DNA from: an uncultured Balneola sp.
GTDB taxonomy: Bacteria; Bacteroidota; Rhodothermia; Balneolales; Balneolaceae
Length of the DNA stretch: 64,000 nt
NCBI GenBank assembly: GCA_913058495.1
Contig: CAJXQC010000007.1
Span: forward strand, 1-64,000
Direction of reading: 5' to 3'
The notes beneath the pieces are model-generated. The model saw only the letters and a program-made list of their open reading frames with translations, did not search any database and was not told where the DNA came from. This document shows, one piece after another, positions 1 through 64,000 of this stretch (the first letter of the stretch is position 1; each line of letters opens with the position of its first letter). The translations under genes were made by a program, and so were the position numbers.

Positions 1-545
<545 letters not shown>

Positions 546-735
546 AAAAAAAATAAATTTATATACGCTGTGAGCCGACCCTACACTCCATCATTCAAAA
601 GAATAACTTCATAAAGCTCGCACAAACAATCTGTCTTATGCTTCAATAATTTCCAAAGAACTTACCTTTCGAAGACAAAAAAAGCTGACCTAAACGTGTT
701 GTTGGATCAGCATTTTCATTTCCTCGAAAGGATTA
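546..735 (-). other. rRNA operon leader
   Basis: This stretch lies between the candidate rrn promoter and the mature 16S 5' end and contains no plausible gene. It is AT-rich and would be the transcribed leader removed during 16S maturation. That role is inferred from position; no clear boxA was identified. Confidence 0.6.
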
Positions 736-767
736 TAAAGGTACGGGATTTCCACCCTTTAGAGCAA
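736..767 (-). promoter_or_regulatory. Candidate Bacteroidota-type promoter of the rRNA operon
   Basis: On the minus strand a TTG (complement of 765-767) is followed after 21 nt by TACCTTTA (complement of 736-743). This fits the Bacteroidota sigma-A consensus of a -33 TTTG/TTG and a -7 TAnnTTTG at about 17-23 nt spacing, with one mismatch in the -7 box. It lies about 190 nt upstream of the mature 16S end, with no other gene between. Transcription would begin around 729. This is a sequence match only. Confidence 0.5.
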
Positions 768-826
768 GTTTTATTTCAATATTTTTTGTCTTTTTTTTAA
801 CTCTTTTCCTCAAGCCTGCTTAGAGC

Positions 827-1573
827 TCAATAGAGGCTATTTCGCTCCGGATCTTCATCAAATTTTTGGAATAATTTAACTCCTAAATAGAATAATGGGG
901 TATCAAAAAGAGCGAAAAAGAATTTGAACAGATAAGAATTGAGAATCAGAATAAAAACAGCGCCGATTGTTGCAATATTTGGTCCTAGATTATCAGTAAA
1001 ATATAGTATGAAAATGATAGCAGTTGAATCTACCAACTGACTAAACATTGTTGAAGCGTTATTCCTCAACCACAAATGTTTTCCTTTGGTTTTCTTTTTC
1101 CAAAAATGGAATAGGCGAACATCTACAGATTGAGCGATCAGATAAGCGATCATACTGGCGATAGTATTGCCGATCATAAACTCGTACACTCCTTCAAACA
1201 GATCCAATCCGCCACTTACTCCATATGTGTCAGGTAGCCAGTGACTGATCGACATCAGCAAGAGCATAAAGAAGTTCAAAAAGAAGCCGACCCAAACTAC
1301 AAGCTGTGCTTTTTTTCTTCCAAAAAGTTCAGAAATCAAATCAGTTGCCAAAAAAGTAAAGGGGTAAGCAATTACACCGGCCGGAACACTCATTGTATAC
1401 AAACTTCCATCACGAACCAACGAAGGAGTTATAGATTGTAACCAATCAGGCAATGTAAGAGTAAAAATTGTAACGAACTTAGTAGTTCCGATAACATTTC
1501 CCAGTACTAACGCTGTAAGGAATATTCCTGCGAGTGAAAGGAACAGAACGTCTCGTTGATGACTATGACTCAT
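827..1573 (-). CDS. Queuosine precursor transporter, YhhQ/VUT family
   Basis: 248-residue integral membrane protein of the Vut_1/DUF165 family. Members of this family import preQ0/preQ1 or related 7-deazapurines for queuosine modification of tRNA. The N-terminus (LAGIFLTALVLGNVIGTTKF) and the segment PAGVIAYPFTFLATDLISELFGRKKA match the family's hallmark polar, gene-name-giving region, and about six hydrophobic helices follow. The length is usual for the family. It is transcribed toward the 16S gene and divergently from the TetR/AarF pair, separated by about 100 nt. No queuosine biosynthesis gene is adjacent, so the exact substrate is inferred from family alone. Confidence 0.88.
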   Translation of the reverse strand: MSHSHQRDVLFLSLAGIFLTALVLGNVIGTTKFVTIFTLTLPDWLQSITPSLVRDGSLYTMSVPAGVIAYPFTFLATDLISELFGRKKAQLVVWVGFFLNFFMLLLMSISHWLPDTYGVSGGLDLFEGVYEFMIGNTIASMIAYLIAQSVDVRLFHFWKKKTKGKHLWLRNNASTMFSQLVDSTAIIFILYFTDNLGPNIATIGAVFILILNSYLFKFFFALFDTPLFYLGVKLFQKFDEDPERNSLY

Positions 1574-1675
1574 AGATTTTTGATTTAGAAACTAATAAAA
1601 GAAACACAGCCAACATTTGCTGAAATATTTCGTAACCAACCGAACTGTTTCCATCCTTAAATAGTTTTTGTAAAC

Positions 1676-2383
1676 ATGAATGCAGAACAAATTAATGACA
1701 AAATCGAACTTTGCGAATCAGCAATAGATTTAACTCTTTCGGAAGGTTCGTTTACAATCGCCCAACTTTCGGAAGCCACCGATAAAACCGCATCTCAGAT
1801 CTACAGCTTATTTCCGAATAAGAAAGCTATTCTGGAATACTATTATCCTTCTCTGGTTATTCGTTATTCTGCCATGATAGAAGAAGTTGAAGATTTCGAA
1901 TTGTATAGCATCAGCGAAAAACTATCTAATTTTATTTTTACGACTTTCGATATGATGGAAGACCGAAGAGAGTTTGTAGAAGATACTTTTGAAAAGATGG
2001 TCTTTAAGAAAGGATGCAATTCCGAATTCCATCAAGAAGTGACTGCTTTGTTCAAGCACTTTTTTACTACTGATGGAAGAATCGCTGTAAGTGCAGGTTT
2101 TGTGATGAAAGATTATTTCTATGAATTCATCGCAAGAGAGTATCTCGATATTGTAAAGTTCTGGCTAAAGGATGACAGTGATGGCAAAGAAAGAAGTTTT
2201 GCCCTAACTGATAAGCTTACCGGATTTGTGGAAGAAGCAGTATATAATAAGGTAATTGATAAAGGGTTCGATCTTGCTAAATATTTAATCAGTCATGCAG
2301 GATTAGCTGAAAATATTCCTCTTTTTGGTGAATGGATAACAAGTTGGTTTAACGATAACGAAGAAGAAAATAAAGATGAGTGA
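1676..2383 (+). CDS. TetR-like transcriptional regulator
   Basis: 235 residues. The first 55 form a TetR-type helix-turn-helix: 'FTIAQLSEATDKTASQIYSLFPNKKAILEYYY' has the spacing and the 'iYxhFpnKkaiL' recognition-helix signature. The all-helical C-terminal region resembles the TetR_C_23 class that often lies beside AarF/ABC1 genes in Bacteroidota. The final codons overlap the downstream kinase gene by 8 nt, which indicates translational coupling. The ligand and target are unknown; autoregulation of this two-gene operon is the likeliest role. An alternative is a structural partner of the kinase that kept a TetR fold without binding DNA. Confidence 0.75.
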   Translation: MNAEQINDKIELCESAIDLTLSEGSFTIAQLSEATDKTASQIYSLFPNKKAILEYYYPSLVIRYSAMIEEVEDFELYSISEKLSNFIFTTFDMMEDRREFVEDTFEKMVFKKGCNSEFHQEVTALFKHFFTTDGRIAVSAGFVMKDYFYEFIAREYLDIVKFWLKDDSDGKERSFALTDKLTGFVEEAVYNKVIDKGFDLAKYLISHAGLAENIPLFGEWITSWFNDNEEENKDE

Positions 2384-3692
2384 TTTCCCATCCTCAAAAT
2401 TAGAGCGCGGAACTATCATAGCTAAAACCGGAATCAAGGTTGGGAAAAATTATGCCCAGCGCTATCTGAAAAACAAGATCTCGGGAAAACAAGAGGATGA
2501 TGGCGCTTTCCATTCTGATAATGCCAAGGAAGTTTTCAAAGAGTTTACCAAACTTCGTGGAACTGCCTTAAAAATTGCTCAGGGAATGAGCATGGATCAG
2601 GGGTTTCTGCCTGAAGAATTTGCTGAAGTAATGAGTCAGGCTCAATATTCTGTTCCTCCTATTAATAAGGCTCTGGTTCGCTCTATTATAAAAAGAGAAT
2701 TGGGAAGCTATCCTGAACAACTTTTTGCAAAATTTGAATCAGAAGCCTTTGCTGCTGCTTCTATTGGACAGGTTCACAAAGCGGTTTTAAAAGACGGAAG
2801 AAAAGTCGCTATCAAAATCCAATACCCGAATGTGAGAGAAACCATTGGTTCCGATCTCGCTATGGGAAAAACTATTGCCAAGCGATTTATAAAAAAAGGC
2901 TCGGATATTGACCCTTATTTCGACGAGATCAAAAACACCCTTTTGCTGGAAACAGACTACAAACATGAAGGGCAGCAAATTGATCTTTTTAACGAGCGAT
3001 TTTCGGGGTTAAATATTGAGATTCCTGAATGGGTTCAGGAGTTCTCATCAGATAAAGTCTTGTGTATGACTTTTCTTGAAGGTAGACACTTAGGTGATTT
3101 TTTGAAGGAAGGCCCATCACAAGAAAAAAGGAATCATTTCGGACAGTTACTTTGGGATTTTTTCCACGAACAGATAAAAGGCAACGATTACATCCATGCT
3201 GATACACATCCCGGAAATTTCCTATTTACCAAAGACGGCAAACTTGGAGTGGTTGATTTTGGATGCGTAAAGAAGTTTCCAACAGAGTTTTTCTCTGATT
3301 ATTTACAACTCCTCCCAACTCATCTTAGCGAGGACGAAGAAAAGATCAGACAGCTATTTGAAAAACTGGAAGTCCTGAAACCCAATTCTAAGCATGGAGA
3401 CAAAGATCAGGAGTACTTCGAATTTGCCAAAAACTACGGAATGGTTTTCGCTAAACCTTATAAAGAGGATGTTTTCGATTTTGGTGATCCCGAGTACGAT
3501 AAAATGATTCGTCACTTTACTAAGGAAGCGCCGATGTCGAACGAACCTAGAGGAAACAAGCACTTTATATATACCACTAAAGTACATGTCGGGTTGTATA
3601 ACATACTTATCAAACTGAAAGCACAGGTTGATACCTCAAAAAGTAAAACCGTATTACGCGAAGTTTTAGAAGATGAGGGTTTGTTTGGGTGA
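2376..3692 (+). CDS. AarF/UbiB (ABC1) family atypical protein kinase
   Basis: 438 residues with the complete ABC1/ADCK signature. The KxGQ-type motif is KIAQG at 66-70, the alanine-rich nucleotide loop is AAASIGQVH at 126-134, the invariant lysine is in VAIKIQ near 147, the catalytic loop DTHPGNFLF lies near 276, and the metal-binding VVDFG lies near 292. UbiB/ADCK proteins are ATPases or lipid-linked kinases that support isoprenoid quinone metabolism. There is no ubi or men gene nearby, so a quinone role is family inference. The gene overlaps the TetR-like gene by 8 nt and is probably co-transcribed. The KxGQ glycine is replaced by alanine; I do not know how rare that is in this lineage. Confidence 0.9.
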   Translation: MSDFPSSKLERGTIIAKTGIKVGKNYAQRYLKNKISGKQEDDGAFHSDNAKEVFKEFTKLRGTALKIAQGMSMDQGFLPEEFAEVMSQAQYSVPPINKALVRSIIKRELGSYPEQLFAKFESEAFAAASIGQVHKAVLKDGRKVAIKIQYPNVRETIGSDLAMGKTIAKRFIKKGSDIDPYFDEIKNTLLLETDYKHEGQQIDLFNERFSGLNIEIPEWVQEFSSDKVLCMTFLEGRHLGDFLKEGPSQEKRNHFGQLLWDFFHEQIKGNDYIHADTHPGNFLFTKDGKLGVVDFGCVKKFPTEFFSDYLQLLPTHLSEDEEKIRQLFEKLEVLKPNSKHGDKDQEYFEFAKNYGMVFAKPYKEDVFDFGDPEYDKMIRHFTKEAPMSNEPRGNKHFIYTTKVHVGLYNILIKLKAQVDTSKSKTVLREVLEDEGLFG

Positions 3693-3708
3693 AATTGCTT
3701 GAAAAGGA

Positions 3709-3750
3709 AAACCCCTCCCTTCTGCAAGGAGTGGTGACTCATTAATTATT
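3709..3750. repeat. Degenerate copy of the two-hairpin repeat (left half)
   Basis: Just after the AarF stop codon, a C-rich run is followed by CTTctgcAAGGAG and then by 'ggtgACTCaTTaaTTA'. The layout matches the first hairpin plus the 'gACTCGTTGTT' tag of the repeats at 8226-8310 and 24153-24240, with mismatches. It could act as a weak terminator for the TetR-AarF operon. Assignment to the family is tentative. Confidence 0.4.
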
Positions 3751-3917
3751 TTATAAACTAGTTGAAGAGTCATTTGTGAGAGAACAAATGCGCACTCCTT
3801 AGTATCGCGGTAGATGTGAGTAGGGCAGACATATCGATTAAATGATGTTTTATATCAATCATTAAATTTGGAATAAATCACGTCCTTCATACTCTTTGTT
3901 CAGGTTTTGAACTTTCG

Positions 3918-4289
3918 CTACTTGTCTTTAATTCTTATTGCCACAGCTAGCATCTTCCTTTCATTATCTGACGAAATATAAACTCCATTATCTTTCTCCT
4001 CAGTTTTAATAGTTTTTCCTGAAAACTGAAAAATAATGATAATAGCATTTGCCCCTTCTTTTGCAGCTTTATTTTGAAGTGATTTAATTACCTCTACGTC
4101 ATCACTGAATAAAGCACCTTCAGCTGCAACTATTCCCACTTCATCATACTTAATTTCTTTAGGCTCATTAAAGAAGACTTTCACAGCTCCTTTGTATTGA
4201 GGGTATTTAAGATCTGAAGTGCTTGTAAAATTTGAAGAAGCACAACCCATAGTGATGAGTAATACAGACAGCAGTAAAATTCTATTCAT
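3918..4289 (-). CDS. Small lipoprotein of unknown function
   Basis: 123 residues beginning with a lipoprotein signal peptide (MNRILLLSVLLITMGC; lipobox with Cys16). The mature part has the pattern 'EVGIVAAEGA…EVIKSLQNKAAKEGANAIIII', seen in small envelope lipoproteins of the DUF4156/RcsF-like fold class: a beta strand, a helix with AAxxGANAI, and another strand. I do not recognise a specific family. It stands alone, convergent with the AarF gene and divergent from the PqiA-like gene. Its likely location is the inner leaflet of the outer membrane. Confidence 0.7.
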   Translation of the reverse strand: MNRILLLSVLLITMGCASSNFTSTSDLKYPQYKGAVKVFFNEPKEIKYDEVGIVAAEGALFSDDVEVIKSLQNKAAKEGANAIIIIFQFSGKTIKTEEKDNGVYISSDNERKMLAVAIRIKDK

Positions 4290-4425
4290 AATTATAAGGT
4301 TCGTTTGAATTTACCTTACAAATGAACAACTTTTTTGGTTAGGTTTAATTCGCATTTACATGTCATATTTGCTCTATTGAATTTCATTCCCTACTATCTG
4401 AAAATTCAAATAAATCGGGGAATTA

Positions 4426-5676
4426 TTGCAACAACTTAGGATGCCTATACTTGCTGTTTTGCTTGCCGGAGTAGCATTCAGTTCTTTCTTCATTTATCGT
4501 ATCGAATCTGACAAAAGAGTTCTAGAAACAGAACTTATTGAGTTATCCATGGTCAAGTACGGGCTTTTTAATGTTGATGTATGGACGGAAGAACTCACAA
4601 GAATTATCGTAAAACGGGTTAATGAGTTTGATATGTCTGAATCCAGAGAATCCGAACTCAGACCTAAGATCGAAGAGTTTCTGGAAATAGCTATCGCAGA
4701 GCTGGAAGAAGGATTTGAAGAAGAAAATAAAGGAAGTGTCGGAGGTTTTCTAAAAAGGGGAGTTGCTTCCGTAACGGATGTCTTTGGTTTAATGAGAGAA
4801 AAAACTCCTGAAATAACAGAGAGTATTATCATCTTTATAAAAGATCCTGAAAACAAAGAATTAGCTAAAGATTTTTTGATCGATAAAATGCAGGAATACT
4901 CTGACAGCACTTTCTCTGAAATTGATTATTCCATATATGACCGGATTTTGGCTAAACACGAAGCAACCGAAAAAAGAGAAGCCATTAATATTATAAAAGA
5001 AAAAGTTGATTCTTTAAATGAGCGAAGAACCCCTTACTCTGTTGCTTTATTTGGCATTATAGGTTTATTAGCCTTAATGATCCCATTTAGTTCTGATTTT
5101 ATGAAAGCTGAGTTCACAGTACTTACTATCATATGTGGAATATTGTTATCGGTTGGTGTTCTAATTCCCATGATCAATATTGATGCCCGGATCTCTAGGA
5201 TGGAATTCGAACTAATGGGTGAATCCATAATTTTTATTGATCAGGTTTTGTACTTCAAAAGTAAAAGTATTCTGGAAGTAGTCTGGGTTATGATCACCAA
5301 TAAAAAAGTAGATGTAATGGCTGTGGGAATTCTGGTTTTTTCTTTCAGCGTATTATTCCCTGTTTCCAAATTATTGGGATCAATTGCTTATATCTATTCT
5401 GAAAAGTTAAAGAACAATCCGGTTATCAAATTTTTGGTTTTTAAAACGGCGAAGTGGTCGATGGCGGACGTGATGGTCGTTGCCATTTTTATGGCATATA
5501 TCGGTTTTACGGGGATAATTTCAGAGCAGCTTACCAGTCTTGAAAATATCGCCTTGAATGTGGACATCATGACTACCAACGCTTCCAGCTTGCAAATAGG
5601 ATTTTTCTTATTTACTGCCTTTGCAGTGTTGAGCTTGATGGTTTCTCATAAACTTCAATACAGGGGAGAGAATTAA
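4426..5676 (+). CDS. PqiA-like (paraquat-inducible protein A family) membrane protein with an extra N-terminal domain
   Basis: 416 residues. One N-terminal membrane segment (about 5-23) is followed by a roughly 170-residue acidic helical region, probably periplasmic, and then two more membrane segments (about 203-248). The last 150 residues resemble the PqiA core: 'LVFSFSVLFPVSKLL', then 'KWSMADVMVVAIFMAYIG'. PqiA proteins work with MCE proteins in lipid transport between membranes, but no mce/pqiB gene is adjacent. The zinc-ribbon cysteines of classical PqiA are absent. The start is uncertain: TTG at 4426 has a GGGGA four bases upstream, while ATG at 4441 would shorten the protein by five residues. 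Confidence 0.7.
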   Translation: MQQLRMPILAVLLAGVAFSSFFIYRIESDKRVLETELIELSMVKYGLFNVDVWTEELTRIIVKRVNEFDMSESRESELRPKIEEFLEIAIAELEEGFEEENKGSVGGFLKRGVASVTDVFGLMREKTPEITESIIIFIKDPENKELAKDFLIDKMQEYSDSTFSEIDYSIYDRILAKHEATEKREAINIIKEKVDSLNERRTPYSVALFGIIGLLALMIPFSSDFMKAEFTVLTIICGILLSVGVLIPMINIDARISRMEFELMGESIIFIDQVLYFKSKSILEVVWVMITNKKVDVMAVGILVFSFSVLFPVSKLLGSIAYIYSEKLKNNPVIKFLVFKTAKWSMADVMVVAIFMAYIGFTGIISEQLTSLENIALNVDIMTTNASSLQIGFFLFTAFAVLSLMVSHKLQYRGEN

Positions 5677-5786
5677 AAATTAAGACTGGTAATTAGGTTT
5701 AACAGCTTAGCTACTAATATCTTTTATATTTAGTGCTTCGTTATTGTTGAGAGAAAATTATTAATCTTACATTTTTAATTCTTAAT

Positions 5787-8339
5787 TCATCTCGCTACAA
5801 CTTCAAATTCATGCTCCAATCTTTCCCCTCTTTCATCTACTAATGTAAGTGTATGCTTTCCGGGATCGGGTGAAATCGCTAACTGATGAAAACTCTCTGT
5901 TTCCCCTAAAAATTCATCGTTCAAATGCCAGAATATCTTTGTGCCATTATTTCGATGGGCTATTTCAAAAACAGCTTTACCTTTTTCTCCATCCAGTTCT
6001 TTTGGCACATATATTACTGATGAATTGAACGGATAGATCAATCGCATGGCCAGCTTATTTTCTTCTCCACATCCCGGAGCCAGTTCCGGTAACGATCTAT
6101 ACTCACTGTGATTTTTCTTGTAATACCACTCCTGCACCGGAGGCAACACAAACAACGACTCTGTTTCTAAGTCTGAAATATCAGCACAGCTACTGTTCAT
6201 TCTTTGTCCAGAGTTTTTATCAATATGAACTACCTGATGATATGGACACACTTCGGTTTTTAATCCTGTCTTTGGAATGCTTTCCTTGATTGTCTCAGGG
6301 CAGACTGAACCAGCTCTGTGTCCGCTCTTTTTGCAAACCAAAATTTCTTCCATCTCATATATAGGTTCGTTGAACCAACTTGTGGCAGGCAGTACGTCAA
6401 AAACATCAAATAAAATAGGTCCTGCGGTTTTCAGTCCGGTCAATTCCGGTCGACCTTCTCCATCAGCATTACCAACCCAAACCCCAACTACAAATTCAGG
6501 AGTGATCCCCACCGCCCAGCCATCTCTGTAGCCGTAACTGGTTCCGGTTTTCCAGGCTACTTTTCTTGCATTCTGAAAACGTCGCCAATGCAATTCTTCT
6601 TCCGGCCGGGTTACTTCCAACATTGCTTCAAAAGTACTGAACAATGCGCCGGAACTTATTACTGTTCTTTGTGCATGATTTTCAGAGTGTTTATCTGAAT
6701 CTAGCTTTGAAGAAAAGCTTACCCGCTCATAACGATCAGAATCATTTTTTGAAGCACTATAATTATTGAGCTGATGTGCTAACGAACCGTACACTGATGT
6801 TATATCCCATAAAGTAGATTCTGCTCCCCCTAATATTAAGGACAGACCATAATGTTCAGGATCGTGAGTGATGGTGCTTAACCCTAATTCATTCAGATAG
6901 TGATGAAATTTTGGAACCCCATACTCCTGCAACATATAAACAGCCGGCACATTCAACGATCTTGATAGAGCTTCTGATGCGGGGACCGCCCCATCATAAT
7001 CTCGATTATAATTTTGTGGAGAATAATCTGTGAATTTTGAGGGAATATCCTGCACTAAAGAATTCGGCAACATCTCTCCTTCATTTAGTTTCAACATATA
7101 TAATAGTGGCTTCAAAATACTCCCCGTACTTCTTGGGGAAGTGATCACATCTACGCTTTGTCCGTGTTTTCTTGAATTACCTTTTGTATTACCTACATAA
7201 GAGATCACCTTACCCGATTTTACATCCAGCACCAATACAGACGCATTTTGAATACTATTCGATCTTAATTTCTCATGATGACTGTCTATAATTTTATTGA
7301 TCCTGATATGAAGTTTATTATCAAGTGATGTCTTTACTCTGCTTCCCTTTTCTGCTCCTGTATAAAATTTCGAAACTAAATGCGGAGCCTCGTTAGGAAG
7401 ATCAAGTGGCTGCTCCGGCAAAGGCTCCAACACTGAAAGTTCATATGTAAGAGAATCGATCTGCTCCTCTTCCATTAACCTTTTCAGTAATCGATCTCTC
7501 TTGGCTTTAAGTGCTTCTATGTTTCTTCCGGGGTGAATAAGCGCCGGACTATTCGGAAGAACGGCAAGCGTAACTGATTCCGCCCACGAAAGATCCGCGG
7601 GACTTCTCCCGAAATATCTCCATGAAGCCGCTTCCAATCCAACTACATTACCGCCGAATGGAGCATGGGCTGCATAAAGAGATAATATTTCGTCTTTTGA
7701 GTAACTGAATTCAAGTCGGGTAGCCTGAACCATTTCTTTCAGCTTTTCCCAAACAGTGCGATGAGGATTTTCCTTTGCCAATCTGATGACCTGCATGCTT
7801 AAAGTACTGGCCCCACTTACTACTTCCCCTGCTTCATAATTCTGTTTTAGCGCACGCGCTATGGCGATGGGATCTACTCCGAAATGAGATTCAAAGTTCT
7901 TGTCTTCAAATTCAATAATTGCCGTTTTAAATTTTTCAGGCACTTCTTCTGAAACCGGAAATCGCCATTGCTCATCATCTGCAATTTTTGCCCCGATCAG
8001 TATCCCGTTTCTGTCTTCTAAAATTGTAGAATAAGAAGGATTGAATAATGGGTTTGGGAGGGAGTTGTAGTAGTGGATTCCAAGGGTTGATATTAAGATC
8101 ACTGCTATAAACCCTCTCCTTTGTTTCCTCTCCCGGGAGAGGAAGACTCGTTGGTTTGATTCAGAAAAAGATTTGTCATTTGAGCTGGAAAAAAAGCGAA
8201 GATATCGCATTAACCCACCCCTCAATCCCCTCCGTTGGAGGGGAAGCTCGTTGTTCTGAACAGAAACTTCCTCAACGCGTTTCTCCTCTTGAGAGGAGAA
8301 CAAGAGGAGGGTCTTTATGTGATTCTTAAACCACTTCAT
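5787..8339 (-). CDS. pbpC: Penicillin-binding protein 1C (bifunctional glycosyltransferase/transpeptidase)
   Basis: 850 residues. A membrane anchor at about 76-92 precedes a GT51 glycosyltransferase domain (EDKNFESHFG with catalytic Glu145, then GASTLSMQ at 176-183, then the FGGNVVGLEAASWRYFG block). The transpeptidase domain has SxxK at 407-410, SxN at 461-463 and KTGT at 597-600. A C-terminal BiPBP_C-like domain follows. It polymerises and crosslinks peptidoglycan in the periplasm. The gene follows the alpha-2-macroglobulin gene by 50 nt in the same direction, the classic pbpC-yfhM pairing. The cytoplasmic N-terminal region of about 75 residues is unusually long and is encoded by hairpin repeats (8125-8310). 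Met44 (ATG at 8208-8210) is an alternative start. Confidence 0.95.
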   Translation of the reverse strand: MKWFKNHIKTLLLFSSQEEKRVEEVSVQNNELPLQRRGLRGGLMRYLRFFSSSNDKSFSESNQRVFLSRERKQRRGFIAVILISTLGIHYYNSLPNPLFNPSYSTILEDRNGILIGAKIADDEQWRFPVSEEVPEKFKTAIIEFEDKNFESHFGVDPIAIARALKQNYEAGEVVSGASTLSMQVIRLAKENPHRTVWEKLKEMVQATRLEFSYSKDEILSLYAAHAPFGGNVVGLEAASWRYFGRSPADLSWAESVTLAVLPNSPALIHPGRNIEALKAKRDRLLKRLMEEEQIDSLTYELSVLEPLPEQPLDLPNEAPHLVSKFYTGAEKGSRVKTSLDNKLHIRINKIIDSHHEKLRSNSIQNASVLVLDVKSGKVISYVGNTKGNSRKHGQSVDVITSPRSTGSILKPLLYMLKLNEGEMLPNSLVQDIPSKFTDYSPQNYNRDYDGAVPASEALSRSLNVPAVYMLQEYGVPKFHHYLNELGLSTITHDPEHYGLSLILGGAESTLWDITSVYGSLAHQLNNYSASKNDSDRYERVSFSSKLDSDKHSENHAQRTVISSGALFSTFEAMLEVTRPEEELHWRRFQNARKVAWKTGTSYGYRDGWAVGITPEFVVGVWVGNADGEGRPELTGLKTAGPILFDVFDVLPATSWFNEPIYEMEEILVCKKSGHRAGSVCPETIKESIPKTGLKTEVCPYHQVVHIDKNSGQRMNSSCADISDLETESLFVLPPVQEWYYKKNHSEYRSLPELAPGCGEENKLAMRLIYPFNSSVIYVPKELDGEKGKAVFEIAHRNNGTKIFWHLNDEFLGETESFHQLAISPDPGKHTLTLVDERGERLEHEFEVVAR
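8125..8144. repeat. Perfect 20-bp palindrome inside pbpC, half-copy of the two-hairpin repeat
   Basis: TTCCTCTCCC followed directly by its reverse complement GGGAGAGGAA, then 'gACTCGTTGgTTTgat'. The same tag follows the first hairpin of the other copies at 8226 and 24153. It encodes residues 66-72 of PbpC, just before the membrane anchor. Confidence 0.75.
8226..8310. repeat. Two-hairpin composite repeat inside the 5' end of pbpC
   Basis: Hairpin 1 is TCCCCTCC-gtt-GGAGGGGA (8226-8244), followed by 'agCTCGTTGTT' and a spacer of about 30 nt. Hairpin 2 is TTCTCCTC-ttga-GAGGAGAA (8281-8300), followed by 'cAAGAGGAGGgTC'. Order, tag and tail match the intergenic copy at 24153-24242. Here the element is read in frame as PbpC residues of about 10-38, in the cytoplasmic tail. 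Confidence 0.75.
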
Positions 8340-8379
8340 TATTCAATATTCATTGTTGGATATTCGATATTCTAAAGGC

Positions 8380-11300
8380 TTACTCAACAGGAACTACATT
8401 CACCCACTTTCCGGCATTGCGAGCACTGATGGTTTCATCATACATTGCATAAGTAGTTAGCGAAGGCAAATAAAACTTCCCCGCATAACTCGCATTTAAT
8501 TGTACACGAAATGTTTTGGATTGCTTTGCTCTAAGATCAAAATAAGTGTAGATGCGATCGTCTCTGATATCCTGATATTCGAAACTTGCAGTGGGCTCGC
8601 TGAAAGAAGCGTCATCCATTCGGGTATTTCTGATCTCCCAACCGGATGGAAAGATCTGACTCAATGCCATCTCCTCATAATTGCCACGAAGTCCAGGATT
8701 TGAGATCGTAACCTCGGCTATAAAATCACTGCCTTGTTCAATATTCTCAGGATCTATCAAATTTCCGTCCAGATCTGTATATCTGATCTTTTGATTCAAA
8801 CTATTTGAGTTGGTGATATCATCACCCAAAAGCGGGGTTCCTTTCAAAATCAATCGGGTAAACAAGGTTCCTTCTGATTCATTTTTAAACACCAGTTTGT
8901 TTTCTGAGAGCTCATTCATTTTTAAATTGATCTCGGTGATGAAAGCCTGATATCCGATCTTTCCTTCTCTCCTTCCGTTTAAAGTGTATGAAGCATTTAT
9001 ATCTCCCGATGAACCACTTTCTTCCAAAAATTTAGAAATCGCAATCAATCCATAAGCCGTTGTTTGAGTGCTTAACCAGCGTCTTGAACTTAATTCCTGA
9101 GAAACACTTCTCGCCACCAGAGATGCATCCTGATTCCTCTTCAATAAACTCAATGCTTCAAGTATCATGGCGCGATCCCGGAGTGAAGAACCATAACTTC
9201 TGGAAAGCTCCCTGTAATCTTCAACCTCAGTGGATGCTCCTTCAACAATATCATTTCCGGCTTCGGGCTGACCGGCTAACACATAAGCTGCTGCCAATCT
9301 CCATTTTGCCTGAACAGATAGGTTTTCTCTTTCTCTTAAACGATTCATAGCTCCTAGATCCGCGGAATTAGCAAGAGCCAGCGTATATAGTAGGTACGAT
9401 TGAATCAGATCTGAACGATAATAGTCATTGTTCTCCGTCCAGGCTCTGGCTCTTTGTCTTTGAAAACGATTGATTCGATCCATCACATTTGAAGAAACAT
9501 AATATCCTTTCTTTTGTGCTTCCAGCAGAAAGTGATATCCGTAATTGGTTCCCCAAGAGTTGGCATCTTCGTGCCCGGGCCAATAAGACAATCCACCACT
9601 TGATGTTATAAACTTTTCAATTCTTTTTATCGCCCCATTAATATTGGTTTGAATATTTTTTTTGCGCTCCTGATCCAGCTCCATCACATCACCAACAAAT
9701 AACTGAGGAAATGCTGAAGAAGTAGTTTGCTCAATACAACCGTGAGGATAACGGATCAAATAATTCAATCTTTTCCCGAAATCCACAGGAGGAATTCTGG
9801 AGATCTCCAATGTGGCATCGTTCGTTCCTGCCATTCCCTGTGGATCAAAGATCACTTCCCAGTCAGAATTAGATTCCACTGTTTCGGATTTTATATCTAC
9901 AAAAGGTTGGTTCGGATTTCTTACAGCGATCTCTATTTCATGATAGGCACTTTCGTTTCCGCTGATAACTTCAACCCGAACTTTACCAACGCCAATAGCA
10001 GGTTTTGTTTTCAGTTTGAAAGTAACCAACTCATCGCCCGGTTCAGAAAATTGAACTGACGCCATTGATGAGCTTTCAATAATTTCAAATAATTCATTCG
10101 TCTCAACTTTTACCTGAACGTCTTTAACAGATTCCTTCATCGCAAAGACATTAACCGGAAGATCAACCGTTTCTCCTGGACCAAGAACACGTGGTAATGT
10201 GCCTAAAACCATAAGAGGTTTCCGAACCGGGGTTGTGGTTTCCGTTTCTCCGTACGCTCCATCTTGCCCGGCGATGACCATAGTTCTTACTGATCCAACA
10301 TAATTCGGAACTGAAATTTGATGTCGGTTGGTTTTCCCTTTCTCTAAATAAAAAGGACCTAAAAATCGTACCATGGGCTTAAAACGATTTGCTTCATTAA
10401 GCGGATCTTCAGATGCTTTGAGTTCTCCATCACCTCCAACAGCCAAAATTCTGGATAATGATCCTGCATAAACATCACTTACCGAACCAAAAATATCCCA
10501 GGTTTTTATTCCCAATGCTTCTCTGGCATAGAAATAATCGTGGGGCTCAGGGGTGTTGAAATTTGTAAGATCCAGCAAGCCTTCATCCACTACAGCTACC
10601 GTGTAAGTCATTGCCTTGTTGTTGGATTCTGAAATTTCAATTACTGCGTTAGTTTCAGGCTTCAATTCCTCCGGAAGCTTAACTACCGGTGATAGTTTAG
10701 TAGTCGGATCTTCCACTTTGATAGGAATCACGCCGTACATTCTGATTGGAAGATCGTTTTCCGTTTGGCCGTGAGATTGCACATGCATAACATGAGCATA
10801 AATCGTAGGACTCATTTCTCCCGAGGTTTCAAAACGATACTCGGCACTTCCCTTTTTTCCATCTATCCATTCTGTGCTCAGGATTTTTGATCCGGTTTCT
10901 AAGCTGACCAGAATCTTACTTCCTTCGCTGCTTGGAATATTCAGAACTGCCTCATCTCCGACATCATATGTTTCTTTATCAGAACTAAACGTCAATCTTG
11001 CAGGACTTACTCCTGAACCACTTCCTCCGTACCAACTGAAGTAAACGATCTGACTGGCTGAATGTCCTCCGTCTTTATTCTTAACACGAACTAAATATCT
11101 TCCGCCACCATCATTATTTGAGATATTTACATCAAAAGATCCTTTTCCTTCTGAGTTAGTTGCTACCGTTCCTGATCTTACTTTTCGCACATTTCTTCGT
11201 TCAAAGTAATTACTGAGTTCTTCCCGACTTCGCTCCCACCACCATCTCCATCTTATATTATAAACTTCAAACTCGAGCTGCTGATTTGGAATTGTATTTC

Positions 11301-13929
11301 CATCTTTATCCAAAGAAACCACCTCAAAACTGTGGTCCTGATTTCTTTCCAACCAATTTGAATACCGATCCTCGCTCGTTCGGGGTGTTCTTAAACCGAT
11401 CAATGTTTCAAACGGATAGTAATATGTAGTAGAACTCCCGACGCTAAAATTACCGGATGGTTCAAATACTCTTGTTTTCAGATTTACTCTGATTCGGCTC
11501 GGTCCTTCGTTCAATTCTTGAAAAGTATAATCCAATTGTGCTTCGCCTGACCGATCTAAATTTCCATCAAATATCTGGGTTGGAGAACCTGAGAAGGAAA
11601 TGGACTCATCAGAAAAAGAAAATTGAGGATATTTTGAGAAAGCAGCTTCAGATCGACTCATACTCATTTCAACATCTGCTTTCAAATTTCTGGCTATTGC
11701 ACCGTGTAGCCATCGTGAATTCAAAGTTGCGTTCAATTCCGGATCATCAGCGGTGATAACATCATTGTCGAAATCAACTTCTACCTTTAAACGATTTGGT
11801 TTAACAGTTTCAATTTTGATGGTTTTGTTGAAAGTAAGCCCTCCAACTTTTGCTGATATTCTCCAGTTACCTGTTGGTGCTTGCTTCTCGCTTGATGTTT
11901 CATAAACATAAAACCCATTTAATGACGACGTGAATGTTTTGCGATTCACTATTTGCCCGGATGGATTCCTCAACTCAAAACTTACCGGATGATCTTCAGG
12001 TAACATATCATTTTCATCTTCCAGAATAAAAGAAACAAACAGAGTGTCTCCCGGTCGCCATACACCTCGCTCTCCGTATAAAAACCCTTTTACTCCTTTC
12101 TGTACCTGTGCACCGGAAACATCGAAATCACTCACTGACAGAGATGTCCCGTCATCTAATCTCAAATATCCTTTTTGATCTCCCGAAGTAGCTACTAAAT
12201 AATACGGATCTCTTGAAGATGATAATTCAATCTTACCGTTTTGATCCGTATTTGCTGTTGCCAGCAGTTGTTGCTGATAATCAAATAATTCAACTTTTAC
12301 TCCTGCTTTCAGATCTGTAGTCTTGAGGTCGGTTACAAAAGCTGTAAGACTTCCCTGATCTCCGCTTTTTGCAATTATCCCTAAATCAGAAGCGAGAATA
12401 TTCCTGACTTTACTTCTTTGGTTATAGTAGTAACTGACATCGCATGGATTGTCCCGCTCTCTCCAGTTATATCCACCCGGATAAGAATTGCTTCTGTAGT
12501 TGTTCCAGAATTGCTCTTCTTCAGTGGATGAATAGGTCCAGCTTCTATCCGTAACTTGCGCTGTAGTTTCTGAATCATTTTCTCCACACTCATAAACAGC
12601 CTGATGTTTTCTGAAATCAACTTCTACCTGATAGAGCGCTCCGGGTTCAGGTTCAATAATTTTTGACAGATCAAGTGCATAGTTATTCCAGTTCCCGGCC
12701 TCCACTGTTCCCAAACTTGAAAGTGGAATTGCTCCGCCAAAAACCTGACGTCCAACCCGTTCAATTCTATATTGGTCATTCGCTGATATTCCATATTCCT
12801 GCAGGTATTGTCCCATGTTGTTCTCGAAAATCCTGATGATTCGAACATCTACGGCTCCTAAACTCACCGCTTTAAACGGAAATAACAGATTATCAGAACT
12901 TGGGATAATGGTTCCTTTACCAAGTAATTCCAGTTGCGGTTTAGGCTGATTGAATTGAATTTCTCTTGTGATGTCGGCCTCTAATCGTCTTCCCGCTTCG
13001 TTTTTAATTCCAGAATTAATAGTCAGTGTTTTAACTCCGGTTCTTCGTTGTCTTGGAGTGATCACTAATGTATTCCCGTTAATGATGGTGTTGATCTCAT
13101 TCATATCCTGAACCTGAATCAATCCCTCTAAATTTTGAGTAGCATCTAAGCGATCAGAAAAAGTAAGCTCTACTCTTGGATTGTTATCCGTAAAAACCCG
13201 TGTAGCTAAAAGCTCAAATACAGAATTATCTGAAATTTCTATAACTTGGTTTCCTTTTGTATCTGTTCCTATCGGGTTGCCATCCCAACTTAATTTCAAT
13301 TCACTTTTTTGGTCGTCTCTCCGTATTCCTGAAATTTCGAAATCATGAACCGTTCCTGAGTTGTTTTGAGTCCAGCTTAGTTCGAGATCATTATTCCCTT
13401 TTTGAGATATGGATAACACACGATCTATATTCTTTTTCCAGGCTTTATCTGCGGTATAAATTGTACCTGAAAGCTTCATGCTCGTTTCCGTTACTATTTC
13501 CAGTTCACCTAAAACCACTTCCATCTGCTGTTTCATGGTATTCACAGTAAATGAAAACTTTTTCTTATCATCAGGCACTTCAAACAACTTTGAAAGCTCA
13601 AAAGAAACCTGATATTCCTGTCCCTTCTTAAATGGGTCGTTAGGTTTAAACACAATTGTTCTATCGTTCACCAATTCTGAATATCCTTTCACTGTTGGAG
13701 AAAGATCAAAAAGCTTCAGCGAATGGACATTAACCTTCTCAGAAACAGGCTTGGTAAATGTAACAGCAATCTCGCTATGCGAACTAATTTCGCCGGAAGT
13801 ATATCCCTCAATAAATTCTACAAATTGTTCCGGATCTGAGATCTGTTCCTGTGGTTCCGGTTCTGAACAAGCCGTAAATAAAGAAATTAGCAGAAACAGG
13901 GATAGTAAGCATCGGGGATGGTAAGGCAT
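8380..13929 (-). CDS. Bacterial alpha-2-macroglobulin family lipoprotein
   Basis: 1849 residues with a lipoprotein signal peptide (lipobox LFTAC, Cys21), so it is probably anchored in the periplasm. The architecture is that of YfhM-type bacterial alpha-2-macroglobulins: Ig-like MG domains, an MG2-like 'FLYGERGVWRPGDTLFVSF' segment, a bait-region stretch, and the reactive thioester motif GCIEQ (Cys1398, Glu1400, Gln1401) inside the helical thioester domain. Such proteins trap invading proteases covalently and work with PBP1C to guard or repair peptidoglycan after outer-membrane damage. The thioester is intact, so the protein should be active. It is the first gene of a two-gene operon with pbpC. 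Confidence 0.93.
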   Translation of the reverse strand: MPYHPRCLLSLFLLISLFTACSEPEPQEQISDPEQFVEFIEGYTSGEISSHSEIAVTFTKPVSEKVNVHSLKLFDLSPTVKGYSELVNDRTIVFKPNDPFKKGQEYQVSFELSKLFEVPDDKKKFSFTVNTMKQQMEVVLGELEIVTETSMKLSGTIYTADKAWKKNIDRVLSISQKGNNDLELSWTQNNSGTVHDFEISGIRRDDQKSELKLSWDGNPIGTDTKGNQVIEISDNSVFELLATRVFTDNNPRVELTFSDRLDATQNLEGLIQVQDMNEINTIINGNTLVITPRQRRTGVKTLTINSGIKNEAGRRLEADITREIQFNQPKPQLELLGKGTIIPSSDNLLFPFKAVSLGAVDVRIIRIFENNMGQYLQEYGISANDQYRIERVGRQVFGGAIPLSSLGTVEAGNWNNYALDLSKIIEPEPGALYQVEVDFRKHQAVYECGENDSETTAQVTDRSWTYSSTEEEQFWNNYRSNSYPGGYNWRERDNPCDVSYYYNQRSKVRNILASDLGIIAKSGDQGSLTAFVTDLKTTDLKAGVKVELFDYQQQLLATANTDQNGKIELSSSRDPYYLVATSGDQKGYLRLDDGTSLSVSDFDVSGAQVQKGVKGFLYGERGVWRPGDTLFVSFILEDENDMLPEDHPVSFELRNPSGQIVNRKTFTSSLNGFYVYETSSEKQAPTGNWRISAKVGGLTFNKTIKIETVKPNRLKVEVDFDNDVITADDPELNATLNSRWLHGAIARNLKADVEMSMSRSEAAFSKYPQFSFSDESISFSGSPTQIFDGNLDRSGEAQLDYTFQELNEGPSRIRVNLKTRVFEPSGNFSVGSSTTYYYPFETLIGLRTPRTSEDRYSNWLERNQDHSFEVVSLDKDGNTIPNQQLEFEVYNIRWRWWWERSREELSNYFERRNVRKVRSGTVATNSEGKGSFDVNISNNDGGGRYLVRVKNKDGGHSASQIVYFSWYGGSGSGVSPARLTFSSDKETYDVGDEAVLNIPSSEGSKILVSLETGSKILSTEWIDGKKGSAEYRFETSGEMSPTIYAHVMHVQSHGQTENDLPIRMYGVIPIKVEDPTTKLSPVVKLPEELKPETNAVIEISESNNKAMTYTVAVVDEGLLDLTNFNTPEPHDYFYAREALGIKTWDIFGSVSDVYAGSLSRILAVGGDGELKASEDPLNEANRFKPMVRFLGPFYLEKGKTNRHQISVPNYVGSVRTMVIAGQDGAYGETETTTPVRKPLMVLGTLPRVLGPGETVDLPVNVFAMKESVKDVQVKVETNELFEIIESSSMASVQFSEPGDELVTFKLKTKPAIGVGKVRVEVISGNESAYHEIEIAVRNPNQPFVDIKSETVESNSDWEVIFDPQGMAGTNDATLEISRIPPVDFGKRLNYLIRYPHGCIEQTTSSAFPQLFVGDVMELDQERKKNIQTNINGAIKRIEKFITSSGGLSYWPGHEDANSWGTNYGYHFLLEAQKKGYYVSSNVMDRINRFQRQRARAWTENNDYYRSDLIQSYLLYTLALANSADLGAMNRLRERENLSVQAKWRLAAAYVLAGQPEAGNDIVEGASTEVEDYRELSRSYGSSLRDRAMILEALSLLKRNQDASLVARSVSQELSSRRWLSTQTTAYGLIAISKFLEESGSSGDINASYTLNGRREGKIGYQAFITEINLKMNELSENKLVFKNESEGTLFTRLILKGTPLLGDDITNSNSLNQKIRYTDLDGNLIDPENIEQGSDFIAEVTISNPGLRGNYEEMALSQIFPSGWEIRNTRMDDASFSEPTASFEYQDIRDDRIYTYFDLRAKQSKTFRVQLNASYAGKFYLPSLTTYAMYDETISARNAGKWVNVVPVE

Positions 13930-14170
13930 AGCAGTAGTAAATTAGGTTTTAAAAAGATAGGTCTAATTTTAAGTATGTTAGTTTCCCAAAAAAGTTCCGC
14001 AAGGGCAAATAAAGAAATTGATAACTACAGTTTCAGGCATCCTGACAGCAAAAGAAGCTTTTTAGAAACGAACCTTATCAACTCTGCTTCACATTTCTTA
14101 TATTAAAGCTTGCTCATTGATGATTTTGAGCATTTGATCTTTGAAAACTGAACTATAACGCCAAACGAAC

Positions 14171-14177
14171 GAGGTGG
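14171..14177 (+). promoter_or_regulatory. Ribosome binding site supporting a TTG start
   Basis: GAGGTGG ends four bases before the TTG at 14182. No ATG in a usable position begins the DEAD-box-like frame, so this purine-rich site decides the start codon. Confidence 0.6.
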
Positions 14178-14181
14178 AACA

Positions 14182-15873
14182 TTGTCTTTTGAACAATATG
14201 ACCTGAGTCCTGATCTATTGAATGGACTGGTCGATACACGAATTGAAAAGCCAACCCCTCTCCAGCAAGAAGTTATTCCACAGGCCTTAGAAGGCAAGCA
14301 CCTGCTTGTTAAGAATGAAAGTGAGGATAACGGAGCATTTTTGATCCCTGCATTGCAGAAGTTGATAGCAAACGGAGAGGTAAACGGCACGCGAATATTA
14401 ATTTTAACACCATCTATAGAGCGAGCGAAAGCGATTGATGAAATGATTTGGGCGATGGGGTATCATGCACAAGTGAGCAGTACTTCATTATCAATGAAAG
14501 GTGACAAAGTCGCACAAGAACAAGCTGTTTTAGATGGAGCACCGGTGATTGTAGCAAATCCCGGCCGATTAGTTGACATACTGGAAAAAACCAAAAAAAC
14601 CTTTACCGATCTCGAATGTGTTGTGATCGATGAAGCGCATAATATGGAAAACTTTAGCCTGGTAGGCAGGGTGAAGTCTATCTTCGAATTTATTGAGAAC
14701 CAGCCACAGGTACTCATTTTTTCCGGAACTATGAATAATGCTACCAAGCAGCTGGCTGAAAATGCGTTAAATAATCCTGAATTAATCGGATTTCAGTCTA
14801 CTGATATTGAAGAAAAAAAAGCCGTTGAACCTGCTGAAATCAACGAAGAAGAAGTAAAGGCTAAACTGGAAAAGGCTTCTGTAAAAGTGGTATTAAACCC
14901 CGAAAATAATTCTGAAAACACACAATCGGATGATAATACTCCAAAAGATATAACAGAAGAAACATCCGCAGAAAACAACAAACCTGTTGAGCCAGCAACT
15001 TTAGACCAGGAAGCTGTAAACAAAAAGCTGGAAAAAGCCTCTGTAAAAGTGGTACTTAATCCTGAAAAAAAGGAGCCGGAAGAGGAAGAATCACCAAAAG
15101 AAAAACTAAAAGAAGCTTCGGTTTCTGTAGTACTAAAAAAGGATCAGGAAGAAAATCCTGAATCTGTTCCTAAAAATCTGGAACAAGTTTATATCAATGT
15201 GCCGCCAAGAATGAAAATTTCTACCTTGATGGCTCATCTGGAAAATAGTAAAGTTGAAAGAATTGTTGTTTTCACGGCTTCAAAAAGAACTGCAGACAGA
15301 CTTTTCAGAATCATTCTTAAAAAGAGCTGGGGTGTTGTAAGTGTTGATGAAAGCATTAACAAAGAAACTTTCAACGAACGGTTTCAGAAGTTTACCTCCA
15401 ACGAGATGAAGATTCTTGTAGTTGGCGGACTTTCAGCTACAGATATCGATCTTAACAAAGTCACTCAGGTAATAAATTATGATGTACCAAGTGATGTAGA
15501 TGAATATCGTTATCGTGCTGAACTGGTTGGATCCGGTAAAGCAAGTCAAATCGTTTCTCTGGTTTCAAAAATGGATCGTGAGGACATCGAAAAAATTACT
15601 AATGAAGTAGGATTTGCTCCTGAAGAAATAAAACTTCCTGAAGAAGTTAAGAATAAAAAGAAGCGCAAAAACTCAGGTTCCAAAAAGAAAAATCAGAGCG
15701 GTTCTAACAAAACCCGTCGTGGGACTTCAAACAACAACCGGAATAAAAATAAAAAAGCAAAATCAGCTAAAAAGCATGGACTACCCCGTCCAAATTATGA
15801 CGGCCTTTCAGGAGGTCGCGAAGGCGATCGCTCCGGCGGTGTGTTCGGTTGGGTAAAAAAATTATTCAATTAA
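14182..15873 (+). CDS. DEAD-box helicase-like protein with degenerate ATPase motifs (probable pseudo-helicase)
   Basis: 563 residues with a two-RecA-domain DEAD-box layout. Residues 6-30 carry a Q-motif-like start (YDLSP…KPTPLQQ). Motif I is lost: the GKT loop is replaced by KNESEDNGAF at 44-53. Motif Ia is PSIERA, motif Ib is NPGRLVDIL, motif II is DEAH (150-153) and motif III is SGT (181-183). The second lobe has 'VVFTASKRTADRLF' (362-375) and a motif V-like SATD (418-421), but the HRxGRxxR of motif VI is replaced by YRAELVGSG (444-452). An acidic insert at about 205-335 holds three copies of 'KLEKASVKVVLNPE'. The tail (490-550) is Lys/Arg/Asn-rich, like RNA-binding tails of cold-adapted helicases. 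ATP hydrolysis looks unlikely; an RNA-binding or scaffold role is inferred. Confidence 0.8.
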   Translation: MSFEQYDLSPDLLNGLVDTRIEKPTPLQQEVIPQALEGKHLLVKNESEDNGAFLIPALQKLIANGEVNGTRILILTPSIERAKAIDEMIWAMGYHAQVSSTSLSMKGDKVAQEQAVLDGAPVIVANPGRLVDILEKTKKTFTDLECVVIDEAHNMENFSLVGRVKSIFEFIENQPQVLIFSGTMNNATKQLAENALNNPELIGFQSTDIEEKKAVEPAEINEEEVKAKLEKASVKVVLNPENNSENTQSDDNTPKDITEETSAENNKPVEPATLDQEAVNKKLEKASVKVVLNPEKKEPEEEESPKEKLKEASVSVVLKKDQEENPESVPKNLEQVYINVPPRMKISTLMAHLENSKVERIVVFTASKRTADRLFRIILKKSWGVVSVDESINKETFNERFQKFTSNEMKILVVGGLSATDIDLNKVTQVINYDVPSDVDEYRYRAELVGSGKASQIVSLVSKMDREDIEKITNEVGFAPEEIKLPEEVKNKKKRKNSGSKKKNQSGSNKTRRGTSNNNRNKNKKAKSAKKHGLPRPNYDGLSGGREGDRSGGVFGWVKKLFN

Positions 15874-15906
15874 AAACAGAGTAATCTGTTATTAATTTGT
15901 ACCCCT

Positions 15907-15943
15907 AAAGCCTCTCGTGATTGATTTCCGAGGGGCTTTTTTT
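15907..15943 (+). terminator. Rho-independent terminator after the DEAD-box-like gene
   Basis: An 11-bp stem pairs AAAGCCTCTCG (15907-15917) with CGAGGGGCTTT (15929-15939), with one G-T wobble and an 11-nt loop. A T run follows. It is 34 nt past the stop codon. Confidence 0.85.
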
Positions 15944-16079
15944 CTGACCTAGATATAAGCATTACGGAATTATGGATGAACCATAAAGACTTCTGGCAAA
16001 TTCTATAACATTTTCTTCTCTTCCTTTTATCCCACATCAATTTTTGGTTTATTCATTTAACTTTAAAAACCAATCTATT

Positions 16080-17693
16080 ATGCTGCCAAAATCTATTTTT
16101 AAGTGGGACGATCTTGATGAGCTTTCTCCCGCATATGCTCTCGTTTCAAATGTTGATCTGGTAATTATTCGATATGGCGATGAAGTTTCCGTTCTTTTTG
16201 GAAGATGTCACCACAGAGGTGCTTTGCTCTCTGATGGACATATAGATGGAGACAATTTAATTTGTGGAGTTCATGGCTGGGATTATCGTTACAAAACAGG
16301 GATAAGTGAATACAATAATGATGAAGAGCTTCATAGTTTTAAGTCCTGGGTTGATGACGGGCAGGTTTGGGTAGATGAAGAAGAAATTGCTGACTGGGAA
16401 AAAGACAATCCTCAACCTTATCAACGAGACGAATACTTAGGAGCCTATCAGGATATTCACGGAACGGATGATGAACCATTCAATGGAGAAATTCAGGGAT
16501 TGGCAAAAAATCGAATGAAAGAAGGCGCTCATGGAAGCGTGGAAGCTATGGGTGTAAGCCGTCAAGAACTTCCAGTTTGGGATGATATTCAGTTTCAAAC
16601 CGCGCAACTCTCTCCTGCTCCTCAATTTGAAGATGTTGAAGTGGAGACTAAGCTGGTCATTGGACCAAAAGCTAAAAAACCGCTCGAATTAGATATACCA
16701 CTCTTTGTTTCTGACATGAGTTTTGGTGCTTTATCCGAAGAAGCTAAAATCGCTCTGGCAAAAGGGGCTGAAATGGCAGGAACAGGAATCTGTTCAGGCG
16801 AAGGTGGAATGCTCCCTGAGGAACAAACTGAAAACTCCAGATATTTTTATGAGCTGGCTTCCGCTAAATTTGGTTTTTCAATAGATAAACTCACAAAAGT
16901 ACAGGCTTTTCATTTTAAAGGAGGGCAAGGAGCTAAAACCGGAGTTGGTGGACATCTTCCCGGAGAAAAAGTAAAAGGAAAGATCGCCGAGGTACGTGAA
17001 CTCGAAGAAGGTACATCCGCAATATCACCGCCTAAATTTGATGATCTGGTTACTCCTGATGATTTCAAAAAGATGGGTGATAAGGTTCGGGAAGTATCAG
17101 GAGGGATTCCGATTGGATTCAAACTCTCAGCAAATCACATTGAAGAAAACATTCAATTCGCACTTGATGCAGGAGCTGATTATATCATACTGGATGGTCG
17201 TGGTGGCGGAACCGGAGCTGCACCAACCGTACTCAGAAATCATATTTCAATTCCAACCATTCCCGCACTAGCCAAAGCCAGAAAATATTTAGGTGAAAAA
17301 GGGCTCGGACCGGATGAAATCACTTTAATTGTTACCGGCGGATTACGAACTGCTCCTGATTTTGCAAAAGCGTTGGCGCTGGGTGCTGATGGAGTTGCTG
17401 TTTCAAATGCGGCAATTCAGGCGATCGGGTGTCTTGGAATGAGAGCCTGCCATACCAATAACTGTCCGGTAGGAATTGCAACTCAAAAAGATGATTTAAG
17501 GGCTCGCTTTGAAATTGAAAAATCTGCCGCAATGCTGGATAACTTCTTCCATGGATCAACAGAGCTTATGAAAATCCTAGCCCGGGCATGTGGACATACA
17601 AGTTTTAAAGATTTTTCATCCTACGACTTAGTCACCTGGAAAAAAGAAATGCATCATCTATCCGGTGTTGAATATGCGGGGGTAAATCCATGA
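16080..17693 (+). CDS. Rieske [2Fe-2S] domain fused to an FMN-binding glutamate synthase-like domain
   Basis: 537 residues from ATG 16080; a TTG at 16044 would add 12 residues. Residues 1-105 form a Rieske domain with C43-x-H45 and C62-x2-H65. After a linker, about 190-520 match the FMN-binding synthase domain of GltB: 'PLFVSDMSFGALSEEAKIALAKGAEMAGT', 'KGGQGAKTGVGG', 'DGRGGGTGAAP', 'GLRTAPDFAKALALGADGV', and the iron-sulfur cysteines in CLGMRACHTNNCPVG near 450-464. The glutaminase domain of true glutamate synthase is missing, so ammonia from glutamine is not the obvious substrate. It overlaps the next gene by four bases (ATGA), giving a two-gene operon. Confidence 0.85.
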   Translation: MLPKSIFKWDDLDELSPAYALVSNVDLVIIRYGDEVSVLFGRCHHRGALLSDGHIDGDNLICGVHGWDYRYKTGISEYNNDEELHSFKSWVDDGQVWVDEEEIADWEKDNPQPYQRDEYLGAYQDIHGTDDEPFNGEIQGLAKNRMKEGAHGSVEAMGVSRQELPVWDDIQFQTAQLSPAPQFEDVEVETKLVIGPKAKKPLELDIPLFVSDMSFGALSEEAKIALAKGAEMAGTGICSGEGGMLPEEQTENSRYFYELASAKFGFSIDKLTKVQAFHFKGGQGAKTGVGGHLPGEKVKGKIAEVRELEEGTSAISPPKFDDLVTPDDFKKMGDKVREVSGGIPIGFKLSANHIEENIQFALDAGADYIILDGRGGGTGAAPTVLRNHISIPTIPALAKARKYLGEKGLGPDEITLIVTGGLRTAPDFAKALALGADGVAVSNAAIQAIGCLGMRACHTNNCPVGIATQKDDLRARFEIEKSAAMLDNFFHGSTELMKILARACGHTSFKDFSSYDLVTWKKEMHHLSGVEYAGVNP

Positions 17694-18517
17694 AATTCTC
17701 TTCTGATATATCCATTTCAAAAATAAACAAAGCCCAACTAACACTTCATCATGCAGTTCAGTTTATTGCTGCGGCAGGTAAATATTTGTTGGAAGAAAAG
17801 GAGGATGATAGTCATACCAATATGAGTTGGGATTCTAAAACAAAAACTTTTTACAGCGACTCCATGAATAACCGCGCCAGAGTTGGGCTTCATGTCCCAA
17901 CTTTGAGTTTGAAAGTAACCGGACCAACCGGAATTGAACTGGCTTCACTTTCTTTGTCGGGGAAAACCAAGCAGGAAGGAATATTGTGGCTAAGACAAGC
18001 TCTTCAGCTGAAACAAATCGATTCTTCTGATCTTGATATTGAAATGCATTACGAGATTCCTGAACATCCAACAGATAAAGCAAAACCATTTCCTGAATTA
18101 GATTCTACAATTCTGGAAGAATTAGCTAATCACCGAACTATTGCTGATCAGGTTTGTAGTGAGATCTTCTCAAAGCATGCGAAGGCAACTCCCGCCAGAA
18201 CCTGGCCTCACCATTTTGATCATGGAGTGTATGTTTCTTTTCGGTTTGATGATAATGGCGAAGCGAATCAATCTTTCAGTGTAGGATACGCCGTTGCTGA
18301 TTCTGTAATCAACGAACCCTACTTCTATGTAACTCAATGGAAAAAAGACGAAGAAATTGATTATTCAAATGTTCCTGAACTGGAATATGGAAGTTGGTTA
18401 CCGGAAAAATTGAACGGCGCAGGATTATCTCTTTCTGATATTTTGAAGATGGACGACCAGGAGAAAGGGATAAAAGCTTTTTTAGATAAAACGATCAGCT
18501 TTAGCAAAGATGCCTAA
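17690..18517 (+). CDS. Uncharacterised protein coupled to the Rieske-glutamate synthase-like gene
   Basis: 275-residue soluble protein with no signal peptide or membrane segment. I do not recognise it firmly. The stretch 'PARTWPHHFDHGVYV' near 160 is reminiscent of DUF5996-type proteins, and the overall alternation of strands and helices agrees, but this is a weak match. Its start overlaps the stop of the upstream gene by four bases, so the two are translationally coupled and probably act in one pathway. Conserved His pairs (HHFDH) could bind metal; that is a guess from composition. Confidence 0.7.
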   Translation: MKFSSDISISKINKAQLTLHHAVQFIAAAGKYLLEEKEDDSHTNMSWDSKTKTFYSDSMNNRARVGLHVPTLSLKVTGPTGIELASLSLSGKTKQEGILWLRQALQLKQIDSSDLDIEMHYEIPEHPTDKAKPFPELDSTILEELANHRTIADQVCSEIFSKHAKATPARTWPHHFDHGVYVSFRFDDNGEANQSFSVGYAVADSVINEPYFYVTQWKKDEEIDYSNVPELEYGSWLPEKLNGAGLSLSDILKMDDQEKGIKAFLDKTISFSKDA

Positions 18518-18518
18518 C

Positions 18519-18560
18519 AAAACCCGTAGGGGGAATTCATGAATTCCCCCTACGGGTTTT
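18519..18560. repeat. Perfect 42-bp palindrome (CGTAGGGG/AATTCATGAATT class), likely bidirectional terminator
   Basis: Each 21-nt arm reads AAAACCCGTAGGGGGAATTC plus a, mirrored exactly around the centre CA|TG. It begins two bases past the stop of the + strand gene and lies 13 nt before the convergent MarR stop, ending in a T run on both strands. It belongs with the palindrome at 19881-19928, which has the same core. Widespread palindromes of this core are known from many bacteria, so it is probably a dispersed element used here as a terminator. Confidence 0.85.
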
Positions 18561-18572
18561 TCTATCACATAA

Positions 18573-19028
18573 TTATTGTGTGATTTTCTCTAATAACTCA
18601 TTTAGAACCACTACCTCTTTATCTGTTAGATTATCAAATACTGCATCTAAATTTTTGAGTTTGGTATCGATGGTTGATAGCAAATATTTCCCGTCGCCGC
18701 TGATGAATACCTGAACTTTTCTGCCGTCATGTGGGCAAGGTTGTTTAGTTACCAATCCTTTTGTTACCAAACGATCCACAATTCGTGAAGTGTCCGACAT
18801 CTTATCGATCATCTTTTCACAGATCTCATTCGTTGATAATGGATCACCTTTTGCTCCACGAAGAATCCTCAGGATATTAAACTGTTGTTGAGTGATCTCA
18901 AACTGATCCAAAAATTCTTTGATCTCATTTTTCAACCAACCCGAAGTGAGTAATAGGTTTATTCTCAACCGATGTTGCTCGTTGGTAAATGAAGCCTGTT
19001 GTATTTCTGTTTCTGTAAATTCACTCAT
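18573..19028 (-). CDS. MarR family transcriptional regulator
   Basis: 151 residues from ATG 19028, which is preceded by a good Shine-Dalgarno sequence (TGGAGG, six bases upstream). A longer frame to 19076 exists but lacks such a site. It shows the MarR winged helix: 'TQQQFNILRILRGAKGDPLSTNEICEKMIDKMSDTSRIVDRLVTKGLVTK', then the wing 'PHDGRKVQVFISGDGK'. It is downstream of, and co-directional with, the AhpD-like gene. A 14-bp palindrome sits between them and two more lie upstream of the AhpD-like gene. It is therefore probably an autoregulated repressor of that pair, perhaps sensing oxidants or electrophiles. Confidence 0.88.
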   Translation of the reverse strand: MSEFTETEIQQASFTNEQHRLRINLLLTSGWLKNEIKEFLDQFEITQQQFNILRILRGAKGDPLSTNEICEKMIDKMSDTSRIVDRLVTKGLVTKQPCPHDGRKVQVFISGDGKYLLSTIDTKLKNLDAVFDNLTDKEVVVLNELLEKITQ

Positions 19029-19090
19029 GTTTTTCCTCCAAATAAAAAAGGTCGGGCTATTGTCTAACCCGACCAAGATACTAAACTAAT

Positions 19091-19104
19091 GATGTTTAAA
19101 CATC
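19091..19104. promoter_or_regulatory. Candidate MarR operator between the AhpD-like and marR genes
   Basis: GATGTTTAAACATC is a perfect 14-bp palindrome in the 91-nt gap. It shares a GTTTAAAC core with the palindrome at 19714-19727 upstream of the AhpD-like gene. Confidence 0.5.
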
Positions 19105-19119
19105 GAATAGTTTAAAAAA

Positions 19120-19668
19120 TTACGCTTCTACTAATTGCAATTCTTTCGCTTCAGGAAAATCAACCGGAATTTCCGTCACGTTGTGAACCAGATTTGTAAA
19201 CGTTACGCTAAGTACAACTGCAATAAAATCGATCAAATCTTTTTCTTCGTAACCCAGATCAAAAAATGCATCTCTGCTTTCTTCTGATATCTTACCTGCC
19301 GTTCTAGCTGTTTCTGTAGCAATTCTGCTTAATGTTCTCAGCTTTTCATCTTCAATACTTCCATCTCTTATTTTGAGAGTATCTTCTTCAGACAAACCAT
19401 TTTGTTTCGCTATTGCTGTATGTGCTGCTAAGCAATAGTTGCATCCATTCACTTCGGATACTGCAAGCTTGATCGTTTCTTTTTCTTTCATGGAAAATGT
19501 TTTCCCAATTGAAGAATCAAAATTCATGTAGCTTTTCAACACATCACCGTTGTAACCGATGGTTGCATATATATTAGGAACCATTCCTAATTGCTTTTCA
19601 AGGTTTTCAAAAATCTCTTTTGCATTATCATTTACTTGATCTTTCGCGGGCACGTTTAATGCTTTCAT
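19120..19668 (-). CDS. AhpD-like carboxymuconolactone decarboxylase family peroxidase
   Basis: 182-residue cytosolic protein of the CMD/AhpD fold. It has the redox centre C76-x2-C79-x3-H83 in 'EVNGCNYCLAAHTA', the combination typical of peroxidase-related members. These enzymes reduce hydroperoxides through a dithiol cycle. It is directly upstream of the MarR gene with its own promoter region holding two palindromes, which fits an oxidative-stress operon. The natural reductant is not identifiable here. Confidence 0.87.
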   Translation of the reverse strand: MKALNVPAKDQVNDNAKEIFENLEKQLGMVPNIYATIGYNGDVLKSYMNFDSSIGKTFSMKEKETIKLAVSEVNGCNYCLAAHTAIAKQNGLSEEDTLKIRDGSIEDEKLRTLSRIATETARTAGKISEESRDAFFDLGYEEKDLIDFIAVVLSVTFTNLVHNVTEIPVDFPEAKELQLVEA

Positions 19669-19713
19669 AATTGTGTCTTTGGTTAGTGTTAATCTTTAAT
19701 TCAATCCTAACTT

Positions 19714-19740
19714 AAAGTTTAAACTTTGATGTTGCAACAT
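19714..19740. promoter_or_regulatory. Two adjacent palindromes upstream of the AhpD-like gene (candidate MarR operators)
   Basis: AAAGTTTAAACTTT (19714-19727) and ATGTTGCAACAT (19729-19740) are perfect palindromes, separated by one base, 46 nt upstream of the AhpD-like start. Together with 19091-19104 they form a plausible operator set for the MarR protein encoded downstream. Binding is inferred. Confidence 0.5.
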
Positions 19741-19880
19741 TGAATTGATAGATGTTACCTATGAGATACATTGTCTTGAGGGATTAGCTTTATCAGAGAT
19801 TTAGAAGGAGGGTGATCAGGAAGAGTAAATTCAAGACTTTATAAAACAAGACGACGGGATTTAGCAAAGGCGTCTAAACA

Positions 19881-19928
19881 ATACCAACCCGTAGGGGCAA
19901 TTCATGAATTGCCCCTACGGGTTGGTAT
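19881..19928. repeat. Perfect 48-bp palindrome, second copy of the CGTAGGGG/AATTCATGAATT class
   Basis: Each 24-nt arm starts ATACCAACCCGTAGGGGCAA and continues to the centre TTCA|TGAA. It lies between the divergent/convergent ends of the AhpD-like promoter region and the LysR 3' end. The core matches 18519-18560, and both copies are preceded by TTTAGCAAAG. Confidence 0.85.
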
Positions 19929-19966
19929 CCAGATTTTTGAGTTTTGAAACCAGATAAAACTGATAA

Positions 19967-20848
19967 TCAACCTAATGTCTCAATCACTTTCCCCAATATC
20001 GGATTCCTACTCTCTTCCTTCCAAATAGCCGATAGTGTTGTTCTTTGAGAAATTTTCTTCAGGTCGATGAATTTTATATCCAGATCAAAACCTTGCTTCA
20101 ATGAGCTTGGCACAATCCCGATTCCTAACTCATTTTCCACCAAACGAAAAATGGTATTCGCATGTACCGACTCGTGGGCTACTTTCGGTGAGAAACCTTG
20201 ATCTTCAAAAATACTCATGATCTTATCGTAATAGCCATGACTGTATTGACTGGAAAATAAAATGAAACTCTCTTCTTTCAGATCAGAAATATTTTTAAAA
20301 TTTCCAGAAGATATCGAGTGCGACTTAGGCAAGACCAGACAGAAGGTTTCTTCAAAAACATCCAGCTTCTTTAACCCCTCCGGTAATCTCATTGTTCTGA
20401 TGAAACCCAGATCCAACTGTTCGTTTCTGATCTTATCAACCTGATCCTGATTGGTCAGCTCGGTAAGCACAAAATGAATTCCCGGAGAATCCTTGTTGAT
20501 CTTTTTGAGCAGCGAAGGAATCACACTTTGCATAGCTGAACCGACAAAACCGATTCTTATTTCTCCTTCGTCTCCTTTGGCGATGTGACGAATATTATCT
20601 TTTATAAATCCCAAATGATCAAACAAAAACTGAGATTCTTTGAGCAGGTATTCTCCGGCTTTTGTCAGCAACACATTTCGTTTATCTCTTTTAAATAACT
20701 CAACTCCAACATATTCCTCCAATTGTTGAATCTGTCTACTTAATGCGGGCTGAGTGATAAATAGCTTTTCTGCCGCTTTCCTGAAGTGAAGCTCCTTGGC
20801 TACCGTCTGAAAATAATTAAGATGTCTGAATTCTATTTGATTACTCAT
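19967..20848 (-). CDS. LysR family regulator, probably of the hut operon
   Basis: 293 residues when started at ATG 20848 (a frame to 20866 adds six residues). The N-terminal winged helix is typical: 'EFRHLNYFQTVAKELHFRKAAEKLFITQPALSRQIQQLE', and it is followed by a LysR substrate-binding domain of two alpha/beta lobes. It is divergent from hutH with an 82-nt shared promoter region, the usual position for a LysR regulator controlling its neighbour. The inducer is likely histidine or urocanate, by analogy with other Hut regulators. Neither repression nor activation can be decided from sequence. Confidence 0.87.
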   Translation of the reverse strand: MSNQIEFRHLNYFQTVAKELHFRKAAEKLFITQPALSRQIQQLEEYVGVELFKRDKRNVLLTKAGEYLLKESQFLFDHLGFIKDNIRHIAKGDEGEIRIGFVGSAMQSVIPSLLKKINKDSPGIHFVLTELTNQDQVDKIRNEQLDLGFIRTMRLPEGLKKLDVFEETFCLVLPKSHSISSGNFKNISDLKEESFILFSSQYSHGYYDKIMSIFEDQGFSPKVAHESVHANTIFRLVENELGIGIVPSSLKQGFDLDIKFIDLKKISQRTTLSAIWKEESRNPILGKVIETLG

Positions 20849-20930
20849 AAGCATCAATATATACATATAAAGTATTTTAAAACATCATTACAAAAATATA
20901 TTTTCATTCATAATCTTAAATCAGCAGCAT

Positions 20931-22493
20931 ATGTTTAATCTCGGAATTGACACCATCTCCATCCAAAACGTAATCGATATTTGCGATGGGAAATTACCCT
21001 TCCAGCTAAATACTGAAGCGCGAGCTAAAGTTGTAAAAAGCTCAGAAAACGTCGCTCAAATTGTTGAAAGTGGCGACATTGTTTATGGTGTGAATACCGG
21101 GTTTGGTCCGCTTTGCAATACTATAATATCAAAAGAAAATACAGCTAAGCTTCAGGATAATATTTTAAGAAGTCATAGTGTGGGTGTTGGAAATGCTATA
21201 GACCTGAAAATCGCTAAAGCGATGATGATCCTGAAGGCTCATAATTTAAGTGTGGGATTTTCAGGGATTCAGGAAGCTACTTTAGATAGAATTATTTTCT
21301 TCATCCAAAACGACATTATACCTGAAGTTCCTGAACAAGGCTCTGTTGGCGCTTCCGGAGACCTCGCTCCTCTTGCTCATCTGTTTTTACCGTTGATCGG
21401 ATTAGGGAAAGTTCATTATAAAGGCGAATGGAGAGAAACACCGGATGTTTATAACGAACTGGGATTGGATCCCATCAACCTAAAAGCCAAAGAAGGATTG
21501 GCGCTGATCAACGGCACACAGTTTATAGCCGCACATGCTGTTTGGGGAGTGTACAACCTTCATCATTGTTTGAATGCTGCTGATGTTATCGGAGCGATGA
21601 GTTTGGAGGGAGTGTTGGGAAGTGACAGCCCTTTTGATGAACGTCTTCACGAAGTCCGTCCTTTTGACGGCTCCCGTTTAGTTGCTCACCGACTTCGTGC
21701 ACTACTTCAAAATTCAGAAATGGTGGCTTCTCATGAAAATTGCGGTCGAGTTCAGGATCCATATTCCATTCGCTGTATGCCTCAGGTTCATGGTTCCAGC
21801 AGAAATGCCTGGCTTCATGTTAAACAAATGGTAGATATCGAGATCAATTCTGTGACCGATAATCCTATTATCCTTTCTGCAGAAGAATCCATCAGTGGAG
21901 GAAATTTTCATGGTCAACCGCTTGCAATGCCCTGCGATTATCTGACTTTGGCCGCTCATGAAGTTGGTAATATTTCTGATCGTCGGTCTTATTTATTGCT
22001 GAACGGTGAACATCCCGGATTACCAAAATTACTGATGACCGATATTGGTTTAAATTCAGGTTTCATGATCCCTCAATATACTTCAGCTGCTTTGGTAAGT
22101 GAAAATAAAGCACTTTGTTTCCCGGCTTCCGCCGATAGCGTTCCAACATCTCTTGGACAAGAAGATCATGTGAGTATGGGCTCTATCAGTTCCAGAAAAC
22201 TAAATCAGGTTATTGATAACGTGGAAAAAATTCTGGCGGTGGAATTGGTAAGTGCAGCTCAGGCTTTTGATTTCAGAAAACCTATGAAATCAGGACCAAT
22301 ACTGGATGCCTGCCATGAGTTGGTTCGGGATCATATCGATCACGCTGATGAAGACCGGGTTTTTGGCAATGATATCAGAAAAGCTCAAGAGCTTATCCAA
22401 TCTCACATCATTTCACATAAAGCTGATGAGATTGCAAACAAATTAAATATAGACTTAAACGGATCATACGATGAACAATTCAGAATTTCTTAA
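20931..22493 (+). CDS. hutH: Histidine ammonia-lyase
   Basis: 520 residues. The enzyme deaminates histidine to urocanate, the first step of histidine degradation. The autocatalytic MIO cofactor triad Ala141-Ser142-Gly143 is intact in '[14 protein letters not shown]', and the family's 'YGVNTGFG' (52-59) and '[17 protein letters not shown]' stretches are present. Its 3' end overlaps hutU by 23 nt. It opens a hut operon with the order hutH-hutU-(DUF559)-hutI-hutG. Confidence 0.97.
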
Positions 22494-24141
22494 AAAATAC
22501 GTTCAACATCCTGACTACAAAATCCCAACCGGAACTGAGCTTAACGCAAAGTCGTGGCAGACAGAAGCTCCGCTAAGAATGTTGCTTAATAACTTGTATG
22601 AAGATGTTGCTGAAGATCCTGCAAACTTAATCGTGTACGGTGGAAACGGTCAAGCTGCCCGGGATCGAAAATCGCTGGAAAAGATCGTGGAATGTTTACT
22701 CGATCTGGATGAAAACCACAGTTTGTTAGTCCAATCCGGAAAACCGGTAGGAATAGTTCGAACTCATCCTGAAGCTCCAAGAGTTTTGATCGCTAATAGC
22801 AATCTGGTTCCTGAATGGGCAACTTGGGATCACTTCAACGAATTGAAAGAACGCGGTTTGATGATGTACGGACAGATGACTGCAGGTTCATGGATCTACA
22901 TCGGAACACAGGGAATCCTTCAAGGAACCTACGAGACTTTTGTAGCTTGCGGAGAAAAACATTTTGATGGCGACCTTCGTGGCAGACTTTTAGTTACAGG
23001 CGGACTTGGAGGAATGGGTGGAGCTCAGCCACTGGCAGCAACCATGGCGGGAGCTACTTTTTTAGGTGTAGATATCGATCCGGCCCGAATCGAAAAGCGC
23101 ATCAAAACCCGCTACATCGATAAAATGACTCATTCATATGAAGAAGCCATTAAATGGGTTACGGAAGCAAAAGCTAACAAAGAAAATCTTTCGGTCGGAT
23201 TAGTTGGTGATATCGGAGATGTACTTGAGCGATTGATAGAAGATGGGATAACACCCGATATTTTAACGGATCAAACTTCTGCTCATGATCCAATAAATGG
23301 ATATGTGCCTCACGGAATTTCTTTGAAAGAAGCACAGAATCTCAGAAAATCTGATCCGAAATCCTACGAAAAGAAATCAATTGAAAGTATGGCCCGACAC
23401 GTTCGCCATATGCTTACTTTACAAGATCGTGGAGCTATCACTTTTGATTATGGAAATAATCTTCGCGCTTACGCTCAAAAAGGTGGAGTAGAAAATGCGT
23501 TCGATTTTCCAGGATTTGTACCTGCTTATATCCGACCGCTTTTCTGTGAAGGAAAAGGTCCGTTCAGATGGGCAGCTCTTTCCGGAGACCCTGAAGATAT
23601 TTATGTAACCGATCAGGCTTTAAAAGAAGCTTTTCCTGAAAATCACAATCTTATAAAATGGCTGGATGAAGCTAGAGAAAAAGTAGCTTTTCAGGGATTG
23701 CCTTGCAGAATTTGCTGGCTGGGAATGGGCGAACGTGAAAAAGCAGGCTTGATCTTCAACGATCTGGTAAGAACAGGAAAAGTAAAAGCACCTATCGTAA
23801 TTGGTCGCGATCATTTGGATTGCGGCTCGGTTGCATCCCCAAACAGAGAAACGGAAGGCATGAAAGACGGCACTGATGCAGTAAGCGACTGGCCACTTTT
23901 AAACCTGATGAGCAACGCAACCGGCGGAGCAACCTGGATCAGTTTCCACCATGGCGGAGGAGTTGGAATGGGATACAGCCAACATGCCGGAATGGTAGTT
24001 CTTGCAGATGGAACCGATCGCGCCGAAGCATGTATTCGTCGCGTGTTGTATAATGATCCTGCAATGGGAATTTTTCGACACCACGATGCCGGTTACGAAA
24101 AAGCAACGGAAGTTGGGAATGAACATGATTTAATAATTTAA
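22471..24141 (+). CDS. hutU: Urocanate hydratase
   Basis: 556 residues, full length for the family. It converts urocanate to 4-imidazolone-5-propionate using tightly bound NAD+. Hallmarks are '[15 protein letters not shown]' near the N-terminus, '[18 protein letters not shown]' as the NAD-binding segment, and the C-terminal '[21 protein letters not shown]…[13 protein letters not shown]'. Its start lies inside hutH (23-nt overlap). The distance to the next hut gene is unusually large because a repeat and a DUF559 gene intervene. Confidence 0.97.
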
Positions 24142-24152
24142 ACCCCTTCTGT

Positions 24153-24242
24153 CTTCCCCTTCATAAGGGGAAGGACTCGTTGTTTAAATTAAGATATATT
24201 TAGAAAGTTCTCCTCCTTATTAAGGAGGAGACAGAGGAGGTC
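24153..24242. repeat. Two-hairpin composite repeat between hutU and the DUF559 gene
   Basis: Hairpin 1 is CTTCCCCTT-cat-AAGGGGAAG (24153-24173), followed by 'gACTCGTTGTTTA', then an AT-rich spacer. Hairpin 2 is TCTCCTCCTTA-t-TAAGGAGGAGA (24209-24231), followed by 'cAGAGGAGGTC'. The same order of parts occurs inside pbpC at 8226-8310. It ends seven bases before the DUF559 start codon and may affect read-through from hutU into hutI-hutG. Confidence 0.8.
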
Positions 24243-24248
24243 AAAACC

Positions 24249-24611
24249 ATGAGTATCAAAAATCCAAGAAATAGCTTAGAACAAAGAAGAACTCTTCGGC
24301 GATCGATGACAAGAGCAGAGATATTTTTTTGGGAAAGAGTTCGAAATAAGCAGATTCTGGATGTTCGATTCAAGAGGCAATATGGGATAGGTCCTTATAT
24401 CTTAGATTTCTTTGTTCCAAAAGCGAATCTTTGTATTGAAATAGATGGCGGTATTCATGATTTGGATGAAGTAAAAAGAAAAGACATAAACAGAGATGCT
24501 TTTCTTGAAAGAAATGGTATACATGTCTTAAGGTTTAAAAACAGTGAAATTGAAAATGATATAGATAGAGTTGTAGAATCAGTTAAATTAAAAATCCAAA
24601 AATCACTCTAA
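24249..24611 (+). CDS. DUF559 (Vsr-like) endonuclease-domain protein
   Basis: 120 residues forming a compact DUF559 domain: 'RRSMTRAEIFFWERVRNKQ', then 'RFKRQYGIGPYILDFFVPKANLCIEIDGGIHD', then 'RDAFLERNGIHVLRFKNSEIE'. The D-ExD-like residues (Asp of YILDF, Glu and Asp of IEIDG) match the PD-(D/E)xK/Vsr-type nuclease fold. It sits alone between hutU and hutI, five bases before hutI and seven bases after a palindromic repeat. It has no link to histidine breakdown and looks like a cassette acquired together with the repeat. Its biological role is unknown in general; a repair or mobility function is inference. Confidence 0.85.
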   Translation: MSIKNPRNSLEQRRTLRRSMTRAEIFFWERVRNKQILDVRFKRQYGIGPYILDFFVPKANLCIEIDGGIHDLDEVKRKDINRDAFLERNGIHVLRFKNSEIENDIDRVVESVKLKIQKSL

Positions 24612-24615
24612 ATTA

Positions 24616-25854
24616 ATGAACTCAAAAACTCTATGCGGTCCATTTAAACAGCTTTTAACCATGAACGGATTGCCTTTAAAAGGCCCGTTGAAAGACGAAC
24701 AATTGGAAGTTTTAACGAATGCCGGAATTGTTGTTCAGGATGGAAAAATTCTGGATTTGGGAAGCTATTCTGATCTCGAAAATATTCACCCTGATTCAGA
24801 GAAAAATTTTAACAACAACTCAGAACAAATAGCACTTCCTTCTTTTATAGATTGCCACACTCATATTTGCTGGGGTGGAAATCGGGTGAATGACTATTCC
24901 ATGAGGGTTGCAGGAAAATCGTATTTAGAAATTGCAGCTTCCGGCGGTGGAATCTCTGATACCGTTACTGAAACCCGAAAAGCATCTGAAGATAAACTAG
25001 TTGAACTAATTCTTGATAGAGCCAAACAACATTTACAGAGAGGAATTACAACTATTGAAGTAAAATCCGGTTATGGTTTAAATCTGGAAGACGAGTTGAA
25101 AATGCTTCGGGCGATCAAGAAAGCGAATGAGAAAACTCCCGTTAGATTGATTCCCACTTTTTTGGGAGCCCACATCAAGCCCAAGGATTTTGATGGGAGT
25201 CATGCTGAGTACCTGGATTATTTGCTTGATGAAGTTGTCCCGGTTATCGCAGAAGAAAAGCTAGCTGCACGTGCTGATATCTTTGTTGAAGAGGGAGCGT
25301 TCGATATTGATGTAGCTCGTATCTACGCAAAGAATTTAAAACTCAAGGGTTTTGATATAACCATGCATGTGGATCAGTTTCATCCGGGCGGATCAAAACT
25401 GGCGATTGAAGAAGGATGTGTTTCAGCGGATCATTTAGAGTTTACTGATGATGAATCCTGCGAACTATTTGGTCGATCCGAAACCGTTGCTGTTGCTCTT
25501 CCCGGTGCTTCGCTGGGATTAGGAATGCAATTCACTCCTTGCCGAAAATTACTGGATAATAACGCATGTGTTGCCATAGCCACCGACTGGAATCCGGGTT
25601 CTGCGCCGATGGGAGATCTGATCACTCAAGCAGCTATTCTTGGAGCATCAGAAAAATTAACGATTGCAGAGACTTTAGCAGGAATTACTTTCCGCGCTGC
25701 TCGGGCATTAAGAATTGAAGGCGGAATTCTAAGAAAAGGTGATGAGGCTAATTTCACCGTTTTTGAAACCGATGACTTTAGAAATATCTTTTATCAGCAA
25801 GGACAACTTAAGCCATCTGCAACAATAATGAATGCACAAAGCTTTGAATTTTAG
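24616..25854 (+). CDS. hutI: Imidazolonepropionase
   Basis: 412 residues of the amidohydrolase fold. It opens the ring of imidazolone propionate to give N-formimino-L-glutamate. The metal-binding H81-x-H83 is seen in 'IDCHTHICWGGNR', followed by 'HVDQFHPGGS' and 'DHLEFTDDE', and the final metal Asp in 'ATDWNPGSAPMGD'. It starts five bases after the DUF559 stop and overlaps hutG by 23 nt, the same overlap length seen between hutH and hutU. Confidence 0.96.
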   Translation: MNSKTLCGPFKQLLTMNGLPLKGPLKDEQLEVLTNAGIVVQDGKILDLGSYSDLENIHPDSEKNFNNNSEQIALPSFIDCHTHICWGGNRVNDYSMRVAGKSYLEIAASGGGISDTVTETRKASEDKLVELILDRAKQHLQRGITTIEVKSGYGLNLEDELKMLRAIKKANEKTPVRLIPTFLGAHIKPKDFDGSHAEYLDYLLDEVVPVIAEEKLAARADIFVEEGAFDIDVARIYAKNLKLKGFDITMHVDQFHPGGSKLAIEEGCVSADHLEFTDDESCELFGRSETVAVALPGASLGLGMQFTPCRKLLDNNACVAIATDWNPGSAPMGDLITQAAILGASEKLTIAETLAGITFRAARALRIEGGILRKGDEANFTVFETDDFRNIFYQQGQLKPSATIMNAQSFEF

Positions 25855-26815
25855 CTCAAAATTATATCACCCGACTGAACCTGAAATCTGGACCGGCCGT
25901 ACTGATTCCAAATCTGATTTTGATCAGTTCAGATATCACCAAGCTGTACATTGTATAGATATGAATGATATAAGCGCAGAAAGCCAAACCGTTCTTCTGG
26001 GATTTGCTTCTGATATTGGTGTTCAAAGAAACGGAGGTAGAATTGGGGCTGCCCAAGGACCAAGTCATTTCAGAAATTCTATCGGCTCACTTTGTTGGCA
26101 TGGAGATGAAGACGGATTTATTGATGGTGGAAACATCATCCCGCCAAATGAAGATCTGGAAACCGCTCATCAGGAACTGGGTAAAGCGGTTTATCATATA
26201 CTGGAATCAGATAACAAGCCTTTTGTAATTGGGGGCGGACACGAAACCGCCTTCGGACATTTTTTGGGAGTAGCTTCATTTCTAAAACAGGAAAATCCAA
26301 AAGCTAAACTCGGCATTTTAAATATTGATGCTCATTTCGATTTACGACCACATAACGGAATTCCTCACTCAGGCTCTCCATTCCTTCAAGCTCATGAACA
26401 CGCTGAAAAGATTGATCTTGACCTGAAATATTTTGTGTATGGAATCAATCAGGATAACAACACAAGATCTCTGTTCAATAAAGCTGATGAACTTGGTACA
26501 AAATTCAGTTTGAATACTGAGCTCTTTAATGATGAAAAAAAGAGTTTAGAAAAAGTTCAGAGATTCATTGATGATCGCGATTTCATCTATCTAACCATCT
26601 GCCTCGATGTGTTCGAAGCTTCAATAGCTCCCGGTGTTAGTGCTCCTGCATGGAATGGATTGAAGTTAAATCATGCACTAAATCTTATTCAGGTTTTGAA
26701 TGAATCCGGAAAAATGATCTCCTCTGATATTTGTGAACTAAACCCTGAATATGATTTGAACGGACAAACTGCTAAAACAGCGGGAAGTTTGTTTAGTGCC
26801 GTAATTATTTCTTGA
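25832..26815 (+). CDS. hutG: Formimidoylglutamase (arginase/ureohydrolase family)
   Basis: 327 residues. It hydrolyses formiminoglutamate to glutamate and formamide, the last step of this hut route. Mn-binding motifs of the ureohydrolase family are present: GGGHETAFGH (134-143), NIDAHFDLRP (164-173) and CLDVFEAS…APGVSAP (257-273). In the last motif the first aspartate of the usual DxD is cysteine. The start overlaps hutI by 23 nt; the next in-frame Met (44) would remove conserved sequence, so 25832 is preferred. Confidence 0.92.
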   Translation: MHKALNFSSKLYHPTEPEIWTGRTDSKSDFDQFRYHQAVHCIDMNDISAESQTVLLGFASDIGVQRNGGRIGAAQGPSHFRNSIGSLCWHGDEDGFIDGGNIIPPNEDLETAHQELGKAVYHILESDNKPFVIGGGHETAFGHFLGVASFLKQENPKAKLGILNIDAHFDLRPHNGIPHSGSPFLQAHEHAEKIDLDLKYFVYGINQDNNTRSLFNKADELGTKFSLNTELFNDEKKSLEKVQRFIDDRDFIYLTICLDVFEASIAPGVSAPAWNGLKLNHALNLIQVLNESGKMISSDICELNPEYDLNGQTAKTAGSLFSAVIIS

Positions 26816-26824
26816 TGTTAAATC

Positions 26825-26989
26825 GATTTATCCCCGCAGCCCTGAAGGGCTTGCTAGCATAAACTTTTGCTCTCGTTCGGAATGTGGATTTGAGGCATTG
26901 CCTCAATGAAGTAGAGCAGGACTAAAGTCCTTGCTTGTTTATGTACGAGTTTAAGACAAGAACATAAGCTAGTAGGGGATTTATCCCCG
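26825..26989. repeat. Cluster of four short hairpins bounded by a 12-bp direct repeat
   Basis: GATTTATCCCCG occurs at 26825-26836 and 26978-26989. Between or overlapping these are AGCCCT-ga-AGGGCT (26838-26851), TGAGGC-att-GCCTCA (26891-26905), AGGACTaaAGTCCT (26918-26931) and GGGGAT-tt-ATCCCC (26975-26988). The block fills the space after hutG and before the convergent DMT gene. It may end transcription from both sides, but the modular form suggests a dispersed repeat. Confidence 0.65.
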
Positions 26990-27062
26990 GGTTTCTAATA
27001 TCCATTGAGTAATCATTACAAAAGGTCGGTGCAGTTGGAAGCTTTTTCTGAGACCTTTAGCT

Positions 27063-28022
27063 TTACTTTGTCAATTTATCCGGGAGCTTCTCTTCCAAAA
27101 CTTCGACCGGTACTTCCAGCTCTTGTACTCTAGGAAATGCTTTCTCTTTCTTTTTTGAAGATCGTAAGGCAACTACATTTCCAACCAAGATCATAACAGC
27201 TCCACTTAAACTAATGGATGTCCATTTATAATCTTCCAAAAAAGTAGAAATTGTAAGTGCTATGACCGGAGCAATTAAAGAAACATAGGCTGCCTTGCTG
27301 GCTCCGATATTTCCAATTAAAGTCATGAAGGCTCCGAAGGCAATTATTGAACCGAATATCGCCAAGTATAACAGTGACAGAACATAGCTTTGCGACACTT
27401 CAAACCTGATCTCTTTTCCCAAAATAACGGCTATTAAAAACATAGCTATCGCTCCATAAACCATTCCAAAAGCGTTGGATTGAATTACAGGTATTCCTGC
27501 TTTTTGATTTCTGGCTGATGTAATATTTCCCAATGAAGCCAGATATGTGCCTCCCACCGCGAAGCATAAACCTATAATCTTCCCATCAGTAAATGAAAAA
27601 TGAGAAAGATCTTTCCAGAATACCATTCCTGTTCCGATTAACCCTAAAAATCCACCGATAATTACTTTGTTTTCGAAAGGAGTCTTCAGAAAAATCCGTC
27701 CATTCAGGATATTCAGGAAAACTAATAGGGAAAAGATCAAACCTACTAAGCCGCTGGTCAAATAGAGCTCAGAAGTGTAAACCAACCAGTAATTAAATCC
27801 GAATATTAGTAGCCCCTGAAGTAAAATGAATTGGTGTTCTTTTCTGGTGAAGTTCATTTTCGTCTTCCACAGAGAACAAACGATTAGCATCAATACACCT
27901 GCAATACCAAAGCGATAGGAAACAGACAGCATCGCGTCCACATTCCCTACCTGAAATTTGATCACATACCAGGTTGATCCCCATATGAGGACAGGTGTTA
28001 TAAACAGGAGAGCGTTTTTCAT
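27063..28022 (-). CDS. EamA/DMT superfamily transporter
   Basis: 319 residues with about ten hydrophobic helices in two EamA repeats. It begins 'LLFITPVLIWGSTWYVIKFQVG' and the second half carries 'GSIIAFGAFMTLIGNIGASKAAYVSLIAPVIAL', both typical of drug/metabolite exporters. The C-terminal 25 residues are charged and cytoplasmic. The substrate cannot be told from sequence. It lies just downstream of a decayed transposase end and convergent with hutG. Confidence 0.87.
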   Translation of the reverse strand: MKNALLFITPVLIWGSTWYVIKFQVGNVDAMLSVSYRFGIAGVLMLIVCSLWKTKMNFTRKEHQFILLQGLLIFGFNYWLVYTSELYLTSGLVGLIFSLLVFLNILNGRIFLKTPFENKVIIGGFLGLIGTGMVFWKDLSHFSFTDGKIIGLCFAVGGTYLASLGNITSARNQKAGIPVIQSNAFGMVYGAIAMFLIAVILGKEIRFEVSQSYVLSLLYLAIFGSIIAFGAFMTLIGNIGASKAAYVSLIAPVIALTISTFLEDYKWTSISLSGAVMILVGNVVALRSSKKKEKAFPRVQELEVPVEVLEEKLPDKLTK

Positions 28023-28045
28023 TTCCAGATTATACGCTTTTTCTC

Positions 28046-28198
28046 CTAAAAGACTTCAACATCAAAAATATTTTCTGAATGGGCTGCTTCAAAATTTACC
28101 CTTCCTCCAAAATGATCTATGACCTTTTCTCTGTTTAGAAATGAGTCCTCATCAAAATTTAGAAAATGAGAATACGCATAACTTGATTCAGCGCCCGC
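28046..28198 (-). pseudogene. C-terminal remnant of a REP-associated tyrosine transposase (RAYT)
   Basis: An open frame with no start codon, directly preceded by a stop, reads 50 residues containing 'SSYAYSHFLNFDEDSFLNR' and then EKVIDHFGG. This pattern, an SSY block followed by 'LNREKVxxxFGG', is how Bacteroidota Y1-type transposases of the RAYT group end. The matching N-terminus is at 28627-28755 on the same strand, so both belong to one broken gene. Confidence 0.6.
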
Positions 28199-28222
28199 TT
28201 AAAATAATTGTTATGTAGCAAT

Positions 28223-28609
28223 CTACTTATTGGTTTTTAAAATTACATTGTCTTGTTTGAGTTTAATTTTTCTGGAATTAATTACAAAAAAAGTATCAAC
28301 TTTTGTTTCTACAAGTTGGGGTTTGTCAACCAAGATGAGGGTGTCACCAGAGCTTACCTGAACAATATTTGGTTTATGTATTGAACATTTAATTTCGAAT
28401 ACTTTAGCTTCTATTTGAGAAACCAACCCAAGACAAGGTGTTGTCCATGCAATATCAGTTTTGACATATTTTGCAGAACTATCTGGGTTTATGGTTAAAA
28501 CATAAGTGTACCCTTTTTGATAGCCAGAAAAAGTATTATTGAGTCTAAAGCTTGATGAACCACAGGAAACAGCCAAAAGAAAAAATAAAAGTGAAATTGA
28601 GTTTCTCAT
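28223..28609 (-). CDS. Small lipoprotein lying between the two halves of a broken RAYT gene
   Basis: 128 residues with a clear lipoprotein signal peptide (lipobox LAVSC, Cys16). The mature part is beta-rich ('YTYVLTINPDSSAKYVKTDIAW', 'VSSGDTLILVDKP') with two further cysteines (TTPC, IKC). I recognise no family. It occupies the place where the catalytic centre of the transposase should be and reads in the same direction. It may have arrived by a replacement event. Confidence 0.6.
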   Translation of the reverse strand: MRNSISLLFFLLAVSCGSSSFRLNNTFSGYQKGYTYVLTINPDSSAKYVKTDIAWTTPCLGLVSQIEAKVFEIKCSIHKPNIVQVSSGDTLILVDKPQLVETKVDTFFVINSRKIKLKQDNVILKTNK

Positions 28610-28626
28610 TTTAGAAAGTAGTATAA

Positions 28627-28755
28627 CTAGTTTTTGATGGACTTAAGCCAAATCTTTCTGAAATATTCATAATTACCCGGAGAATAGAATAATCGTTCTT
28701 TATTGTTTCCTCTGTTGTAAATGTGATAGTATTTATTTGGTTCGAGTTTTAGCAT
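28627..28755 (-). pseudogene. N-terminal remnant of a REP-associated tyrosine transposase (RAYT)
   Basis: A 42-residue frame begins MLKLEPNKYYHIYNRGNNKE and continues to a 'YEYFRK' end before a stop. 'YYHIYNRGNNK' is the classic start of Bacteroidota RAYT/IS200-like Y1 transposases. The HUH and tyrosine region that should follow is missing. The C-terminus of the same kind of protein occurs at 28046-28198. A 41-bp palindrome lies 14 nt upstream of this start, the usual place for a REP beside a RAYT. Confidence 0.75.
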
Positions 28756-28768
28756 TGCATACCTCTAA

Positions 28769-28809
28769 ATTTAACTCTGACAGGGTTTTGAACCCTGTCA
28801 GAGTTAAAT
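28769..28809. repeat. 41-bp REP-type palindrome upstream of the RAYT remnant
   Basis: Perfect 19-bp arms ATTTAACTCTGACAGGGTT and AACCCTGTCAGAGTTAAAT surround a ttg loop. It is intergenic, between the DksA-like gene stop and the RAYT fragment start. Palindromes with the CTGACAGGGTT core are a common dispersed class, and its position fits a REP mobilised by this RAYT lineage. Confidence 0.85.
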
Positions 28810-28852
28810 AAACTAAAATTTGAAAATAATAACTTTGGAAAAGTTCTAGAAT

Positions 28853-29185
28853 TCACCCAACACAATCCACACATCTGGTTACATGCGGCATATATTCCAA
28901 CCTGCCGAAAGGAATTTCATTCCCGCACTTTTGGCAATTCCCAAAGTCTTTATCACCGGATCTTTCTAATGCCTTTTCTAATCTTTGAAGGATCTTTCTC
29001 TTCTCTCTTAAAGAAGCTTCATTAATGGTTTTATTATTGATAGCATCCATTCTGGAAATTCTGCCAATCGAAGCATCCAAAGGAATGGGTTTAATCAACT
29101 CCTGAAGTTCTTCAATATCATCTTTTACAGACCTGATCTTGTTCGCAATAATTAAAACTATCTTTTCTTTTTCCTTGTCAGTCAT
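28853..29185 (-). CDS. DksA/TraR-type C4 zinc-finger protein
   Basis: 110 residues from ATG 29185 (a frame to 29245 would add 20 poorly fitting residues). A helical N-terminal part is followed by a C-terminal zinc finger with C84-x2-C87 and C105-x2-C108 in 'CQKCGNEIPFGRLEYMPHVTRCVDC'. TraR/DksA proteins insert into the RNA polymerase secondary channel and alter initiation with ppGpp. The coiled-coil is shorter than in E. coli DksA and the tip DxxDxA is not evident, so the regulatory mode may differ. It is divergent from the TolB/TPR array. Confidence 0.8.
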   Translation of the reverse strand: MTDKEKEKIVLIIANKIRSVKDDIEELQELIKPIPLDASIGRISRMDAINNKTINEASLREKRKILQRLEKALERSGDKDFGNCQKCGNEIPFGRLEYMPHVTRCVDCVG

Positions 29186-29290
29186 ATCTGAATGTCTGCA
29201 ACCAACCACTACTTTCCAAGTACTTTCGAATTTCAAGCAAGTCATCCATTTTTTTAGTTTATTTACATGGTTTAAAACTTGGTGGGGTAT

Positions 29291-31519
29291 ATGGATTTTC
29301 GCAATCTTATTGCTGAACTAAAACGACGGAATGTTTTTCGCGTCGCAACTGCCTACGCCATAGCGGGATGGCTTATTATCCAAATCTGCGCTACTACATT
29401 TCCTTTCCTAAACCTACCTGAATGGTTAATAACTGCCGTTATCATTTTTGTTCTGATAGGCTTTCCTCTCTCAATAATCTTTGCCTGGGCTTTTGAACTT
29501 ACACCGGAGGGACTAAAAAAATCTCAGGAAGTTGATATAACAGAATCTGTAACCAGCAGAACGGGGAAAAAATTAAACGGTATTATCATCACAGTGCTTT
29601 CTATGGCGGTGATCTTTCTTTTGGTGGAACGCGTGTTTTTCGCCGAAGCAGCTTTTATTCAAAACCAATCGGAAATTGAATTTGAAACAGCTTCAATTGC
29701 CGTGCTTCCTTTTGTAGATATGTCTGCAGGTCAGGATCAGGAATATTTTTCGGATGGCCTTTCCGAAGAACTACTCAACGCCCTTGCTAAAGTTGAAGAC
29801 ATGAAAGTAGCTGGGCGTACTTCTTCCTTTAAATTTAAAGGGCAAAACGAAAATCTAAAACTTATCGGCGATGAATTAAATGTTCAGCATATCCTGGAAG
29901 GCAGTGTTCGAAAATCAGGAAGCCGAATTCGAATTACGGCTCAGCTTATAAAAGCAGATGATGGGTTTCATCTTTGGAGCGAAACTTTTGATCGTGAACT
30001 AACCGCTACCAATATATTTGATATTCAGGAAGAAATATCCCGAACGGTACTAAAAGAATTGAAGGTACGATTGCTGGATGAAGATGAAGCTGAATTAGAT
30101 AACGTTCCCACTCAGGATATCGAGGCATATCAAGCTTATTTGAGAGCCAATTCCTTTATAGCAGAAAGAAATATCGATAAGATCAATTTGGCAATCGACC
30201 TATATAAAAACGCACTCAATTTAGACCCGACCTTTTCTGAAGCCTATGCCAGATTAGCTATCGCATACAACCTGCAGGGTTATTATGGGAATGTTCCGTT
30301 TGATCAAGTTCAGGAACAGGTAAAAGAAAATGCTGAAAAAGCTCTTTCTATCAACAGTAAAGAAGCCAATGCATATGCAGCCTTGGGTCTGTATCATGCA
30401 AATACTTTTGAAACAGATAAAGCAATAGAAAAATATGAACAAAGCATTGAATTAAATCCTAATAATCCTGATGTCTATAATTGGCTGTCAATAGCATATA
30501 ATGAAAAAGGAAACTTAAAAGAAAGCAACGAAGCTTTTAAAAAGATGTATGCTGTTGATCCTCTGTCTCCGCTATCAATATATAACAGAGCCAGTGTTCA
30601 TTTCTATGAAGGAGAATATGATGATGCATTAGCTTTATTCCAGAAGAATATAGACGACAACCCTGAATTTGCACTAACATATGCCGGTTTAAGCATCTTA
30701 AAAGCACTCCCTCCTTTTGGACAACTGGACGAGTCTTTTAAGTATTCTACAACTGCAAGAGCATATGGTAGAGATTCAAGGGCTTTAGGTATCCTCTTAT
30801 TAAGGGCATTAGATCTTCAGTTAGAGGATTTGGCTGATCATTATTTTAATCAGTTAAAAAATCAATATGGGAGCAGCTATGAGTATTTCACTTATATCCC
30901 CTACTACTCTATTTTCAAAAAAGATTACAAGTATCTCCAAAAAGATATGTTCGAGTATATTGATGAAAATGATCTAACGATTCCTTCATTCGCTTTCTAT
31001 ATCTCATTATTGCATTATGGAAATAAGACAGGTGATTATGATCGTGTTTTAAATGAATTCAGAAAGTTTGAGCCCGGTTTTTTTGAAGAAGAAATCCCTG
31101 CACTTGAAATCCGGAACTTTTCCCAAGCGCGATTACTTGCTGACGTATATAAGGACATGGGAAATAATGAAAGGGCTACTCAATTATACAACGCCCATTG
31201 TAGCGCCCTTGAAGTAAATAAAGATGAGTTTGACCTTGGTGAAGACGGAGAGGTATACCTTGTTGAAAAATATATCTGTTTGATCAATCAGCAAAAGTAC
31301 GAAGAAGCTCTGCCCTATTTTGAACGGGTGTTTTTAGAAATTAATCGCAAGTTAGCTGCATGGTATTTATTTGAGAAACTACCTTCTGAGGTTTACGAAA
31401 TAGACGGCTATCAAAAAGTAATTGATGAAGTACATTCTGAACTCGATCAGCAAAGGAGCAATGTAGTTGAGTTTTTGAAAGCTGAGGGTGATTGGAAAGA
31501 AGAATGGGAAGAAAATTAA
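29291..31519 (+). CDS. TolB-like/TPR membrane protein, array copy 1
   Basis: 742 residues from ATG 29291, which has GGTGGGG just upstream; an upstream start at 29279 is less likely. An N-terminal 'ELKRRNVFRVATAYAIAGW' amphipathic/membrane module, a second membrane helix ending in 'FAWAFELTPEG', and a third near 95-115 come first. A TolB/FlgO-like domain follows at about 140-265 ('SIAVLPFVDMSAG…EYFSDGLSEELLNALA…LEGSVRKSG…RITAQLI…DGFHLWSETFDREL'), then TPR-like repeats from about 280. It ends with the tail GDWKEEWEEN. The domain set is known in sensory or adaptor proteins of many bacteria, but the function is unproven. It is the first of five tandem paralogues. Confidence 0.85.
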   Translation: MDFRNLIAELKRRNVFRVATAYAIAGWLIIQICATTFPFLNLPEWLITAVIIFVLIGFPLSIIFAWAFELTPEGLKKSQEVDITESVTSRTGKKLNGIIITVLSMAVIFLLVERVFFAEAAFIQNQSEIEFETASIAVLPFVDMSAGQDQEYFSDGLSEELLNALAKVEDMKVAGRTSSFKFKGQNENLKLIGDELNVQHILEGSVRKSGSRIRITAQLIKADDGFHLWSETFDRELTATNIFDIQEEISRTVLKELKVRLLDEDEAELDNVPTQDIEAYQAYLRANSFIAERNIDKINLAIDLYKNALNLDPTFSEAYARLAIAYNLQGYYGNVPFDQVQEQVKENAEKALSINSKEANAYAALGLYHANTFETDKAIEKYEQSIELNPNNPDVYNWLSIAYNEKGNLKESNEAFKKMYAVDPLSPLSIYNRASVHFYEGEYDDALALFQKNIDDNPEFALTYAGLSILKALPPFGQLDESFKYSTTARAYGRDSRALGILLLRALDLQLEDLADHYFNQLKNQYGSSYEYFTYIPYYSIFKKDYKYLQKDMFEYIDENDLTIPSFAFYISLLHYGNKTGDYDRVLNEFRKFEPGFFEEEIPALEIRNFSQARLLADVYKDMGNNERATQLYNAHCSALEVNKDEFDLGEDGEVYLVEKYICLINQQKYEEALPYFERVFLEINRKLAAWYLFEKLPSEVYEIDGYQKVIDEVHSELDQQRSNVVEFLKAEGDWKEEWEEN

Positions 31520-31608
31520 AAATGAAGAAAAGAATTAATAATTATGGATTATGGATTTTGAATTGAACACTCATTCAAAATCCATAATTAAGAATTCAGA
31601 ATTATAAA
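31520..31608. repeat. AT-rich inverted-repeat spacer between array copies 1 and 2
   Basis: ATTATGGATTTTGAAT and its complement ATTCAAAATCCATAAT flank a short centre. A related inverted repeat fills the spacer 38533-38606 between copies 4 and 5. No gene is present. Confidence 0.6.
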
Positions 31609-33858
31609 ATGAACATCTCAAATTTTATAGAAGAGCTAAAAAGGCGAAATGTCTTTAAAGTTGCGGTTGCTTATGCTATTGCCGGATGGCTGATCATTCA
31701 GATCGTTACCGTAATTGAAGCACCACTTAATATTCCCGATTGGTTTGATACTATCATTATTGTGTTGGTAGGCATTGGATTTCCATTGGTTCTTATTTTT
31801 GCCTGGGCATTTGAACTTACTCCTGAAGGAATCAAGAAATCAAAGGAAGTAGAAATAACAGAATCTGTCACTGACAGAACCGGTAAAAAACTGAATGGTG
31901 TTATTATTTCAGTGTTATCCATTGCATTATTTTTTGTAGTAGTTGAACGGATTTTCTTTGCTAAAGCTTCCATTTTAGAGGATGCAGGAGCAATCGCTAA
32001 AATTGAAACAGCTTCCATTGCAGTACTTCCTTTTGTAAATATGAGTAGTGATAAAGAAAATGAATATTTCTCTGATGGTCTTTCTGAAGAATTGCTTAAT
32101 GCCCTCGCAAAAGTCGAAGACATGCTGGTTGCAGGACGGACTTCTTCTTTCAAGTTCAAAGGTCAGAATGAGAACCTTACTGAAATAGGTAGTGAACTTG
32201 GTGTTGCAAATATACTGGAAGGTAGTGTTCGAAAATCAGGAAACCGACTTCGAATTACTGCTCAGCTGATCCGTGTTTCAGACGGCTTCCACATGTGGAG
32301 CGAAACCTACGATCGTGAATTTACGGTCGACAATATTTTTGACATTCAGGAAGAAATATCTCTGCATGTTATGGAAGAACTAAAAGTGCGCTTACTTCCT
32401 GAAGATGAAGCCCAGCTTGCCAGTCGTCCAACTATGGACATTGAAGCTTACAATGCCTTTTTGGAAGCTACTCAGCGAGAGATCACTTACCAACCGGAAG
32501 ATCTTGAGTATGCGATCCGGAAATATAAAGAAGCGATTCGGCTCGATCCTACTTTTGCGGAAGCTTATGCTCGTTTAGCTCTGGCTTACAATAACCTGCA
32601 TCAAAATGGAAATATAAGTGCGGACGAAACCAAAGTACTAATGAGAGAGAATGCGGAAATGGCCATCTCGTTAGACAAAGACCTTGGAAAAGCTCATCAG
32701 GCACTGGCAGATTACTACGGTTTTGAATTTCAGTTTGAAAAACGAGAAGAAACGCTCAAAAAAGCTGTTGAACTTGCCCCCAATGATGCTTCTATACGAA
32801 TGGATTACAGAAGTGCACTGGGAAGAAATAATAAAGTTGAAGAATCCAGAGCTCAATTATTTAAAGCCTATGATCTGGATCCGTTGAGTCCGGATATCTC
32901 CAATTCCTATGCACGTCATCTGGCAGATGTGGAAAACAGGTATGATGAGGCAATGGATATCATTGATCGCAATATCAAACGAACACCTGATTATAACGGC
33001 TCCTATTATGCCAAAGCGTGGTTACTGCGTGATGTTCCCTACGGAGAACTCGATAATGCTTTTACCTTTGCTTATGAAGGACATCTGCAAAACCCTGATG
33101 ACATTGATTTTATGTGGATGGTCTCAGATATCGCTCGAGATCTTAACATGCTTAATATGGCTGAATATTTTGGAAAGAAAATTTCGGAAACCTACCCTGA
33201 AAATCATGCAGGCCCAAGAAACTTGATACGGACAAGCCAAACCAGAGGAGATTTTGAGACCACGAAAAAGATAGTCAATGAACTAATTGAAACATACGGA
33301 GAACGAACAGTGGAATTCTTTGTGATTGATCTGTTGGCTTATCATTTTGAAAGAGGGGAGTTTCTAGAAGGTATAGATTTGTTAAAAAGAAGGTTTCCTG
33401 ATTTTCTTGATGAACCAGGAAAAGAGATCACAAATGATGATCATCGAACTGCAGCAATTTTTCATCTTACTTTAGCTGATAAAGCCGGAAAAACGGAGGA
33501 AGTTGAAATGATCGCTAATCGGATATGTGAATATAAAGATAAAAGATTGGCAGAAATGGAAGAGAGTGGTCACATAGAAATCTACAACGAATTAGATGTT
33601 AAACTATGGTGCCAGATCGCTACAGAGCAATATGACGAAGCTGTTGCTGCGATGGAAAAATTCTATTTCGAATTAAACTCCAAAGCAAATTATCCATTAA
33701 TTATTACATCCGAGATTCCTTTTTTCCGGATAAAAGAGTCACAAAATTTTGAAGAGTTTGAAAAGAAGATTTATGCTGATCTTGGGATTATGCGTGAAAA
33801 TGTAGTTCAATTCTTAAAAGAAAAAGACGAGTGGGAAGAAGAATGGGAAGAGAATTAA
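31609..33858 (+). CDS. TolB-like/TPR membrane protein, array copy 2
   Basis: 749 residues with the same order as copy 1: 'MNISNFIEELKRRNVFKVAVAYAIAGW' N-terminus, three membrane helices, TolB-like domain ('SIAVLPFVNMSSDKENEYFSDGLSEELLNALA'), TPR-like repeats, and the terminal motif EWEEEWEEN. The TPR half differs much more from its neighbours than the N-terminal half does. This suggests a constant membrane/TolB part with diversified protein-binding repeats. It is 89 nt downstream of copy 1 and probably co-transcribed or very recently duplicated. Confidence 0.85.
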   Translation: MNISNFIEELKRRNVFKVAVAYAIAGWLIIQIVTVIEAPLNIPDWFDTIIIVLVGIGFPLVLIFAWAFELTPEGIKKSKEVEITESVTDRTGKKLNGVIISVLSIALFFVVVERIFFAKASILEDAGAIAKIETASIAVLPFVNMSSDKENEYFSDGLSEELLNALAKVEDMLVAGRTSSFKFKGQNENLTEIGSELGVANILEGSVRKSGNRLRITAQLIRVSDGFHMWSETYDREFTVDNIFDIQEEISLHVMEELKVRLLPEDEAQLASRPTMDIEAYNAFLEATQREITYQPEDLEYAIRKYKEAIRLDPTFAEAYARLALAYNNLHQNGNISADETKVLMRENAEMAISLDKDLGKAHQALADYYGFEFQFEKREETLKKAVELAPNDASIRMDYRSALGRNNKVEESRAQLFKAYDLDPLSPDISNSYARHLADVENRYDEAMDIIDRNIKRTPDYNGSYYAKAWLLRDVPYGELDNAFTFAYEGHLQNPDDIDFMWMVSDIARDLNMLNMAEYFGKKISETYPENHAGPRNLIRTSQTRGDFETTKKIVNELIETYGERTVEFFVIDLLAYHFERGEFLEGIDLLKRRFPDFLDEPGKEITNDDHRTAAIFHLTLADKAGKTEEVEMIANRICEYKDKRLAEMEESGHIEIYNELDVKLWCQIATEQYDEAVAAMEKFYFELNSKANYPLIITSEIPFFRIKESQNFEEFEKKIYADLGIMRENVVQFLKEKDEWEEEWEEN

Positions 33859-33940
33859 AAATGAAGAATTCAAAATTAATAATTACTCCTTCTTCTCCAT
33901 TCTTAATTTTTCATTTCGATTTTTTAATTCGCGAAGCGTT
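33859..33940. repeat. Duplicated spacer between array copies 2 and 3
   Basis: It shares with 36188-36270 the opening 'attaaaaATGAAGAAT', the middle CCATTCTTAATTTTTCATTT, and the closing CGCGAAGCGTT immediately before the next ATG. The first and middle parts can pair as a long AT-rich hairpin. No gene is present. Confidence 0.75.
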
Positions 33941-36187
33941 ATGAATATTTCAAAATTTATAGAAGAACTAAAGCGGCGTAATGTCTTTAAAGTTGGAACT
34001 GCTTATGCTATTGCAGGTTGGCTGATTATTCAGGTTGTTTCTACTGTATCACCACAACTCGAGTTCCCTGGCTGGGTAGCACCCTTTTTTACCGTTCTTG
34101 TTTTAGTAGGCTTTCCACTTTCACTGATCTTTGCCTGGGCATTTGAACTAACTCCTGAAGGACTAAAAAAATCTCAGGAAGTGAATATTACTGAATCCGT
34201 AACTAACCGTACCGGGAAAAAGCTTAATGGAATAATAATCACCGCTCTTTCGATGGCGGTAGTATTTTTATTGGTAGAACGGGTCTTTTTTGCCGAAGCT
34301 TCTTTTATAGAAAACCAATCAGAACTTGCTGATTTTCAAACAGCTTCCATTGCTGTGCTTCCTTTTGTGAATATGAGCGGAGATGAAAACAATGAATATT
34401 TCTCGGATGGTCTTTCAGAAGAGCTGCTCAATGCTCTTGCTAAAGTAAAGGAAATGAAAGTAGCCGGACGTACATCTTCATTTAAATTCAAAGGAAAAAA
34501 CGAAGATTTAAAAATCGTTGGGGACCAACTTGGGGTTGGTCATATTCTGGAAGGTAGCGTCAGAAAAGCAGGTGGAAGAGTCCGGATAACAGCACAGCTC
34601 ATTAAAGTAGATGATGGATTTCATATGTGGTCAGAAACTTTTGACCGAGAACTTACAGCAACAAACATTTTTGAGATACAGGAAGAAATTTCGCGCACGG
34701 TACTAGGTGAATTGAAAGTACACCTGTTGCCTGAAGATGAATCTGAGTTGGAAAACATTCCAACATCTGATATTGAGGGATATTCTATGTATCTGAAAGC
34801 AAACCAGCTTGTGGTAAACCGGGATATAGATGAGATCAATGTTGCGATAGATCTCTACAAACAAGCTCTCAATATTGATCCATTTTTTGCTGAAGCACAT
34901 GCCCGGTTAGCTATTGCATATAATCTACAAGCATATTATGGAAATATCTCCAGAGAACAACAAATTGAAAACATGACGCCTCATGTTAACCAAGCTTTCT
35001 CAATAGATGAAAACTTAGCTGAGGCTTATGCTGCCTTAGGCTTGTTACATGATATTAAAACAGATTTTGAAGAATCAGAAAAAGCCTTTTTAAAAAGCTT
35101 GGAGTTAAATCCTAATCTATCAGATGTGTACAATTGGTTAGGCAACCTCTACATGGATGAGTTAAATGATTTCCAGAAAGGAAATGATCAATACAAGAAA
35201 ATGTATAAGGTGGACCCTTTGTCTCCTCTATCTATCTACAACCGGGCCCAAGCCAGTCAATTTGAAGATAAGTATGAAGAAGCACTTTCGTTTCATGAAA
35301 TGAATAAAAAACACAACCCCGAATTTGTTCCTACATACTTAGGATTGGCATTTCTGAAATCCGACCCGCATTATGGGCGATTGGATGAGGCGTTTATGGC
35401 TGTACATAAAGCCTACCAACTCGATAATAACTTTACCCGCTCTTTAAATATCATGGCTACGAGGGCTTTAGAACTTGATCTAGAACCTGTTGCCCGACAT
35501 TATATGGAGATATTGAAAAGAAACTATCCTGAAAGTTTAGATTACTTAAACCGCGCAGGAACATTTGCTTCCTATACATTTGATTATTCGTATGTAGAGG
35601 ATGGCCTGTTACCATACATTGAAGAATCTGATCTTATACCTGGTTCTTCAGGATTTTACTGGACAATGACTGATTATGCTATTTATAAAGACGATCCTGA
35701 ACTTGCATTACAGTGGTTTGCTAAATTTGATTCCACTTTGTTGAATCCAAAAGACCTGACGCTCAGTATGCAAAATCTATGGCATACCTTGCCTCTTCGT
35801 GAACTTTACAAATTTACAGGTGAAGAAGAAAAAGCAGACTTATTATTAGACAAGTTCTGTGCTTTTAGTACAGCAAATGCGGACTTATATCCTCAAAAAG
35901 AAGAAGATAATTGGTATTTATTCGACCAGGTAACCTGTCTTTTGGAAAGAGAACAAATTGACGCCACGATTCCAATCATGACAAAACTTTATCTAGAAAG
36001 AAATAATCGCGGAAATGAATACAGATCACTTAAAAAAGACAAAAAATTTCAAAAGGCAATGGAGCATCCTGAGTTCAAGAAAATCATGGACGTTGTATTT
36101 ACTGACTTGAGAGATCAAAAAGAAAACCTTATTGCCTACCTGAAAAGTACCGGAGATTGGCGCGAAGAATGGGATGAAGAGAATTAA
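33941..36187 (+). CDS. TolB-like/TPR membrane protein, array copy 3
   Basis: 748 residues with the same membrane-TolB-TPR order. The N-terminal half is close to copy 1 ('ITESVTNRTGKKLNGIIITALSMAVVFLLVERVFFAEASF') and the TolB-like domain is intact. The TPR region resembles copy 1 more than copy 2 ('PLSPLSIYNRAQ', 'AYAALGLLHD'). The end is GDWREEWDEEN. The spacers on both of its sides are near-identical, so it was likely duplicated as a unit with its leader. Confidence 0.85.
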   Translation: MNISKFIEELKRRNVFKVGTAYAIAGWLIIQVVSTVSPQLEFPGWVAPFFTVLVLVGFPLSLIFAWAFELTPEGLKKSQEVNITESVTNRTGKKLNGIIITALSMAVVFLLVERVFFAEASFIENQSELADFQTASIAVLPFVNMSGDENNEYFSDGLSEELLNALAKVKEMKVAGRTSSFKFKGKNEDLKIVGDQLGVGHILEGSVRKAGGRVRITAQLIKVDDGFHMWSETFDRELTATNIFEIQEEISRTVLGELKVHLLPEDESELENIPTSDIEGYSMYLKANQLVVNRDIDEINVAIDLYKQALNIDPFFAEAHARLAIAYNLQAYYGNISREQQIENMTPHVNQAFSIDENLAEAYAALGLLHDIKTDFEESEKAFLKSLELNPNLSDVYNWLGNLYMDELNDFQKGNDQYKKMYKVDPLSPLSIYNRAQASQFEDKYEEALSFHEMNKKHNPEFVPTYLGLAFLKSDPHYGRLDEAFMAVHKAYQLDNNFTRSLNIMATRALELDLEPVARHYMEILKRNYPESLDYLNRAGTFASYTFDYSYVEDGLLPYIEESDLIPGSSGFYWTMTDYAIYKDDPELALQWFAKFDSTLLNPKDLTLSMQNLWHTLPLRELYKFTGEEEKADLLLDKFCAFSTANADLYPQKEEDNWYLFDQVTCLLEREQIDATIPIMTKLYLERNNRGNEYRSLKKDKKFQKAMEHPEFKKIMDVVFTDLRDQKENLIAYLKSTGDWREEWDEEN

Positions 36188-36270
36188 AAATGAAGAATGT
36201 AAAATTAAAGATTATCCCCCTCTTTTCCATTCTTAATTTTTCATTTTGAATTTCTAATCCGCGAAGCGTT
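36188..36270. repeat. Duplicated spacer between array copies 3 and 4
   Basis: Near-identical in its second half to 33859-33940, including CGCGAAGCGTT just before the ATG. Only a few substitutions separate the two, so the duplication is recent or the spacers are being homogenised. Confidence 0.75.
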
Positions 36271-38532
36271 ATGAACATCTCGAATTTCATACAAGAACTA
36301 AAGCGGCGTAATGTCTTTAAAGTAGGAACGGCTTATGCTATTGCAGGATGGTTAATCATTCAGGTATTTGATACAATTGCACCGCAACTCGGATTCCCTG
36401 AATGGGTTGCTCCTCTTGTAACTACGTTGGTACTTATTGGCTTCCCGTTAGCGCTTATTTTTGCATGGGCTTTTGAACTCACCCCTGAAGGAATAGAAAA
36501 ATCAAAAGACATTGAAATAACAGAGTCTGTTACTGCTTCAACAGGAAAGAAATTGAATAGACTCATCATAGGTGCTCTGTCTTTTGGGTTAATATTTCTT
36601 CTAGTAGAACGTATCTTTTTTGCTCAATCAACTATTTTTGAATCGGATGTATCTAAGATTGAAAATGCATCCATTGCCGTTCTCCCTTTCGTTAATATGA
36701 GTGCAGATCAATCCAACGAATATTTCTCAGATGGACTTTCAGAAGAGTTATTAAATGGACTCGCAAACATTGAAGGAATGCAGGTTGCGGGACGTACTTC
36801 TTCATTTAGTTTTAAAAATAAAAATGAGGATTTGAGGGTCATTGCTGAACAACTCGGAGTAAAGCACATTCTTGAAGGCAGTGTTCGTAAAGATGGTGAT
36901 CAGATTAGAATAACTGCTCAGCTTGTTCAGGCTGATAACGGTTTCCATCTTTGGAGTGAAACCTATGACCGGGAACTGGAGGGCATTTTTGCTATACAGG
37001 AAGAAATTTCCCGTAAAGTTGTTCAAGAACTAAAAGTACGCCTACTACCTGTTGATGAAGTAGAAATTGCAAAGCGTCCTACAGATGATATTGAAGCTTA
37101 TAACACTTTCCTTAAAGCAACGCAATTAGAAGTAAGTCGTAGCCCGGAAGATCTGGAAACAGCTATCACACTTTATGAACAAGCAATCGAAATTGATCCA
37201 ACATTTACAGAAGCATACGCTCGTTTAGCAATTGCTTATGGTTTGTTAAACCAATACGGAAACTTGTCATTTGCTGAGATGCTTGAAAAAATGGATACCA
37301 ATATTAATAAGGCATTGTTGATCAATCCAAACCTTGGAATTGTATATCGGGCACTTGGTTTTTATCAGAACCAGCGACTTGAAGAAAATGCGTTAGTAGC
37401 AGCTGAAAATGCATATCGAAAAGCAATTGAATTAACCCCAAACGATGCATATGCCTATAACAGTTTATATATAGCTATCAAGAGCCGAAGTGAAGAAGAA
37501 GCATATAGATATTTAGAAAAAGCGTATCAACTAGACCCTTTAAGCAACCCGATCGCAGTAAATTACGCTTCACTTTTTCTGGTAAGAAAAGAATATGAAA
37601 AGGGAGTTAAATTGCTTGATAAAGTAATTGCCAGAGCCCCTGACTATACCTCTGCTCACCGCGCAAAAATCTCTACACTGGCATTAATTCCTAATGGAGA
37701 TTTAGATAAAGCTTTTATAGCCGCACATAAGGCTTTAAAAGAAAACCCTGAATCTCTGGAAATTTTGAGTTTAATTGTTGCTCTTTCTTCTGACCTGGAT
37801 CTGATTCCGGTAAGAAAATATTATTCAGATAAAATGTTAGAGCTTTATCCCAGCAACTTTGATGCTATAGGTAGCATGTTAGAAACCCAAACATTGATGG
37901 GGCAAAGCGAGCTGGCTCTTAGTACAATGGATGCAATGAAAACTCAATTTGGTCCTCAGGCTGAAAAATTTATGACTTCTTCTTATTCCAGCAATCTATT
38001 CATACTTGGGAAAAACGAAGAAATTTTAGAAATGATAGATAAACATTGGCCGGAGATTGCAAACAAAACGTATGACTTCGATTCTTACAACAACGATTTG
38101 TTAAAAATAGATGCATTAGACCTGGTATTTCTTTATGCAACCGTGTTAATTGATGAAGGCAAAGAAAAAGAAGCTCAATTCTTTATTAATAGTATTTGTG
38201 AAGATTATAGCGCCAAAAATCAGCGCAAAGAAACCACTGATTCCGATTTAGATCCTAACGATTTATGGATGTCAATGAATTGTAGCCTCATCAAAGGAAA
38301 TGTAGAGGAAGGAATGGATCAACTAAAAGAATATTACTTCGAGCGAAAGGGAAAACGAGCATATCCTTTTGCTTTTCTTAGCGATGTATTTCTGCTTTAT
38401 AAAGACCATCCCGAAATGATAAAAACCAAAGAGCTCATTTTAGATGACATTCATAAAATGCGGAACGAAGTGATTATCTACCTCAAAGAAGAAGGCGACT
38501 GGAAAGAAGTATGGGATGAATACAAGAATTAG
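36271..38532 (+). CDS. TolB-like/TPR membrane protein, array copy 4
   Basis: 753 residues. The N-terminal 95 residues are almost the same as in copy 5 ('VFDTIAPQLGFPEW' against 'VFDTISPQLGFPEW'), while the TolB-like domain and TPRs group with copies 1-3 ('SIAVLPFVNMSADQSNEYFSDGLSEELLNGLA'). The TPR-like region begins near 285. The end is GDWKEVWDEYKN, a variant of the array's tail motif. Membrane-anchored, function unknown. Confidence 0.85.
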   Translation: MNISNFIQELKRRNVFKVGTAYAIAGWLIIQVFDTIAPQLGFPEWVAPLVTTLVLIGFPLALIFAWAFELTPEGIEKSKDIEITESVTASTGKKLNRLIIGALSFGLIFLLVERIFFAQSTIFESDVSKIENASIAVLPFVNMSADQSNEYFSDGLSEELLNGLANIEGMQVAGRTSSFSFKNKNEDLRVIAEQLGVKHILEGSVRKDGDQIRITAQLVQADNGFHLWSETYDRELEGIFAIQEEISRKVVQELKVRLLPVDEVEIAKRPTDDIEAYNTFLKATQLEVSRSPEDLETAITLYEQAIEIDPTFTEAYARLAIAYGLLNQYGNLSFAEMLEKMDTNINKALLINPNLGIVYRALGFYQNQRLEENALVAAENAYRKAIELTPNDAYAYNSLYIAIKSRSEEEAYRYLEKAYQLDPLSNPIAVNYASLFLVRKEYEKGVKLLDKVIARAPDYTSAHRAKISTLALIPNGDLDKAFIAAHKALKENPESLEILSLIVALSSDLDLIPVRKYYSDKMLELYPSNFDAIGSMLETQTLMGQSELALSTMDAMKTQFGPQAEKFMTSSYSSNLFILGKNEEILEMIDKHWPEIANKTYDFDSYNNDLLKIDALDLVFLYATVLIDEGKEKEAQFFINSICEDYSAKNQRKETTDSDLDPNDLWMSMNCSLIKGNVEEGMDQLKEYYFERKGKRAYPFAFLSDVFLLYKDHPEMIKTKELILDDIHKMRNEVIIYLKEEGDWKEVWDEYKN

Positions 38533-38606
38533 TAATTATGGATTATGAATGTTGAATTGATCCCGACTAATTCAACATTCTTAATTCAAAATCCAAAATT
38601 ATCAAA
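38533..38606. repeat. AT-rich inverted-repeat spacer between array copies 4 and 5
   Basis: TAATTATGGATTATGAATGT and a complementary ACATTCTTAATTCAAAATCC-like half surround a GC-richer centre. It resembles the spacer at 31520-31608 and differs from the two middle spacers. Confidence 0.6.
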
Positions 38607-40457
38607 TTGAACATTTCGAATTTCTTACAAGAACTAAAGCGGCGTAATGTATTTAAAGTAGGAACGGCTTACGCTATTGCCGGTTGGTTAATCATTCAGG
38701 TATTTGATACAATTTCACCACAACTCGGATTCCCGGAATGGATCGCTCCTCTTGTAACTACGTTGGTACTCATTGGTTTTCCCCTAGCGCTTATTTTTGC
38801 ATGGGCTTTTGAACTAACACCGGATGGTATCGAGAAATCAAAAGATATAACTATAACTGAATCGGTCACCAAGTCTACTGGAAAGAAACTCAATGTCATA
38901 ATAATATCTGCATTAAGCTTATTAGTTATACTTTTATTAGTAGAGCGTTTTGTTTTTGCTCCCATTGATAAATCAAACAGTACAAATAACATTGTAAAAG
39001 TATCTGAACAATCTGTAGCCGTTCTACCTTTTGCAGACCTTTCGGAAAACAAAGATCAGGATTGGTTTAGTGACGGACTTACAGAGGAAATTTTAAATTC
39101 TCTGGCTCAACTTCCTGAGTTAAAAGTGACTTCCCGCACTTCCGCTTTTCAGTTTAAAGGAAAAGATATAGACATCAGCAAAATTGCAGACACCTTAGGT
39201 GTAGCACATGTAGTGGAAGGATCTGTACGACGAATCGGCGATCAACTTCGGATCACTGCTCAATTGATCAGAGCGGAAGATGGATTCCATTTATGGTCTG
39301 AGACATATGATAGCAGCACTGAAAACCTCTTTGAAGTACAAACCAATATTGCTGAAGAAATAGCCAGAACTTTGGATGTTTTTCTGGATGATGAACGACG
39401 AGAAAAAATGTTTGCTGCAGGCACACGAAATGTTCAAGCCTTTCAGGAATATTTAAAAGGGATGGAAAAATACAGATTATCACATGATCATAGCGCTATT
39501 GACGGCCTTTGGGAAGCTAATAAATATTTTGATCGAGCCTTGGCTCTTGATCCTGATTTTGGATTAGCTTCTATCCAAAAAATGGATGCGTATGCTCATA
39601 TGATTACCGATCCCGGAACTTCCAGCTTGGTTATGAGTTACGATGACGCTAAACAGGGTATAATTGAAACTTTAGAATATGCTGCAGACCGATTAGAAGA
39701 CCCCGCTTTAAAAAATTTAGCAAGGTTGAATGCGGTTTTTTTTAGTGACTCGTGGTATCAGCTAACTGATATTAAGGATGATGTAAAAGAGGGATTGGGA
39801 GACCGAACAAGTTTTCCTGTTGGTGGAATTTGGAGTCTTGAAATTTTTTCCTTGCTTGGTGAATACGAGATTGTTTTAAGTGACGCAGAAGAAGCAATTC
39901 AATTGGACCCTTTAAGCCTTAATGCATGGATGTACAGAGCAATGGTATCTATGAGAGAAGGGGGTTCAAAAGAAATGCTTGAAACCGTTAAGCGTGCCAA
40001 GCGCTCTCTGGGCAATAATATATTTTTAAATCGACTTACTCATATAATAATTGGTGTAAATCAAGAAACAAAATTACTACAAGAACTTTATCCAAATGGT
40101 ATTGAAAACTGGAACTCACAGGATATTTGGTCTATCCAGTTCAATGCCTTTTTAGCTGCAAGTTTAGGTCAAGATGAGTTGGCCGAAGAAATATTCGAAG
40201 ATTATAAAGCAAAAGCTGCTTTTATTGATGATATAGCTGCGCTTACATTATTTAGACTTGGTAAAACTTAAGAAGCAAAAGCAGCTATTCAATATATTGA
40301 CAGCATGCCCGGCGGTCCGGCTAACCTCGTAATAGGTATTGTTACTTTTGGCAACCGCTTATTCTTTGATCTGGAAGATACCCCAAATTTAGCCGCCAGA
40401 TTTAAAGAAGCGGGTGTGGATATAACTCGGTTAAAAAAAATTACCTGGTCGAACTAA
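38607..40457 (+). pseudogene. TolB-like/TPR membrane protein, array copy 5, interrupted by an in-frame stop
   Basis: The frame opens with TTG where its four sisters have ATG and runs to a TAA at 40269-40271 after 554 residues. The same frame then continues for 61 more sense codons to a TAA at 40455-40457 ('EAKAAIQYIDSMPGG…AARFKEAGVDITRLKKI'), a normal TPR-protein ending. The gene therefore looks cut by one nonsense change and would otherwise make 616 residues. The first 95 residues match copy 4. From the TolB-like domain on it is a different subtype ('SVAVLPFADLSENKDQDWFSDGLTEEILNSLAQ'), and the array's GDWxEEW tail is absent. A truncated product may still be made. Confidence 0.75.
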
Positions 40458-40472
40458 AGTTCCACTATTTGA

Positions 40473-40898
40473 ATGACTACAAAGAAGCTAAAACCCCGAC
40501 AATTAAAATTATTTAGCTGGCTTTTTATACTTGTAGGCCTGGTATTTATCCTTACGGGTTTAGACTTGATTGCTATTGATGAGTCGGACCTGAACGCCCC
40601 GAAATGGATAATAGGTTTATGTGGGTTTGTATTTTCTCTGGCAGGGATAATGATGCTTTTGGGAGAAAAATCACCACTCAATAATCTATTAGGTGGACTG
40701 CTGGTACTAAGTTTTGGTTGTATTGGTGCTTGGGTAGCAATTTATGGAGATTCCGCTAACTTTTCCGGTGGCACTCCCTTTCTTTCGGAATCTCAAAATG
40801 TATTGATAGCAAGGATATTGTTTGGCAGTGGCTCATTGATGTGCTTAGCAATATTTATTTATGTAGTGAAATCTCACTTCACCAATAATAAAAACTAA
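40473..40898 (+). CDS. Small four-helix membrane protein of unknown function
   Basis: 141 residues, basic N-terminus then four hydrophobic segments (about 13-31, 45-64, 70-90 and 110-128). No family recognised. It starts 16 nt after the ancestral stop of array copy 5 and so was probably the last gene of that transcript. Confidence 0.7.
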   Translation: MTTKKLKPRQLKLFSWLFILVGLVFILTGLDLIAIDESDLNAPKWIIGLCGFVFSLAGIMMLLGEKSPLNNLLGGLLVLSFGCIGAWVAIYGDSANFSGGTPFLSESQNVLIARILFGSGSLMCLAIFIYVVKSHFTNNKN

Positions 40899-40991
40899 AT
40901 ATCATTAACATACTATAATCAGCTTACTTATATTTTGTAATGATATTAGTTAAAACCGATTTTCAAGATAATTTTTACTTTTTGAAACCTC

Positions 40992-43628
40992 ATGCAAAAT
41001 ATTAAAAAAGCTTTACCTCTCATCCCATCAGGGATACTACTTCTTTCAATAACTATTTTAATATTCACTTTAGAAACTAAACAAGTTGGGTATTCTGATT
41101 TAACTGTAAAAGATGGCCCTGCTCCGGGAGCCAAAATGTCATTGAATTTTATTGGTGATGTAAGAAGCTATCCCAATCAGGAACTTCCTAAGGTTGGTTT
41201 CGTTCAAGCTTTTAATCAAGCCAAAAAACTAAGACTTAGAAAGAAAAATACAGCTGCAAAAACATGGTCTGCTTTAGGTCCGACAAATATTGGAGGGAGA
41301 ACTCTGTCTTTAGCAATTGATCCATCTGAACCGAATCTGATTTTTGCCGGTTCAGCAAGTGGTGGCTTATGGAAAAGCACTACAGGCGGATCAGGACAAA
41401 GTGCCTGGGAATATGTACGTACAGGTTTTCCGGTTTTAGGAGTAGCCGCAATTGCTCTGGATCCGCAAACTCCTGATACTATGTTTATAGGTACAGGAGA
41501 AAGTTATGGCAGCGAAGTAAGTATGCCCGGTATCGGCAGCAAACGAACAACTAGAGGTAGTTACGGAATTGGAATTCTAAAAAGTATAGATGGCGGAAAT
41601 ACTTGGGAAAAGAGCCTTGACTGGTCCTTAGATCAACGGCGATCAGTACAAAAAATCCAGGTTAATCCACTTCGCTCTAACACAATCTGGGCTGCTACTA
41701 CTGAAGGTGCTTACAGAACCCGGGATGGAGGTGAAAATTGGATTAAAGTTCATGATGTTAAAATGGCAACTGATATCATTATCAACCCTTCTGATACAAG
41801 TGTTGTGTACATCGCAAATGGAGGAATGGGAAGTCTTGGTCATGGACTTTACAAATCTGAAAACGCAGGAGATAGTTTTCAAAAAATAGATCTTGTATCT
41901 GCCGGAGGACCCGATACATTTCAGGGTAAAATGGTATTAGATATTTCAGCATCTGATCCCGACATACTACTTGTCAGTATAGGGAACTCTGACGGAACGA
42001 TTGGCGCAACTGAATTTTATAAAACCTGGTTAATGTTGACTGAAAATAACGGAGATAGCTGGTCACTGATTTCAACAGAAGATTATTCAAGAGTTCAGGG
42101 ATGGTATGCTCATGCAGCGGCAATTCATCCCAGTAATTCTGATATTATTTGGGCTGCTGGTCAGCCTTTTACAGTTTATAAATCTACAAATGGAGGCGGA
42201 AATTTATCCCCCGTTAATATGGGAGCAGTTACACAAGCGTCCGTTTATCCTGAACTAACGAACTGGGCCGATTACCACGATATAGTTTTCCATCCAACAG
42301 ACAGCGATATTATTTATTTTATAAATGATGGAGGTGTTTTCAGGACTACTGATGGAGGTCTCACATTCGAGAACTGTAATTCCGGATATCAAACCACACA
42401 ATTCTATAATGGAGTTTCAAACTCTGAAACCACTGGAAATCTGTTGTTAGGTGGATTACAAGATAACAGTAGTGTGATATATGAAGGTAGTTTAGAGTGG
42501 AGAAGAGGTTGGTCTGGAGATGGTGGATGGACAGCACTTGATCCCGAAAACAACAATAATGCTTATTTATCAGCGCAATTTGGAAACATGGTATTTTCAT
42601 CGAGTTTATTTACCAATCCCCAAATAGGAGATAGCTACTTTCGGCCCACAAACTCTCAGTTTCCCTCCAATGAAACTAACTTTATAACTCCTATAATACT
42701 AAGCCCCGCAGATGGAAATACTTTTTACATAGGTGGTCAAAAAATAATGACTGCTCAAAAGGGTAACGATGTTTGGAGTTATCTTGGTAATGGCAAAGCA
42801 CTTGATGGTAACGCTATGTCAGCTATGGCCGGTTCCTATCAAGATGCTGATGTATTATATGTTGCATCAAGCCCTGCAATAGGCGGAACTTCGCGTGGCA
42901 ATATCTTTGTAACAAAAAACAAAGGTACGATCTGGACTAATATCACAGGTGAACTTCCCGACCGTTACCCAACAGACCTCGCTGTTGATCCTACTAATCA
43001 TGATATCGCTTACGTAACTTTCGGAGGATTTAACTCATCCCATGTTTTCAAAACTGAAAATGCCGGTGAAACATGGATTGATATAGGTGCCGGGTTACCT
43101 GACATTCCAACTTGGGCAGTAGCTGTGGATCCTGATTTCCCAAACCATGTTTATGTAGGAAATGAAGTAGGTATTTATCAATCGTTGGATGGAGGAACTA
43201 CCTGGGAAGATATCTCGGGAAATCTCCCTGATGCAATTTTTGCGATAGAACTAGTTATTTCGAATTCGAACCGGAAACTAAGAGTAGCTTCACATGGTAA
43301 CGGTGTATATGAAATTCCATTGGAACTTGCTGTTTCTAATGAGATTAATAACAACCCTATTCCAAGCAGCTTCAGGTTAAAGCAAAATTACCCGAATCCA
43401 TTTAACCCCTCAACTAATATTCAGTTTGATCTGAATAAAACCGAAAATATAAAATTACAAGTATTTGACATAACCGGAAAATTAGTCACTACTCTGGTTG
43501 ATGAAGTTAAAAGTCCCGGAAGTTATACTGTTTCCTTTGATGGTAGTAATTTATCAAGTGGAACTTATATCTACAGGCTACAAGCAGATAATAAAATAGA
43601 ATCAAAAATAATGACGCTTCTTAAGTAG
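40992..43628 (+). CDS. Secreted beta-propeller (BNR/VPS10-like) protein with T9SS sorting domain, copy 1
   Basis: 878 residues. An N-terminal hydrophobic signal (about 8-27) precedes a conserved 'GPAPGAKMSLNFIGDVRSYPN' segment. Many Asp-box/BNR repeats follow, for example 'SIDGGNTW', 'TRDGGENW', 'TENAGETW' and 'SLDGGTTW', building one or two sialidase/sortilin-type propellers. The last 85 residues are a type IX secretion sorting domain ('NYPNPFNPSTNIQFDL…VFDITGKLV…GTYIYRL'). It should be exported across the outer membrane and attached to the surface or released. No catalytic residues of glycosidases were identified, so a binding or peptidase-accessory role is as likely as an enzymatic one. 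Confidence 0.88.
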   Translation: MQNIKKALPLIPSGILLLSITILIFTLETKQVGYSDLTVKDGPAPGAKMSLNFIGDVRSYPNQELPKVGFVQAFNQAKKLRLRKKNTAAKTWSALGPTNIGGRTLSLAIDPSEPNLIFAGSASGGLWKSTTGGSGQSAWEYVRTGFPVLGVAAIALDPQTPDTMFIGTGESYGSEVSMPGIGSKRTTRGSYGIGILKSIDGGNTWEKSLDWSLDQRRSVQKIQVNPLRSNTIWAATTEGAYRTRDGGENWIKVHDVKMATDIIINPSDTSVVYIANGGMGSLGHGLYKSENAGDSFQKIDLVSAGGPDTFQGKMVLDISASDPDILLVSIGNSDGTIGATEFYKTWLMLTENNGDSWSLISTEDYSRVQGWYAHAAAIHPSNSDIIWAAGQPFTVYKSTNGGGNLSPVNMGAVTQASVYPELTNWADYHDIVFHPTDSDIIYFINDGGVFRTTDGGLTFENCNSGYQTTQFYNGVSNSETTGNLLLGGLQDNSSVIYEGSLEWRRGWSGDGGWTALDPENNNNAYLSAQFGNMVFSSSLFTNPQIGDSYFRPTNSQFPSNETNFITPIILSPADGNTFYIGGQKIMTAQKGNDVWSYLGNGKALDGNAMSAMAGSYQDADVLYVASSPAIGGTSRGNIFVTKNKGTIWTNITGELPDRYPTDLAVDPTNHDIAYVTFGGFNSSHVFKTENAGETWIDIGAGLPDIPTWAVAVDPDFPNHVYVGNEVGIYQSLDGGTTWEDISGNLPDAIFAIELVISNSNRKLRVASHGNGVYEIPLELAVSNEINNNPIPSSFRLKQNYPNPFNPSTNIQFDLNKTENIKLQVFDITGKLVTTLVDEVKSPGSYTVSFDGSNLSSGTYIYRLQADNKIESKIMTLLK

Positions 43629-43786
43629 CTCTGGAGAGAAAAACACTTCAAAATGTGAACCAATCTCCAGCTATTCTTAATTAACATTAAAATGCTATGT
43701 GAATTTTTGTTTTAGATTTATTTATTAGTTTTTTAAACATCTGCTTTAGTGTGTCAAAACTATTTCAATAATCTCTAAAGAGTCTT

Positions 43787-46420
43787 ATGAAAGGTGAAAC
43801 TAATTTATTTTATAAGCTTTCTTATTCTCTTTTTTTAGCTGTTAGTTTTGCCCTTTTGCTTTCAATTAGTTTCAAAAACTCCGGGGAAAATACATCCGCG
43901 TCATTGCACCAAGGCCCTGCAACCGGAGCTAAACTTTCTTTTGATTACATTGGAGCTGTTAGATCTTATCCAAACAAGAACTTGCCTGAAAAAGGATTCT
44001 ATCAGGCGTTCAATAAAGTAAAATCCGAAAGAGCGAAAAAGAAGGACCAAAATTCTCCCATCTGGAATACCTTAGGCCCGGTAAACATAGGAGGGCGAAC
44101 ACTTGCTTTAGCAATCCATCCTACTAACCCAAATACCATTTTTGCGGGATCCGCAAGTGGTGGCTTATGGAAAAGTACAACAGGTGGTTCGGGGTTAAAT
44201 GCATGGGAATATGTTAGTACAGGTTTTCCGGTATTAGGTGTTGCAGCTATTGCAATCGACCCTCAAAATCCGGATTTAATGTATATCGGAACCGGTGAAT
44301 CCTATGGAACTGAAGTGAACATGCCCAGCATAGGACCGGTGAGAACAACTCGGGGCAGCTATGGGATTGGAATTCTTAAAAGCTCCGACGGGGGAATCAC
44401 TTGGGAAAAAAGTCTTGACTGGACTTTAGATCAAAGAAGGGCTGTGCAAAAAATTCAGGTAAATCCTTTGCGTTCTAACAGCATTTGGGCTGCAACTACT
44501 GAAGGAACATACCGCTCATTAGATGGTGGCAATACCTGGGAATTGGTTCATAATGTTAGAATGGCTACCGACATTGTTATAAATCCAGCTGATACAAATA
44601 TTGTATTTACAGCAAATGGAGGAATGGGAAGTCCCGGTAATGGCATTTACCGGACACAAGATGCAGGTAATAGTTTTACCAAAATGGATCTTGCTGCTTC
44701 GGGAGGTCCATCTAATTTTCTTGGGAAAGCTGTACTTGATATTTCGCTTTCTGATCCTGACATAGTAATGGCAAGTATCGGTAACTCTAATGGTTCACAT
44801 ACTGGTGTAACTTGGCTATTGAAGACAGTTGATGGAGGAGATTCCTGGAATCTTGAATTTGCCAGTAATAGTATCTACGCCACATTTCAAGGTTGGTACT
44901 CGCATGCTATTGCTATTCACCCGACTGACCCACAAAAAATTTGGGCTGCTGGTCAACCTCAGGAATATTATTATTCTGATAATGGTGGTAACAACCTTAG
45001 TAAAATTAATTCATCATCCGCTAACCCATATAGCGGAACAGGTCAATATTCAGTCTATCCATTTCTTTTTGTGTGGGCAGATCATCATGATATCATATTT
45101 CATCCAACAAATGTTGATATTATTTATTTCGTGAACGATGGAGGTATTTTCAGAACTACAGATGGAGGCGCAACATTTGAAAATTGTAATTCCGGATATC
45201 AAACAGTACAGTTTTATAACGGAGTTTCAAATTCTGATACAAATGAATCGCTCATGCTTGGTGGTCTTCAGGATAATAACAGTATAATTTATGAAGGAAG
45301 CCTGAATTGGCGAAGAGCTTTTGCAGGCGATGGATCCTGGACAGCATTAAATCAGGATGATAATAATATTGCCTACTTGTCCGGACAATACGGACAGCCT
45401 GCAGTTTCTCATCAATTGTTTAATGATGGGCAATTCGGTGATGGTTTGATCCATCCGGGCTTTGATGTTTTTCCTACCAACGAAACAAACTTTATAACGC
45501 CCTTAATTCTCAGCCCATCCGATAATAAAACCCTTTATTTGGGTGGAGAAAAAATACTTAAATCATCAGATGATGGAGCCAATTGGGTTATAACTAACTC
45601 AGGAAAAGCTTTAGATGGTAATGCTATGTCTGCAATGGCGGCTTCTCATCAGAACTTGAATACTGTTTATGCAGCATCAAGTCCTAAAGCTACAAGACCA
45701 AATGTTTATAAGACACATAATGGTGGTGACAGTTGGATACAAATAACTCAAAATTTACCTGACCGTTTTCCTACTGATTTAGCTGTAGATCCTTTGAATG
45801 ACCGAAATGTTTATATAACATTTGGAGGATTTGGAAGCTCTCATGCATTTAAATCTGATAACGGAGGAGAGACGTGGATTAATATTGGGTTAGGATTACC
45901 CGATGTTCCCACATGGGCAATAACCGTTGATCCTGAATATCCTGATCATATTTATGTAGGAAATGAAATCGGAGTATTCCAATCTTTAGACAGTGGTAAA
46001 AGCTGGGAGAACATTAACGGGAATCTCCCCGATGCTATATTTGCTATGGATCTGATAATTTCACATTCAAACAGAACCCTAAGATTAGCATCTCATGGGA
46101 ATGGAGCCTATGAAATGAGCCTTCCAGACCTTCCTGATGAAACCGGTGCTGTTCCCGAATCTTTCACTCTTTTCCAAAATTATCCGAACCCTTTTAACCC
46201 CTCAACTACTATTTCTTTTGAACTTTCAGAACCCGCCGGTGTCAATCTTAGTGTATTTGATGTTTCAGGAAGACTAGTAAGGACCCTTATTGATGAATCC
46301 CGGGGACGTGGAGAACACACTACTGTTTTTAATTCAGACGGGCTCGCAAGCGGGGTTTATTTTTATCGGCTACTAGTAGGAAATGAAACTGCATCCAAAA
46401 AAATGACAGTTATAAAGTAG
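43787..46420 (+). CDS. Secreted beta-propeller (BNR/VPS10-like) protein with T9SS sorting domain, copy 2
   Basis: 877-residue tandem paralogue of the preceding gene, collinear from the signal peptide to the T9SS domain ('NYPNPFNPSTTISFEL…VFDVSGRLVRTLIDE'). The propeller core is very similar ('FAGSASGGLWKSTTGGSG', 'GTGESYG', 'GSYGIGILKS'). Differences concentrate in the pre-propeller region, in loops such as the one after 'AGQP', and in the linker before the sorting domain. The 158-nt gap has a possible bulged hairpin near 43626-43677 but no gene. Surface-exposed duplicates of this kind often diverge in ligand binding. Confidence 0.88.
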   Translation: MKGETNLFYKLSYSLFLAVSFALLLSISFKNSGENTSASLHQGPATGAKLSFDYIGAVRSYPNKNLPEKGFYQAFNKVKSERAKKKDQNSPIWNTLGPVNIGGRTLALAIHPTNPNTIFAGSASGGLWKSTTGGSGLNAWEYVSTGFPVLGVAAIAIDPQNPDLMYIGTGESYGTEVNMPSIGPVRTTRGSYGIGILKSSDGGITWEKSLDWTLDQRRAVQKIQVNPLRSNSIWAATTEGTYRSLDGGNTWELVHNVRMATDIVINPADTNIVFTANGGMGSPGNGIYRTQDAGNSFTKMDLAASGGPSNFLGKAVLDISLSDPDIVMASIGNSNGSHTGVTWLLKTVDGGDSWNLEFASNSIYATFQGWYSHAIAIHPTDPQKIWAAGQPQEYYYSDNGGNNLSKINSSSANPYSGTGQYSVYPFLFVWADHHDIIFHPTNVDIIYFVNDGGIFRTTDGGATFENCNSGYQTVQFYNGVSNSDTNESLMLGGLQDNNSIIYEGSLNWRRAFAGDGSWTALNQDDNNIAYLSGQYGQPAVSHQLFNDGQFGDGLIHPGFDVFPTNETNFITPLILSPSDNKTLYLGGEKILKSSDDGANWVITNSGKALDGNAMSAMAASHQNLNTVYAASSPKATRPNVYKTHNGGDSWIQITQNLPDRFPTDLAVDPLNDRNVYITFGGFGSSHAFKSDNGGETWINIGLGLPDVPTWAITVDPEYPDHIYVGNEIGVFQSLDSGKSWENINGNLPDAIFAMDLIISHSNRTLRLASHGNGAYEMSLPDLPDETGAVPESFTLFQNYPNPFNPSTTISFELSEPAGVNLSVFDVSGRLVRTLIDESRGRGEHTTVFNSDGLASGVYFYRLLVGNETASKKMTVIK

Positions 46421-46430
46421 TTTTTACTCT

Positions 46431-46910
46431 TTAAAAGAAAGCTGCTTTAAAAAATGAGAAAGCAATCATTGCTGCTACGGTAACTTTGATAGCTGTTCCG
46501 GTCAAAAACCCAATAAAAGATCCCCAAGCTGATTTAAGAGCTGTTTTAACATCCTGTTTAAAGATCATTTCCCCAACAAAAGCACCAATCAATGTTCCAA
46601 GAAAAAATCCTAGCGGCGGAAAAAACAACATTCCAAGAATCATCCCAATTGTACTTCCTGTAACTCCATAGACAGTACCTCCAAATTTTTTGGTGGTGTA
46701 AGCCGGAAGTGCATTCTCCAGTATTAATATTGTAACAACAACAATTCCCCATGTCACTAAAAAGAAAGTACTGAACTGAGCAATCCCACTAAAATGAAGC
46801 ACTAAAAGAGCTCCGTAACTGAAAGGAAGCCCCGGTATTACCGGAAGAAAAGCTCCCGCTAAACCCATCAGAGTTAAAACCACACCAAGACCAATAAATA
46901 ATATTTCCAT
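46431..46910 (-). CDS. DUF456 family membrane protein
   Basis: 159 residues with the DUF456 pattern: an opening helix followed by 'GAFLPVIPGLPFSYGALLVLHF', then 'GGTVYGVTGSTIGMILGMLFFPPLGFFLGTLIGAFVGEM'. Glycine-rich membrane helices dominate. The function is unknown across the family. It converges on the second beta-propeller gene with only ten bases between stops. Confidence 0.88.
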   Translation of the reverse strand: MEILFIGLGVVLTLMGLAGAFLPVIPGLPFSYGALLVLHFSGIAQFSTFFLVTWGIVVVTILILENALPAYTTKKFGGTVYGVTGSTIGMILGMLFFPPLGFFLGTLIGAFVGEMIFKQDVKTALKSAWGSFIGFLTGTAIKVTVAAMIAFSFFKAAFF

Positions 46911-47063
46911 GAGCTATCAGATTTATGAACTGGAATGTACACGTAATTTACTTTTCTTTGTTTCGGTTATATGAGTAATCGGTTCTTGCACCAGTGTAAG
47001 CGTTTAGGTATCATCACTCACTTTATGAGTTTCTAGACTAATATTAATTAATCAAATTTTCTT

Positions 47064-48758
47064 ATGGCAAATGAGAACAACGGCGGTTCAGCTTCTATAA
47101 CCGCTAACGACTTCTTTGGGCACCCAAGAGGTCTTTCCACCCTTTTCTTTACCGAGCTTTGGGAGCGCTTTAGTTATTACGGTATGCGTGCACTTTTGGT
47201 GCTTTTTATGACAACAGAAGCCGTAGGTGACAACCCAGGCCTGGGCTTAGGTGTTGGTGAAGCTGCCGCTATTTATGGAATATATACCTTCTTTGTATAT
47301 GTTCTTTCTCTTCCCGGAGGTTGGGTTGCAGATCAACTTTGGGGACAAAGAAAAGCTGTCTTCGTAGGAGGTTGTATTATTGCAGCAGGTCACTTCAGTA
47401 TGGCCGTTCCAACTACCACGTTCTTTTTTATAGGATTGGCACTAATCGTTGTTGGTACAGGATTACTTAAACCAAACGTAAGTTCTATGGTTGGGGATCT
47501 ATATCCTGAAGGCGGAGCTCGCCGAGACGCCGGTTTCTCCATTTTCTATATGGGAATAAATTTTGGAGCAATTCTTGGTCCATTACTTTGTGGTTTATTA
47601 GGTGAAGGATATAACTGGCATTATGGTTTCTCATTAGCCGGTTTCGGAATGTTACTTGGATTGGTTTCCTATAAGATCGGTGGCAAATACTTAGGTGAGG
47701 CAGGAGATCTTAAGATCGATGACAGCCCTGAAGTATTGAAGAGAAGGAGCCGAATTTTTTATGGAATCGTTTCTTTCTTAGCAGCTGCAGTTGTGATCTT
47801 TGGTTTCCTGATGAGTTCCGGAGCAATTGATATCGCATTAGAAGCTCTTGCTCAAAACTTAGGACTCGCAGCGGTAGTAATAACTATCTTGTTCTTCGCT
47901 TACATCATTATCTTTGGTGGCCACACTACTGATGAAAAAAAGAAACTTGGTGTAATCTTTTGGTTGTTCATTCTTGCCGCACTTTTCTGGAGTGGATTTG
48001 AACAAGCGGGTTCTTCACTAAACTTATTTGCGCAGGATCTAACAGACAGATCTGTTGGCCCGAACTCATTTTTAGGAGGAATGGGAGCCTGGATAATGAC
48101 TTTGGTTTTTGCTATCCCAATAGGATGGTATGCTTTTAAGACTTATAAAAGAGAAGATGTATGGTCAGTTGCAAAATTTGCGGTGATCTTATCCAGTGTT
48201 GGTATTTTAGCATTTCTTTACTGGGTATTCAGCCAGGTTGGAAACGGATGGGAAATTCCCGCAAGTACTCTTCAGCTTATAAATCCTACATTTATTGTAA
48301 TCTTTGCACCGATTTTTGGTTTGCTTTGGACCTGGTTAGCTTCAAAAAATGCCAACCCTTCCATTCCTGTTAAATTTGGATTAGGACTTCTTGGCTTAGC
48401 TGCAGGTTTCTTTGTGCTCTCATGGGGTTCTGCTAATGCTTCTTCAACTGAATTGGTTTCTCCTGCTTGGTTGATAGTAACATACTTCCTTCATACAGTT
48501 GGTGAGCTTTGCCTCTCTCCTGTTGGGTTATCTTCTATGACCAAGTTGGCTCCTAAATCACGTGTAAGCCAGATGATGGGTATTTGGTTTGTTGCAGCTG
48601 CATTAGGAAACCTAATGGCAGGATTAATGGCAGGTCAGTTGGAAAGTCTTGCACCAACAGGTTTATTCCAAAGTGTAGCACTTGTTGTAGGTGGTGGTGG
48701 TATTATTGCGCTACTAGCTAGTCCGGGTGTAAGAAAACTTATGGGCGATGTAGAATAA
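47064..48758 (+). CDS. POT/PTR family proton-coupled oligopeptide transporter
   Basis: 564 residues with 12-14 membrane helices. The POT hallmark ExxERFxYYG is intact in 'FTELWERFSYYGMRALLVLFM', and the second signature 'GTGLLKPNVSSMVGDLY' follows. It imports di- and tripeptides with protons. It stands alone, with a terminator downstream. The last third contains 'GELCLSPVGLSSMTKLAP', also standard for the family. Confidence 0.94.
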   Translation: MANENNGGSASITANDFFGHPRGLSTLFFTELWERFSYYGMRALLVLFMTTEAVGDNPGLGLGVGEAAAIYGIYTFFVYVLSLPGGWVADQLWGQRKAVFVGGCIIAAGHFSMAVPTTTFFFIGLALIVVGTGLLKPNVSSMVGDLYPEGGARRDAGFSIFYMGINFGAILGPLLCGLLGEGYNWHYGFSLAGFGMLLGLVSYKIGGKYLGEAGDLKIDDSPEVLKRRSRIFYGIVSFLAAAVVIFGFLMSSGAIDIALEALAQNLGLAAVVITILFFAYIIIFGGHTTDEKKKLGVIFWLFILAALFWSGFEQAGSSLNLFAQDLTDRSVGPNSFLGGMGAWIMTLVFAIPIGWYAFKTYKREDVWSVAKFAVILSSVGILAFLYWVFSQVGNGWEIPASTLQLINPTFIVIFAPIFGLLWTWLASKNANPSIPVKFGLGLLGLAAGFFVLSWGSANASSTELVSPAWLIVTYFLHTVGELCLSPVGLSSMTKLAPKSRVSQMMGIWFVAAALGNLMAGLMAGQLESLAPTGLFQSVALVVGGGGIIALLASPGVRKLMGDVE

Positions 48759-48775
48759 ACCCTACTCTAATTTAC

Positions 48776-48814
48776 AAAAAGGCTTCTTTCTTAAATGAGA
48801 GAAGCTTTTTTTTT
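48776..48814 (+). terminator. Rho-independent terminator after the POT gene
   Basis: AAAAAGGCTTCTTTC and GAGAGAAGCTTTTTTTT pair with one bulged G and a wobble around a short loop, ending in a run of T. It starts 18 nt past the stop codon. Confidence 0.75.
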
Positions 48815-48905
48815 GTTTAATGAACTGTAGTAACCTTTGATATTACAAATTGTCCCATCCTTTTAGATGTATTCTAATTATTGATGATTTTGTAAATAGT
48901 GACTG

Positions 48906-48997
48906 AGTCATCTCGCGGCGAATGCCCAAGATCTAGATCGTTTTCAAAATTGTAAACTTTTGTACTGATCAAGATTCTTACCTATGCAAGAATGACT
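48906..48997. repeat. Decayed dispersed inverted repeat
   Basis: 'AGTCATCTCGC' at the left and 'GCAAGAATGACT' at the right are approximate complements. Inside are 'AAGATCTaGATCG' and 'gATCAAGATTCTT'. The order (GTCAT…AGATCT…AAGATTCTT…AATGAC) resembles intergenic repeats common in Bacteroidota. The rest of the 48759-49019 gap shows nothing else. Assignment rests on pattern memory only. Confidence 0.35.
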
Positions 48998-49019
48998 ATT
49001 CATTTAAGAAATTAAAAGA

Positions 49020-49727
49020 TCAAAACCGCTTGGCAATACCTAAAGTCAAGTACAAGTCATCGCCGTCAGAGTAAATAAACCCTGCATCTAACTGAAGTGA
49101 AGGATTTAAAAAGTGAACCATGCCTGCTTCAATCAAGTCGCTTGAAAAATTCTCGTCAAAAATTACTGCGTATCCGAAATAACCAGCTGTGTTTTCATTC
49201 ACAGTAAATCCTGGTGTGATATTAAAATTGAAAGAGCCATTGCCTAAACCATCCACAAAATCTCCATACCCGAAATTAGAGTTTAAGCCCCAATTCTCAT
49301 TAAGGGAATAATCAGCAAGAATCATGAATCGAGTTAAGTAATATTCATAATCATCATTAAAAAAAGGAAGATTGGTTCTGCTGAATAAGGAAAGATTGAG
49401 TTTATCTTCCTGAAAAGATCCCAAGCTGTATTTGAACGATAGAGATTGCACACCAACACGAGTATCTGCTCCATCAAAAAACAGAAGAGACCCTACACCA
49501 AACTGGGTTTCCAGATTATCAGTAATTCCCGTTCTTAAGAATAATTGGCCAACATCAGAAAAATTACCACTGATAGAGGCTCCGGATTCGAGATAAACTG
49601 TCTTTGCCGGAACAGTGAATGTTCCATAGCCTGCTCCTGGTCGGTCTGCAGATATATTTTGAGCAATTGCCGATCCTGAAAAAAGAAATACTGCGATAAC
49701 TAAAAGTGTAATAAGTCGATTATTCAT
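49020..49727 (-). CDS. Outer-membrane beta-barrel protein of the transporter/MetA-pathway type
   Basis: 235 residues from ATG 49727; the longer frame to 49784 overlaps mnmE on the other strand and lacks sense. A signal peptide (LITLLVIAVFLFSGSAIAQ) is followed by about ten alternating strands ending in a terminal aromatic ('LTLGIAKRF'), as expected of an outer-membrane barrel. 'ISADRPGAGYGTFTVPAKTVYLESG' resembles the family often labelled transporter (PF13557-like). It is divergent from mnmE across a 29-nt gap. Substrate unknown. Confidence 0.75.
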   Translation of the reverse strand: MNNRLITLLVIAVFLFSGSAIAQNISADRPGAGYGTFTVPAKTVYLESGASISGNFSDVGQLFLRTGITDNLETQFGVGSLLFFDGADTRVGVQSLSFKYSLGSFQEDKLNLSLFSRTNLPFFNDDYEYYLTRFMILADYSLNENWGLNSNFGYGDFVDGLGNGSFNFNITPGFTVNENTAGYFGYAVIFDENFSSDLIEAGMVHFLNPSLQLDAGFIYSDGDDLYLTLGIAKRF

Positions 49728-49756
49728 AGTAGATGATTTAAGCTTATATTTAACGC

Positions 49757-51148
49757 ATGAATGATACAAAGAAGAACAATTCAATCATACAGAAATCAGC
49801 GATAGCTGCCATTGCCACTCCTGTGGGAGAAGGTGGAATCGCGGTGATTCGCGTTTCAGGAAAAGATGCTATTTCAATAGTAAATAAGGCTTTTAAAGGG
49901 AAAACCCTCTCTTCTCTCGATTCCCATACCGTTCATTTCGGTAAGATCATCGACAAAAATAAATTACCTGTTGATGAGGTATTAGTAACCCTTTTTCATT
50001 CACCGAGATCTTACACAGGTGAAGAAACCGTCGAAATTTCCTGCCATGGCGGGGTGTTGGTTACTCAGAAAGTTCTGGAAACGATTCTGAGCCTGGGAGT
50101 AAAAGCAGCAGAAGCCGGGGAATTTACCCAGCGAGCCTTCCTGAATGGAAAATTGGATCTGGATCAGGCTGAAGCCGTTGCTGATATCATTCATGCAAAA
50201 AGCATAAAAGCCGTGGATGCTGCTCATCAACAATTGGAAGGTAAACTGGGAGATTATGTCCGAACCTTTCGTCAGCAAATCATTGATGCCACAGCAATGA
50301 TCGAGCTGGAACTGGATTTTATTGAAGAAGACGTTGAGTTTGCTAATAAGGAGCAACTTCAGAAATTACTGGAAGACGTAGATACAGAACTCTCGAATTT
50401 ATTGGATACCTATGAAACCGGACGTTTGGTAAAAGACGGCGTTAAAACCGTTCTTATCGGACGCCCCAATGCCGGAAAGTCCACACTTTTGAACACCTTA
50501 GTCGGCTCAGATCGGGCTATTGTAACCGAAATTGCCGGAACTACCCGCGATACCATCGATGTGGATTGGAACTTCGATGGCTTGTTATTCAAACTGATAG
50601 ATACAGCCGGACTTCGGGAAACCGAAGATATAGTGGAAGCAGAGGGTGTTAAGCGTTCACAAAAAGCTTTTGAACAAGCTGATCTGGTTATTTATCTGAA
50701 AGATCTTTCTCAAGCTTTCACGGAAGAAGAAAGAAAGGAAATTGCAGCTTTTCAGAAACGAGCAAACGAAACGCCTTTCATTCTGATCGGTACCAAAGCG
50801 GATATTGAAGCGGATCGGGAATGGCGAACAGAATTTGATTTGAAAATATCAGCGGTAGAAGAAGAAAATATAAAAGCGCTAAAAACACTACTGAAAAACC
50901 GCGCACTTGAGAACAAACACTATGATGCTTCCAGTTTATTGGTTACCTCTTCCCGCCACCGTGACGCTCTTCAAAAAACCAAGGAACATATTCAAGCAGC
51001 ATTAACCGGTTTAAAAAACGGTTTAACAGGCGATTTCCTTTCTATCGATCTAAGGGCGGCTTTAAATGAATTGGGAACAGTTACCGGCGAGATCACTAAT
51101 GAACATATTCTGGACTCCATCTTCTCACGGTTTTGCATCGGGAAATAA
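49757..51148 (+). CDS. mnmE: tRNA uridine-5-carboxymethylaminomethyl modification GTPase
   Basis: 463 residues, full length. An N-terminal formyl-THF-binding domain ('IAAIATPVGEGGIAVIRVSG', 'SPRSYTGEETVEISCHGG') precedes a helical domain with an inserted G domain. G1 is GRPNAGKS (235-242), G3 is DTAGLRE, and G4 reads TKAD instead of NKxD. The C-terminal FCIGK is intact; its Cys is catalytic in the reaction. With MnmG it modifies U34 of several tRNAs. A hairpin terminator follows directly. Confidence 0.97.
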   Translation: MNDTKKNNSIIQKSAIAAIATPVGEGGIAVIRVSGKDAISIVNKAFKGKTLSSLDSHTVHFGKIIDKNKLPVDEVLVTLFHSPRSYTGEETVEISCHGGVLVTQKVLETILSLGVKAAEAGEFTQRAFLNGKLDLDQAEAVADIIHAKSIKAVDAAHQQLEGKLGDYVRTFRQQIIDATAMIELELDFIEEDVEFANKEQLQKLLEDVDTELSNLLDTYETGRLVKDGVKTVLIGRPNAGKSTLLNTLVGSDRAIVTEIAGTTRDTIDVDWNFDGLLFKLIDTAGLRETEDIVEAEGVKRSQKAFEQADLVIYLKDLSQAFTEEERKEIAAFQKRANETPFILIGTKADIEADREWRTEFDLKISAVEEENIKALKTLLKNRALENKHYDASSLLVTSSRHRDALQKTKEHIQAALTGLKNGLTGDFLSIDLRAALNELGTVTGEITNEHILDSIFSRFCIGK

Positions 51149-51180
51149 AAAAAGCCTTACTCATTAAGCAAGGCTTTTAA
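51149..51180. terminator. Bidirectional terminator between mnmE and secG
   Basis: AAAAGCCTT and AAGGCTTTT pair around an ACTCATTAAGC loop. The arms are A/T-ended on both sides, so it can serve mnmE (+) and secG (-), whose stops are 58 nt apart. Confidence 0.8.
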
Positions 51181-51206
51181 ATTCTTTCAAAAAAGAAAAC
51201 TAATTA

Positions 51207-51602
51207 CTAGTTATCCCCATCTTCTTCTGAACCTAAAGGTTGTCTAGGCTCCTCATTTTGGATAGGAACAGCTGATTGAGTTTGAGATGGAGCATTCAGA
51301 TCCTGAACCGGAGCGCCACCATCCTGAAGAATACTACGAGACGGACCATTTCCGGAACGATCGATAGCAAAATTAGCTAGAATACAGAGTACCAAAAAAG
51401 CACCGCCGAAAATTCCTGTAGCCTTGGAAAGCAAATCTGCCGTTCTGCGAGCTCCTAAACCGGAGTTTCCGCCAAGAGCGCCACCGCCCCCACCGCCGCT
51501 AATTCCGGATAAACCGGATCCTTGACCATTTTGAAGTAAAACAACTAATATTAAAAGTGCGCAGATTATAGTTATTACTGCAACTAAAATGTTATAAAGC
51601 AT
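51207..51602 (-). CDS. secG: Preprotein translocase subunit SecG
   Basis: 131 residues. Two membrane helices flank the conserved 'LLQNGQGSGLSG' and glycine-rich cytoplasmic loop, then 'LGARRTADLLSKATGIFGGAFLVLCILANF'. A 40-residue Pro/Gln-rich C-terminal extension is longer than in E. coli but common in this phylum. It is an auxiliary subunit of the SecYEG channel. Confidence 0.94.
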   Translation of the reverse strand: MLYNILVAVITIICALLILVVLLQNGQGSGLSGISGGGGGGALGGNSGLGARRTADLLSKATGIFGGAFLVLCILANFAIDRSGNGPSRSILQDGGAPVQDLNAPSQTQSAVPIQNEEPRQPLGSEEDGDN

Positions 51603-51697
51603 GATAAAATCTTAAATTTTTCAGAGCATTAAAGATATTCAAATTTCTATATTATCCCAAGCGTGTAACTGTCATTTGATAAGGTTATTATCCATTC

Positions 51698-52621
51698 ATG
51701 GAAAATTTTTTAAACAGCATAGCAGATTTTTTTCAAAGCTCACCGGTAGTCACAAGCCAAATCCTTAAAACTCTTGTAGTTATATTCATTTTATGGGTCA
51801 TCCGTTCTTTAACGCTCCGTGTTGTCCATAAAAATGTAGAGAGTAAGCGCACTACTTATAAATGGAGAAAGAACCTTACTTATATATCTGCATTTATAGG
51901 AATAATTCTTATTTCTCAGATCTGGTTTAGTGCTTTGGGTAACCTCTCTACTTATTTCGGATTACTTTCTGCCGGTTTAGCCATTGCCCTGAAAGACCCC
52001 GTTACAGACCTTGCAGCATGGTTATTCATCATCTGGAGAAAGCCATTTGATGTTGGTGACAGAATAGAATTGGGTAAATCAAAAGGAGATGTGATCGATA
52101 TTCGCCCGTTTAAATTTACCATTTTGGAAATTGGTAACTGGGTAGATGCCGACCAAAGTACAGGTCGGGTAATTCATATTCCCAACCATACCGTTTTCAC
52201 AGAACAGCTTGCAAATTACACCAGCGACTTCCAATTTATCTGGAATGAAATTGGAATTATGGTCACATTTGAGAGCGACTGGAAGAAAGCTAAAGAAATC
52301 CTGAGCACAATCGCTGAAGAAGAATCCAAAGATTTTATTGAGCAAGCAAAGGAACAAATAAAAAGAGCTGCGAAATCCTACCTCATTGAATACCGCTATC
52401 TCACTCCCATCGTTTACACTAATGTAAAAGACAGCGGAGTGATGTTGTCGATTCGTTATTTAACTGATCCCCGAAGACGTCGAGGAAGTGCTCAGGCAAT
52501 TTGGGAAAGAGCTCTGGATGAATTTTCACAATCCGACTCCATCGATCTTGCTTATCCTACTATTCGGGTTTTTAATAATCCCAGAGAAGGCAAGCCGGAA
52601 ACCGGTGGACCTTCCGGCTAA
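51698..52621 (+). CDS. MscS-type mechanosensitive channel
   Basis: 307 residues. Two membrane helices, then the pore-lining helix region 'YFGLLSAGLAIALKDPVTDLAAWLFIIWRKPFDVGDRIELG', then the cytoplasmic beta domain with 'GRVIHIPNHTVFTEQLANYT' and a C-terminal alpha/beta domain. This is the short MscS form. It should release solutes during hypo-osmotic shock. It stands alone, divergent from secG. Confidence 0.92.
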   Translation: MENFLNSIADFFQSSPVVTSQILKTLVVIFILWVIRSLTLRVVHKNVESKRTTYKWRKNLTYISAFIGIILISQIWFSALGNLSTYFGLLSAGLAIALKDPVTDLAAWLFIIWRKPFDVGDRIELGKSKGDVIDIRPFKFTILEIGNWVDADQSTGRVIHIPNHTVFTEQLANYTSDFQFIWNEIGIMVTFESDWKKAKEILSTIAEEESKDFIEQAKEQIKRAAKSYLIEYRYLTPIVYTNVKDSGVMLSIRYLTDPRRRRGSAQAIWERALDEFSQSDSIDLAYPTIRVFNNPREGKPETGGPSG

Positions 52622-52823
52622 GCCAAATAACAAAAGACAAATCGCAAATATCAAAATACAGAATTCAACTTTTGAGCTTGGGTGATTTCGTGGCTTACAC
52701 TCTTTAAGCTTGTATTCAAATCATCAACAAAGACTATCTTTGATATAGCATAAAACTTAATGCAGAGGGTTAATTCAGAATCAAATAAGCCTTAACTTTG
52801 ATGCTCACTAAACATCAAGAGTA

Positions 52824-53480
52824 ATGGCTCCTCCTAAAGATAAAATCACTGAACAACTTATTGAAGAAGGCATTGATCCTTCTATCCGCGAGCACACTTT
52901 GGTTGAAGATTTAATGGCTATTTCTGTAGCCTCTGTACTTCTTTCATTCGGGATCGCATTATTTTCAGAAATGAATTTTTTGATCGGAGGAACGGCCGGA
53001 GTTGCTTTCCTTACTCAGTATGCAACCGGATTTTCTTTTGGTGAGGTTTTCTTTGTGATCAACATCCCCTTTTATGGTCTCGCTTTATGGAAACTTGGAT
53101 GGAAGTTTACACTTAAAACTTTTGTCACCGTATTTCTGGTTTCTCTTTGCTCAGATTATGTTCCCTTAGTTTTTGAATTTGGAGATATAAATCCGATTTA
53201 CGCGGCTGCACTCGGAGGCTTTTTAATCGGTACGGGATTGCTAATGTTATTCAGGCACAAAGCGAGTTTAGGCGGATTGAATATCGTTTCTATTTACCTA
53301 CAGAAATTCCATGATATCAATGCCGGCCGGTTTCAAATGTGTGTGGATGTAATCATCATCGTAGGTGCAATTTTTCTGGTAGATGTGATGGCTATTGTTT
53401 ATTCTGTGCTAGCGTCAGTCTTTCTCAACCTGATTCTGGCTGTGAATCATCGTCGTGGAAGATATCTGGCTTTAGACTAA
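52824..53480 (+). CDS. YitT family membrane protein
   Basis: 218 residues with about five membrane helices; 'IGGTAGVAFLTQYATGFSFGEVFFVINIPFYGLAL' and 'LGGLNIVSIYLQK' are YitT/DUF161 hallmarks. The C-terminal DUF2179 domain of the long form is missing, so this is a short member. Function unknown in the family. Fifteen bases separate it from the metallo-hydrolase gene, so they probably form an operon. Confidence 0.87.
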   Translation: MAPPKDKITEQLIEEGIDPSIREHTLVEDLMAISVASVLLSFGIALFSEMNFLIGGTAGVAFLTQYATGFSFGEVFFVINIPFYGLALWKLGWKFTLKTFVTVFLVSLCSDYVPLVFEFGDINPIYAAALGGFLIGTGLLMLFRHKASLGGLNIVSIYLQKFHDINAGRFQMCVDVIIIVGAIFLVDVMAIVYSVLASVFLNLILAVNHRRGRYLALD

Positions 53481-53495
53481 CCAAACGATATTCTT

Positions 53496-54410
53496 ATGAA
53501 CAGAAAAGACTTTTTGCTCCGCTCGGCAACGGTGGGCGCAGCTACTCTGCTTCCCATTCAAAAATTAGCCTTTTTACTTCAAACACCTTTTACAACCCTT
53601 CGCCGGAATGTAGGAACTTTTGTTGGCAGAGGCGGAACTATCGGTTGGCTGGCTACAAAAAATTCACTGGTAGCTGTGGATTCTCAGTTTCCAAACTCAG
53701 CACAAACTTGTTTGGATGGTCTGAAAGAAAAAACAGATCATGTAATGGATTATTTGATCAATACTCATCATCATGGAGATCATACAGCCGGAAATCCCGT
53801 TTTCAAAGGTTTTGCAAAACATATAGTGGCGCATCAGAATGTTCCGGACCTCCAGAAAAGATCAGCGGAAGGCAGAGGGCAGGAAGCCGTAGATGCCCAG
53901 GTATATGCTGACCTAACTTATATTGATAAATGGAGCGAAGAAGTTGGAGATGAAACCGTTCATTTGATGCATTTTGGTCCGGCTCATACCGGCGGCGATT
54001 CAGTAGTGTATTTCGAGAAAGCCAATGTTGCTCATATGGGAGATCTCATGTTTAACAGAGCTTATCCTTTTATAGATACTGATGGTGGAGCTAACATAAC
54101 CAACTGGATCCAGGTTTTACGCAAAACCATCGAAGAGCTGGAAAATGATACCATTTACATCTACGGTCATGGAAATTCTGAGTTCGGAATTACAGGCAAT
54201 AAAGATGACTTGATGCTTAAAAGTAATTTCCTCGAAGCACTTTTGGAATACACTCAAAAAGGGATCAACGAAGGCAAGAGCAAAGAAGAAATTGCTAAAG
54301 CTGAAGTTATTCATGGTTTTGAAGTATTTAAAGCGCCGGGTTGGGGATTAACGTTAAGTAGAAACATTGAGGCGGCTTACACAGAACTATCATCATCATA
54401 TGACCGATAG
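53496..54410 (+). CDS. Exported metallo-beta-lactamase fold hydrolase
   Basis: 304 residues with a Tat-like or Sec signal (MNRKDFLLRSATVGAATLLP). Zinc ligands are seen in H91-x-H93-x-D95-H96 ('NTHHHGDHTAGN'), His in 'GPAHTGGDSVVYF', Asp in 'VAHMGDLMF' and a final His in 'IYGHG', the full set of an MBL-fold enzyme. The periplasmic location follows from the signal. The substrate is unknown. It lies between yitT and a Cys-rich mini-protein gene and is probably co-transcribed with both. Confidence 0.9.
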   Translation: MNRKDFLLRSATVGAATLLPIQKLAFLLQTPFTTLRRNVGTFVGRGGTIGWLATKNSLVAVDSQFPNSAQTCLDGLKEKTDHVMDYLINTHHHGDHTAGNPVFKGFAKHIVAHQNVPDLQKRSAEGRGQEAVDAQVYADLTYIDKWSEEVGDETVHLMHFGPAHTGGDSVVYFEKANVAHMGDLMFNRAYPFIDTDGGANITNWIQVLRKTIEELENDTIYIYGHGNSEFGITGNKDDLMLKSNFLEALLEYTQKGINEGKSKEEIAKAEVIHGFEVFKAPGWGLTLSRNIEAAYTELSSSYDR

Positions 54411-54415
54411 TTGTT

Positions 54416-54601
54416 ATGGAAAATTCATCCCGTACATTAACTGAAGAAAACTCACAAAAAGCCTCGACAAGCAAAACCCGTTGTTTGTACTGCGGTCATG
54501 AAGCTGAATTGGTTTGGGTTCATGGTCACGGGCAATGCTCGAATTGCGGAATAAACACCGAAGAATGCTGTCGTGGTGAGAGCTGTGCTTTTGGAAATTA
54601 A
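54416..54601 (+). CDS. Cys-rich 61-residue mini-protein with a zinc-ribbon pattern
   Basis: Seven cysteines are spaced as C23-x2-C26, C41-x2-C44, C51-C52 and C57, with the motif 'RCLYCGHEA…GQCSNCG' typical of a treble-clef or zinc-ribbon fold. The first 20 residues are polar and disordered. It follows the MBL gene by five bases in the same direction, so the two are likely co-expressed. No named family recognised; a metal-carrier or regulatory role is a guess. Confidence 0.75.
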   Translation: MENSSRTLTEENSQKASTSKTRCLYCGHEAELVWVHGHGQCSNCGINTEECCRGESCAFGN

Positions 54602-54698
54602 GAATTCTTGAATGAAGGATTAAGAATTATTCTAGTTCTATAAGCTAAGAGGTTTTATTTACCACTAATACACCAACACACAAAAGTAATGATTAAAG

Positions 54699-54731
54699 TT
54701 TTGTGCTTTTGAGTTTCTGTGGCATTTTTCC
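54699..54731. repeat. Left copy of a direct repeat bounding the REP-RAYT unit
   Basis: TTTTGTGCTTTTGAGTTTCT followed by GTGGCATTTTTCC. The copy at 55559-55592 differs at a few positions. The two bracket the palindromes and the transposase in the same orientation. Confidence 0.65.
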
Positions 54732-54739
54732 ATAAGATC

Positions 54740-54773
54740 TTTTAAGTCTTTAGCGAATAGCGGAGACTTAAAA
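54740..54773. repeat. Long REP palindrome, left flank of RAYT
   Basis: Arms TTTTAAGTCT and AGACTTAAAA enclose TTAGCGAATAGCGG. The whole core appears in reverse orientation at 55497-55532, on the other side of the transposase gene, with one mismatch across 'AAGTCTTTAGCGAATAGCGG'. AGATCT precedes it, as it follows the other copy. Confidence 0.85.
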
Positions 54774-54786
54774 GTAACAATAAATA

Positions 54787-54801
54787 GAAGTCTCTGACTT
54801 C
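54787..54801. repeat. Short REP palindrome, left flank of RAYT
   Basis: GAAGTC-tct-GACTTC. It shares the AAGTC/GACTT arms with the long palindrome 14 nt away and mirrors the short palindrome at 55436-55454. Confidence 0.75.
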
Positions 54802-54817
54802 CACTATCTCAATCTTA

Positions 54818-55368
54818 TTAAATCAATACTTCATCTATTCGAATCAGGCCTGTTTTATATGTATACCAACTTGCGCTGCTATAAGGATAATCAACTGCTT
54901 TTTTACAGAAACCTTCCTTCACCGGATTGTAATGGATGTATTCCATTTTTTATGGAAAAACTCATTGCTTGTAATTTCCATCGGTCGATTATCTTGTCTC
55001 CAGAATTGATATTTCTTATTGTTAGAATTCCTCTTTCCTGCTTCTCTAAACAACCACAACATCCAATTCCTTCGGCTTTCTTTTTTATTAAATTCAAGAT
55101 CTTTAAGAATGGCTGATGCTGTAAACTTTTTAAAGTCTCTGAGTGTATTAGAAAGGCTACAATCTTCTTTTGCACTTATTACTAAATGGATATGATTGGT
55201 CATTATGCACCAACCATGAATGTTTAATCCTTTTTCTTTTTGGCAATATTGTAAGCTTTCCACAACAATAGTTTTGTAGGCAGGTCTGGTAAATACATCA
55301 ATCCATTCTATTACCGCAAAAGTAATGAAATGAGCTTGTTGGTGATTATAAATTTTAAATCCTGCCAT
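54818..55368 (-). pseudogene. REP-associated tyrosine transposase (RAYT, Y1/HUH type), frameshifted
   Basis: The gene starts MAGFKIYNHQQAHFITFAV and carries the HUH motif as HIH in 'WCIMTNHIHLVIS', followed by the conserved 'KYQFWRQDNRPMEI'. The first frame ends early at 54919. Reading on after one added base in the A6 run (complement of 54946-54951) gives 'YIHYNPVKEGFCKKAVDYPYSSASWY', the standard RAYT C-terminus, ending at 54818. With that base the product is about 183 residues, normal for the family. RAYTs mobilise REP palindromes as single-strand DNA. Palindromes flank it on both sides. Programmed -1 slippage at the A run is an alternative to mutation. Confidence 0.88.
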
Positions 55369-55435
55369 ATACTGAATGAAAAAGCCTTCTACATTTTAAA
55401 TATACAAGGCTTATATAAATATTTAGTATTTGGTT

Positions 55436-55454
55436 AGCAAGTCACAGACTTGCT
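55436..55454. repeat. Short REP palindrome, right flank of RAYT
   Basis: AGCAAGTC-aca-GACTTGCT. It sits 67 nt upstream of the RAYT start, mirroring 54787-54801. Confidence 0.75.
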
Positions 55455-55496
55455 TTTTGTTCTAACCAGCTAGCTCTTCTGGCTTGTTCATTCCCG

Positions 55497-55532
55497 CTCT
55501 GAAGTCACCGCTATTCGCTAAAGACTTCAGAG
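55497..55532. repeat. Long REP palindrome, right flank of RAYT
   Basis: Arms CTCTGAAGTC and GACTTCAGAG enclose ACCGCTATTCGCTAAA, the reverse complement of the loop at 54750-54763 plus flanks. The rest of 55369-55661 holds a further small hairpin (TTCCGtagctccgctGCGGAA near 55598) and no gene. Confidence 0.85.
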
Positions 55533-55558
55533 ATCTTTTGGGGAAAGTAATAATTCAA

Positions 55559-55592
55559 TTTTTGTGGTTTTGAGCTTCAGTGGCATTTTTCC
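55559..55592. repeat. Right copy of the direct repeat bounding the REP-RAYT unit
   Basis: TTTTTGTGGTTTTGAGCTTC followed by AGTGGCATTTTTCC, the counterpart of 54699-54731 in the same orientation. Confidence 0.65.
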
Positions 55593-55661
55593 CTCTTTCC
55601 GTAGCTCCGCTGCGGAATGCTAATCTCAAGCTCTGCTTCCACACAAAACTAAATAATAAAA

Positions 55662-58600
55662 TCAATAATCATATTGATATCTGAAATCGATGCCACGTCG
55701 GTTGGAATCTTCGCCTTCTGTAATGATCAGATCCCAGGTTTTTGAAAGAGCATATTCTAAAATGAACAATGTTTTTGGATCAGAAGTTGTGATCTCATTT
55801 ACAATAGCAAAGAACGTTCGGTCATTTAAGTACCAGCCGGTTTTAATGGAAGTACCAGTCTCATTACCCACTCTGGTATTGTCGATTTGTACTACATCCA
55901 CTCCAAGCTCTCTGGTTGCCAGAGCTTCCACTTCATCCAGTAAAACACCCGTAAGCAAGTCTGTTGGAGAAGAACCACCATTTTGAACCAATGCGTTCTG
56001 CCAGGAATCGAAGGCATAACAAGGTTTATTAAACAAGGTGTAGCAGTAAATATCCTGTTGCTCCATAGGCGGATCGCTTTCAAATACATACTCAGGATTT
56101 TCTGCCGTGCCTTTAATGATATAGTACAAAGTAACTTCCTGTTCACCTTTTCTGGAAACAGGAACATAAGCACTTTTTACATTCAGGTCAGGATTTGCAG
56201 GAGGTCCACTAAATACCACTTCAGCTTCATCCAGTTCGAATCGTTTTCCTAACGGTCGCACATAACCACTGGTTCCCCGGAGACTTCCAAAAAGTGAAAG
56301 TTCTCCATTTGTTTCTTTCTGAGCATCCAGATCACCTTCTATCTCAATTTCCAGATCTAAATATCTCCGGTTCCTGACAAAGAAATTTCGTTCGATCGCA
56401 AATTCCATTTCTATAGATAGTGAGTCGTAATAACTTACATTGTTTACTTCTTCCCCTTCAAGTCTGACATCCTCTACCGTTTTATCACCGAAATCGTCCA
56501 GAACTATAAAACCATTTTTTACTGCAAATCTACCGGTTGCTTTCGGGGTGGAAACAGGACCGCTTAATTTAGAATCCAGATCTACCACTAAATTGTACTC
56601 ATCAGTGTTTGCAAGTTTAAATTGATTTGCTTTGGCTTGAATATCCAGTGTAGTAGGATATAATCCGTCAAGGTTTATAGCTCCGTTTGCGTTAAAGCTT
56701 CCTTTTCCACTATTAGCCGATAGTTGTTTAAGTAATATTCTATCCTTGGAAAACTCTATTCTGGATTTAATTCCATCAACTTTAATACCCGCTATTGGTG
56801 ATTCAAAAGACGTTTTTGTTAACTCAAAATATCCGTTTGTGGTGATCTCGTCTTCTGTACCTTTCAGACTAAGTTCCCCGTTTAAGGCTCCTTTCAAGTT
56901 TCTTGTAAACTCTTTATTTACGAAATCATTGAATACCGCAAGATTGAAATCTTTTGTACGGACTTCTACAGAAACAGGCTTATTTTGGTCTACTGTATTT
57001 AGTTCAAATGTTTTAAAATTGTAAGAGAACGGAAAATCAATATCTATATCTGCAGCTTTTTGTCTTGCAGCGAGAATCTCAGTATTTATTATAATATTGT
57101 CTTTTTCCTCACTGTATTTGAACTCGGCGAATACGGAATCCAAACGTACATTCGAAAGCACTGGGTCCTGAATATTTAACGAACCTTCAAAATTTGGAGT
57201 CCCTGCCGTTCCGGAGAGTGTTCCGTTAAAACTGACTATTCCTTCTGTGCCTGTTATCTCAAATTTTTCCAGCGCTGATTTGAATTTTGATAAAGAGATT
57301 GGTCTAACTGTCAGATTTCCCTTCACTGATTGAGAATAAAATTCATCTGAAAGTTGTTCCGGATCGGTAAGATCTAATGGAACATCCAGACTTCCTGAAA
57401 TCACTTCTCTGCGATCCCAGATCAATGAAAGATCGGATTGTATCCTGTTATTCTTTGCATCAAAATTAATACTAAACACATCCGCCTGAACCCCTTCATA
57501 TTCTATATTTTGAAGTTCCAGATTACCACTTCCTGTAAGCTTTGTTGAAGTTTTATTGATATTTGCCCGCCCTGAAAGAACTCCATCAATATATCTTTCA
57601 CCAAAAATGATTTCCTGCAAAATCCCGAAATTGAAATTCTCTCCTACAAACCAGATTTGTTGATTCAGACTATCAGCATATGGTACTGCAAGAGACAGAA
57701 AAGCGCCGTTTGGAGAAACGAGTTCTAATGAATCCGTTTTGATCTGTCCATTTTTGACCGAAATGTTAAATGTGTTTTGAAGTTTAAGGCTATTATCATT
57801 TGTTATGAAATCCAGCTTATCCATAACCACCGCTACATGCATGGAATCGGTTAGAAGTTCATATTTGCCGACATTATTAATTCTGCCGTTTATATTATCT
57901 TTAATCTCAACAGAATAGCTTCCAAAGAGAGAATCAGGGGTTCTGGTTGATTTTGTAGTGACTTTTATATCCTGCAATAAAGTTTCATAGATCTTGGGAT
58001 TTTTAATATCTATTTCAAAACTACCCTCTTCTCTGTCTTTTAATACAAATTCCCCACTCCCGGTAATTCCGCTTGCAAGAAACAACTCGTCTACTACAAT
58101 ATCCTGAAGGTCGAAGTTGGTTTTACATTCCAAAACTCCATTTTCGTTTTCAGAAACATCTGCCGATAGATTGCCGGTAGCTTGCAAAATTTCTAAATCG
58201 AGAAGTTCAGCAAAAGGTTGAGTATTTTTGAGTTCAAGGTCAAATGAGAGCACATTTTCTGGGTCTTTTTCATCACGTATATTTCTCCGGCCTCTGAAAT
58301 CTGCATTGGCAATATCACTCTTTAAAGTTGCTTCAGGAATTTTAAGTACACCATTTTCAATATTATACTCCCCTTTTAGCACATTGATGGAAGCTCCATT
58401 TACAAAACTTGTATCTATGTTTGCGCTACCTTCTAAAGTCAGATTATCCATATTCGAACCACGACCTTTACCCGAGATATCAAAGTCTATATCAGTTGGA
58501 AACTCCGAAAAGGCTGATAGTTCCGATATATCTAAATTATTGGAAGACACCTTGTAGCTAAACGATGGGAGTTCGGATAGAAATTCAGTTGCATTAGCTT

Positions 58601-60194
58601 TAAAATTTATATCTGAAGTGTTTATACGTGTAAACCCTTCAGTTTTTAGTGAGTCCTTTGATATACTGCCATCCAGATAAAGATATTTAATTTGTTCATC
58701 ACCAATTATAAGTGGTTTTAAAGATCCGCTTGGAAATCTAATATTAGCCAAGTTCTTATTTCTTGGATCTCTTAATGTATTGGCTACAGTAAAATTCCAG
58801 GGAGTCTCTGATAGCCCAAAACCCTTTCCATCACCGGTGATGTTGATTCTAATATCTGTTCGTGGAGCATCTTCTGCCCAGTATTTTGCATTAAAGCTAT
58901 CCAGCCATAAACCAAACTTCCAAGGAGTCTCACTATCGAATACATTTTCTATGGTAGTATTTGCCCGAACATTTTCTCCCCCGCTTGTTGTTACATCGAG
59001 GTTTGCTAATAGTTTTCTTTCTTTAAGACTACCGCTTCCAAAAAACCGTCTGAAATTATACTCTTCATACCGGATCCCTTCAATAGTAAATCCCCAGGTA
59101 ATATCGGCTTTTTCATAATCCTGACTCACAGATCCGTCCATTGTCATTTGGAACAAGCCTGTTTGCACATCTATTGAATCATTAGTCAGTGTTGCGATAT
59201 CCAGGTTGTCACCTCTTAATCCAAATTGTGTCAATGTAATTTGCTCGCTTAGTTGGAAAGTTGCCGTAGCTTCAAGATTTCTTGCGAAAGTCGCATCTGC
59301 ACTAACTTCCAGATTTATGGTTTCAGCGTTTCCTTTTAACTTAACTCCAACTGTTACTTCATCTTTAGGAATATCTGAATCTGTATAAGCATTTACATCT
59401 TCAGTGGAAATCGGATCAAGTTTTATATCCGAATTGAATACAGAATCTTTTAGATTGGCGAACCCATTAGCCTTAAAAAGTGATCTTCCGGTATTAAGTA
59501 CTAGATCCTGAAGTGTAATTCTTTGTTCTTCAAAAGAACCGGATGCTTTAAAAGAAATCGACTCAGGAAGTCTACCTTCTTTGATCTCAAAGTTTAATTT
59601 TGAAAGTTGAGCCTCTATTTCACCCTTCAGTGAGAAGCTCCCCCGGGCGTCAATTTTATTAAGTGAAATAGCTGAATCCGGAAGAAAATCAGGTGCATTC
59701 ACAGAAATACTACTTCCGTTTATATTTATATCTTCAATCTCAAATTGAAATGAAGATTCTTTTGAGGTGGTATCTGGTTTAACAATTTCCTGAACATTAA
59801 ACACCGCAGTTGAATCTTCTGTATATCCTGTTTGTTTTACTTGGACATTAGCTTCTGCAACTGAAAGCCTTTCAAAATGAAATGTCCCTGACAAGAAACT
59901 CAGAATATTATATTTTGCATATACGGTATCCACATTAGCAACGGAGCTGGGCTCACCTATCTGAATACCGGTTAATCTAATTTCTTTCCACAAATCTCCG
60001 CTAAGTTCTTTAATCGAAAAACCGACAGTCAGGTTTTCATTCGCTATTTCTTCGATCTTATCCTTAGCAAAATTTTGCACTACTTTTGTTTTAAGCGACA
60101 ACCGCAATCCTGTAAGCAGAATAACAACTGCTAAAAAGAACCAAAAAGCTCCCTTCAATATTTTAACAAAGATATTTGTTGACGAATCACTCAT
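55662..60194 (-). CDS. tamB: Translocation and assembly module protein TamB
   Basis: 1510 residues. A single N-terminal membrane helix (about 11-29, 'ILKGAFWFFLAVVILLTGL') is followed by a very long repetitive beta region, the AsmA/TamB (DUF490) type groove that spans the periplasm. The C-terminal 'FQYQYDY'-like aromatic end and 'LKTGWYLNDRTFFAIVNEI' are family-typical. With the TamA barrel it helps insert outer-membrane proteins or move lipids between membranes. The start codon overlaps the tamA stop by one base (60194), so translation is coupled. Confidence 0.93.
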   Translation of the reverse strand: MSDSSTNIFVKILKGAFWFFLAVVILLTGLRLSLKTKVVQNFAKDKIEEIANENLTVGFSIKELSGDLWKEIRLTGIQIGEPSSVANVDTVYAKYNILSFLSGTFHFERLSVAEANVQVKQTGYTEDSTAVFNVQEIVKPDTTSKESSFQFEIEDININGSSISVNAPDFLPDSAISLNKIDARGSFSLKGEIEAQLSKLNFEIKEGRLPESISFKASGSFEEQRITLQDLVLNTGRSLFKANGFANLKDSVFNSDIKLDPISTEDVNAYTDSDIPKDEVTVGVKLKGNAETINLEVSADATFARNLEATATFQLSEQITLTQFGLRGDNLDIATLTNDSIDVQTGLFQMTMDGSVSQDYEKADITWGFTIEGIRYEEYNFRRFFGSGSLKERKLLANLDVTTSGGENVRANTTIENVFDSETPWKFGLWLDSFNAKYWAEDAPRTDIRINITGDGKGFGLSETPWNFTVANTLRDPRNKNLANIRFPSGSLKPLIIGDEQIKYLYLDGSISKDSLKTEGFTRINTSDINFKANATEFLSELPSFSYKVSSNNLDISELSAFSEFPTDIDFDISGKGRGSNMDNLTLEGSANIDTSFVNGASINVLKGEYNIENGVLKIPEATLKSDIANADFRGRRNIRDEKDPENVLSFDLELKNTQPFAELLDLEILQATGNLSADVSENENGVLECKTNFDLQDIVVDELFLASGITGSGEFVLKDREEGSFEIDIKNPKIYETLLQDIKVTTKSTRTPDSLFGSYSVEIKDNINGRINNVGKYELLTDSMHVAVVMDKLDFITNDNSLKLQNTFNISVKNGQIKTDSLELVSPNGAFLSLAVPYADSLNQQIWFVGENFNFGILQEIIFGERYIDGVLSGRANINKTSTKLTGSGNLELQNIEYEGVQADVFSINFDAKNNRIQSDLSLIWDRREVISGSLDVPLDLTDPEQLSDEFYSQSVKGNLTVRPISLSKFKSALEKFEITGTEGIVSFNGTLSGTAGTPNFEGSLNIQDPVLSNVRLDSVFAEFKYSEEKDNIIINTEILAARQKAADIDIDFPFSYNFKTFELNTVDQNKPVSVEVRTKDFNLAVFNDFVNKEFTRNLKGALNGELSLKGTEDEITTNGYFELTKTSFESPIAGIKVDGIKSRIEFSKDRILLKQLSANSGKGSFNANGAINLDGLYPTTLDIQAKANQFKLANTDEYNLVVDLDSKLSGPVSTPKATGRFAVKNGFIVLDDFGDKTVEDVRLEGEEVNNVSYYDSLSIEMEFAIERNFFVRNRRYLDLEIEIEGDLDAQKETNGELSLFGSLRGTSGYVRPLGKRFELDEAEVVFSGPPANPDLNVKSAYVPVSRKGEQEVTLYYIIKGTAENPEYVFESDPPMEQQDIYCYTLFNKPCYAFDSWQNALVQNGGSSPTDLLTGVLLDEVEALATRELGVDVVQIDNTRVGNETGTSIKTGWYLNDRTFFAIVNEITTSDPKTLFILEYALSKTWDLIITEGEDSNRRGIDFRYQYDY

Positions 60195-62176
60195 TAAAAT
60201 GCCTGCCCAATACTAAAATGAATATGCCATCTGTCCCAGGCAGAACTCATGCTTGTATCGCCCCTGTAAATGTTTAAGTCTTCGTCAGTCGGATTTACTT
60301 TATACCCAAGATCTACTCTTATCGGACCAATCGGAGATTCATATCTTATTCCTCCTCCAACTCCGAACTGAATAGGGCGATTTGCTGTAGTTCGAATAGT
60401 TTTCCAAACCTGTCCACCATCTATAAAACCTGCGAAACTTAAACCCTTTATAAACCTGTCCACATCTTGCCTTAGCTCAAAATTAAAACTGAATGTTGCT
60501 TTCCCTCCCGTTGGTACATATCCCGAAAAATTACCTAAAGAATCAAAAACGGCTTCTTTTGGACCAAGTTCTTGCCTTCCCCAGCCGCGAACTTCACTTG
60601 ACCCTCCATTATAAAAGCGAATGTCGGCCGGTAAAGAATCTTGTTTCGAATAATAAATTGAACCACCACTAACCCTGCTTGCAGCTACCAAACTTTGATT
60701 TAATATTTTGTACGCTCGAATATCCAGAGATGCTTTTTGAAACGAAAAGGTAGCTTCATTAAATAAACCTGACAATTCTAAAAAAGGTTGAACAGTAAAA
60801 CCTTCCCCTCTTCTTGGTTGTCCTTTTCTGGCATAAACACTGAACTTAAATGATGAAATATTGTAGTTTAAAATACTATCAGGACTGACTTCAGAAGTTC
60901 CATCTTCACTTTCTTTCACATCAAATTCCTGGTTAAGTGTAAAATCATAGTTAAAAGTACCGGTAACCGCCTCACTGTAATTATACCCGAAGCTGTTCCT
61001 TATACCACCTGTATCAATAGAGTAAGCACGTTCAATACGTCGCTGAACAAACGGTGAAATGGTAATACTGCTTTTTGTATTATATACATACGGGAACAAA
61101 TAACTGGCTCCCAACCTCATATCAAATGCAGAAAGTTTTGCATTGGCAGAAAATAATTCTCCTTTTCCTCTTGCATTTCTATGACTCCAGGAAGCTTGAG
61201 CTCTAAATAATTTGTAGGAGTTCAAAAATGTTAACCGTTCATCATTAAATCTGTCATAATTTCCTATTCCAAAAGTTGCGGCAAAGGATCTTAAACTTCT
61301 CTCTTTAACTCTTGCCAAGACATTTATAGTACTGTCTTGTTTTTGATCCGGAATGGAAATAAGTGCAAACCTCAGCAAATGGTGTCCAAACAACTCTCTT
61401 TGAGCTTCCCGCATAGCGTTATCACTAAAATATTCATCTTCACTTATACCGGTTTCTCTGCGTATGTATTTAGCGTCTAATGAAGTTTCTCCTTCTACAA
61501 AGATAGAATCAAATCTTGCTCTGGGACCGGGATAAGTAAGCATAGCTACACTAGCTTTTTTTGCTAAAGTATCTACTTTGGATTGAACTTCCGCTTCAGC
61601 ATATGGATACCCCAAATTTCTTAAGATGTTTGTGAAATCAGATTCAACTTGTGCTTTTGACACCGGTTGAAATATTTTGCCTTTTCGGTAAGGCAAGCGC
61701 CTAAGTTCTTTTGAAAATTTCTCGTTACCGTATATAACCGAACTATCTCTCATAGAGGTTTGGAGGAGCACCTGAACTGAATCAATCCTTATTGGCGCAT
61801 TTTCCACTACCATAAATATGAGCTCTTTTTTCCACTCTTTATTTTTGGACTCCAATCTGTAATTCACATCTACTTCATTAAAACCGCGGCGTTGGTAAAA
61901 CCTTTCTAAACGGATTACATCTCTCCGGATTTCTGTTTCCGAAACATAAAATCCCTTTTCGTTAAAAAAAGTCAGCTTCTTCCATAATGACGGAGCTTCA
62001 TTTGCTATATATCTTTTCAACACAATGCCTTTGTATGTACTATTCCCTTCAATTTTTACATTCCAGATACGATCCGGTTTACCGTCGTCCTGTGCAAAAA
62101 GCTGTTGCTGAGGAACTATAACGAACATCAAAAAGATTAAGTAAATTCTGATATGTTGAGTGAGTAGTTTTTTCAA
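60194..62176 (-). CDS. tamA: Outer-membrane Omp85 protein TamA/BamA-like
   Basis: 660 residues. A signal peptide (IYLIFLMFVIVPQQQLFAQ) precedes POTRA domains at about 35-270 and a 16-strand Omp85 barrel with the C-terminal 'GGGIRYESPIGPIRVDLGYKVNP…WHIHFSIGQAF' that ends in Phe. 'RGWGRQELGPKEA' is the L6-like VRGF/Y equivalent. It is the first gene of a tamA-tamB operon. The pairing with TamB argues for TamA and against a second BamA. Confidence 0.92.
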   Translation of the reverse strand: MKKLLTQHIRIYLIFLMFVIVPQQQLFAQDDGKPDRIWNVKIEGNSTYKGIVLKRYIANEAPSLWKKLTFFNEKGFYVSETEIRRDVIRLERFYQRRGFNEVDVNYRLESKNKEWKKELIFMVVENAPIRIDSVQVLLQTSMRDSSVIYGNEKFSKELRRLPYRKGKIFQPVSKAQVESDFTNILRNLGYPYAEAEVQSKVDTLAKKASVAMLTYPGPRARFDSIFVEGETSLDAKYIRRETGISEDEYFSDNAMREAQRELFGHHLLRFALISIPDQKQDSTINVLARVKERSLRSFAATFGIGNYDRFNDERLTFLNSYKLFRAQASWSHRNARGKGELFSANAKLSAFDMRLGASYLFPYVYNTKSSITISPFVQRRIERAYSIDTGGIRNSFGYNYSEAVTGTFNYDFTLNQEFDVKESEDGTSEVSPDSILNYNISSFKFSVYARKGQPRRGEGFTVQPFLELSGLFNEATFSFQKASLDIRAYKILNQSLVAASRVSGGSIYYSKQDSLPADIRFYNGGSSEVRGWGRQELGPKEAVFDSLGNFSGYVPTGGKATFSFNFELRQDVDRFIKGLSFAGFIDGGQVWKTIRTTANRPIQFGVGGGIRYESPIGPIRVDLGYKVNPTDEDLNIYRGDTSMSSAWDRWHIHFSIGQAF

Positions 62177-62277
62177 TGTTTAATCAATAGCCAAATATTT
62201 ATTCCGCATTCTTGTAACCTTTGTGATTATCCCTTTATATCTTGAATCTGTTTAATTTATTGAACCAACAATGTACT

Positions 62278-63528
62278 ATGTATAAATATTTAATTCTTTC
62301 TGTTTGTATAGCCTTTTTTGTGAACTGTAAATCTTCTGAAGAGTTTACCGGTTTTTCCTACGATCCTCCTAATGTAACAGATACTCAAGATAAAAAAGTC
62401 CACCCTCAACACAGAAGAATAATTGGTGCAGGAGATCCAACTGTTTGGGTCTCAAACAATTTCGAAAGTGCTCGACTAAACGATTTTTATGCCATTAATG
62501 ACAGCACATTTGAAGTTTATATTGAGCCTGAAAACGCTCCAATAAATAACAGTCCATGGTATGCTTTCAAAATTTGGAGCGACTCATCCCGATCTGCAGT
62601 AATACGTCTCAATTACAACAACGCCCGTCACAGATATGTTCCTAAAATTTCTGCCAATGATTCCACTTATTCTGTTGACATGGCCAGGACAGTTTATGAC
62701 TCTGTTTCAAAAACACTGGCTTTTCAGATCAAACTTTCAAAAGAACCTATTACCGTAAGTGCTCAACCCATTTCAAATACAAGATCTTATGATGATTGGT
62801 TGATGAAAATGTCTCAACATTCTTTTGTCTCAATCAGTGAGATCGGAACAAGTAAACTCGGAAATCCGATAAAAGAATTAACAATTAATGAAACACCCCC
62901 CAATAGTGAAACCGGTGTTTTAGTTATAATGAGTAGACAACATCCACCTGAAATTTCAGGTTATTTTGCTGCCCGTTATTTCATTGAAGAACTTGCTTCT
63001 GATTCTGAACTATCAAAACAATTCAGATCAGAATTCATTGTCCGTTCATTTCCTTTGATAAATGTCGACGGAGTTATGAATGGTCATTGGAGGCATAGTG
63101 CTGCCGGTATTGACTTAAACCGTGATTGGGAAAATTTCAACCAACCTGAGACGCAAGCAGTTAAAAATGCTTTGTTGCCTTTACTTCAGGACCCGATGAA
63201 AACTGTTTATTACGGTATTGATTTTCATTCTACTAATGAAAATATATTCTATCCAATAGAAGAATCTGTAAAAACATTTCCTGACAACTTAACCCAAAAA
63301 TGGATCCCTTTTATTCAGGAGGACAATGAGGCTGTTAAATTCGTAACAGAAGAATTTAATACCAGTTCGCCGATCTCAAAAAACTGGATTTACAAAACTT
63401 TTGGTGCAGATGCTGTTACCTTTGAAATGCATGACGAACTTCCTTTGGAAAAAATTGAACAAATAGGTCGCTCTTCAGCGCAAAGCCTTATGAAATTATT
63501 ACTTGATGAAAAAAGTAAAGTCCAATAA
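62278..63528 (+). CDS. M14 family zinc carboxypeptidase, probable lipoprotein
   Basis: 416 residues from ATG 62278; a TTG at 62242 would lengthen the N-terminus in front of a good signal peptide and is unlikely. The signal ends FVNC (Cys17), a weak lipobox. Residues of the M14 site are present: HPPE for HxxE, 'GIDLNRDWENFNQPETQA' with the substrate Arg/Asn, 'DFHST' for the third zinc His, and Glu in 'VTFEMHDE'. A beta-rich domain of about 170 residues precedes the peptidase domain. It cuts C-terminal or peptidoglycan-like peptide bonds outside the cytoplasm. It is divergent from tamA. Confidence 0.88.
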   Translation: MYKYLILSVCIAFFVNCKSSEEFTGFSYDPPNVTDTQDKKVHPQHRRIIGAGDPTVWVSNNFESARLNDFYAINDSTFEVYIEPENAPINNSPWYAFKIWSDSSRSAVIRLNYNNARHRYVPKISANDSTYSVDMARTVYDSVSKTLAFQIKLSKEPITVSAQPISNTRSYDDWLMKMSQHSFVSISEIGTSKLGNPIKELTINETPPNSETGVLVIMSRQHPPEISGYFAARYFIEELASDSELSKQFRSEFIVRSFPLINVDGVMNGHWRHSAAGIDLNRDWENFNQPETQAVKNALLPLLQDPMKTVYYGIDFHSTNENIFYPIEESVKTFPDNLTQKWIPFIQEDNEAVKFVTEEFNTSSPISKNWIYKTFGADAVTFEMHDELPLEKIEQIGRSSAQSLMKLLLDEKSKVQ

Positions 63529-63567
63529 AAAACTTTGCTATATCCAGCTTTTTTTTCAAATTGAGAT

Positions 63568-64000
63568 ATGAATGGATCCAAAATACTTACTGAAGGATTG
63601 AACAACTGGAAATTACGACTTATCCTGAGTGCACTCTTATCCATTATGGGGTTAGCCGCTCTGATCAGCATGATACTTGGTTTATTTATCAATTTGAGTA
63701 TTTACGATAAATCAATAGTAGCGATCGCAATCTGGATGGTTGGAATACCTACCTATCTGATTTTAAGCGGACTTGCTAAAATAACTCCGCAATCCATCGC
63801 TTTATTTATCAATGAAAACGATAACCCGGTTCAGGGCGATCTGCAAATTCTGCTGAAAGATTCCGATGATCTTGATGAATCTTCAAAGACCAAACAACAA
63901 GAACTAATTAATTTTTTCCAGGAAAACCCCTTATATAAATTCCTCCCTGATAAACCTGTAAAGCAAGCATATTTATTGATGGTTACTTCCATGTTGGGCA
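63568..64000 (+). CDS. Membrane protein of unknown function, 3' end beyond the window
   Basis: The frame opens at ATG 63568 with MNGSKILTEGLNNWKLRLIL and stays open to the window edge (144 codons). Two hydrophobic helices occupy about 18-45 and 52-70, followed by a charged region rich in Asp and Lys ('LLKDSDDLDESSKTKQQE'). The start lies 40 nt after the carboxypeptidase stop in the same direction, so co-transcription is likely. I do not recognise the family from this part. Confidence 0.75.
   Translation, partial: MNGSKILTEGLNNWKLRLILSALLSIMGLAALISMILGLFINLSIYDKSIVAIAIWMVGIPTYLILSGLAKITPQSIALFINENDNPVQGDLQILLKDSDDLDESSKTKQQELINFFQENPLYKFLPDKPVKQAYLLMVTSMLG

Follow-up and report, generated by a model that had tools for sequence, protein, structure and literature searches.

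Insertion of a RAYT unit with inverted REP doublets and duplication of 49 bp of target DNA in an uncultured Balneola genome

A unit of 812 bp, consisting of a RAYT gene between two inverted REP doublets, has been inserted whole in the lineage of the uncultured Balneola genome analysed here, and 49 bp of the target were duplicated in the process; this is the simplest reading of the same site in three sister species, where the unit is absent and the target segment is found once. Related units in Bacteroidota behave alike, with duplications of 22–95 bp. Unit insertion, target duplication, conserved double-hairpin ends, and the dispersal of solo, paired and internally deleted derivatives are all shown by the comparisons below. 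That the unit is a transposable element, inserting as a whole and generating its long, variable target duplications by staggered nicking of two target strands, is considered likely (about 0.77), where the nicking is inferred and no transposition has been observed.

The window, meaning the whole stretch of 64,000 nt that was analysed, belongs to genome G000, and the inserted block (54732–55543) is intergenic, with a metallo-beta-lactamase-fold operon on one side and tamB on the other. The RAYT gene encodes a Y1 transposase and is located on the minus strand between hairpin doublets that are inverted relative to each other, with a direct repeat outside both. Reading outward from the gene, each side has a short AAGTC-GACTT hairpin, a long hairpin with a TAGCGAATAGCGG loop, and a copy of the direct repeat. 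On the left these are hairpin 2 (54787–54801) and hairpin 1 (54739–54774; CTTTTAAGTC, loop TTAGCGAATAGCGGA, GACTTAAAAG), both on the plus strand and supported by covariation and folding, then the left terminus of the unit with its ATAAGATC leader (54732–54739, plus strand), and the repeat copy of the original site (54683–54731, plus strand). On the right, hairpin 2 (GCAAGTC-TGT-GACTTGC, 55437–55453) and hairpin 1 (CTCTGAAGTC, loop TTAGCGAATAGCGGT, GACTTCAGAG; 55497–55532) are on the minus strand and supported by folding, and are followed by the right terminus (55533–55543), with a CCCCAAAAGAT leader read on the minus strand and its CCCC at 55540–55543, and by the other repeat copy (55544–55592, plus strand). 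The block is limited by CC(CC) at one end and GGGG at the other. The GATC located 5' of hairpin 1 is nearly invariant across all copies, and the CC/CCCC preceding the left GATC leader might be either target or element DNA. The 50-nt arms flanking the long palindromes are 84% complementary between the sides, with one mismatch in the inner AAGTC..GACTT part, and folded as single-stranded DNA the two doublets are far better than shuffled sequences (z -5.3 and -3.8). The initial annotation, made from the sequence alone, had described a transposase with mirrored short and long palindromes and outer direct repeats, and all of these parts are present; the opposite orientation of the long palindromes with a single mismatch holds for the inner part. 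Adjoining the right duplication is another palindrome, TTCCGTAGCTCCGCTGCGGAA, at 55597–55617. Similar palindromes flank, as inverted repeats, the second RAYT of the genome (GRSR type, G000:C3:161200-161709), and this palindrome therefore looks like a REP of that RAYT.

The metallo-beta-lactamase gene beside the unit is present in all eight genomes of the genus. In the sister species G001, G003 and G007, the intergenic region between this gene and tamB contains the 49-nt segment once and is free of REPs and RAYTs. When the G000 flanks are joined through one copy of the segment they match G007 from end to end and G003 almost entirely, with gaps only where the right-flank sequence differs. The two G000 copies are identical at 43 of 49 positions and have AAAGT, GAG and TTTTTCC in common, which are absent from the empty sites, while GAG and TTTTTCC are also missing from a paralogue of the segment on contig C32, indicating that both copies derive from one site in this lineage. 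With the unit missing and the segment single in three sister species, it follows that the unit was inserted whole and that the outer repeat is target DNA copied on insertion. As the two copies differ at 6 of 49 positions, the insertion is not recent. A 33-nt outer repeat had been claimed initially as part of a self-contained transposable unit. The 33 nt are part of the 49-nt repeat, and the self-contained unit is supported by the empty sites and by related units with defined ends at different sites, but the repeat does not belong to it: it is single-copy at the empty sites, and the repeats at other RAYT units are of different sequence and length.

The 49-nt segment is one member of a small family of dispersed repeats (TTTGTGCTTTTGTGTTTCCGTGGCA, with the partial inverted left arm TTTGCCACTAATACAC), also found at G000:C32:15311-15343 and in relatives. 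In G006, a lone left doublet with 97% identity to the left end of the window unit is located in the corresponding intergenic region (G006:C1:127888-127962), preceded by TTTGCC and followed by 1.1 kb of extra sequence, and G007, the nearest sister of G006, is empty there. Its origin in the same insertion event is unsupported, as G006 groups with the empty G007 and the junction differs. No flanking duplication was detectable at the four Balneolaceae RAYT units in G002, G004, G006 and G010. A search for empty-site flanks at nine other REP/RAYT sites in the genus mostly failed for lack of an ortholog on one of the sides, REPs being located at junctions that vary between strains.

Copies at different sites define the ends of the unit. 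Loci L119 and L124, from two Pedobacter species, have 713 bp in common at 97.8% identity and nothing outside; L148 and L161 in one Cyclobacterium genome have 774 bp in common, and L307 and L331, also within one genome, 709 bp, in both cases at different sites with unrelated flanks. The common part in L307/L331 and L119/L124 begins with the CC(CC) that precedes hairpin 1 and closes with the GGGG that follows the opposite hairpin. The right end of the window unit (CCCCAAAAGATC, minus strand) agrees with these ends; on the left, only CC is present.

RAYT loci of the same type were gathered from GTDB genomes, giving 150 loci with 153 RAYT genes, a few places being counted twice, and at many of them a hairpin with a TAGCGn(n)AGCG loop is combined with a second, short one to form the doublet. 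The two flanks of each were searched for direct repeats outside the inverted REPs, and at 11 of the approximately 150 loci non-REP direct repeats of 22–95 bp are located directly outside the REP pair: 22 bp in L338 (21/22 identical), 36 bp in L094 (34/36), 42 bp in L132 (39/42), 48 bp in L319 (39/48), 49 bp in the window (43/49) and in L121 (46/49), 79 bp in L323 (61/79) and L099 (75/79), 83 bp in L309 (65/83), and 95 bp in L347 and L117 (both 92/95). The repeat of L117 might itself be repetitive, judged by appearance only. Three further possible cases, L349 (72 bp), L113 (26 bp) and L061 (28 bp, another RAYT type), are outside the 11, and about 140 of the 150 units have no flanking duplication. 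Among 132 control flank pairs taken 700 bp farther out there were three hits, namely two RAYT or REP tandems and one weak 27-nt match, and the Fisher test of loci against control gives p = 0.001 with the control set to 0, or p = 0.006 with the 27-nt match counted as 1. REP arrays and tandem RAYTs were removed by rule and inspection after the hits had been seen, and since this exclusion was post hoc the evidence from gene ends outweighs the p-value.

In seven of the 11 duplications a neighbouring gene has its natural end in one copy, and the second copy is an orphan. The gene ends, read up to the stop codon, are VKS (L099), LLMGYISVVSLIAYF (L121), YGKIGS (L132), RNIVLKS (L309), KGNWKRIAI (L319) and LEKAGII (L338), and in L347 it is a gene start, MFSHLVSAATYGVNAFMVDVEV, of a gene which we take to be comM by its sequence. 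For L347, the left flank in the relative G094 leads through one copy into the comM gene without interruption. Such a pattern is not to be expected from chance repeats or from recombination between dispersed repeats. Empty sites for L099, L121 and L094 were sought in 400 Sphingobacteriaceae genomes, and every match was either distant or the locus itself. A hairpin in the target as attractant was dropped as an explanation, as it is strong only in L099 (z -4.1) and not in the other duplicated targets that were folded. L061 (G012:C5), a locus with a GRSR-type RAYT, has a perfect 28-nt direct repeat at 1299–1326 and 2402–2429 that takes in the likely start of a downstream gene; it suggests that long duplications may extend beyond subclass 2.6, discussed below, and was not counted because its left flank is itself repetitive. 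At L311 (G408:C77:95300-101900) at least three RAYT units, about 95% alike, are found in tandem.

The plan of the doublet, with a GATC guide, hairpin 1, a spacer of about 10 nt and hairpin 2, recurs in the window genome and its relatives. Compensatory changes are found in both hairpins when 18 copies are aligned, with 97.7% of the cells paired and eight pairs changed on both sides, a number reached by none of 500 shuffles. A covariance model of the doublet has matches in 13 of 35 genomes searched, with 3–13 doublets per genome within the genus and eight in G000, where the initial annotation had proposed to look for further copies. The doublets occur alone, as inverted pairs, and in miniature units with internal deletions. 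Inverted REP pairs of about 120–215 nt are found in G004, G005, G006 and G010, and direct repeats around RAYT-less REP pairs were looked for in Balneolaceae and none were found. The miniature unit L212 (G006:C14:54069-54253) retains the gene 5' end with 12 RAYT codons, the 3' end, and both sets of hairpins. L212, L220 (G007:C1:6290) and L206 (G003:C3) are miniature or truncated derivatives retaining the first RAYT codons, and among derivatives of this type some have other sequence in place of the gene. The initial annotation had also proposed a comparison with relatives lacking the unit, for which G001, G003 and G007 provide empty sites, and would have been refuted by a relative having the palindromes without a RAYT nearby. 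Such palindromes are present in G006 and G003, which is no refutation, as mobilisation of REPs is believed to occur in trans (PMC2817692, PMC6006769).

The inferred RAYT protein matches Pfam PF01797 (Y1_Tnp, IS200-like HuH domain) with an E-value of 7e-10, and H59-x-H61 of the HuH motif is invariant in the RAYT alignment. A one-base frameshift in a T6 run at 54946–54951, directly ahead of the motif with the catalytic tyrosine, makes the gene a pseudogene. Beyond the frameshift an intact C-terminus, KMEYIHYNPVKEGF...DEVLI (KMEYIHYNPVKEGFCKKAVDYPYSSASWYTYKTGLIRIDEVLI), is found in a different frame, and the gene thus extends over 54818–55368, of which 54919–55368 is the part of the ORF still intact. 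The tyrosine motif YIHYNP (YIH[QN]NP in the family) is present but out of frame by 1 nt; it is intact in the RAYTs of G002, G006 and G010. The gene is a member of the family by descent, a conclusion that stands, whereas activity of the window copy does not, and with a frameshifted RAYT the unit in the window is probably dead now. The frameshift rests on one assembly, and a sequencing error or slippage on the A6 run is not excluded. On the coding strand the position of the frameshift is a run of six A, CATAAAAAATGG, where a -1 slip would bring back the tyrosine motif, and expression by slippage is therefore conceivable. Four related RAYTs, intact or broken (G002, G004, G006 and G010), are 72–77% identical and have mirrored doublets of the same kind. 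The RAYT resembles TnpA-REP subclass 2.6 (group 5), a known REPtron type of Bacteroidota, by motif, phylum and the trait of atypical secondary structure only, without placement in a family tree.

The proposed mechanism is inferred. Because the doublets are inverted, each strand has one doublet with an outward 5' guide. The RAYT, a Y1 HuH enzyme, would recognise the doublet through this guide (GATC here), one doublet per strand, and would cut each of the two on its 5' side. Cutting by a HuH-Y1 enzyme leaves a 5'-phosphotyrosine and a 3'-OH. The two 5' ends of the unit would then be joined to the 3'-OH at nicks on opposite strands of the target, presumably tens of nucleotides apart with 3' overhangs, and fill-in of the overhangs by repair would give a direct duplication whose variable length equals the stagger. 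The polarity of the ends and the duplication fit this nicking model, although the enzymatic steps are inferred. A bolder reading, for which the arguments on either side are balanced, is that Bacteroidota RAYT units are autonomous transposons, in which a Y1 HuH enzyme acts on inverted hairpin-doublet ends and nicks the target strands 22–95 nt apart, and that the long variable duplications are able to restore disrupted gene ends. No description of such a mode of transposition was found for any HuH transposase.

For the duplication step the chief alternative, which remains possible, is a mishap at the replication fork, where the RAYT would insert single-stranded REP/RAYT DNA on one strand and template switching during repair would duplicate the flank. 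In its favour are the variability in duplication length, the lack of duplications at most units, and the action of the known IS200/IS605 relatives on one strand (PMC8266576). Against it, in genomes that are unrelated the duplications begin immediately next to the inverted unit at both ends, a pattern that random repair would not produce. Unlikely is an insertion by homologous recombination, in which a circle or linear fragment with the unit and one copy of the dispersed repeat recombined at a resident copy; the 49-nt segment does belong to a small dispersed family and the window copies are just 88% identical, but both copies have derived states missing from the C32 paralogue, and at other units the repeated sequence comes from the end of one host gene, an unexpected passenger on a circle. 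An immobile, domesticated REPtron beside the REPs it mobilises, with an unrelated dispersed repeat found twice by chance, has in its favour that known REPtrons with the same inverted-REP layout are described as not transposing as units (PMC6006769, PMC8266576) and that a diverged relative of the segment exists at C32, but is very unlikely, being contradicted by the single-copy empty sites unless these are precise excisions in three lineages, by the derived states common to both window copies, by sequence-unrelated repeats at the corresponding position of other units, seven of them gene ends, and by units at different sites with unrelated flanks.

Transposition of the whole unit with duplication of the target remains the preferred reading, and it departs from how these genes have been described. 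RAYTs flanked by two inverted REPs were described in 2010 (PMC2817692), and RAYTs have been treated as immobile, domesticated transposases (PMC8049555, PMC8266576) that do not move as units (PMC6006769, PMC8266576). No report of a RAYT with a target site duplication was found in a full-text literature search, which did not cover subscription papers. Like IS200/IS605 elements (IS608, ISDra2), the unit has a Y1 HuH transposase, terminal hairpins and a short guide 5' of the hairpin. IS200/IS605 elements are without terminal inverted repeats and larger target duplications (PMC2817692), whereas the ends here are inverted instead of being on the same strand and the target is duplicated by tens of bp, 49 bp in the window. 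The inverted ends argue against single-strand recognition of same-strand ends of the IS200/IS605 type, in the absence of biochemical data. The terminal-inverted-repeat-associated Y1 transposases (TIRYT, mostly subclass 2.1; PMC6006769) also have inverted ends with a GGGG motif, but are described without typical hairpin REPs, and a long target duplication is not mentioned in the text consulted. RAYT-less inverted REP pairs as in REPINs/BIMEs (Bertels and Rainey 2011, PMC3116915) are found here too, in G005 and G010, but each REP is a two-hairpin doublet, the copies number about 3–13 in a genome, and among them are RAYT units with internal deletions, which are not REP pairs.

How REPs spread is still an open question, and a clade of visibly inserting RAYT units with mapped ends makes it testable, supplying substrates, end sequences and an expected product in the form of a duplication of tens of base pairs. 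Insertion of units accounts for the arrival of RAYT genes at new sites, and insertion into gene ends may be tolerated for the reason that the duplication gives back the lost codons. The closest known systems are the REPtrons of TnpA-REP subclass 2.6 or RAYT group 5 (PMC6006769; Bertels et al. 2017 as cited there), described in 2018 from Bacteroidetes with atypical secondary structures (Quentin et al. 2018). The unit is like these in its phylum, in the NH[LIV]H HuH motif, in the YIH.NP tyrosine motif (in a shifted frame in the window), and in being flanked on either side by atypical secondary structures that recur elsewhere in the genome. As in that subclass, the RAYT lies between inverted REPs and has cognate REPs at other places in the genome, but unlike an immobile, domesticated REPtron the block has inserted as a unit, in view of the empty sites and the copies at different places. 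It differs from the described REPtrons in having been shown to insert as one piece with a 49-bp target duplication, and in that its ends are defined here, with CCCC...GGGG as the borders and a doublet made up of a short hairpin and a long one whose loop is TAGCGn(n)AGCG. The kind of element is hence already known, and what is well supported and appears to be new is the mobility of the unit together with its long target duplications of variable length.
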